DNA of 26,402 bases, taken from positions 1-26,402 of IMG/VR virus record IMGVR_UViG_3300017971_000696. The stretch is one strand, 5' to 3'. The DNA is from a virus. The notes beneath the pieces are model-generated. The model ran no database searches. It was not told the DNA's origin and saw only the letters and a list, made by a program, of their open reading frames with translations. Below, piece after piece: positions 1 through 26,402 of this stretch (position 1 is its first letter; every line of letters begins with the position of its first letter). The translations under genes were made by a program, and so were the position numbers.

Positions 1-1
1 A

Positions 2-3000
2 CGTATCCTCCTTACTCACCTTGGCGGCTTTCTTCTCACGCTCGGCAGGTGCCTTCGCCGCTTCTTCGACGGGCTTGACAACTTCAGGCTTCGAGAGAGC
101 GCGCTTCGCGATGTCTTCCGCTTTGTCAGCGGCTTCATTCAGTTTTTCATTACCCTTCTTGAACGCTTCGAAAGTCTTTTCGATTGTTTTGGGAAGCGCC
201 TCAAGGAACGTGTCCATTTTGTCGGACAACTTCTGCGTGCTCTTCTCGATCTCAGTGCGCCTGAAGTTGATGTCGTTGATAAGATCGCGGATGGCTTTGT
301 CGGTAAGTTCACTGACAAAACCAAAAGCCTCTTGTGTCGGGCCAGCCCTTTCAACGGACGTGAGGATTTTATCGAAGCCTTCAGCAAAGGCTTTCTGCAA
401 GTCCTCTCTTTCAGGAAAGGCTTCTTTGAGTCTTTCCGCGAACTCAACAGCCAAAGCACCTTGCTTTTCCCGGAACGCTCTCAGCGTTTCCCTGTTTTGC
501 TTCTCGGTTTCCTCAAGCCTCTTCCTGTCCCTCTTGAGACTCTTTTGCCGCGCTTCGGCGTTTAGAAGGGCTTCCCTTTCAGTTTCAGTGAGTATCTCTC
601 CGCTAGTCTCCTTCAGTTTAAGCTGACGGATCAACTGTTCCGTCTCACCAAGACTAGCATTGATGGCAACCAACTTCTTTCCTGAAGTCAAAAACTCCGT
701 GCCGAAGTCTTCGAACGTTCGCGCGAACTCACTCAGCTTCTCTCGGAATTCGACATCCAAAAGCTGTTGGAGACTGGTGAATGTTTTGATGGTCGCGTTT
801 GCGGCATCCAAGCGCGCTTCGTTCGTGGCTTTTTGCTGATCGAACTCTTCTTTGAAGATTCGGCGGAAGAACGCCAGCTTCGCGGCTTCTTCAAGTTTCC
901 TTGCCGCATCGGCAAGTTCACGCGAAGCCGTGATAATACCGTTGGAAGCATTCTTGGCGCGTCTCTCCATCTCTTTCACGCGAGCATCGCCAATAGCAAA
1001 GGCTTTCTGCAATTCAGCAGACGCGCTTTTGTAAAGAGCTTGTACTTTGCCTTGATTGTTGAACGTCCTGTTTTGGATGTCTGTGATTTTGGTTTCGGTT
1101 TCTTCAAGTTCTTTGGTAGCACTTTCGAAATTGCGGTTTCGAACCCTGTCTTCCTGTTCGATTTCAAACATCCGCTTCTGCAATTCGAGTTCGAGTGCTT
1201 GTCCTCTCAAGCCCTTCTCACGCAACAACTGACGTTCACGATTTTGGTTGAGAGAATCGAGTCTGGCCTTTTCGTCTTCGAAACCGAGTTCCTGAAGCCT
1301 CTCTTGGACTTCAATCCGTTTCTTGAACAAGTCTTGAAGTTGAGTCTGATCTTCCTTTTTTTGTTCTGCCGCGACTTGCTGGAAACGCTTCTGGAAGCGC
1401 GTGAGAGCCACACGTTCAAGACCTACGAAGCCGCCCTTGAGGGCTTCCTTCTGGAACTCATCAAACAGGTCTTCAAGAGCGTTGATCTGCTTGTTAGGAT
1501 CGAGCAGCCGAAGTTGTCTTCGAAGGAACGCTTCTCCGCTCTTCTGAAGTTTGTCCAAGTCACGAACGGCTTTTTGCTGTTCGCGCCGGAAAACTTCAAG
1601 CTGCTTCGTCAAGAAAGTTGTTTCAGCAAGGAGGGCATTTTGTGTGGCCTTGACACGCGCCTTCGCGATGTCCTGGGCAGTCGCTCCTTGCTTACGCAGT
1701 GTATCGACGATTGCCATCTCGCGTTTATGAATCGCTTCGATTTGCGCCGCCATATCCTTTGCAGTTTCCGCCTGTCGCGCGAGAAGAGATTCGTTACGCC
1801 GATTGATTCGCTCAAGGAGACGATTGATCCGCACACGTTCCTTGTCGTTATCCTGGGTCTTCTTCGTTTCCTTCGCAATCTTTTCTTCAAGCTGAAGAAT
1901 GATTGTTTTGGTATTTTCTTCATCTTTAAGCAGTTCTGGCGACTTGTCCTTACCTTGAAGTTCCAAATTCCTTTGGATGAAGCGCAGTATTTCTTTCTGA
2001 AAGTTCAAACGCTTGCGGAGTGCTGTAAGACCTTTTTCTTCCTGTCTAGCAATTTCCTTAGCATTATCCGCAATGCCTTTTTGTAGTTTAGCACGAACTT
2101 TCTGTTGCTCCACGATCTCAACGAGTTTGGTTTGCTGTTCCGCCGTCAAATTGACGAACGTTCGCAATGACTCGTTGGCCGTATCCAATTTCAGGTCCGA
2201 AACAAAATCGATGTCAGGAATAGAAACAATACTGGATCGGAATTTTGTGAGCGTGTTAATGAACTCATCGAACACTTCTATTCCACGCTGTCCACTCCCG
2301 AATAGTCGTTCAAGCTGGAACATGAAAGGATTCAGGCCACCAGCAACTTGCGCAAGAGGAATCCGGCTTGCCTGGAGTTTCGTGGCGAAGATAAGCGCCT
2401 GTTCCGATGTGATGTCAAAAGTTTCTCGAAGGCTTTGCAGGTCTTTATCAAATTGTTTAAGAGCTTCGGCACCAAAAGTGGCTGCGTCGATAGCACCAAA
2501 GACTTGAAGAAACTTGGCGAGAGCTTTACTTGCTTTTTCGCTGTCATCGGAGACAGCTTCAAAAGCAAGTGCCTTGATAAACTCGTTGACTTGTCCGCGC
2601 ACTCTATCGAAATTGGCTTTATCAACTTCGATTTTGAATTGCGGCGCATCCTTTCCTACGATGAAGTTGATCCGATCCACAACGCGCTGAACGCGAGCAA
2701 TAGCTTCCTCTTCGCCTACTTTGCCTTCACGGCTTGTCAACGCTTCCTGTATGAATTGATCGAAAGCCTGCCGCACGCCCACAGCGCCTTGCCGAAGCGT
2801 TCTTGCGATGCCTTCGGTCAAACCTTCCTGATCGATCAACTCTTGAAGTTTTACGTCTGTACGACTAAACTGCGTGAGCAAATTGTTGATGGACTCTCTT
2901 GAAACTTCCGTGAAGTCCTTCAACCCCGTGCTGACACGCTCTGTAGCATCCGCAATCGTCTTGAACTCTTGGTTCAAAACGTTCACAGCGTTCGTCAACG

Positions 3001-5095
3001 CGCCGGTTTCTTCTGCCGATTTCTTTGCTTCTTCACGTATTTCCCTGAGCCTGTTCCTGGTTTTCTCCGTCTGTTTCTCGACAAAGCCGAACGTCTCTCC
3101 GAGTTTTTTCCATCCAGTGTTCAAGAATTCCGTAGGCTTTTGAATCAGACCAAGAGCATAGGCTAATTCGGAAGCAAGATCGATGATGGCCACAAGGCCA
3201 GCAACAAGGATTCCGACAACGGCAATGATCTTTGCTGCGGATGCAAGGAAGATGAGTGCGGCTTTAGATGCTGCAAGAAAAGCGATACGCACTTTTCCGA
3301 GCGCGCCGATAAGACTCACGCCGCCCACACCTGCTCCTGTGATAGCCGCGATGAGATTGGCAATGGCAATCTTTGCTGCTCTTGTCGAAGCCACCGAGAA
3401 GAAAAGGATGGCCCTTGAAGCTGCTCCAAACGCGGGAACAAGTCTGGCCAACCAAAGAAGAAGTCTTCCCACAGAACCAACGAAAGCCGTTATGACACCG
3501 AGCGCACTTCCAAAAACTTCGATGAAGATGAATGCCGCTGTCGCCACGGTGCCAAGCACAGCAACCAACGCACCAAACTCAATGGCAAGCGTTGCGATCT
3601 GCTTTGCGAACTCAGGGTTCTCCTTGATCCATTCGCGCACTTGGAAAAGCACGTCTTTAACGATCTTACCGAACGGTTCGAACGCATCTCTGATAACACG
3701 CCCGATTTCATTCGCCGTTTGCTGGAACTGACTTTGAAGCGTTGCCAACTGCCGTTGCACCTCCGCTTCAACGGAGACGCCGTCTCGGAAAGCCTGATTG
3801 GCGATGAGTTGTTTCTGTGCCACTCGTTCCGTGTTCGCGGCCAGTAAGTTAAGAACACGTCCAACGCGAATGTTGTTAAGGCCGAGAAGCGTTTGCGCCG
3901 TGATCTTTCCTTGCGCATCAAGAGCATTGAATCCCTTCAACACAAGATCGAGAGCGCCGAGCATATCCGTTTTGAGGAGTTTCGAGAACTCTTCGAAGGA
4001 AACGCCCGCGACTCTTGCCGCTTCCCTGGAACGGTCTGTGATCTGCGCGAGGATTCTCTGCAAGCCTGTTCCTGTGACTTGCGCCGAAACACCCAACTCC
4101 GCGAGCACGGCACCAAGAGCCGTCATAGCTCCAATGCCTTCCGTGCCGAGAATGTTGAACTGATTCGCCACAGGTCCAAGGAACTGCACGAAACGAACGA
4201 GAGAAGCAGCGGAGACGGCTGAAGCATCGGCCACGGCATTGAATGCGTCGCCGATCTTGGTGATGTTCGCAATGTCGATCTTGAAGAGAAGCGTAAACGA
4301 CTTGAACGCTTCAGCCGCTTCCTGTCCGGTCAACTGCAACGCGATAGCGACTTTTTGGGCTTGCTTGACAAACTGCACGAGATTGTCTTGAGCAACGCCC
4401 AACCTCGCAGCCGCTTCCGCAAGATCGAGAACTTCGTTCGTTGCGATGCCGAGACTGCTTGCAACGTTCGTAAGTTCTTCTCCCAAGTCCCGCAACTGAT
4501 CGCCGGACTTTCCAACCAAACGCCCGACACGAACAAGTTTTGTTTCGAACTCGGTGAACGTTTCAACAACGCTGCGCAAGACACGCTGGCCTATCGCGGC
4601 AGCCGCCACAAAGCCGAAGAACGACTGTCTCGTTATTCCGAGAGCACGATTGAGCAATCCCGCTGACTTCGTGGTTTCCGCGAATGCTCCACCAGCACCA
4701 CCGGCAATACGAGCGCGGTTCAAGTCTCTGATTGCTTTGTTGGCTTGATTCACCACAGTAGAAAACTGAGTGAAGCCTTTAGATGCCGCCGTGGTAGATG
4801 CAGCGATCTTCCGAGTGAAGTTGTTTATCGAAGCGAGTGCCGTTTGGAGTCCGGCCAATGCCGCGCTGTCAACTTGGATTCTCGCTTTGATAACAAGTCT
4901 GTCTTGTGCTCGTTTCCGAAAAGCATCCAGCTTCTTTTCGGCGGCTTTGAGAGTAGCCGTAAGCGCAGCCTGATTGATTTTGATCTTCAGGTTAAGCCTT
5001 GCTTCGACTCGCGTCTTAAACTTCTTCAAGCGTTCTTCAACGACTTGAATACTTCGCGTGTCGAGTTGAAGCCTAATCAGAATGGTTTCGGCCAC
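2..5095 (-). CDS. Tail tape measure protein (C-terminus beyond the left edge)
   Basis: The frame is open from a GTG at 5095 to the window edge, at least 1,698 residues. The start is supported by an AAGGGAG Shine-Dalgarno sequence 7 nt upstream, fused to the stop of the preceding gene. Tape measure proteins fill the tail tube, set tail length and are ejected with the DNA. Residues about 160-370 resemble the TP901-type tape measure core (for example FTEFETKLVRVGRLVGKSGD, then alternating amphipathic helices with LGVAQDNLVQF). Residues about 500-640 are hydrophobic, with several possible membrane-spanning stretches (for example IIAVVGILVAGLVAII). From about residue 1,000 to the edge it is charged, K/E/R/Q-rich and helical, typical of coiled coil. 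No lysozyme or peptidase motif is visible in the part present. It lies directly after the frameshifted tail chaperone, which is the conserved position for this gene. Confidence 0.95.
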   Translation of the reverse strand, partial: MAETILIRLQLDTRSIQVVEERLKKFKTRVEARLNLKIKINQAALTATLKAAEKKLDAFRKRAQDRLVIKARIQVDSAALAGLQTALASINNFTRKIAASTTAASKGFTQFSTVVNQANKAIRDLNRARIAGGAGGAFAETTKSAGLLNRALGITRQSFFGFVAAAAIGQRVLRSVVETFTEFETKLVRVGRLVGKSGDQLRDLGEELTNVASSLGIATNEVLDLAEAAARLGVAQDNLVQFVKQAQKVAIALQLTGQEAAEAFKSFTLLFKIDIANITKIGDAFNAVADASAVSAASLVRFVQFLGPVANQFNILGTEGIGAMTALGAVLAELGVSAQVTGTGLQRILAQITDRSREAARVAGVSFEEFSKLLKTDMLGALDLVLKGFNALDAQGKITAQTLLGLNNIRVGRVLNLLAANTERVAQKQLIANQAFRDGVSVEAEVQRQLATLQSQFQQTANEIGRVIRDAFEPFGKIVKDVLFQVREWIKENPEFAKQIATLAIEFGALVAVLGTVATAAFIFIEVFGSALGVITAFVGSVGRLLLWLARLVPAFGAASRAILFFSVASTRAAKIAIANLIAAITGAGVGGVSLIGALGKVRIAFLAASKAALIFLASAAKIIAVVGILVAGLVAIIDLASELAYALGLIQKPTEFLNTGWKKLGETFGFVEKQTEKTRNRLREIREEAKKSAEETGALTNAVNVLNQEFKTIADATERVSTGLKDFTEVSRESINNLLTQFSRTDVKLQELIDQEGLTEGIARTLRQGAVGVRQAFDQFIQEALTSREGKVGEEEAIARVQRVVDRINFIVGKDAPQFKIEVDKANFDRVRGQVNEFIKALAFEAVSDDSEKASKALAKFLQVFGAIDAATFGAEALKQFDKDLQSLRETFDITSEQALIFATKLQASRIPLAQVAGGLNPFMFQLERLFGSGQRGIEVFDEFINTLTKFRSSIVSIPDIDFVSDLKLDTANESLRTFVNLTAEQQTKLVEIVEQQKVRAKLQKGIADNAKEIARQEEKGLTALRKRLNFQKEILRFIQRNLELQGKDKSPELLKDEENTKTIILQLEEKIAKETKKTQDNDKERVRINRLLERINRRNESLLARQAETAKDMAAQIEAIHKREMAIVDTLRKQGATAQDIAKARVKATQNALLAETTFLTKQLEVFRREQQKAVRDLDKLQKSGEAFLRRQLRLLDPNKQINALEDLFDEFQKEALKGGFVGLERVALTRFQKRFQQVAAEQKKEDQTQLQDLFKKRIEVQERLQELGFEDEKARLDSLNQNRERQLLREKGLRGQALELELQKRMFEIEQEDRVRNRNFESATKELEETETKITDIQNRTFNNQGKVQALYKSASAELQKAFAIGDARVKEMERRAKNASNGIITASRELADAARKLEEAAKLAFFRRIFKEEFDQQKATNEARLDAANATIKTFTSLQQLLDVEFREKLSEFARTFEDFGTEFLTSGKKLVAINASLGETEQLIRQLKLKETSGEILTETEREALLNAEARQKSLKRDRKRLEETEKQNRETLRAFREKQGALAVEFAERLKEAFPEREDLQKAFAEGFDKILTSVERAGPTQEAFGFVSELTDKAIRDLINDINFRRTEIEKSTQKLSDKMDTFLEALPKTIEKTFEAFKKGNEKLNEAADKAEDIAKRALSKPEVVKPVEEAAKAPAEREKKAAKVSKEDT

Positions 5096-5107
5096 GGTCT
5101 TGCTCCC

Positions 5108-5530
5108 TTACCCCATAGAGGGCGGCGGGGGTCTTCTAGGGACTCGTCCTTTGTAGTTCGGTCGTCCCTTGTTTCTTGCCCCGCTCCCTCTAAGTTTGTT
5201 GAGCACTTGCAACTTCTCCACAAACTGAGAATTGATCCCGCGTTCTTTTGGTCGATCTCCCTTTCCGGCTTCGTCGTACTCTTTCATCACTCGTTTGAAC
5301 TGTTTCGCGTCGGCATTGACGCCAAGACGAGTGGCGATGGCCATTTGTTTGATGTCCTCCAACTCCCCCGTGATGACTTCCTTGTACAAGATGCTGATCT
5401 CCTCTTCGCTGAACTCCCACAAGATGTTCCTTATCGTGTACCCGTGCCTTACCAAGCGCGAGATTATTTGCGCGTCGGAGACAGGTTCGGACTGGCGATC
5501 TTTTCCATCGTCACCAGTCCGCTTAGCAGG
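5108..5530 (-). CDS. Tail assembly chaperone, -1 frameshift extension (GT-type C-terminal part)
   Basis: This frame lacks a convincing start of its own: the first usable initiator would be a TTG at 5455 with no clear ribosome binding site. It is open back to the slippery site in the preceding gene, so the likely product is a -1 fusion of 181 residues from the chaperone plus 140 residues from here, about 321 in total. The extension has a mixed helical core (LVRHGYTIRNILWEFSEEEI and onward) and a basic, proline-rich end (RRPPPPSMG). In lambda the equivalent T domain of gpGT recruits the tube protein while G binds the tape measure. The stop TAA at 5110-5108 overlaps the ribosome binding site of the tape measure gene. 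Calling it an independent gene would be the alternative, but the frameshift signal argues against that. Confidence 0.85.
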   Translation of the reverse strand, partial: PAKRTGDDGKDRQSEPVSDAQIISRLVRHGYTIRNILWEFSEEEISILYKEVITGELEDIKQMAIATRLGVNADAKQFKRVMKEYDEAGKGDRPKERGINSQFVEKLQVLNKLRGSGARNKGRPNYKGRVPRRPPPPSMG

Positions 5531-6072
5531 TTTTTTAGGATGAACTCAAAGTTCTGTTCGAAGATGATCTTTCCAAGTTCAACGATGTCGAAGAACTCAA
5601 GTTCATGGACGTAATCGAAAGCCTCCTTTTCGCTGCTGAAGTTGTACGGCCTTTTGTTGTCATCTGTTTGCGCGAGCGTCTTTGCGATGATTTCCGTCAC
5701 AGACGCAGAATTGTCCGTGAGCATCTTTCCGATGTTGTCTTCGGTGAAAATGCCGATCATGGATGAAATGCTGATTGCCAACTCTCCTTGGGGAGAAATC
5801 AAACCTCCAAGAGAAGAGCCGAAAATCTGAACGCCTTGGGGTAGAAGTGTCATTCCCAAGCCCCACGGCCAGCGACGAAGAATCAGTTTCTTCGGGCGCT
5901 TTTCCGCGTACATGCCGAGAGGTTCATACTCTTCTTCTCTCGTCGTAAGAAGTTTCCGAAGCCTTGCCTTTCTTTCTTCTTCGGTTTCTTCCTTCTTCTC
6001 AGGAACTTCCTGCTTTGCTTTTTCTTCTTTTTCCGCCGCCAACTCGTCTACCTTCGTGGCTTCTCCGTTCAT
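5464..6072 (-). CDS. Tail assembly chaperone (gpG-like, zero-frame product)
   Basis: A 202-residue protein between the tail tube and tape measure genes. The first 45 residues are a charged E/K/R-rich helix (EEKAKQEVPEKKEETEEER), followed by a mixed region with an aromatic segment (RRWPWGLGMTLLPQG) and a helical C-terminal domain (EAFDYVHELEFFDIVELGKI). By position and by the frameshift into the next frame it is the G component that coats the tape measure during tail assembly; no family motif is certain. Two in-frame ATGs compete. The one at 6081 has GGGAG abutting it, whereas the one at 6072 has the same GGGAG at 9 nt, so I choose 6072; starting at 6081 would add MTD. Confidence 0.85.
   Translation of the reverse strand: MNGEATKVDELAAEKEEKAKQEVPEKKEETEEERKARLRKLLTTREEEYEPLGMYAEKRPKKLILRRWPWGLGMTLLPQGVQIFGSSLGGLISPQGELAISISSMIGIFTEDNIGKMLTDNSASVTEIIAKTLAQTDDNKRPYNFSSEKEAFDYVHELEFFDIVELGKIIFEQNFEFILKNLLSGLVTMEKIASPNLSPTRK
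5488..5536 (-). promoter_or_regulatory. Programmed -1 ribosomal frameshift signal
   Basis: On the minus strand the zero frame reads CTA AAA AAC, so the heptamer A AAA AAC (5536-5530) fits the X XXY YYZ rule exactly in frame. After an 8-nt spacer comes a hairpin at 5521-5488. Its outer stem is CGGACTGG paired with CCAGTCCG; after a 3-nt TGA bulge an inner stem CGAT/ATCG closes a 7-nt loop. Slippery site, spacer length and stem are the three standard elements of a -1 frameshift cassette, placed between the two chaperone frames as in lambda G/GT. Frameshift efficiency cannot be judged from sequence. Confidence 0.9.
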
Positions 6073-6097
6073 GTCAGTCATCTCCCGTGATAAATGA

Positions 6098-6137
6098 AAG
6101 AGAGAGAGTGAGGTTCAAGGCCCTCACTCCCTCTCTC
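6098..6137 (-). terminator. Hairpin terminator between tail tube and tail chaperone genes
   Basis: The 94-nt gap between the tube gene and the chaperone gene contains a long imperfect inverted repeat: arms 6098-6113 and 6122-6137, 14 paired bases plus one G-U wobble, around an 8-nt loop. On the minus strand it is followed by CTCTTTCATTTA, a weak U-rich tail; on the plus strand it is followed by CCTTTT, so it could act in both directions. A terminator or attenuator here would lower expression of chaperone and tape measure relative to the abundant tube protein. It could instead be a processing hairpin. Confidence 0.65.
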
Positions 6138-6175
6138 CTTTTCGGACAGTAACAGCCGACAGCACATGCTATCGA

Positions 6176-6991
6176 CTAAATGTTCTGGCCAGCCCCAAGT
6201 TGCTGAATGACCCCGTAGGGCGCACTCGGCGCAGCAAGGCTGTTGTCCAGAATGTCCAGTTCCAACTGGAACGAAGTCCAGTCGTCGCTGTTCCAACTGA
6301 AGTCACCAGTCGGATTGATCTGAACGTTGTCAAACTGTGCGATCATTTCCTGTCCGGTATCCGACACACCGATGAACTGGACCTGCGCAGTCTTGAGAAT
6401 TTGGGTGAGCGGATTGAAACTTCTGCTCTCCAAAACATCATGCGTGTAGTCCACTTCAACGAAGTCGCCATCGCCGATGCTGCCAGTGGCAACACGACGG
6501 ATGGCCTTGTGGCCGAAATGATCCTCGATCACGTAGTCGGTCGTGACAGTGAACGCAGCGCCGCCACCATACGGTTCAACAACAACCGAAGAGGCGTTGA
6601 CACCATCCTTCAGAATGCGCCTTTCCGTTCCGGTCAGCTTCATCACTTCGGTTGTCACACTCCCACCACCTGGAGAAGCAGCAACGTCCGTGATGTCCCC
6701 ACCAAGGAAGAAGAGCCGAAGGTTCTCGGGATCGGCTTCAACGATGGTGACAGTGATGGTCGAAGAGATTTCCTTGACAATCTTTCGATCCTTCACCCGC
6801 GTTCCGGTGGACGCGCAGAAGTGCTCTTGAAAGTCAATCGCTTGTGCGAAAGGAGCCTCTTCGATGCAGCCAAGATCGACAAATCCGCGATACTTAGGCG
6901 GAGTTGCGGAAGCATCGAGAAGTTCGTTCACCCACAAACGAATGCCCCCAAGAGTGTAGTTGTAGGGACTTGGGCGCTCGTAATGAGCCAT
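6176..6991 (-). CDS. Major tail tube protein
   Basis: A 271-residue beta-rich protein just before the tail chaperone, the standard place for the tube subunit. It starts MAHYERPSPYNYTLGGIRLW, and its middle has short strands and an acidic segment (TITVTIVEADPENLRLFFLGG), which resembles tail tube proteins in which monomers pair beta sheets around the lumen. The end (SWNSDDWTSFQLELDILDNS) resembles the last strands of such proteins, where a residue change alters side-chain packing against the next ring. The start is supported by AGGAG 9 nt upstream. The terminator downstream fits a gene that must be made in large amounts. The name rests mainly on position and general fold, as no diagnostic motif is present. 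Confidence 0.75.
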   Translation of the reverse strand: MAHYERPSPYNYTLGGIRLWVNELLDASATPPKYRGFVDLGCIEEAPFAQAIDFQEHFCASTGTRVKDRKIVKEISSTITVTIVEADPENLRLFFLGGDITDVAASPGGGSVTTEVMKLTGTERRILKDGVNASSVVVEPYGGGAAFTVTTDYVIEDHFGHKAIRRVATGSIGDGDFVEVDYTHDVLESRSFNPLTQILKTAQVQFIGVSDTGQEMIAQFDNVQINPTGDFSWNSDDWTSFQLELDILDNSLAAPSAPYGVIQQLGAGQNI

Positions 6992-7015
6992 TGTTCCACA
7001 CTCCTGTCTTTGTCC

Positions 7016-7540
7016 TTATCGAAGGCGTCTCAGTTCCTCAAGGAGAAACTTCCTCGCCTTGGACACAGCCTTTTGCAAGAAACGATTGGGCTTCGCTCCA
7101 GGGTGAAGTACGTGAGTGGCATATTGCTTGTAGAGATTCCCCTTACCCAATCCCTTCCTTTGTGCTTTGCTCCGTCTTCGACGAAGCGTGTCTGTCCCTT
7201 TCCGCAACAAAAAGTTCTTGTTAGGAAAGGCCAGTATTCCCCCCGCCCTCTTTGCGAAGATGAAGTTCGGGCCGAAGCCTTCAGTCAACGGCAACAAGTG
7301 CGGGGCATCCGAAACGACAGTAACGCTATCGCCACGGACGACAACACGGAGAGAATCGACTAGTCCTTTTCCTGTTTCTCTACGATAAGGACCGGGAGCA
7401 TTCTTATCCCCGCGCGGTGCGGTTCTTCGAATCTCCTTTTCGAGTCTCACACCAACATTCCGCAACGCCTCGCGGAATTCTCTGCGGGCACGCTGTTTGT
7501 CAGTCCCAAGCATGACTGCCAATCTGCTTTCAGCCATCAT
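7016..7540 (-). CDS. HK97 gp10-like tail-completion / neck protein
   Basis: A 174-residue basic protein. The N-terminal helix (REFREALRNVGVRLEKEIRR) followed by RTAPRGDKNAPGPYRRETGKG and then SLRVVVRGDSVTVVSDAPH is the usual pattern of HK97 gp10-like proteins: a helix, a TG(x)L segment, then two strands ending near an H. The C-terminal part (HPGAKPNRFLQKAVSKARKF) also matches that family, in which HPG.KP.PFL is common. These proteins take part in head-tail joining or tail completion. Its ATG overlaps the preceding stop as ATGA, so translation is probably coupled to the tail-terminator-like gene. A second in-frame ATG follows directly at 7537. Confidence 0.8.
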   Translation of the reverse strand: MMAESRLAVMLGTDKQRARREFREALRNVGVRLEKEIRRTAPRGDKNAPGPYRRETGKGLVDSLRVVVRGDSVTVVSDAPHLLPLTEGFGPNFIFAKRAGGILAFPNKNFLLRKGTDTLRRRRSKAQRKGLGKGNLYKQYATHVLHPGAKPNRFLQKAVSKARKFLLEELRRLR

Positions 7541-8019
7541 GGAGTCCTAACATACTTAGTGGCCCACTGACTGCGGAGCCGGTACGTATCCGTTCTCTCA
7601 TCGAATACGTTATCCTCAACCGACTCTTGCCGGAAAAGAGCGACATTGATCTTCAAATCCGGCACGGGAGACGGAACCACGGCTTGAAGAAGCCTTGGGG
7701 TCACGGCCAACTGAATGGCCCGGTGAACCAACCAAATGGTTTTCTTCTCCTTCGTCTGCCCTTTGTGAATCACATCGATCTGAACCGTCCCGTCGATCCT
7801 TCCGCAAGGATCAACAGTTTCGGCCAGCATGTTAAACGTTACGGCAGGCAGCTTGCCGTCTGTCAAATCCTCAAGCATCTTGCTGTCGGACGGATAAATC
7901 CGATCACCAACAAGCGGCCCAACGCCCGTGGTAGGATCGTCAGAAGCCACCAACGCGCGTCTAACAGCTTCCAAAATCTCGTAACTAATCGTTAGTGCCC
8001 TCCTCATCTTTATTCCCAT
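7537..8019 (-). CDS. Tail terminator-like protein
   Basis: A 160-residue protein between neck genes and the gp10-like gene. It opens with a helix (YEILEAVRRALVASD), continues with GPLVGDRIYPSDS and a strand set (LPAVTFNMLAETVDPCGR, GTVQIDVIHKGQTKEKKTIW), then a helix (LVHRAIQLAVTP). The order helix, RIYP, strand (P.VTF), strand (QIDV) and a later helix is that of tail terminator proteins that cap the tube and bind the neck. The ATG at 8019 lacks a strong ribosome binding site and a second ATG lies at 8007; the homing gene inserted immediately upstream may have altered its leader. Function is inferred from position and pattern. Confidence 0.7.
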   Translation of the reverse strand: MGIKMRRALTISYEILEAVRRALVASDDPTTGVGPLVGDRIYPSDSKMLEDLTDGKLPAVTFNMLAETVDPCGRIDGTVQIDVIHKGQTKEKKTIWLVHRAIQLAVTPRLLQAVVPSPVPDLKINVALFRQESVEDNVFDERTDTYRLRSQWATKYVRTP

Positions 8020-8026
8020 TTCTGAC

Positions 8027-8053
8027 TTGACTATCGCACGATTTTCGTGTAAT
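8027..8053 (+). promoter_or_regulatory. Possible promoter of the HNH gene
   Basis: On the plus strand TTGACT (8027-8032) and TGTAAT (8048-8053) each match the sigma-70 consensus at 5 of 6 bases. The 15-nt spacer is shorter than ideal. Transcription would begin about 8060, leaving almost no leader before the ATG at 8063, and there is no clear Shine-Dalgarno sequence. It sits in the only plus-strand gene's upstream gap, which is the main support. Confidence 0.3.
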
Positions 8054-8062
8054 AGTTAAGAC

Positions 8063-8557
8063 ATGAGATGGAAACAGATTCCAGGCTACGAAGGCTTCTA
8101 CAGTGTCTCCCACACAGGACTTGTGAGAAGAGACACTACGGAAAAAATACTCAAGCCTTCGCCAACGGGCAAAACAGGATATGTAAGCGTTGATCTTTCC
8201 AAGAAAGGAAAGCGCAAACGCATAAACATCCATCGTCTTGTGATGCTTGCCTTCGTCAGTCCTTGCCCTCCTGGCCTTGAAGTCAACCACATTGACGGAA
8301 AAAGAACCAACAACAGACGAGACAATCTTGAGTACGTCACACGCTCTGAAAACCACCTTAACGCCTACAGAGACAGAGGCGTTAAAGTAAACCAAGGTTC
8401 CAACCACGGAATGAGCCGCCTTACGGAACAAAAAGTGAAACGCATTCGACGCCTTATTCGAAAAGGTTGGAGCCTCAAACGAATAGCCAAGAAGTTCAGA
8501 GTTGATCCTTCCTGCATTTCTAGGATCAAATCCTACGAACTCTGGAAACACGTTTAA
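8063..8557 (+). CDS. HNH homing endonuclease (NUMOD4-HNH-helix-turn-helix)
   Basis: A 164-residue protein and the only credible plus-strand gene. Residues 1-45 match the NUMOD4 DNA-binding module (WKQIPGYEGFYSVSHTGLVR). Residues about 55-105 match an HNH_3-type nuclease: INIHRLVMLAFV, then LEVNHIDGKRTNNRRDNLEY and VTRSENHLNAY, with H57, H76 (NHIDG) and the NLEYVT asparagine as likely active-site and structural positions. The C-terminus (LTEQKVKRIRRLIRKGWSLK, then RIAKKFRVDPSCISRIK) is a helix-turn-helix typical of such enzymes. It lies between two neck genes that face the other way, a normal place for a free-standing selfish endonuclease. It could cut intron-less or intein-less relatives and copy itself in. 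Confidence 0.93.
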   Translation: MRWKQIPGYEGFYSVSHTGLVRRDTTEKILKPSPTGKTGYVSVDLSKKGKRKRINIHRLVMLAFVSPCPPGLEVNHIDGKRTNNRRDNLEYVTRSENHLNAYRDRGVKVNQGSNHGMSRLTEQKVKRIRRLIRKGWSLKRIAKKFRVDPSCISRIKSYELWKHV

Positions 8558-8571
8558 GTATGACATCTCGG

Positions 8572-9342
8572 TCAGTTCTCCCCGTACCGGCGACACAACA
8601 GCCGGTAGAAGTCTTCTCTCGGATCGAAACGAACGCCGACAACAATGAACTCTTGATCCGCTCCGGTATGATCCGTGTCAAGAATCCTATCTTCCATTGT
8701 TGGCCGGAATTCCGTTTCGTCAAGCAACTTGAATTCTTCCTTCAACGCCCAAAAGACGACATCTCCAACAGCGATGATCCCCGAAAAGATCAACTCGGCT
8801 TCCATGTCCACGTCGCTTTTGTTTACAGTCAGTACGATCTTTTCAACGTCGTCTGTCACTTGCCAAGACGGCCCTGCAAATGTCTGAGCCTTGATTCGCG
8901 TGTACACAACACCTTTCAAATGGTTGTCTTGGCGAATGAGCATTTCACAGCGTCCACTTGCAGGGTTGTACTCCTTTCGTTTGATCGTGAACAGATTGCC
9001 CGATCCAGACGGCCAAGTAACCACGGAAAGGATGTTCGGGTTTACATCGTACACACTCAAAAAACGATCCGTGGGAAGAATCAATCCGCCGCTGTTGGCG
9101 ATTTGTTCGTCATCCAGATTCGGCACACTGGCGGGAATGGCAGTGTACTGTTTCACCAATTCCCTTCTAGGCCGAATGTTTCCGCTTCCAAGGTCTTCCC
9201 GACAAAAAGCGTATTGGTGAAAGTCTACAAGAGGATCATTCAGCAATGAACGCTCTTGATGGAAAATTGATTTGAGTTCCTCGTTAAAGGTTACGACTTC
9301 ACGAGGACCAAGCCCCTTTGGAAAGTTCGGAAGAAGAGCCAA
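8572..9342 (-). CDS. Probable neck or head-completion structural protein
   Basis: A 256-residue protein that begins with a TTG at 9342, supported by GGAG 7 nt upstream and by the preceding stop one base away. The N-terminal part has a helix with acidic and aromatic residues (VVTFNEELKSIFHQERSLLN), then DFHQYAFCREDLGSGNIRPR. The second half is rich in short beta strands (VTWPSGSGNLFTIKRKEYNP, VEKIVLTVNKSDVDMEAELI). The end (EFIVVGVRFDPREDFYRLLC) reads like a head-closure protein strand pair, where a 'describes a relation of position and reference' motif is common. I do not recognise a named family; position between capsid and tail-terminator genes argues for a connector role. The HNH gene lies just downstream. 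Confidence 0.6.
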   Translation of the reverse strand: MALLPNFPKGLGPREVVTFNEELKSIFHQERSLLNDPLVDFHQYAFCREDLGSGNIRPRRELVKQYTAIPASVPNLDDEQIANSGGLILPTDRFLSVYDVNPNILSVVTWPSGSGNLFTIKRKEYNPASGRCEMLIRQDNHLKGVVYTRIKAQTFAGPSWQVTDDVEKIVLTVNKSDVDMEAELIFSGIIAVGDVVFWALKEEFKLLDETEFRPTMEDRILDTDHTGADQEFIVVGVRFDPREDFYRLLCRRYGEN

Positions 9343-9343
9343 C

Positions 9344-9664
9344 TCAAATCTCCTTCAGCGGAACGATGGGTTTGGTGAACTCGGCGAACACCACATCGTC
9401 TGTCACAGGCTCGCATGTGCGATGAAAACAATGATCGCACTCTTGGGTAAAATCCTCAAAGATGTCTTTCGGCCATGCCGCGAGATGCTTTCTCAGACAA
9501 ATGCGACACTTCAACACTCCTATGATGTACCTGTCGGGGTCGCCCTTCTCCTTTGGACAGTCAGCCCACGCGCACACGAAATCGTTGGGAACATCGATGT
9601 TGATCTCGCCAGCGAGAACGTCATCGATACATTTATCCCAACGTGCTTCCATCGTGGCGTCCAT
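9344..9664 (-). CDS. Small cysteine-rich protein, possibly zinc-binding
   Basis: A 106-residue protein. I start it at the ATG at 9664, one base after the preceding TGA; a longer frame up to 9799 would overlap the neighbouring gene by more than 130 nt. It has eight cysteines (12, 31, 36, 53, 56, 76, 79, 84) and histidines at 60, 78 and 81, arranged in two CxxC knuckles (CRICLRKH and CDHCFHRTC). That arrangement suggests one or two bound zinc ions. No known family comes to mind. It sits inside the neck block, so a structural role in head-tail joining or a small regulatory role are both open. Confidence 0.7.
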   Translation of the reverse strand: MDATMEARWDKCIDDVLAGEINIDVPNDFVCAWADCPKEKGDPDRYIIGVLKCRICLRKHLAAWPKDIFEDFTQECDHCFHRTCEPVTDDVVFAEFTKPIVPLKEI

Positions 9665-9665
9665 A

Positions 9666-9860
9666 TCACGCTCTCCGATTCTTTTTCCCTGTCCGTTTCT
9701 TCGGTACACTTTTTCCACGTCCGCCCCGGACAAGTTTCTGCGATCCTTTTTCCATCTTCCCTTCTTTCTGAAGGGCAGACGTAGCGATGGCAAAAGCACG
9801 GCTTTCGTCGAAGCCTTGCCGCTTGAGTGCCGCTACTCTCTTGTCAAGAATTCTAGGCAT
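9666..9860 (-). CDS. Small basic phage protein with a 'LKRQGFDESRAFAIA' helix
   Basis: A 64-residue protein opening MPRILDKRVAALKRQGFDES, then RAFAIATSALQKEGKM and a basic tail (GKSVPKKRTGKKNRRA). Small proteins with an alternating helix of the form LK.(Q/E)G.....A.AIA are common near head genes in phages; their function is unknown. It overlaps the end of the 270-residue gene by 8 nt, and GAGG lies about 6 nt before the ATG. The composition is strongly basic, which suggests nucleic acid or negatively charged surface contact. Confidence 0.7.
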   Translation of the reverse strand: MPRILDKRVAALKRQGFDESRAFAIATSALQKEGKMEKGSQKLVRGGRGKSVPKKRTGKKNRRA

Positions 9861-10665
9861 CTGTCCTCACCTGAAGTTCGTTGGAGATGGCGATGCGCCC
9901 ATTGTAGTCCGTCGTCCCAACGACGATCCAATAGACGGTATCGGGAGTCAAGTCACTCAGTCTAGCGGCGTTCTGCCACTGTTCCTGAGAGATGACAAGA
10001 ATGGGTTCAAGCCCTTCTCTCACGCCTGGATTTGTCAAAGCGGAAGAAAGGCGCGTCTTATCTTCAATCTCAGGAAGCGTATCGATGTAGACAACGTAAG
10101 AGTAGAAGTCACTCACCGTTGCCCGCGTCCACTGGATGTCAATCGTCGTGTCCGTCTTCTTCAACAACTGAAGCGTTGTTTTCGGAGGAGTGTGTTGAAC
10201 ATCCGTAGGAACCATAGCATCGATCACAATATCTCGCCGGATGAGTTCTCCTTGAAGAATGCTCTCGTCACCGAGAGTGAGTTGAGAATCATCCAAGTAA
10301 CGTTCGAACTGTTGCCGAAGTTCCTTTTTGATGAGCGCATTGTTTTTTACGCTTTGGCCTGGATCGGTTTTCCCGACACGAGAATCAATCAGGAAATACT
10401 TGGCGAAGTGGAGTAGGCGCGAATCAGTTACCATCATCGCGGCCCAAAGAAGAATTGCAGGTTCTTCAATGGGTTTCACTTCATCGAAACTTTGAATCTC
10501 TTCATTGAAGAGACGAGCGCCGTCAAAAAGAAACGCCGAGAGTTCATTGTCTGGTAGCTCATCGTGCGGCACGCTTCCCATAGAGCGCAACCGCCCGATG
10601 AGTTCCAGACGCTTCGGGGAATCGATCACACTGTACTGATCCAGCAACATCACTTCGAAAGACAT
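9853..10665 (-). CDS. Head-tail connector-region protein with a C-terminal fibronectin type III-like domain
   Basis: A 270-residue protein. Residues 1-165 are mainly helical with an adaptor-like pattern (PKRLELIGRLRSMGSVPHDE, then PAILLWAAMMVTDSRLLHFA and ALIKKELRQQFERYLDDSQL); I do not recognise the family. Residues about 175-268 look like a fibronectin type III fold: TTIDIQWTRATVSDFYSYVV followed by LSDLTPDTVYWIVVGTTDYN and GRIAISNELQVRT, which are strands B, C, F and G in order, with the typical tyrosine-containing F strand. Such domains decorate phage capsids, necks and tails and are thought to help weak surface binding. The downstream gene order (small basic, Cys-rich, then neck) favours a head-tail location. 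Confidence 0.65.
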   Translation of the reverse strand: MSFEVMLLDQYSVIDSPKRLELIGRLRSMGSVPHDELPDNELSAFLFDGARLFNEEIQSFDEVKPIEEPAILLWAAMMVTDSRLLHFAKYFLIDSRVGKTDPGQSVKNNALIKKELRQQFERYLDDSQLTLGDESILQGELIRRDIVIDAMVPTDVQHTPPKTTLQLLKKTDTTIDIQWTRATVSDFYSYVVYIDTLPEIEDKTRLSSALTNPGVREGLEPILVISQEQWQNAARLSDLTPDTVYWIVVGTTDYNGRIAISNELQVRTDA

Positions 10666-10676
10666 CGTAATTCCCC

Positions 10677-11261
10677 TTACTCAAGCGTGATGGCGTTGTC
10701 TCCCTCTTCAAGCGCGTCTGCCACGAAACGGGGGCAAACGTATTTCATCCCGTCGAGAAAGCTGTTGTACACGTCCTGAAAACTAAACGTGCCTATCGTC
10801 GGTGCGGGATGGTGCGACTTCATGGCGCGAATCGTGACGAGTTCCGTACTGCGCGCCAAAGTCGGATTCGCATCCGTGGGTTGATATGTCTGCATGAACC
10901 TTTTCGCCGCGTTGTCGATCTTCGCTTGAAGAGCTTTTCGCTGACGAACTTTTTCCATCGTGTTCTGCGAGCGAAGACCGCCAGCGGAAAGAACTTCCGA
11001 GCCATCTTCTCGCAAAGCAGCTTCATCCACAAACTCAAACTCGTGCAGAAACTTTCCTGGCCTTGTTGATCGCGGCTGATTCATCTCAGCAACTTTCGCC
11101 GGGTTGTTCACGGCAGCGGAACTTTGTGGTACGATTGTTTCCGCTGTTGGAGAAGCAGACGGGGACGTGGCAGTAGCCGTGCCCACATCGCCTTTTCCTT
11201 CGTCCTTCGGTGCTTCGTTCGTGCCCGCATTCTTCGGGGGAGTTTTGTTGTCCTTCGCCAT
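10677..11261 (-). CDS. Hypothetical structural-region protein with disordered N-terminus
   Basis: A 194-residue protein of unknown function. Residues 1-60 are low-complexity, rich in K, P, A, S and T (for example GTATATSPSASPTAETIVPQ) and probably disordered. Residues 70-130 are polar and basic and include KFLHEFEFVDEAAL. The C-terminal third (TIGTFSFQDVYNSFLDGMKY and VCPRFVADALEEGDNAITLE) looks folded. The start has AAGGAG 7 nt upstream. It lies between the decoration-like protein and the connector-region protein, so a minor head or neck role is possible, but nothing in the sequence is diagnostic. Confidence 0.6.
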   Translation of the reverse strand: MAKDNKTPPKNAGTNEAPKDEGKGDVGTATATSPSASPTAETIVPQSSAAVNNPAKVAEMNQPRSTRPGKFLHEFEFVDEAALREDGSEVLSAGGLRSQNTMEKVRQRKALQAKIDNAAKRFMQTYQPTDANPTLARSTELVTIRAMKSHHPAPTIGTFSFQDVYNSFLDGMKYVCPRFVADALEEGDNAITLE

Positions 11262-11347
11262 GGTCTTTCTCCTTTGTTAGTGAAAAATCGACACGGTTGT
11301 TTCGAGAGAGTCCACGTGTCATTCTCTCTACTCACATCCTCGTCTCC
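11262..11347 (-). other. 86-nt gap with possible weak hairpin
   Basis: On the minus strand GACACG and CGTGTC can pair around a 19-nt loop and are followed by GATTTTTC, and a GAGAG/CTCTC pair overlaps that loop. The stem is short and the loop long, so an intrinsic terminator is only a possibility. The gap also contains the AAGGAG ribosome binding site of the 194-residue gene. No promoter hexamers are clear. Confidence 0.25.
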
Positions 11348-12163
11348 CTAGACGAAGGTGACTTTCTTCTGCCCTTGCGAAAGAACCGCCAACGCAGCGG
11401 TATTGCTTCCAACACGAGCAGTCACGTAGACATCTTCCGCCGCCGTGTCGGCGACGTAGCCGCTCACTTTCCCGTCAGCGTCACTCAACATCTCCACACC
11501 ATCGTTTCCACCTGCCTCCGTGTCAAGAAGTTGACCAAGAGACATAAGGCCAAGAGCCGTGGTAGCGATGACAACTCCAGAAGCATCCAACGCGGACAGG
11601 AACACTTTCTTGTTGGAAAGAACATTTCCTTCCTGATCCTGCACGGTGAACTCAAAAGCCCCGCCCGCTTGATCCGCACCACCAACAGCACTTCCCGGAG
11701 CAACGGCAGTAGTGAAAACACCAGCCAACTTCGCGGCAGCAGCGCCAGTGAAATACATCTTGAAACGACTGGAAGGCATTCGCGCGTTCAGCCGAAGCGT
11801 TCCACCGTTGTCTGACGCGGCGATGTACTTGTCGAAGACGGCATTCGCGGCAAGAAGCGCGGCAAGTTCAGCCGCCGTGGTCGCGGCAGGCGTAGCGCCC
11901 ACAAGACCATCGATGGAGACTTTCTTGTACGAAGCCCCGTTGTCTTCGCTGAAGTACGTGTTGAGAAGTTGGTCGGCAGTCACACTCATGTCGTAAGTGC
12001 CCGCCCCGGCATCGTGATTGGTCGCGCCACTGTGCTTTGTGACACCACCAAGGTCCGCTTCGTCAAGAACGCCGCCAATGACTTCAACAGGCGGCGATTC
12101 ACGTTGAGGTTTATACCCGTCTCCGAAGACATTTGGATCGGCATCGTTGATTTGTCGGCTCAT
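11348..12163 (-). CDS. Probable capsid decoration or head-associated protein with Ig-like C-terminus
   Basis: A 271-residue protein directly downstream of the capsid gene and one small gene. The middle is alanine- and threonine-rich (LVGATPAATTAAELAALLAA). The last 100 residues have an immunoglobulin-like strand pattern: AGGAFEFTVQDQEGNVLSNK, then KVFLSALDASGVVIATTALG and ADGKVSGYVADTAAEDVYVT, ARVGSNTAALAVL. The strand order, the 'QDQEGN' turn and the 'DADGKVSGYVAD' turn match bacterial Ig-like (Big) folds that occur on phage capsids. It is coupled to the upstream gene by an ATGA overlap, with AAGGAG 7 nt before the ATG. Decoration protein is the best guess; a neck protein would be the alternative. 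Confidence 0.6.
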   Translation of the reverse strand: MSRQINDADPNVFGDGYKPQRESPPVEVIGGVLDEADLGGVTKHSGATNHDAGAGTYDMSVTADQLLNTYFSEDNGASYKKVSIDGLVGATPAATTAAELAALLAANAVFDKYIAASDNGGTLRLNARMPSSRFKMYFTGAAAAKLAGVFTTAVAPGSAVGGADQAGGAFEFTVQDQEGNVLSNKKVFLSALDASGVVIATTALGLMSLGQLLDTEAGGNDGVEMLSDADGKVSGYVADTAAEDVYVTARVGSNTAALAVLSQGQKKVTFV

Positions 12164-12402
12164 CCGATTTCTCCTTTTAGCACAAAGGAGGATAGGAACG
12201 GCTTTGAAACACTCGCCACCGTTGCCCCTATCCCCCTATGTACTGCGCTCCACAAAACAAGGCAAGGCCGGATTCCGGGGACCATTTGGTCTAAGCGGGT
12301 CATGCCCGCCCCCTCCACGCCATCATGCACGTACCGGCCAGGGGTCTGAGGAAAGTTCCCCGTGGTGGACATGGAGTGCAGTCCTTTGTGCCACCACGGC
12401 AT
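12160..12402 (-). CDS. Hypothetical small protein between capsid and decoration genes
   Basis: An 80-residue frame starting MPWWHKGLHSMSTTGNFPQT. The ATG at 12402 has a strong GGGAGGT 6 nt upstream, which decides the start; an in-frame GTG at 12435 immediately after the capsid stop has no such signal. It ends in an ATGA overlap with the decoration-like gene, which supports coupling. The sequence has no obvious domain and includes LVLWSAVHRGIGATVASVSK. The good ribosome binding site and the overlap favour a real gene, but I cannot assign a role. Confidence 0.55.
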   Translation of the reverse strand: MPWWHKGLHSMSTTGNFPQTPGRYVHDGVEGAGMTRLDQMVPGIRPCLVLWSAVHRGIGATVASVSKPFLSSFVLKGEIG

Positions 12403-12435
12403 GATGTAACCTCCCTGCACGGTTGCCTTGCTCAC

Positions 12436-13398
12436 TCACGCAGACTCCAACACCAGACCATGCGCACTTTCGACCAAGCCAGTACCCCAAATGCCGTAGT
12501 AGGCAATGGAGTGCTTCCGCCCATGGTCCTTCACGCCATCGTCCCGCATTTCCGCTTCCAGGGAAATGGCAAGGCCAATCACGTGATCCCCGACGATGAG
12601 GGCCGAGTAAACATCGGCGTTCGTGCTGAACACGCCAGCGTCCACGCCGGTATCCTCGTTGTCGGTGTAGATCGATCCATCGGTGCTCAGAATCTTCCGA
12701 ACCTGAGTCGTCTCGATGAAACGAACGTCTTCGATGCGCCCGATCTCCCCAAGGAAAATCTGATCGGGAGCGCCGTAGTTCGCGGCATTCACCCACGCCT
12801 GATCCCGACGAAGGAACTTCGCCTGATGAGGATGGATGAAACAAATGTAGGCATCCCCGTTGAACTTGGGAGCCTTGTTGGTTGCCAGGGTGGAAACAGC
12901 ATCACGAATCAAGTCCACGTCGAAAGTGTCGGAACTCGTGATAGCGGCACGTCCGCTTCTGCCTCGCGCGTACAGCGCGCCAGGAACGGTGTACAGCGTA
13001 TCGCGGATTTCCGCGTCCCGCGTCTTGGCGAAGTGCATTCCGAGCAGTTGCGCGGAACTCGCCAAGATGTCATCGAAAGACGAGCGAAGCAACAGTTCGC
13101 TCACCCCAATGGCTTTGCCTCGCTCGCCAACAGCGATGCTAATCTGCGAAGCGGCCAGGGCATCCGGCACGATGTCAACGTTCTCGGTGAGAACATTCGA
13201 GCCGGTGAGGGAAGAATACTTTAGGAACTTGATCGTCAGGCCCGGAAGGACGTTCAACTCTTCCTTCACACTCGCCACCTGTTCAAAGCGCAGCAAGGGT
13301 TGCGCCTGGAAGATGATTTCCTGCGAGTACACTTCCAGGATCGCTTCAGGAAGAGGAGTAGCGCCGCCACCAGACGCGATTGCGGTTGCAATGGCCAT
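12436..13398 (-). CDS. Major capsid protein (HK97 fold, N4 gp56-like)
   Basis: A 320-residue protein, the usual length for this class and without an N-terminal delta domain because a separate scaffold precedes it. The start MAIATAIASGGGATPLPEAI is followed by an N-arm helix (AILEVYSQEIIFQAQPLLRF), a beta-rich E-loop region (PGLTIKFLKYSSLTGSNVLT), the spine helix region (RDAEIRDTLYTVPGALYARG) and the A-domain signature (AYICFIHPHQAKFLRRDQAW, then IFLGEIGRIEDVRFIETTQV), which is the strongest match to the N4 gp56 capsid family. GGAG lies 10 nt before the ATG. It builds the head shell on the portal and scaffold encoded just upstream. Confidence 0.92.
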   Translation of the reverse strand: MAIATAIASGGGATPLPEAILEVYSQEIIFQAQPLLRFEQVASVKEELNVLPGLTIKFLKYSSLTGSNVLTENVDIVPDALAASQISIAVGERGKAIGVSELLLRSSFDDILASSAQLLGMHFAKTRDAEIRDTLYTVPGALYARGRSGRAAITSSDTFDVDLIRDAVSTLATNKAPKFNGDAYICFIHPHQAKFLRRDQAWVNAANYGAPDQIFLGEIGRIEDVRFIETTQVRKILSTDGSIYTDNEDTGVDAGVFSTNADVYSALIVGDHVIGLAISLEAEMRDDGVKDHGRKHSIAYYGIWGTGLVESAHGLVLESA

Positions 13399-13434
13399 TG
13401 TTCTCTTTCTCCAAACAGTCTAGTCCCTCAAAGA

Positions 13435-14454
13435 CTATCGGCTTGTAAGAGGATTTGGATTGCGCGGATAAATCTGCCGCACTCTGCTCAAAATCTTCTT
13501 ACGATTAGCCGCGTAATCTTCAGGGGACATGTTTCTCACATCCTGGTGAAGTTTTTCTTCTTCGGTTTGCGCCGGGATGCCTTCGACGCCCGAAGTTGCC
13601 GGACGGGGAGCAGACAACGGCGTAGGAGCCGCCGGTTGCACCCCATTTGCAGCGGGGACGCTGTGCGTTTGTGGCATGGTGGCAGTAGGGGTGGTCCCCT
13701 GTGGCGTCTGTGCGGATTCAGACGATGAAGCATTCGCCGCCGGTTCTGCGCTCGAAATTGCTCCGGCAGGGAAATATCGAGCATAGACAGCCTTTGCCTC
13801 AAGAGCACTCGCGCGAAGTTCTTCTTCCGTCGAGCCTTTCACGAGTTCAGCAACAATCTTCCCACCCGCTTCATCGATGAGTCTTTGACGGAAAGCAGCT
13901 AAGCTGTCGCCTTGCAGGGCCGAGACGCGAGAAGTGAGTTCCCTGATCTCGGTAGTGTACTGTGCACGCTCTTCATCGAACTGCTTCTTCATTGCGGCAG
14001 TGGCTTGGGCGGCTGTGTCCTCGATCAACGCTTGGACATCAAACCCAGGATTATCTTCTTTCTTTGCTTTTGAAGAAGCCTTTTCGACTTTCGCCTTCAG
14101 CGTGTCAACAGCACTTTGAAGTTCAGCGTTCTGATCGGTCAACAGCGTAACGTTCTGCTTGAGAGTTCCGTTCTCCGACTCGTAATGTTCGAGTTTGGAA
14201 AGTTTGTCGTACAACTTTTGCTTCTCTTGCTGCCGAACTTTTTCGAGTTCAGCTTTCACGTCGGCTGGATACTCCGTCTTCGTTTGCCCATCCCATCCAC
14301 AAGACGGACAACGGGCTTCGGGAGTCGGAGTAACCTTCTCGACAACAGCAGGCGTTGCCGCTTGATTCCCCTCTGCCCCAAGACGCTTCTTCTCTTCGGC
14401 GGCTTGAAGCGCAGCCGTCGCTTTTGACGCGGGGATTCCACTAGTCGTTTCCAT
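13435..14454 (-). CDS. Capsid scaffolding protein
   Basis: A 339-residue protein immediately upstream of the capsid gene. Residues about 70-175 form a long coiled coil (ELEKVRQQEKQKLYDKLSKL, LKQNVTLLTDQNAELQSAVD), residues about 180-225 are helical, and residues about 235-300 are rich in S, T, P, A and Q, probably flexible. The C-terminal helix (MSPEDYAANRKKILSRVRQI) is basic, like the capsid-binding helix of known scaffolds. A CPSC pair at residues 49-52 (RCPSCGWDG) suggests half a zinc knuckle, which is unusual. The start has AAGGAG 8 nt upstream. It would direct capsid assembly and be lost on maturation; no protease gene is visible in the window. Confidence 0.88.
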   Translation of the reverse strand: METTSGIPASKATAALQAAEEKKRLGAEGNQAATPAVVEKVTPTPEARCPSCGWDGQTKTEYPADVKAELEKVRQQEKQKLYDKLSKLEHYESENGTLKQNVTLLTDQNAELQSAVDTLKAKVEKASSKAKKEDNPGFDVQALIEDTAAQATAAMKKQFDEERAQYTTEIRELTSRVSALQGDSLAAFRQRLIDEAGGKIVAELVKGSTEEELRASALEAKAVYARYFPAGAISSAEPAANASSSESAQTPQGTTPTATMPQTHSVPAANGVQPAAPTPLSAPRPATSGVEGIPAQTEEEKLHQDVRNMSPEDYAANRKKILSRVRQIYPRNPNPLTSR

Positions 14455-14510
14455 CTCTCGTCTCCTTCTTGTTCTTAGTCAGTAGTCGGCAACTCCACAC
14501 GATCCACGTA

Positions 14511-14726
14511 CTACCTGCCAGCGGGCTTCGAACGAACGGTGGTGCCCCTGCCGACAGGCTGAGACAGTCCAGCGCCTTGCATCCGGGTCACGCGCTCGCC
14601 GTCCATCTTCGAGCCTTGCTGCGTGCCCTGTTGCTGGAGCATTCCGGCACGGAACGCCCCTTCCATTACGGACTGATCGCTGCCACCAAGGTAGTCATCG
14701 CTCAGACCGTGAGTGAAACGAGCCAT
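14511..14726 (-). CDS. Small glycine- and glutamine-rich protein upstream of the scaffold
   Basis: A 71-residue protein beginning MARFTHGLSDDYLGGSDQSV and rich in G, Q and R (RAGMLQQQGTQQGSKMDGER). AAGGAG lies 7 nt before the ATG. It follows a probable promoter and could be expressed together with scaffold and capsid. It has no domain I recognise; small proteins at this spot in other phages are sometimes head assembly accessories, but that is inference. Confidence 0.6.
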   Translation of the reverse strand: MARFTHGLSDDYLGGSDQSVMEGAFRAGMLQQQGTQQGSKMDGERVTRMQGAGLSQPVGRGTTVRSKPAGR

Positions 14727-14819
14727 GATCTTTCTCCTTCCCGAAACAAGTCTACACGAAACTTCACGATGCGCCGTGCTTCCCAGTCGTCCCTACGCCC
14801 ACGGTCAGTGCCCTTACGG

Positions 14820-14839
14820 TAGTGTACCGATTATTCGGT
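14820..14839 (-). repeat. Dyad motif, copy A, overlapping a promoter -10
   Basis: Minus-strand sequence ACCGAATAATCGGTACACTA. It shares 17 of 20 bases with copy B at 16504-16523 and is built around the inverted repeat ACCGA...TCGGT. Here the dyad covers the -10 hexamer of the promoter at 14830-14857, which is where a repressor or activator site would be expected. A common origin as operator sites is inference. Confidence 0.55.
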
Positions 14840-14857
14840 TATCCCCGAAAATGTCAA
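14830..14857 (-). promoter_or_regulatory. Sigma-70-like promoter for the scaffold-capsid operon
   Basis: On the minus strand a perfect TTGACA (14857-14852, overlapping the portal stop) is followed after 16 nt by AATAAT (14835-14830, 5 of 6 matches). Transcription would start about 14823 and run through a roughly 95-nt leader into the 71-residue gene, scaffold and capsid. The 127-nt gap is among the longest in the cluster, which fits a promoter used to make large amounts of capsid. An inverted repeat overlaps the -10. Confidence 0.7.
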
Positions 14858-16485
14858 GGACTTTCTCCCCCGCCTACACCCTCTTCCGTCTTCTCCATTT
14901 CGGACAGTAGCTCGTCATAGGCTGTATCCTGCGCCTGGAAAGAGGCTTCCAGTTCAGGCAGGTTCAATCCGTATGAGCCGAGCGCGTACACGTTCAGATT
15001 CACGGGACGCTCGCCGAGAGCCGCCACAGCGCGTTCAACGTCTTCGGCCAACGTCTGTCTTTGATCTGCGAGGATTTCCAGCATCCTCCTCTTCACGTCC
15101 TTGACACCGAGAGTTCTCAGTGCTCCCGCTCTGGACTCCAATCCTTGCTCCATCTTGGCGACAAGCATGTCCACCACGAGTTTTTCATCTCGCGGCAACG
15201 GGGAGTTGAACTCAATTCCCGTTTCGTACATCCTCGTCTTGTCCTGGATTTGTTCTCCGATCTTGACGCCGAAGCGTTGATCCAAAATCTGAAGAACGAT
15301 CTCGTTCGCCTGGACGATGGAACTGCCGTATGTCGTGTACTTCCTTCGAGTCTTTTCGATCAAAGGAAGATAGGTCACTTCCAACGCGGCGGCAGATGTG
15401 TTGCTGATTTCTTGGATCGATCCCAAGGAGTTCTCGGGCGTATTGGAGATTTCATGCAAGGACAGCTTCAGGAACTTCAAGTGATTCACTGCCGCTTCAA
15501 GTTCCCCTTCCAGTCCCAAGTTCTCCACTCTCGCCTTTTCAGGAAGGCCGGACCATACCTGATTCGGCGACTTCTCAAGTTGCTGCGCTCTCGCTCCGAA
15601 GATGAGGGTTGTCGGAGCGGAATGATACTTGATGATCGAATCGATGTCGTTAGCCGCTTCATTGATGTGCTCATTCAAAGGAATGATGTCGTCAATGTCG
15701 GACTCACCAAAGAACGAACTTGCGATAGGGATGTTCCTCGTATGGACGACAGGAATCCGGCCAAGGAAGTTCTTCCTTCTGGAACCCGGAATCTCGTCCC
15801 GGTTCCAATACTCAACGACTTCTCTCCGGGTGATGATGATGGAGTACAATCCAAGCGGGCGTCCGCTTCTCAATGTCATGGCCCGCAAAGGTCTGTCCGA
15901 AGAGTTGAACACAGTCGGGAACTGGATGAGAACGGCATACATCTCCCGTTCGTCGCTTTCGTCGTAGATGGGGTGGACATAAGAACTGTTTATATTGCGA
16001 ATGACGATCTTTTGCTGATCGAGAGGGAGAGGCTTTCCGTCCACACCACGATCTTCGACGGTGATGTAAAGAAAAGCATCGCCTGTCACAGCGCCCATCT
16101 GTCCGTGTTCCCAAAGCATCTTGTCTCTATCGTTGGCTCTCCACACCATATCGAGAAGCGGAACAATGTTTTCGTTCCCCGGTGGTGTAGTGATCTTAAA
16201 CCCGGAGCCAAAGAGCCAATCGACGGACTTGTTTATAATGGGACGACAGTAGTTGATGGCGAGTTTTCTTTGCCCGTCAATGGTTCGAACTTCGAAGTGT
16301 TCTCCGCGATAAAAGCGCCAGTTGCGCTTGTAGCGAGCAAGGCGTGTATGCGTGTAGTCTCGGGAGTGATCTTCAAAGAAAGTTCCGGTAACGTCCAAGA
16401 CATCGTTCCCCGACAAAGCAGAATCGAGATACGTATCGGTACGTCCCGTGAAAGTCTTTCTCAAGAAGCCAAGCACTTTGCTCAT
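14854..16485 (-). CDS. Portal protein (SPP1 gp6-like)
   Basis: A 543-residue protein, within the usual 450-550 for portals. Diagnostic parts are FYRGEHFEVRTIDGQRKLAI, NYCRPIINKSVDWLFGSGFK, then ENIVPLLDMVWRANDRDKML and GQMGAVTGDAFLYITVEDRG, all in the Phage_prot_Gp6 order. The central wing and stem follow: RIPVVHTRNIPIASSFFGES and DIDDIIPLNEHINEAANDID, then SIQEISNTSAAALEVTYLPL, the tunnel-loop and stem-helix region. Twelve copies form the vertex through which DNA is packaged and the tail attaches. The C-terminus is acidic (TAYDELLSEMEKTEEGVGGG). Its stop overlaps the -35 of the next promoter. Confidence 0.95.
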   Translation of the reverse strand: MSKVLGFLRKTFTGRTDTYLDSALSGNDVLDVTGTFFEDHSRDYTHTRLARYKRNWRFYRGEHFEVRTIDGQRKLAINYCRPIINKSVDWLFGSGFKITTPPGNENIVPLLDMVWRANDRDKMLWEHGQMGAVTGDAFLYITVEDRGVDGKPLPLDQQKIVIRNINSSYVHPIYDESDEREMYAVLIQFPTVFNSSDRPLRAMTLRSGRPLGLYSIIITRREVVEYWNRDEIPGSRRKNFLGRIPVVHTRNIPIASSFFGESDIDDIIPLNEHINEAANDIDSIIKYHSAPTTLIFGARAQQLEKSPNQVWSGLPEKARVENLGLEGELEAAVNHLKFLKLSLHEISNTPENSLGSIQEISNTSAAALEVTYLPLIEKTRRKYTTYGSSIVQANEIVLQILDQRFGVKIGEQIQDKTRMYETGIEFNSPLPRDEKLVVDMLVAKMEQGLESRAGALRTLGVKDVKRRMLEILADQRQTLAEDVERAVAALGERPVNLNVYALGSYGLNLPELEASFQAQDTAYDELLSEMEKTEEGVGGGESP

Positions 16486-16503
16486 GGTCTAACCTCACTC
16501 TAT

Positions 16504-16523
16504 TAGTGTGCCGAAAATTCGGT
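16504..16523 (-). repeat. Dyad motif, copy B, before the portal gene
   Basis: Minus-strand sequence ACCGAATTTTCGGCACACTA in the 41-nt gap before the portal ATG. The longer inverted repeat AGTGT-CCGAA...TTCGG-ACACT spans 16505-16528 with one G-T position. No -35 or -10 pair comparable with copy A is present, and no U-tract follows, so a protein-binding site or an RNA hairpin that regulates translation of portal are the options. Confidence 0.5.
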
Positions 16524-16526
16524 ACA

Positions 16527-16733
16527 CTACTTAGCCCTCTTGCGTCCAGCGGCAGCCATCTTGGCCATCTTCTTTGCGCCGAACTTTTTCCGGCCTATGA
16601 CAGCGGCCAAAGCCTTTGGGTCTTCAATCCCGTCTTCCTGTCTTCCCAAGGATCGTTGAAGCCGTTGAAAACGTTTCCCGGTTCCCAACTTGGGCAGCTT
16701 CTTTTTCTGTCCACGTCCGCCACGCTGTGCCAT
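16527..16733 (-). CDS. Small basic protein between terminase and portal
   Basis: A 68-residue lysine- and arginine-rich protein (MAQRGGRGQKKKLPKLGTGK, ending KKFGAKKMAKMAAAGRKRAK). Its ATG shares one base with the terminase stop (TAATG), so translation is probably coupled. No domain is visible, but the charge suggests binding to DNA or RNA; in this position it could act in packaging. That is inference. Confidence 0.65.
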   Translation of the reverse strand: MAQRGGRGQKKKLPKLGTGKRFQRLQRSLGRQEDGIEDPKALAAVIGRKKFGAKKMAKMAAAGRKRAK

Positions 16734-19501
16734 TACGCTATTACCCCCGCTCCTACCATGAAGTTCTGTTGAACTTCGATTTCGCCCGTGTCTGCCGGTT
16801 CCTGCGCGCCGTAGGCGGCAAGCATGAGAGAAACAGGGTAGTCGTCATGCGCTCCCGGTTCGTCTGGATGCTCGCACACCATGTAGTTGTTCTTGTACAA
16901 CTTTCTCAAGTCCAACATCTCTCCCACGAAGCGCCTGAAGTGTCTTGACTTTCTCGCCTTCTCTCCGGCAGGGAAGGAGAGTCTACCCGACATGAGATCG
17001 GAATGCAATATCTTAAAACCATCCGACTTCGAAGCCGGGGTGAACTTCACTCCCTGCACTTCGACAAATCCCATTTCAGGCGTTCCATCCGCCCCCTTCC
17101 CGCGATCAAACTCGCTGTAGTACACGGTGAACTTGTCAAGTCCCCATTCCCCCACACCTGTTGCATCGAGAGTGATCTTCCTCAGTCCTTTGAAATTGGA
17201 GAGGAAGTTCACAATCTCGTGGAATTGGTGCTCGTAGTTGTCGCCGAGAAGCATGTGCCAAGCAACGACACGCTTGTTGTAGGCGATCCAATGGAAACTC
17301 CCTTCAGGCGTGTCAACCCATTCATCAGCGACGGGAGTTCTCCAATCCACGTCCATTACGGTAATCACACTTGGATCGTGGATTTTTCCGAAGTCAATCC
17401 CGGCGATCTGAGTTGTCACACGAGAAGATCGGTGCCAAATCTCGTGATAGCCGCCGTGCGTCTTAGCGATTGCGGGCGTCATAAGCTGCTTGTCCGTGAT
17501 GAACTGTCCACGCTCAAGCAACCATTCGCAGCAATAGCTAAGACGGAACTCATCGCTGTCTTCACCAAGGCGAACTTTTTCTTTCTTGATGTAGTCCCGA
17601 TACATGGAGTTGTACTTTTGACAAACAAGATAGTCGTATCGGTAGTGGTTCTTCGCTTCGCCTTGCGCGTACAAACGCTGATTGGACTTGATCGACGTGT
17701 AGAAATCAGACTTCTCCGTCGAACAAGTTCCGATCTTCACAATGACGCCGTTGTACGCGGCAACCATGGGATGAAGGCTGTTACCTGTTACGATTCCATT
17801 AGCAATGACAAAATGCCGTTCATCTGGAACAGTCACGCAGTATGTGGGTTTCTTTCCGATATGTCTGACGGATTTAACACTAACAAACTGTATGTCTTCA
17901 GGATAAAACTGACTTCTACTCCGCCCTCTTTTTCCTTGAATAGTGCGGATACCCGCTTCAAGAGCGTCTTGTTTTGGCCCTAAGTTAAACTGCTTATGAA
18001 ATTCACGCACATCTTCAACAGACTTTATATGCAGTCGGTACATATAGGTGCCTAGACGTTCTTTTATTCCCGGCAAATTCCCTGTGCTTTCCACGAAACC
18101 TTCGAACTTAGCACATTGAATGCCGAAGTGTAACAAAGTTTTCCGAAGGCCGTCTACAAGATACTCTGAACAGTTGGAAAATGAAACAACAGGTTTCACA
18201 GTCGGATTTTCTATACTGCCGTCAGCTATAATCAACCCGGAAGCAAGTCCGCGCAGAAATTCTAAGCTCCAAGGAAGATTGGGTATACGCTTGTTCTCAC
18301 GCTTTGCCCCCCAAACGCCGATTTTTTTCAGCCATTCTGTCAACTTATTAGAGCCTTTCTTGTTTCCAGGCGAAGTAAGCCCACATTCAAGCATTCCACT
18401 AGATTGCTCGTTATAGACTACAGGACGCACGCCGAATTCATGCGGACATATACGGTCAAGTAGTTTCTTTACAGAAGGCTCAACAATTATTTGCGGCTTA
18501 TCGCCAGTGAAACATCCGTCACCAAGAAGCAAGCCAAGCAAGAATCCTCGATCAAAGTTCCCTAAGACACCTGCTGCATTATTCAATCGTGTAGGAACAG
18601 CCATTTGCCAGCCGGGCTGGATTTCGTAAGTCAAGGCTTCGAAAGGAACCCTCCGAGTTCTGCTGCGCACAAAATGCCGGTGATTGGCCGTAACGTCTAA
18701 GTATCTTCCTCCTGCTAATGTCACACGATACACGGGTTGCACACCATTATCATGGTACTCAATATCACGAGACTCAAAAAAGCCAGAAGGAGTCAACACA
18801 GGCAGTTTCTTTTTGACAACTTCTTCCACAGGAACTTCGATTCCTCCAGAAGTAATGAAAAGCGTGCCTTCAGCAAAACACTTCCTCACCTTCAGCGTCC
18901 CGATGTCTTGCGCCTCATCAAGAATCAGGATGTGGTACGTGTCGCCTTCGATGTGTGACTGTTCCGAAGCCGACTGAGAACGAATCCGGCTTCCATTCGA
19001 AAGACGAGTCTTGTTGGCGTTGCCGATGTCAAGGGCAACGTTCAATTCGGCGGCTACTTCCTTCGTGGTGTCCGTTTCGAGCGTGTCACGAAGGCGACTG
19101 TAAACGATGTCAGCCTGTTCCTGTTTCGGCGCGTAGATGCCGACAACGACACCGTACTTGTAGCCGCGATAGTTGCCTTGCTCGTCGGTACAGTTCAAGC
19201 GCCAATCGTCTTCGAAGATTTTCATTCTCGCAAGAAGCGGAAGAATCAAGCAGCACGCGGCGAGAATGTCCGCAATCAACTGAGACTTGCCGGACTGCCT
19301 AGCCCAAAGCGCGGTAAGCATGTCGCCGTCATGGAGAAGAACGGCTTCCACAAAACGATAGCCGAACTCCTTCTGATACTTGAAGTGCCTCTTCTGAGAA
19401 AGGATTTCGGCAAGACGGAGAATACGCAAAACAAGACTATCCAACGGCACAGTCGGTTGACTGGTTTCCCGCGTGCAGACACGCGGTGCCATGGGTTCCA
19501 T
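16733..19501 (-). CDS. terL: Terminase large subunit precursor with an intein
   Basis: Motor and nuclease of DNA packaging. The start at ATG 19501 lies after the preceding stop and gives 922 residues; a GTG at 19597 or ATG at 19492 cannot be excluded, as none has a strong ribosome binding site. ATPase: Walker A LWARQSGKSQL near residues 66-75, Walker B ILILDEAQD with D195-E196, coupling motif GTCSTEKSDFY. Nuclease: D703 in AGIDFGKIHDP, D779 in ITLDATGVG, and D886 or D887 in GAHDDYPVSLMLA. The intein at residues 208-574 separates Walker B from the coupling motif, so the protein is inactive until spliced to about 555 residues. The small terminase subunit is not identified in the window. Confidence 0.93.
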   Translation of the reverse strand: MEPMAPRVCTRETSQPTVPLDSLVLRILRLAEILSQKRHFKYQKEFGYRFVEAVLLHDGDMLTALWARQSGKSQLIADILAACCLILPLLARMKIFEDDWRLNCTDEQGNYRGYKYGVVVGIYAPKQEQADIVYSRLRDTLETDTTKEVAAELNVALDIGNANKTRLSNGSRIRSQSASEQSHIEGDTYHILILDEAQDIGTLKVRKCFAEGTLFITSGGIEVPVEEVVKKKLPVLTPSGFFESRDIEYHDNGVQPVYRVTLAGGRYLDVTANHRHFVRSRTRRVPFEALTYEIQPGWQMAVPTRLNNAAGVLGNFDRGFLLGLLLGDGCFTGDKPQIIVEPSVKKLLDRICPHEFGVRPVVYNEQSSGMLECGLTSPGNKKGSNKLTEWLKKIGVWGAKRENKRIPNLPWSLEFLRGLASGLIIADGSIENPTVKPVVSFSNCSEYLVDGLRKTLLHFGIQCAKFEGFVESTGNLPGIKERLGTYMYRLHIKSVEDVREFHKQFNLGPKQDALEAGIRTIQGKRGRSRSQFYPEDIQFVSVKSVRHIGKKPTYCVTVPDERHFVIANGIVTGNSLHPMVAAYNGVIVKIGTCSTEKSDFYTSIKSNQRLYAQGEAKNHYRYDYLVCQKYNSMYRDYIKKEKVRLGEDSDEFRLSYCCEWLLERGQFITDKQLMTPAIAKTHGGYHEIWHRSSRVTTQIAGIDFGKIHDPSVITVMDVDWRTPVADEWVDTPEGSFHWIAYNKRVVAWHMLLGDNYEHQFHEIVNFLSNFKGLRKITLDATGVGEWGLDKFTVYYSEFDRGKGADGTPEMGFVEVQGVKFTPASKSDGFKILHSDLMSGRLSFPAGEKARKSRHFRRFVGEMLDLRKLYKNNYMVCEHPDEPGAHDDYPVSLMLAAYGAQEPADTGEIEVQQNFMVGAGVIA
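17780..18880 (-). mobile_element. Intein with LAGLIDADG homing endonuclease, inside the terminase gene
   Basis: 367 residues, from Cys1 (CFAEGTLFITSGG, block A) to the C-terminal Asn (HFVIANGIVTGN), followed by Ser of the C-extein (SLHPMVAAYNG). Block B is LDVTANHRHF, with the TxxH histidine. Two LAGLIDADG motifs are visible: GFLLGLLLGDGCF and FLRGLASGLIIADGSIE, each with the acidic residue of the active site. Block F is PTYCVTVPDERHFVIA. The penultimate residue is Gly (VTGN) rather than the usual His. The extein junction is VRK|S. The segment looks richer in A and T than the flanking exteins. It is a homing element in a conserved and essential ATPase. Confidence 0.93.
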
Positions 19502-19509
19502 AAGACTGT

Positions 19510-19896
19510 TCACGGATTCCGCGTCTCCAGTTCCTTCTGAATGACTTTCACGTCTATCTGCATCTGTTGCTGGCGCGTGTCCATCTTTGTGTTCCACGCC
19601 TTCTGTTCTTCCATGTGCCGCTCGATTCTCTTGTACGCTTTCTCGGTGATCTCCTTGTTGTGCTCGTTATCTTTCTGCAAGTCCTTGATGTTGCCGTGGT
19701 TTTCCCAACTCCGCTTGTTGACCGGCAAAAGGCGCTCTTCGTTTCTCTGAATGCCTTCTTTGTTCTCTTTCACATCCCGCTGCATCTGAAGAAACGTGTA
19801 GTAGAATCCGATGATCGCGGCGCATAGCGCGAGCACGAACTTAATCAATTCAAATCCATGCTTCGACGCATGTTTCTTCAGCGTTGAAGTGTTCAT
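19510..19896 (-). CDS. Membrane-anchored coiled-coil protein (second membrane partner)
   Basis: A 128-residue protein that starts at ATG 19896, overlapping the receiver gene's stop as ATGA; AGGAG lies 9 nt upstream. Residues about 15-37 (HGFELIKFVLALCAAIIGFY) form one membrane helix near the N-terminus. The rest is a long charged coiled coil (QMQRDVKENKEGIQRNEERL, KDNEHNKEITEKAYKRIERH) ending in MQIDVKVIQKELETRNP. This topology, a short N-terminal anchor and a coiled-coil domain, is shared with some phage holin-like and XhlA-type lysis accessories, but there is no motif for a pore. The coupling to the receiver domain suggests a joint function. Confidence 0.75.
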   Translation of the reverse strand: MNTSTLKKHASKHGFELIKFVLALCAAIIGFYYTFLQMQRDVKENKEGIQRNEERLLPVNKRSWENHGNIKDLQKDNEHNKEITEKAYKRIERHMEEQKAWNTKMDTRQQQMQIDVKVIQKELETRNP

Positions 19897-20264
19897 ACAG
19901 GCGCACTCCTGTTGCTGACCCTCGCTACGTAAGGAGTGAGAGCCGCTTGAACATCCGGCAACGACGGCTTCCTGATGAAATCCCGTTTGCACTCCGACAT
20001 GAGATTCCACGCCATATCCGTGCTCAACGGTGTCCAAATGACGACGAGAGTCTTGATTTCAGAAAGAACAGCGATAACTTCGTCTGCATCGATTGTGGAC
20101 AACACATCCGCCAAAATCAAATCGTAGGTTTTGTTTTCCAGCCTACGTTTGAGTATGTATATATTGGGACATGTGTCCACGAACGCTTGCGGAACGAAAC
20201 CTGCGATCCTCTCCGCAACATGATTCGCAAAAACCCTATTGGAATCGAAAACGAGAATGTTCAT
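19893..20264 (-). CDS. Stand-alone response-regulator receiver domain protein
   Basis: A 123-residue protein with the (beta-alpha)5 pattern of CheY-like receivers and no output domain: MNILVFDSNRVFANHV (strand 1, acidic D7), then YDLILADVLS with the putative phospho-acceptor D53, VIWTPLS with T78 at the switch position, and DFIRKPSLPDV with the invariant lysine K99 followed by Pro. The spacings (D53 to T78, 25; T78 to K99, 21) are close to CheY (30 and 22). The usual second acid next to D7 is Ser (S8), so metal binding may be weaker. Both ends overlap neighbours by ATGA. A phosphorylation-regulated or phosphate-independent (pseudo) receiver is possible; it may be acquired from a host. Confidence 0.8.
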   Translation of the reverse strand: MNILVFDSNRVFANHVAERIAGFVPQAFVDTCPNIYILKRRLENKTYDLILADVLSTIDADEVIAVLSEIKTLVVIWTPLSTDMAWNLMSECKRDFIRKPSLPDVQAALTPYVARVSNRSAPV

Positions 20265-20575
20265 CGCTTTCCTCTCCCGCTACGTGTAGTTGCTATATCC
20301 CATTCGTTGAACTCTTTCCGGGTCAAATAGATTCCCGGAAAACCTGAAACAGTCGCGTCAAGATCGTTGATGTCCTTCTTGGCGTCATCTATCCTCTGGT
20401 AGAGATGTCTCACATCTTCACGGTGTTTCTCTTCGTGAGCGATCAATCTTCCTTCGACTTCTTTCAACTTGCCCCAAAAGAGCCGCCCAATAACAAAGAT
20501 CAACGTTCCAACGACAGCTAAGAGCGCCGAAAGGAGCGTAAAAATGATCGTCATTGTGTAGTTGTCACCTTTCAT
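20261..20575 (-). CDS. Membrane-anchored coiled-coil protein (first membrane partner)
   Basis: A 104-residue protein. Residues 8-32 (MTIIFTLLSALLAVVGTLIF) are one strong membrane helix at the N-terminus. Residues 35-75 are a charged helix (KLKEVEGRLIAHEEKHREDV, RHLYQRIDDAKKDINDLDAT). The C-terminus YLTRKEFNEWDI recalls a short motif in small phage membrane proteins. AGGAG is 7 nt before the ATG. The stop overlaps the receiver gene start as ATGA. A holin-like or XhlA-like role would fit the size, but holin identity is not shown by sequence. Confidence 0.75.
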   Translation of the reverse strand: MKGDNYTMTIIFTLLSALLAVVGTLIFVIGRLFWGKLKEVEGRLIAHEEKHREDVRHLYQRIDDAKKDINDLDATVSGFPGIYLTRKEFNEWDIATTRSGRGKR

Positions 20576-20584
20576 CTCACACTC

Positions 20585-20932
20585 CTATCCGCTGTAAGTC
20601 ACGTCGCCTTTGATCTTGAACACGCCTTGAAGAACTGTGTGAATGTCGCCAGAAGGCAACTCTACTTCAACGTCATACACGAAGTTTCCGCAATAGTTCA
20701 ACTCCCTTGTGTCAGCGGGAACAAGATAGATTTCGAGCACGCCATTTGTTGGATCGGTGATCGCGGCTTCGCCAGCAACGGCAGAAGACTTCTCGATCAA
20801 AGCTGTGGTGTTGAAGTCCTTTCGGACGGTGAATCGCGCTGTGCTTCCGGTGATGTCAAACACAACGCCGTCAACGTCCTTAACGGTCACTTCAAGCGTT
20901 TGGTTGTCACCCCTGAAGATTTCAACGTCCAT
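20585..20932 (-). CDS. BppU-like / Ig-like tail or baseplate protein
   Basis: A 115-residue beta protein. The sequence MDVEIFRGDNQTLEVTVKDV, then GVVFDITGSTARFTVRKDFN and FVYDVEVELPSGDIHTVLQG matches the pattern of N-terminal domains of phage upper baseplate proteins (BppU-like): a strand with RGD.xTL, a D-(x)TG strand, and a final Y.YDVEV strand with G.(V/I).T.. It probably attaches a receptor-binding or fibre protein to the tail tip. AAGGAG 7 nt before the ATG is fused to the preceding TAA. Confidence 0.65.
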   Translation of the reverse strand: MDVEIFRGDNQTLEVTVKDVDGVVFDITGSTARFTVRKDFNTTALIEKSSAVAGEAAITDPTNGVLEIYLVPADTRELNYCGNFVYDVEVELPSGDIHTVLQGVFKIKGDVTYSG

Positions 20933-20942
20933 CTTCCGCTCC

Positions 20943-21113
20943 TTAGACGCAACAGCACTTTAGGGTGCCGACAAGTTGGCTCTTGTCAACAATGGTTCCT
21001 TTCAAGCCGGTTCGCTTGACAACGATTGTTCCCGTCAAAGGAAAGTGCAGGCACAAGTTTCTTCTCGGCCTGCAAATCATTCCCTTGGTTGCCAAACACA
21101 CGCCTGAAGCCAT
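20943..21113 (-). CDS. 56-residue Cys-rich micro-protein with GTI repeats
   Basis: A short gene easily missed: ATG at 21113, TAA at 20945-20943. AAGGAG lies 8 nt upstream and is fused to the preceding stop; its own TAA starts the next ribosome binding site. The sequence contains three imperfect repeats, LTGTIVVK, LKGTIVDK and LVGTLK, separated by short loops, and ends KCCCV, with further cysteines at residues 6, 14 and 21. The repeats would form short beta strands, as in small trimeric spike-like modules. A tail-tip or fibre accessory is plausible; nothing is proven. Confidence 0.75.
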   Translation of the reverse strand: MASGVCLATKGMICRPRRNLCLHFPLTGTIVVKRTGLKGTIVDKSQLVGTLKCCCV

Positions 21114-21117
21114 CGTA

Positions 21118-21675
21118 CTACTCCTTGACCACCTGATACGTAAGCATCTCGTCGTCCACGTTGTACGTCGCCGATACGGAGTATTCCGCGAGAACGTTCG
21201 TGTTCGCGATGGTATCCGCCTTGGAAGGGTATATCCTGATCGTCGCGGAAGTCAAGTTGTGTCTCGCGTCATACACCGGAGAGAAGATTCTGAAGTTCTC
21301 TTGGACAAGCCCAAGGACTCTTTGCAAGAGGGTCAGAAGGGAAGTTACGTCTCCGGTAACTGTATCGACGGCAGTCCGAATGGAATCCAGATCGTTTGCT
21401 TCCACGAGCACGGTTTCAAGTTCGGTCGAAATGTATTCGTCCAGCGTCGTGTGTCCTGCATCGGTGTACGTCACGAAACGAGCGTTGTACTTCCCTACGG
21501 CAGTGAAGGTGTAGGACGCTTCATAGTAGCCGCCCGAACGATGCGGAAGATCGACAGTGACAAAGGGTGTTGCCGATCCGGGAATGAAGATTTCCACTTG
21601 AGGAAACTTCGTGGTTTCCCTATCAGCCAACTGAAGGCCCAAAGAAGTTGTCTCGTCTTTGACGCCACGTATCAT
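21118..21675 (-). CDS. Probable tail or surface-associated beta protein
   Basis: A 185-residue protein that starts at ATG 21675, overlapping the amidase gene stop by ATGA, with GAGG 8 nt upstream; a longer frame to 21783 would run inside the amidase gene. The N-terminal half is beta-rich (FPQVEIFIPGSATPFVTVDL, EASYTFTAVGKYNARFVTYT) and has an Ig-like look. A coiled-coil helix follows (SIRTAVDTVTGDVTSLLTLL, QRVLGLVQENFRIF), then beta strands near the end (ATIRIYPSKADTIANTNVLA). It lies between the amidase and the micro-protein and before the BppU-like gene; tail-tip or fibre components would fit. Confidence 0.65.
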   Translation of the reverse strand: MIRGVKDETTSLGLQLADRETTKFPQVEIFIPGSATPFVTVDLPHRSGGYYEASYTFTAVGKYNARFVTYTDAGHTTLDEYISTELETVLVEANDLDSIRTAVDTVTGDVTSLLTLLQRVLGLVQENFRIFSPVYDARHNLTSATIRIYPSKADTIANTNVLAEYSVSATYNVDDEMLTYQVVKE

Positions 21676-22493
21676 TTCAAGAACCTCGTTGCATCCGGCG
21701 CTGTCAACACTGCCTGTCTCACTTTTTCCGGCCACATGCTTTGCTTGCTGAACATTGGATTGTTGCAGGCCACGGAACAACAAATCATCGGGAACTGCAA
21801 GAACGCATCCGCTAGATAGACTCTCTGCTTGAATCTATCGAACGGAAGAAAGATCGCTGTCAGAGAAGCCTTGATTTTCCTCTTCGACGGAGCATGTCGC
21901 TTGATCTTGTCACAGCAGAAAGCGCCAAGTTCGGTGCAATACGAAGCGGGCTTACCGCTCGGCTTGAAATCGAAGTTGTAGCCGATGCCGGATTGACTCA
22001 ATGCGGCATCAACAATGATCTGCGCTTCCGAATGCACGACCCACGGACGAACGACAGCGGCATAGTCGGAATGGAACAGAAGTTCTCCCAAGTCTTGAAC
22101 AACCACTCCTTCGCTGATCGCGTGTGTAATCGTTCTTACGAACGTCCCCACTTGTTGTCCGCCCGTATGAACTCTGTCCACTCCAAGAGATCGAGGTTTG
22201 TAGATGAACTTCGTTTTCTGATCCCTGTATCCGGTGACAGGCCCGGTAAACACAGCAAGATGTTTCCATGCTCCAGGAATGAACTTCGCGGAACCAATAT
22301 AGTGTCTGGATTGTGTAAGGATGAAGTCTCCGGGCTGCATGAGACTCGTAAAGCAACGGTAGTCATCCCATGTGAAATGCACTTTTGGCATCCCGTAGAC
22401 AACAGCGGGCCAAAGAAGCGGATTCAGACAGAGACACTTGGGAGAAGCCCAAATGTCGCCGCCAAAAGCCGCTAGCCTCGCCTGAATGTTCAT
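21672..22493 (-). CDS. Permuted papain-like amidase (YiiX/YaeF, C92-type), candidate cell-wall hydrolase
   Basis: A 273-residue protein. It has the two diagnostic parts of permuted NlpC/P60 enzymes: a strand-turn-His block (LMQPGDFILTQSRHYIGSAK, then IPGAWKHLAVFTG, H78) and later the Cys block (GKPASYCTELGAFCCDKI, C186, with E188 next to it). In the family His and Cys form the catalytic pair and act on peptide or amide bonds, in phages usually cell-wall peptides. The C-terminal 70 residues (KRKIKASLTAIFLPFDRFKQ, then CCSVACNNPMFSKQSM) are unassigned and rich in Cys. No signal peptide is visible. It may be an endolysin or a virion-associated lysin, in a cluster with membrane coiled-coil proteins. 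Confidence 0.8.
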   Translation of the reverse strand: MNIQARLAAFGGDIWASPKCLCLNPLLWPAVVYGMPKVHFTWDDYRCFTSLMQPGDFILTQSRHYIGSAKFIPGAWKHLAVFTGPVTGYRDQKTKFIYKPRSLGVDRVHTGGQQVGTFVRTITHAISEGVVVQDLGELLFHSDYAAVVRPWVVHSEAQIIVDAALSQSGIGYNFDFKPSGKPASYCTELGAFCCDKIKRHAPSKRKIKASLTAIFLPFDRFKQRVYLADAFLQFPMICCSVACNNPMFSKQSMWPEKVRQAVLTAPDATRFLK

Positions 22494-22502
22494 TCCTGTT
22501 CC

Positions 22503-22826
22503 TCACACGCTTTCCACGTCGAGCACTCCGTTGTCACAGACAATGCGGAAAAGAGCACCTGTTGTTTTGTCCTTTATCAAAAGCCTGGAAGGAATGTTAC
22601 CTGGAAAAGCGGCCATCCAATCTTCGTTCATAAGAATTTCCTTGATGGCCGCGTTGTCGTACACGTCATATGAGTCGAATAGTTCTTGGGGCGGGAGGAA
22701 TTCCACCACGACTCGTGTTCCGTCGATTGACTTCAACATGGTGCCGAGCGACAACGACGTGGACACGTCAATCATCTCTTGCGTGATTTCGGTAGAGGGA
22801 ACGATTGCGTATGCTACATTGCTCAC
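22503..22826 (-). CDS. Hypothetical protein between LamG protein and amidase
   Basis: A 107-residue protein starting with GTG in a GTGA overlap with the LamG protein gene; GGAGG lies about 9 nt upstream. Its sequence (MSNVAYAIVPSTEITQEMID, then SIDGTRVVVEFLPPQELFDS) shows a helix, a beta hairpin and an acidic region and ends LFRIVCDNGVLDVESV. I do not recognise the family. The tight coupling suggests it works with the LamG protein or the amidase. Confidence 0.6.
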   Translation of the reverse strand: MSNVAYAIVPSTEITQEMIDVSTSLSLGTMLKSIDGTRVVVEFLPPQELFDSYDVYDNAAIKEILMNEDWMAAFPGNIPSRLLIKDKTTGALFRIVCDNGVLDVESV

Positions 22827-23692
22827 GTGTTCATCCTCCCGCCAGGAGGGTAGTTGTTCCTAAACGGGGACGCGGGGAAGTTGACCATCGTCCCATTATT
22901 GCTGTTGACGGAGTTGTCCGTGATTGTCGGAGCGGTGTCTGTTTGGTCACAGCGCCACCAGCCGACAAGATTCGCGGATAGACTATGGAAAGTCGGATCG
23001 GACGGAGTTCCGGCATTATAGAGTTCGCGGACTTCTTCAGCCGTCAACTCAGCGTTCCAGATTGTCGCGCTCGTTGAGAATCCATCGAAGAATCTGCTAA
23101 ATCCGTCACGGGAACTTATGGCAAGATTCGCCGCCGCTTCGACTATGGTGGCCGTCAAGTTGTCTCCCGTGATGTTGTTCCGCGTTAGTTCCTTGCCGTC
23201 CAAATACAGCTTCACACCTGAAGCCGCGCTGCTTCCGTCATAGGTCACGCACACATGATGCCACAGGCCGTTGTTGACTTCTCTGTAGCCTATGGGAAAA
23301 TCCACTTCGATCCCGTTCAAGGTATCCGTACTCGTTATGCCAACGACAAAATCGGGATTAGACGGACGGTAAACAAGCGACCAACCTCTCCTTGTTCCTC
23401 CGTCCAGCCGCTTGCTCAAAAGAGCGCCGACAGTGGAAAGTTCAAGAGTGCAAAACCAAATGCCGAAAGAAAACGAGTCCAGCCGGTCGAACTGAATCTC
23501 TGCCGGATTCCCGATGTCAATCCAGTCGTTGACTCCATCGAATTCAAGAGTCTCTGTCAATGCCAGGGCGGAAGCAACAGGTATGCCCGCGATCAACTTT
23601 TCCTGGTCCGTAAGACCACCAGGAAGAGTATCCCCGATAGGAAGTTCCTGCTTCTGTCCAGCAATGACAACAACCGGCCTTCGAACGGCCAT
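22823..23692 (-). CDS. LamG / concanavalin-like lectin protein with phage attachment N-terminus
   Basis: A 289-residue protein. The first 22 residues (VVVIAGQKQELPIGDTLPGG) match the N-terminal segment of the next gene and of many phage tail proteins, probably an attachment module. Residues about 50-240 are a LamG fold: LEFDGVNDWIDIGN, FSFGIWFCTLELSTVGALLS, NGLWHHVCVTYDGSS, GVKLYLDGKEL, SRFFDGFSTSATIWNAELTA and EEVRELYNAG, all typical strands, with W and DG turns. It ends with a second strand group (LVGWWRCDQTDTAPTITDNS). The domain binds carbohydrates in relatives, so a receptor-binding or adhesion role at the virion surface is likely. Confidence 0.85.
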   Translation of the reverse strand: MAVRRPVVVIAGQKQELPIGDTLPGGLTDQEKLIAGIPVASALALTETLEFDGVNDWIDIGNPAEIQFDRLDSFSFGIWFCTLELSTVGALLSKRLDGGTRRGWSLVYRPSNPDFVVGITSTDTLNGIEVDFPIGYREVNNGLWHHVCVTYDGSSAASGVKLYLDGKELTRNNITGDNLTATIVEAAANLAISSRDGFSRFFDGFSTSATIWNAELTAEEVRELYNAGTPSDPTFHSLSANLVGWWRCDQTDTAPTITDNSVNSNNGTMVNFPASPFRNNYPPGGRMNT

Positions 23693-23702
23693 GATTCAGT
23701 CC

Positions 23703-24158
23703 TTATACCAGAAGAACGGTGTCGCTGATCTCGATTTCGATCTCGGTGGTGCTGATCGCCTTGCCGAGAAGAATCACGACTTCGCCCGCTCCGGTCGGGG
23801 CGACTTCCGTTCGCAATCCCGCCGTCGCCGCCGAAAGACACTGCTTGGCCCCCGGCGTGAGTCCGGTGAATCCGTCCAGGACGCCATCATGCTGGATGTC
23901 TCCGATGGCGGCGGGGGCAATGGACGAACTTCGAACGAACCTGTAGGTCGGATTGGAGGTTCCAAGGGCATCCGCCTTGGCCAGATCAACGGAGTTGGCT
24001 CCGTTGATGTAGACCACTTGGCCTTTGGAGATCGCTCCCGCGTTTCCATTCGTCATTTGGGAAACGCCGACACCGGTCACGGGTGCATCCAAGGTATCTC
24101 CTGCGGGAAGCTCCTGCTTTTGACCCTGAATGACGACAAGAGGTTTTCGCAGCGCCAT
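23703..24158 (-). CDS. Phage surface protein with GDTL attachment N-terminus
   Basis: A 151-residue beta protein. It begins MALRKPLVVIQGQKQELPAG, the same segment as in the LamG protein. The body (GDVV-like: AISKGQVVYINGANSVDLAK) and the end (GEVVILLGKAISTTEIEIEI) follow the pattern of small trimeric beta proteins such as DUF2190-like decoration domains. The next gene ends the same way. AAGGAG 6-7 nt upstream is fused to the preceding stop TAA. A fibre or spike module is the best guess. Confidence 0.65.
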   Translation of the reverse strand: MALRKPLVVIQGQKQELPAGDTLDAPVTGVGVSQMTNGNAGAISKGQVVYINGANSVDLAKADALGTSNPTYRFVRSSSIAPAAIGDIQHDGVLDGFTGLTPGAKQCLSAATAGLRTEVAPTGAGEVVILLGKAISTTEIEIEISDTVLLV

Positions 24159-24169
24159 CTCTCTTCTCC

Positions 24170-24577
24170 TTATGCCAAAATGATCGAGGGTTCAATCTTG
24201 ATCTCCAAAACCTGCGGACTCAAAGCTCTTCCAACTTTCTGAACGATTTGTCCTGTTCCTGTCGGTGGAACGGTAGCCATTTTACCGCTCACAAGATCGA
24301 GATAGTAGATCGCCATTGCCGACAAAGAAACGGTTCCTGTTATTGGCGTCCAGTCACTCAACTCGAATCTTCCCGAAAACTGAACTTTCGCGACAAAAGT
24401 AGGAGCAGCCCCGGCGACAACAAGCCCTATGGCATTGCGCGTGTTGTTTGCCGATGTGGCCCGCAAAACTCCTATTCCTGAACTGTCCACGGCGACGACA
24501 TGACCCTTGATTAGAGAGATAGCGTCCTTGTTCACTCCCTTCAAGAATTCCGTAGGAAGTACGGTCGCTACAGCCAT
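24170..24577 (-). CDS. Small beta structural protein related to its neighbour
   Basis: A 135-residue protein lacking the GDTL segment but otherwise similar in layout to the next gene: helical start (VLPTEFLKGVNKDAISLIKG), then HVVAVDSSGIGVLRATSANN, AKVQFSGRFELSDWTPITGT and the ending VGRALSPQVLEIKIEPSIIL, which aligns with VILLGKAISTTEIEIEISDT of the neighbour. The pair is probably an old tandem duplication. AAGGA is fused to the preceding TAA. A role at the virion surface is likely from context only. Confidence 0.6.
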   Translation of the reverse strand: MAVATVLPTEFLKGVNKDAISLIKGHVVAVDSSGIGVLRATSANNTRNAIGLVVAGAAPTFVAKVQFSGRFELSDWTPITGTVSLSAMAIYYLDLVSGKMATVPPTGTGQIVQKVGRALSPQVLEIKIEPSIILA

Positions 24578-24588
24578 CGCTCAGTTCC

Positions 24589-24924
24589 TTAGGCCGGATA
24601 GTTCTCTTGAGTTCCGCCTAGAATCGCTCCGTCTGACACGAGATCGAGGTAAATCCGATCTTCCAGATCAGCAGGTGTGGATTCCCCTATCAACGTGTCG
24701 TAGTCACTGTCCTCGTACACCTTCAAGCCGCTGTGGCCGGGAGCCGTGGAAGGAACCCAATCGCTGCCGTCGGTCCTGCCGATCTCCCAAAAGGCTTCAA
24801 GCCTTCTGAGCGCCGGATAGTTGATGTATCTTGAAAGGCGCACATGATCGTAGGAAACAGGCGTTCCGCCTGCCGTGTCCACGCTTACGGCGTTCTCACC
24901 AAGATCATGCTGGCGTCTTGCCAT
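24589..24924 (-). CDS. Hypothetical structural-region protein
   Basis: A 111-residue protein starting MARRQHDLGENAVSVDTAGG at ATG 24924, with AAGGAG 8 nt upstream. A longer frame to 24975 would be preceded by no ribosome binding site. It has a middle helix (RYINYPALRRLEAFWEIGRT), then an acidic end (DLEDRIYLDLVSDGAILGGT). Family unknown. It is the last gene of the moderate-GC block, before the composition shift. Confidence 0.6.
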   Translation of the reverse strand: MARRQHDLGENAVSVDTAGGTPVSYDHVRLSRYINYPALRRLEAFWEIGRTDGSDWVPSTAPGHSGLKVYEDSDYDTLIGESTPADLEDRIYLDLVSDGAILGGTQENYPA

Positions 24925-24994
24925 GGTCCATCTCCTTGTTCTTCTTCGTGTCGGCCACGTGCATGGACTCGACATCCTCGATCAGATCGTACAA
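24905..24994 (-). CDS. Doubtful 29-residue frame in the junction gap
   Basis: A short frame from a TTG at 24994 to TGA at 24907-24905, overlapping the start of the 111-residue gene by 20 nt. It has no clear ribosome binding site, and an ATG at 24964 would give 19 residues. The same frame stays open further upstream through FLGAAGDLYDLIEDVES and past the end of the 72-residue gene, so it could be the C-terminus of an older or frameshifted gene cut at the GC junction. It may equally be noise. Confidence 0.3.
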   Translation of the reverse strand: MYDLIEDVESMHVADTKKNKEMDHGKTPA

Positions 24995-25001
24995 GTCGCC
25001 C

Positions 25002-25025
25002 GCGGCCCCCAGAAAGGGGGACCGC
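25002..25025. other. GC-rich hairpin at the composition junction
   Basis: CCCCC (25006-25010) and GGGGG (25016-25020) flank a 5-nt loop, extended by GCGG/CCGC with one bulged base. Neither strand has a U-tract after it, so it is not a standard intrinsic terminator. It sits between two genes where base composition changes. Confidence 0.4.
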
Positions 25026-25032
25026 CAAATCC

Positions 25033-25251
25033 TTACGCTTCCGTCCCGGCCGCCTCGCCCGGGGCCTTCCGGACGATCGCGCCGTCCCGCGTGACGCGGT
25101 CGCCTTCGCCCAGGCCGTACTTCGCGGCGATCAGTTCGCGCAAGAGTCCCACGCGTTCCGCCGCGTGCCGCGCGTCGCGTTCCGCGGCCCCTTGCGCGTC
25201 CAAGGCCGCCGCCAGCCGCGCCAGGTCCTTTTCCTCCACCCGCTCCGCCAT
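25033..25251 (-). CDS. Small helical protein with a C-terminal beta motif
   Basis: A 72-residue protein starting MAERVEEKDLARLAAALDAQ, a long charged helix with coiled-coil potential, then LLRELIAAKYGLGEGDRVTR and DGAIVRKAPGEAAGTEA. The end, YGL..GD.(V/I)....G.I, occurs in small helical phage proteins of unknown role. The start at 25251 is fixed by GGAG 7 nt upstream, within or at the edge of the direct repeat. GC content is visibly higher than in the genes to the left. Confidence 0.65.
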   Translation of the reverse strand: MAERVEEKDLARLAAALDAQGAAERDARHAAERVGLLRELIAAKYGLGEGDRVTRDGAIVRKAPGEAAGTEA

Positions 25252-25253
25252 GG

Positions 25254-25316
25254 TTCGGCTCCTGGCTCTTGGCTCCTGGCTCTTAGTTGTGGCTGTCAAT
25301 CCGCAATCCGCATTCC
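25254..25316 (-). repeat. 63-nt direct repeat, copy 1
   Basis: Identical at every base to copy 2 at 25641-25703. It contains a 14-nt unit GGCTCCTGGCTCTT twice in tandem and two AATCCGC units (plus-strand reading). On the minus strand its end supplies GGAG for the following gene's ATG. A stop TAA lies inside, so it is not coding through. Confidence 0.95.
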
Positions 25317-25327
25317 CCAGCGGGCCG

Positions 25328-25636
25328 CTACCGAACGGCGTCCAACGACGCGCCGATCTCCTCGTCGACCGCCGCCCGCGCCGCGTTCAGCGCTTCCAGG
25401 CGCGCGGTCAGTTCGGCTTGCTCGGCCACGGCGTCGGTCAACAGCGCTTCCCGCGCCCGCTCCAGCGCCCGGATCGCGTCGGAGAGAAGCATCTCATGCA
25501 GCCGCGCCTTGGCCTCGGCCTTGGAGACCGCGCCGCTCGCGATGTCCGCGGCCAGGTCCGCTTCGCGCCGCGCGGGGTCGATTCCCACGCTGACTTGCAC
25601 CTTCCCGTCCGTCGCCGTCTTCACTTCCACGCTCAT
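25328..25636 (-). CDS. Small alpha-helical protein
   Basis: A 102-residue protein starting MSVEVKTATDGKVQVSVGID with two beta strands, then helices (DIASGAVSKAEAKARLHEML, LSDAIRALERAREALLTDAV, AELTARLEALNAARAAVDEE). GGAG 9 nt before the ATG is supplied by repeat copy 2. The overall pattern, short beta N-terminus and long helical rest, fits a trimeric or coiled-coil fibre-associated accessory, but that is inference. High GC like its neighbours. Confidence 0.65.
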   Translation of the reverse strand: MSVEVKTATDGKVQVSVGIDPARREADLAADIASGAVSKAEAKARLHEMLLSDAIRALERAREALLTDAVAEQAELTARLEALNAARAAVDEEIGASLDAVR

Positions 25637-25640
25637 GGTC

Positions 25641-25703
25641 TTCGGCTCCTGGCTCTTGGCTCCTGGCTCTTAGTTGTGGCTGTCAATCCGCAATCCGCAT
25701 TCC
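25641..25703 (-). repeat. 63-nt direct repeat, copy 2
   Basis: Second copy, exact match to 25254-25316, between the fibre-like gene and the 102-residue gene. A third AATCCGC unit follows just beyond its end at 25705-25711. Two identical copies within 400 bp, each before a gene start, suggest recent duplication or continuing recombination. Confidence 0.95.
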
Positions 25704-25718
25704 TCAATCCGCAGTCGT

Positions 25719-26402
25719 TCAACTCACGACGGCGAGCTTCCGGCTGTTGCCCGCGGCATCCTTGACCGTGATGTACCCCGTGACCGTTTCCGCGCCGATG
25801 GCCGCGTGCGTGCCGAACTTGACGGAGCCGGTGGGGTTGAGGAAGAGATCGCCGGCGAGGGTGTCGATTTCCCCGTCGGTCCCGTCGTGGCGGATGCGCA
25901 GATCGTCGGTGCCCGCCACGCCGCCGGGCTGGCGCACGACGAAGCGGCCGTCGGCGCCCGCGCCGCCATACCCAAGCGCTCCAGGCTCGAAAACGAAGCT
26001 GCCGCCATCGGGGTTGGCGCCGCCGGATACCCCGCCGCTTTGGCCCTTAAAATAGGCATCCATTCCCGATACGGTCGTGGCGGCACAGAAGTCTCCCGGT
26101 TCCGTGTCGGCGAAGCGCAGGAACGTATTCGTATCGCCGAGTAGCTGTCCGGGTTTCACAAGCGAGAAGACTTGCCCCGTGCCGGTCCCCAAACCGCGGA
26201 CATATGCGGTTCTCCAGTTGAACGTCACGTGCCCGAAATCGACGTTGCCATCGTTCCCGGGGAAGACATTCGTCGCCAACAGGTACAGCGACGACTGGTT
26301 GTTCTTGAACGAGATGACCGCGCCGCCCGGAGAAGAGATCTTGCCGAAGCTGCCGTCGTTATAGATGCTGAGATCGTCGCTTCCCGCCACGCCGCCGGGC
26401 TG
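25719..26402 (-). CDS. Tail fibre-like repeat protein, C-terminal part (5' end beyond the right edge)
   Basis: At least 227 residues are in the window; the frame is open to the right edge. It contains two copies of a beta module, QPGGVAGSDDLSIYNDGSFG and RQPGGVAGTDDLRIRHDGTD, each followed by short strands (GKISSPGGAVISF and GEIDTLAGDLFLNPTGSVKF). Glycine-rich linkers (GQSGGVSGGANPDGGSFVFE) lie between. The end VTGYITVKDAAGNSRKLAVV looks like a terminal strand set. Such D-D-L..(Y/R)(N/H)DG repeats are found in trimeric phage fibres and other repeat adhesins. Binding target unknown. GC-rich compared with the capsid genes. Confidence 0.8.
   Translation of the reverse strand, partial: QPGGVAGSDDLSIYNDGSFGKISSPGGAVISFKNNQSSLYLLATNVFPGNDGNVDFGHVTFNWRTAYVRGLGTGTGQVFSLVKPGQLLGDTNTFLRFADTEPGDFCAATTVSGMDAYFKGQSGGVSGGANPDGGSFVFEPGALGYGGAGADGRFVVRQPGGVAGTDDLRIRHDGTDGEIDTLAGDLFLNPTGSVKFGTHAAIGAETVTGYITVKDAAGNSRKLAVVS
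25894..25931 (-). repeat. Internal fibre repeat, copy 1 of 2
   Basis: The 38 nt encoding the QPGGVAGTDDLRI segment match 26365-26402 at all but 4 positions. The similarity reflects the repeated beta module of the fibre protein, not a mobile element. Confidence 0.8.
26365..26402 (-). repeat. Internal fibre repeat, copy 2 of 2
   Basis: Second copy, at the right edge, encoding QPGGVAGSDDLSI; it matches 25894-25931 at 34 of 38 bases. The module probably continues beyond the window. Confidence 0.8.

Follow-up and report, generated by a model that had tools for sequence, protein, structure and literature searches.

The DNA analysed here, referred to as the window, is a 26,402-base IMG/VR record (IMGVR_UViG_3300017971_000696) from a virus of bacteria, in which a small gene on the minus strand (20264..19893), here named REC, starts with ATG and encodes a protein of 123 amino acids without an output domain. 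REC lies between two genes of the same strand for proteins with predicted transmembrane (TM) helices, TM_A (20261..20575, 104 aa) upstream and TM_B (19510..19896, 128 aa) downstream, and it overlaps each of them by 4 bp, with the sequence ATGA shared between the stop of TM_A and the start of REC and again between the stop of REC and the ATG of TM_B. Both neighbours were found to carry one N-terminal transmembrane helix (hydropathy 2.72 over residues 11-29 in TM_A, and 1.99 at residue 18 in TM_B) followed by a long, charged, coiled-coil-like tail, the coiled coil being judged by eye. The profile matches of TM_A were weak (PHROG 462/6664), with XhlA sub-threshold, and TM_B was weakly similar to Rz-like spanins (phrog_739, E=0.002; phrog_6664, E=0.00095).

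Transcription runs from a permuted papain-like amidase (22493-21672) through two small ORFs and a BppU_N-like gene to TM_A, REC and TM_B, and then on to the intein-containing large terminase subunit, portal, scaffold and capsid. The BppU_N-like small protein (20585..20932, minus strand; Pfam BppU_N 2.7e-5, phrog_1084 3e-20) is encoded upstream in the operon of REC. The amidase, which is of the C92/YiiX type (21672..22493, minus strand; Pfam Peptidase_C92 5.6e-9), is a candidate cell-wall or lysis enzyme for which an endolysin role may be considered; it and TM_B are the lysis-type candidates of the window, and no holin was identified in the 26,402 bases. The large terminase subunit (16733..19513, minus strand), recognised by a PHROG terminase match, contains an intein with a LAGLIDADG endonuclease (Pfam LAGLIDADG_3 7e-10; Intein_splicing 6e-8, just under its cut-off). 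A GTG at 19513 is a possible start of this gene, which would overlap the stop of TM_B by 4 bp, and the ORF listing takes the GTG at 19597. Over about 925 columns, the window terminase aligns at 32% with the 910-aa terminase of Bacteroides phage BS162P1, which probably carries an insert related to the window intein.

The REC frame had a coding score of 0.15 in comparison to 0.07 for the best other frame, with negative values elsewhere among the six frames compared. The gene is present in the window and in three contigs nearly identical to it, and within the ORF there is one difference only, at position 20166 in sister contig L026, where the third base of a codon is changed without effect on the protein. 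When IMG/VR, GenBank phages and GTDB genomes were searched with the REC protein, near-identical copies or nothing were returned, so that no diverged homologue was found, and the phage relatives identified through capsid and terminase had no sequence homologue of REC, TM_A or TM_B.

An earlier note on this DNA, made from the letters alone, had described REC as a stand-alone receiver, and the ORF and the residues that it listed were all confirmed: D7 (first acid of the DD pair, DD1), D53 (phospho-acceptor position), T78 and K99 followed by P100, with the non-acidic S8 in place of the second acid (DD2); F96 provides an aromatic residue at K-3. Among 24,736 Pfam models, Response_reg (PF00072) was the sole match of REC, at E=0.059 and 14 bits, with residues 3-102 placed on profile positions 1-102 of 111. 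The search that the note had proposed thus yields a nearly full-length match, though one that falls under Pfam's curated cut-off of 30.2 bits. Because the receiver hypothesis had been stated beforehand, the relevant figure is the significance for this single model, which is about 2e-6. Across 50 records of the window phage and its relatives (E up to 1 per genome), the same profile found only the copies of REC and one clear receiver, in the distant relative G039.

We also scored REC with an independent receiver HMM of our own, built from 80 bacterial loci and E. coli CheY. The score was 10.8 bits (P=1.8e-5), and D53, T78 and K99-P100 were placed on the conserved active-site positions. This score was reached by none of 20,000 composition shuffles and by 2 of 20,000 block shuffles, and REC ranked first among the 22,330 frames of the window phage and related phages. 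The hhalign comparison of REC with receivers covered 108 columns with D7, D53, T78 and K99 in register at a probability of 60%; 300 shuffles did not exceed 35%, and the next protein of the window reached 2.4%. The assignment of D53 as the phospho-acceptor Asp at the end of beta3 was the same in the HMM, MAFFT and hhalign alignments. T78, the Thr/Ser at the end of beta4, was in register by our HMM and hhalign and was moved by one column in MAFFT, and the Lys-Pro at the end of beta5 (K99-P100) fell on invariant columns of the MAFFT alignment. A PHROGs search with REC gave nothing meaningful, and a PDB sequence search gave two matches only, both near E=1 and one of them a non-receiver. From these results we consider that REC is very probably a divergent stand-alone receiver domain.

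The predicted structure depended on the input. AlphaFold gave a poor model from the single sequence (pLDDT 54), and with an alignment of 40 bacterial receivers it gave a (beta-alpha)5 model at pLDDT 85, in the order E2-6 H10-23 E28-32 H35-44 E49-52 H60-68 E73-78 H82-92 E95-98 H102-119, so that the fold expected by the earlier note was modelled with confidence only when a receiver alignment was supplied. In the alignment-guided model D7, D53, T78 and K99 lie at or just past the ends of strands 1, 3, 4 and 5, and its best PDB matches by Foldseek were all receivers, with TM-scores up to 0.80. Since the supplied alignment provides the fold, the model indicates that the REC sequence is compatible with a receiver fold and is no independent proof of it.

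REC shares with stand-alone receivers of the CheY/Spo0F type (PF00072) the (beta-alpha)5 order of the alignment-guided model with D7, D53, T78 and K99 at strand ends, the aromatic residue at K-3, and the lack of an output domain. It differs from them in the Ser8 at DD2, in lacking the Pro at D+4 and the Gly at D+8, in carrying a Pro at T+1, and in an identity of only about 20%. Bourret and colleagues define a pseudo-receiver as a receiver without any one of five catalytic residues, and they note that about 80% of pseudo-receivers have a non-acidic residue at DD2, a position that binds the metal (Mg2+) directly (PMC12632262). Given its probable identity as a receiver, REC is thus a pseudo-receiver by this published definition because DD2 is replaced by Ser8, the only one of the five to be lost, and it may have lost efficient phosphorylation. 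It resembles the bacterial pseudo-receivers in the position that is missing, and differs from them in being phage-encoded and stand-alone, in keeping D, T and K, and in the overlap of its gene with membrane-protein genes. The altered metal site suggested by the note therefore stands, since the direct Mg2+ ligand is absent. As for the proposal of a constitutively active receiver, an Asp-to-Lys change at the position equivalent to DD2 activates CheY and has no such effect in EpsW (PMC4671073), so that constitutive activity is not to be read from the REC sequence.

Receivers located directly after a TM/coiled-coil gene were also found in unrelated phages (R8W and H4/4, R9Y1, XX1924 and PB15, V19 and R22Y, and the IMG/VR contig L288), and in four of these groups holin, endolysin or terminase genes adjoin them. 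In the Alteromonas phages R8W and H4/4 a tail fibre and then a class II holin precede a 98-aa coiled-coil protein with an N-terminal TM helix, after which come a 153-aa receiver, a membrane protein, TerS and TerL, while in R9Y1 a tail fibre is followed by a 121-aa N-terminal-TM coiled-coil protein, a 150-aa receiver and a lysozyme. XX1924 and PB15 have a 101-aa coiled-coil protein with a C-terminal TM helix, the receiver, and then a DUF5675 or M15 peptidase; the gene after the peptidase is GTA_holin_3TM by Pfam in XX1924, and PB15 encodes a near-identical protein there. In its annotation the PB15 receiver starts at 4010, which is too late; an ATG at 3989 (L279) restores strand 1 and overlaps the upstream gene by 4 bp. 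In V19 and R22Y, which are similar to each other, an N-terminal-TM protein is followed by a receiver without the phospho-acceptor (L280 4998-5450 and L305 3001 onward, with Pro or Thr in its place and the Lys lost), and the surroundings of the V19 receiver contained no recognisable lysis gene. In contig L288 an N-terminal-TM coiled-coil gene precedes a receiver; some 0.5 kb of unassigned sequence separates the receiver from TerS, and a TerL, assigned by position and length only, follows.

Two further phages have receivers close to membrane genes. In V22 the receiver is preceded by a 125-aa protein and, two genes before it, by an annotated permuted papain-like amidase that is not detectably similar to that of the window (BLASTP E=1.4); a TM protein resembling an inner-membrane spanin follows the receiver. 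In G039 (IMGVR 3300035661_000053) the gene of a receiver-PAS-PAS protein has small membrane genes around it and an N-acetylmuramidase endolysin gene downstream; the protein (L269 6256..5015, 413 aa) has clear Pfam matches. Three other phage groups (L293, L295/L296 and L298) encode receiver proteins of 210-285 aa whose C-terminal segment is strongly hydrophobic; two of these groups have a small N-terminal-TM coiled-coil gene directly after the receiver. The scans of IMG/VR for receivers gave few loci, several of them full-length regulators or host-DNA-like.

A small TM gene was immediately upstream in 5 of 11 stand-alone receiver lineages, which were not selected for a TM neighbour, in comparison to 1 of 81 control genes matched for similar size and spacing (Fisher p=5e-5), in a small, post hoc test that was designed after the pattern had been seen and that shows no more than that the receivers are located among membrane genes. 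The window phage could be added to these five lineages as a sixth, as REC has a single-TM coiled-coil gene (TM by hydropathy, coiled coil by eye) directly upstream and overlapping it. REC and the receivers of R8W (gp48), R9Y1 (gp12), XX1924, PB15, V19 and V22 (gp30) are alike in being stand-alone among late or lysis genes, and all but that of V22 directly follow a single-TM coiled-coil gene, usually with overlapping start and stop. REC differs from the Alteromonas phage receivers in that these have the canonical DD/D/S-T/K residues, except in V19/R22Y, and it has no specific sequence kinship with them. Descent of REC from the Alteromonas lysis-region receivers was considered and found unsupported, their HMM giving 0.8 bits, a score matched by 852 of 10,000 shuffles; because REC fails this HMM, the common arrangement may be convergent or fortuitous. 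TM_A scored 13 bits against an HMM of the other TM/coiled-coil proteins, and since one shuffle in 10,000 equalled this score, only a similar architecture is claimed for these proteins. A part of the phage N4 pinholin is also called "Receiver domain" (PMC12642591), but it has nothing to do with the receivers discussed here.

Stand-alone receivers act through changed contacts with a partner, and TM_A and TM_B are the obvious candidate partners because their genes overlap REC. We propose that REC is a degenerate receiver made together with two TM proteins as a regulatory partner that tunes a late membrane or lysis step, a reading which, taken as a whole, falls slightly short of an even chance. 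The three proteins would be co-produced from overlapping genes at the end of a late membrane/lysis segment, directly before the terminase, and cytosolic REC would bind one or both membrane proteins; such a partnership seems to us evenly balanced between true and false. The binding would then determine the timing or the occurrence of the late membrane step, probably lysis, and control of lysis timing by REC is put forward more tentatively, as somewhat less probable than its opposite. The recurring neighbours of phage receivers, namely holin, endolysin, a spanin-like protein and terminase, point to the end of infection. Because DD2 is missing, Mg2+-dependent phosphotransfer should be weak, and control would be expected to be mainly by conformation and protein contact, perhaps with residual phosphorylation. 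The loss of the phospho-acceptor in V19/R22Y, where the TM gene is kept, indicates that phosphorylation is not needed in all such receivers and fits a contact-based role. The broader suggestion that unrelated tailed phages repeatedly place a receiver by a single-TM coiled-coil gene as a lysis-control module, one that responds to phosphorylation by host two-component systems or, where the receiver is degenerate as in REC, acts through contact alone, is speculative and rather doubtful.

These results also bear on what the earlier note had said of context and function. It had called receivers unusual in a phage structural cluster, which is only partly so, since in other phages, too, stand-alone receivers lie next to terminase or lysis genes; the same neighbourhoods lend support to its idea of lysis timing. 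Its alternative of adsorption gains little, since the window receiver is not near tail-fibre genes, in contrast to the V22/A5 receiver, which is (PMC10579305). The note had also considered that REC draws phosphate from a host kinase, and a decoy or phosphate sink which takes phosphoryl groups from, or binds, a host histidine kinase and so rewires a two-component system would agree with the retention of D53, T78, K99 and the Y-T coupling aromatic F96 and with the lack of an output domain; phage proteins acting on host two-component systems are known, as with PIT4 (PMC10714779). We nevertheless regard it as unlikely, given the Ser at the direct Mg2+ ligand DD2 (for its role see PMC12632262), the Pro rather than a small residue at T+1, the late-gene position and membrane partners that point to a late role, and the fact that no kinase is known for REC; any link of REC to a host kinase would be putative. 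A resemblance by chance, with REC a small Rossmann-like alpha/beta late phage protein and not a receiver by descent, would account for the Response_reg score under the Pfam cut-off, the two marginal PDB matches and the poor model made without an alignment. The active-site residues in register by two methods, the near-full-length alignment, the nulls that were beaten and the pLDDT of 85 with a receiver alignment make it quite improbable.

Phage receivers have so far been classed as auxiliary metabolic genes, R8W gp48 being read as PhoB (PMC8228385) and V22 gp30 as a class II auxiliary metabolic gene (PMC7289586), and REC could by analogy tune host regulation, for example in phosphate starvation. 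However, at 153, 149 and 123 aa, respectively, R8W gp48, V22 gp30 and REC have no room for a PhoB-type DNA-binding domain, and each of them is encoded among late membrane or lysis genes, which makes this reading very improbable for REC. R8W gp48 (L275 6992-7453) is annotated as a DNA-binding response regulator despite its length of 153 aa. A role as a cyclic-phosphate processing enzyme of the cREC type, which has been proposed for jumbo-phage domains related to receivers, deserves hardly any credence: such domains are common in phages (PMC7824862, PMC9503650), and one viral protein so labelled appeared low in the structural search with the REC model, but general receivers match REC better and no RNA ligase, Nudix, sirtuin or 2H gene was recognised beside it. 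The cREC phage receivers and REC are both small phage domains with a receiver fold, which in REC is a predicted one, while REC has other gene neighbours and gave no match to their profile (PF20274), and the cREC assignment was dropped.

With REC taken as a degenerate receiver acting with its membrane-protein neighbours, what is new is the genomic context, a receiver beside TM/coiled-coil genes in lysis and packaging regions. No literature linking receivers to phage lysis cassettes was found among open-access papers, which is weak evidence of novelty. If phage receivers belong to the lysis cassette, a direct route would exist from host signalling to lysis timing. A phage pseudo-receiver retained next to membrane genes would, moreover, offer a compact example for the question of how pseudo-receivers function when they are not phosphorylated (PMC12632262). 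Apart from the receiver, several ORFs of sister contig G001 (L271 1-4340) resemble by eye the genes of 7-deazaguanine (queuosine/preQ0) synthesis, which suggests possible DNA modification.
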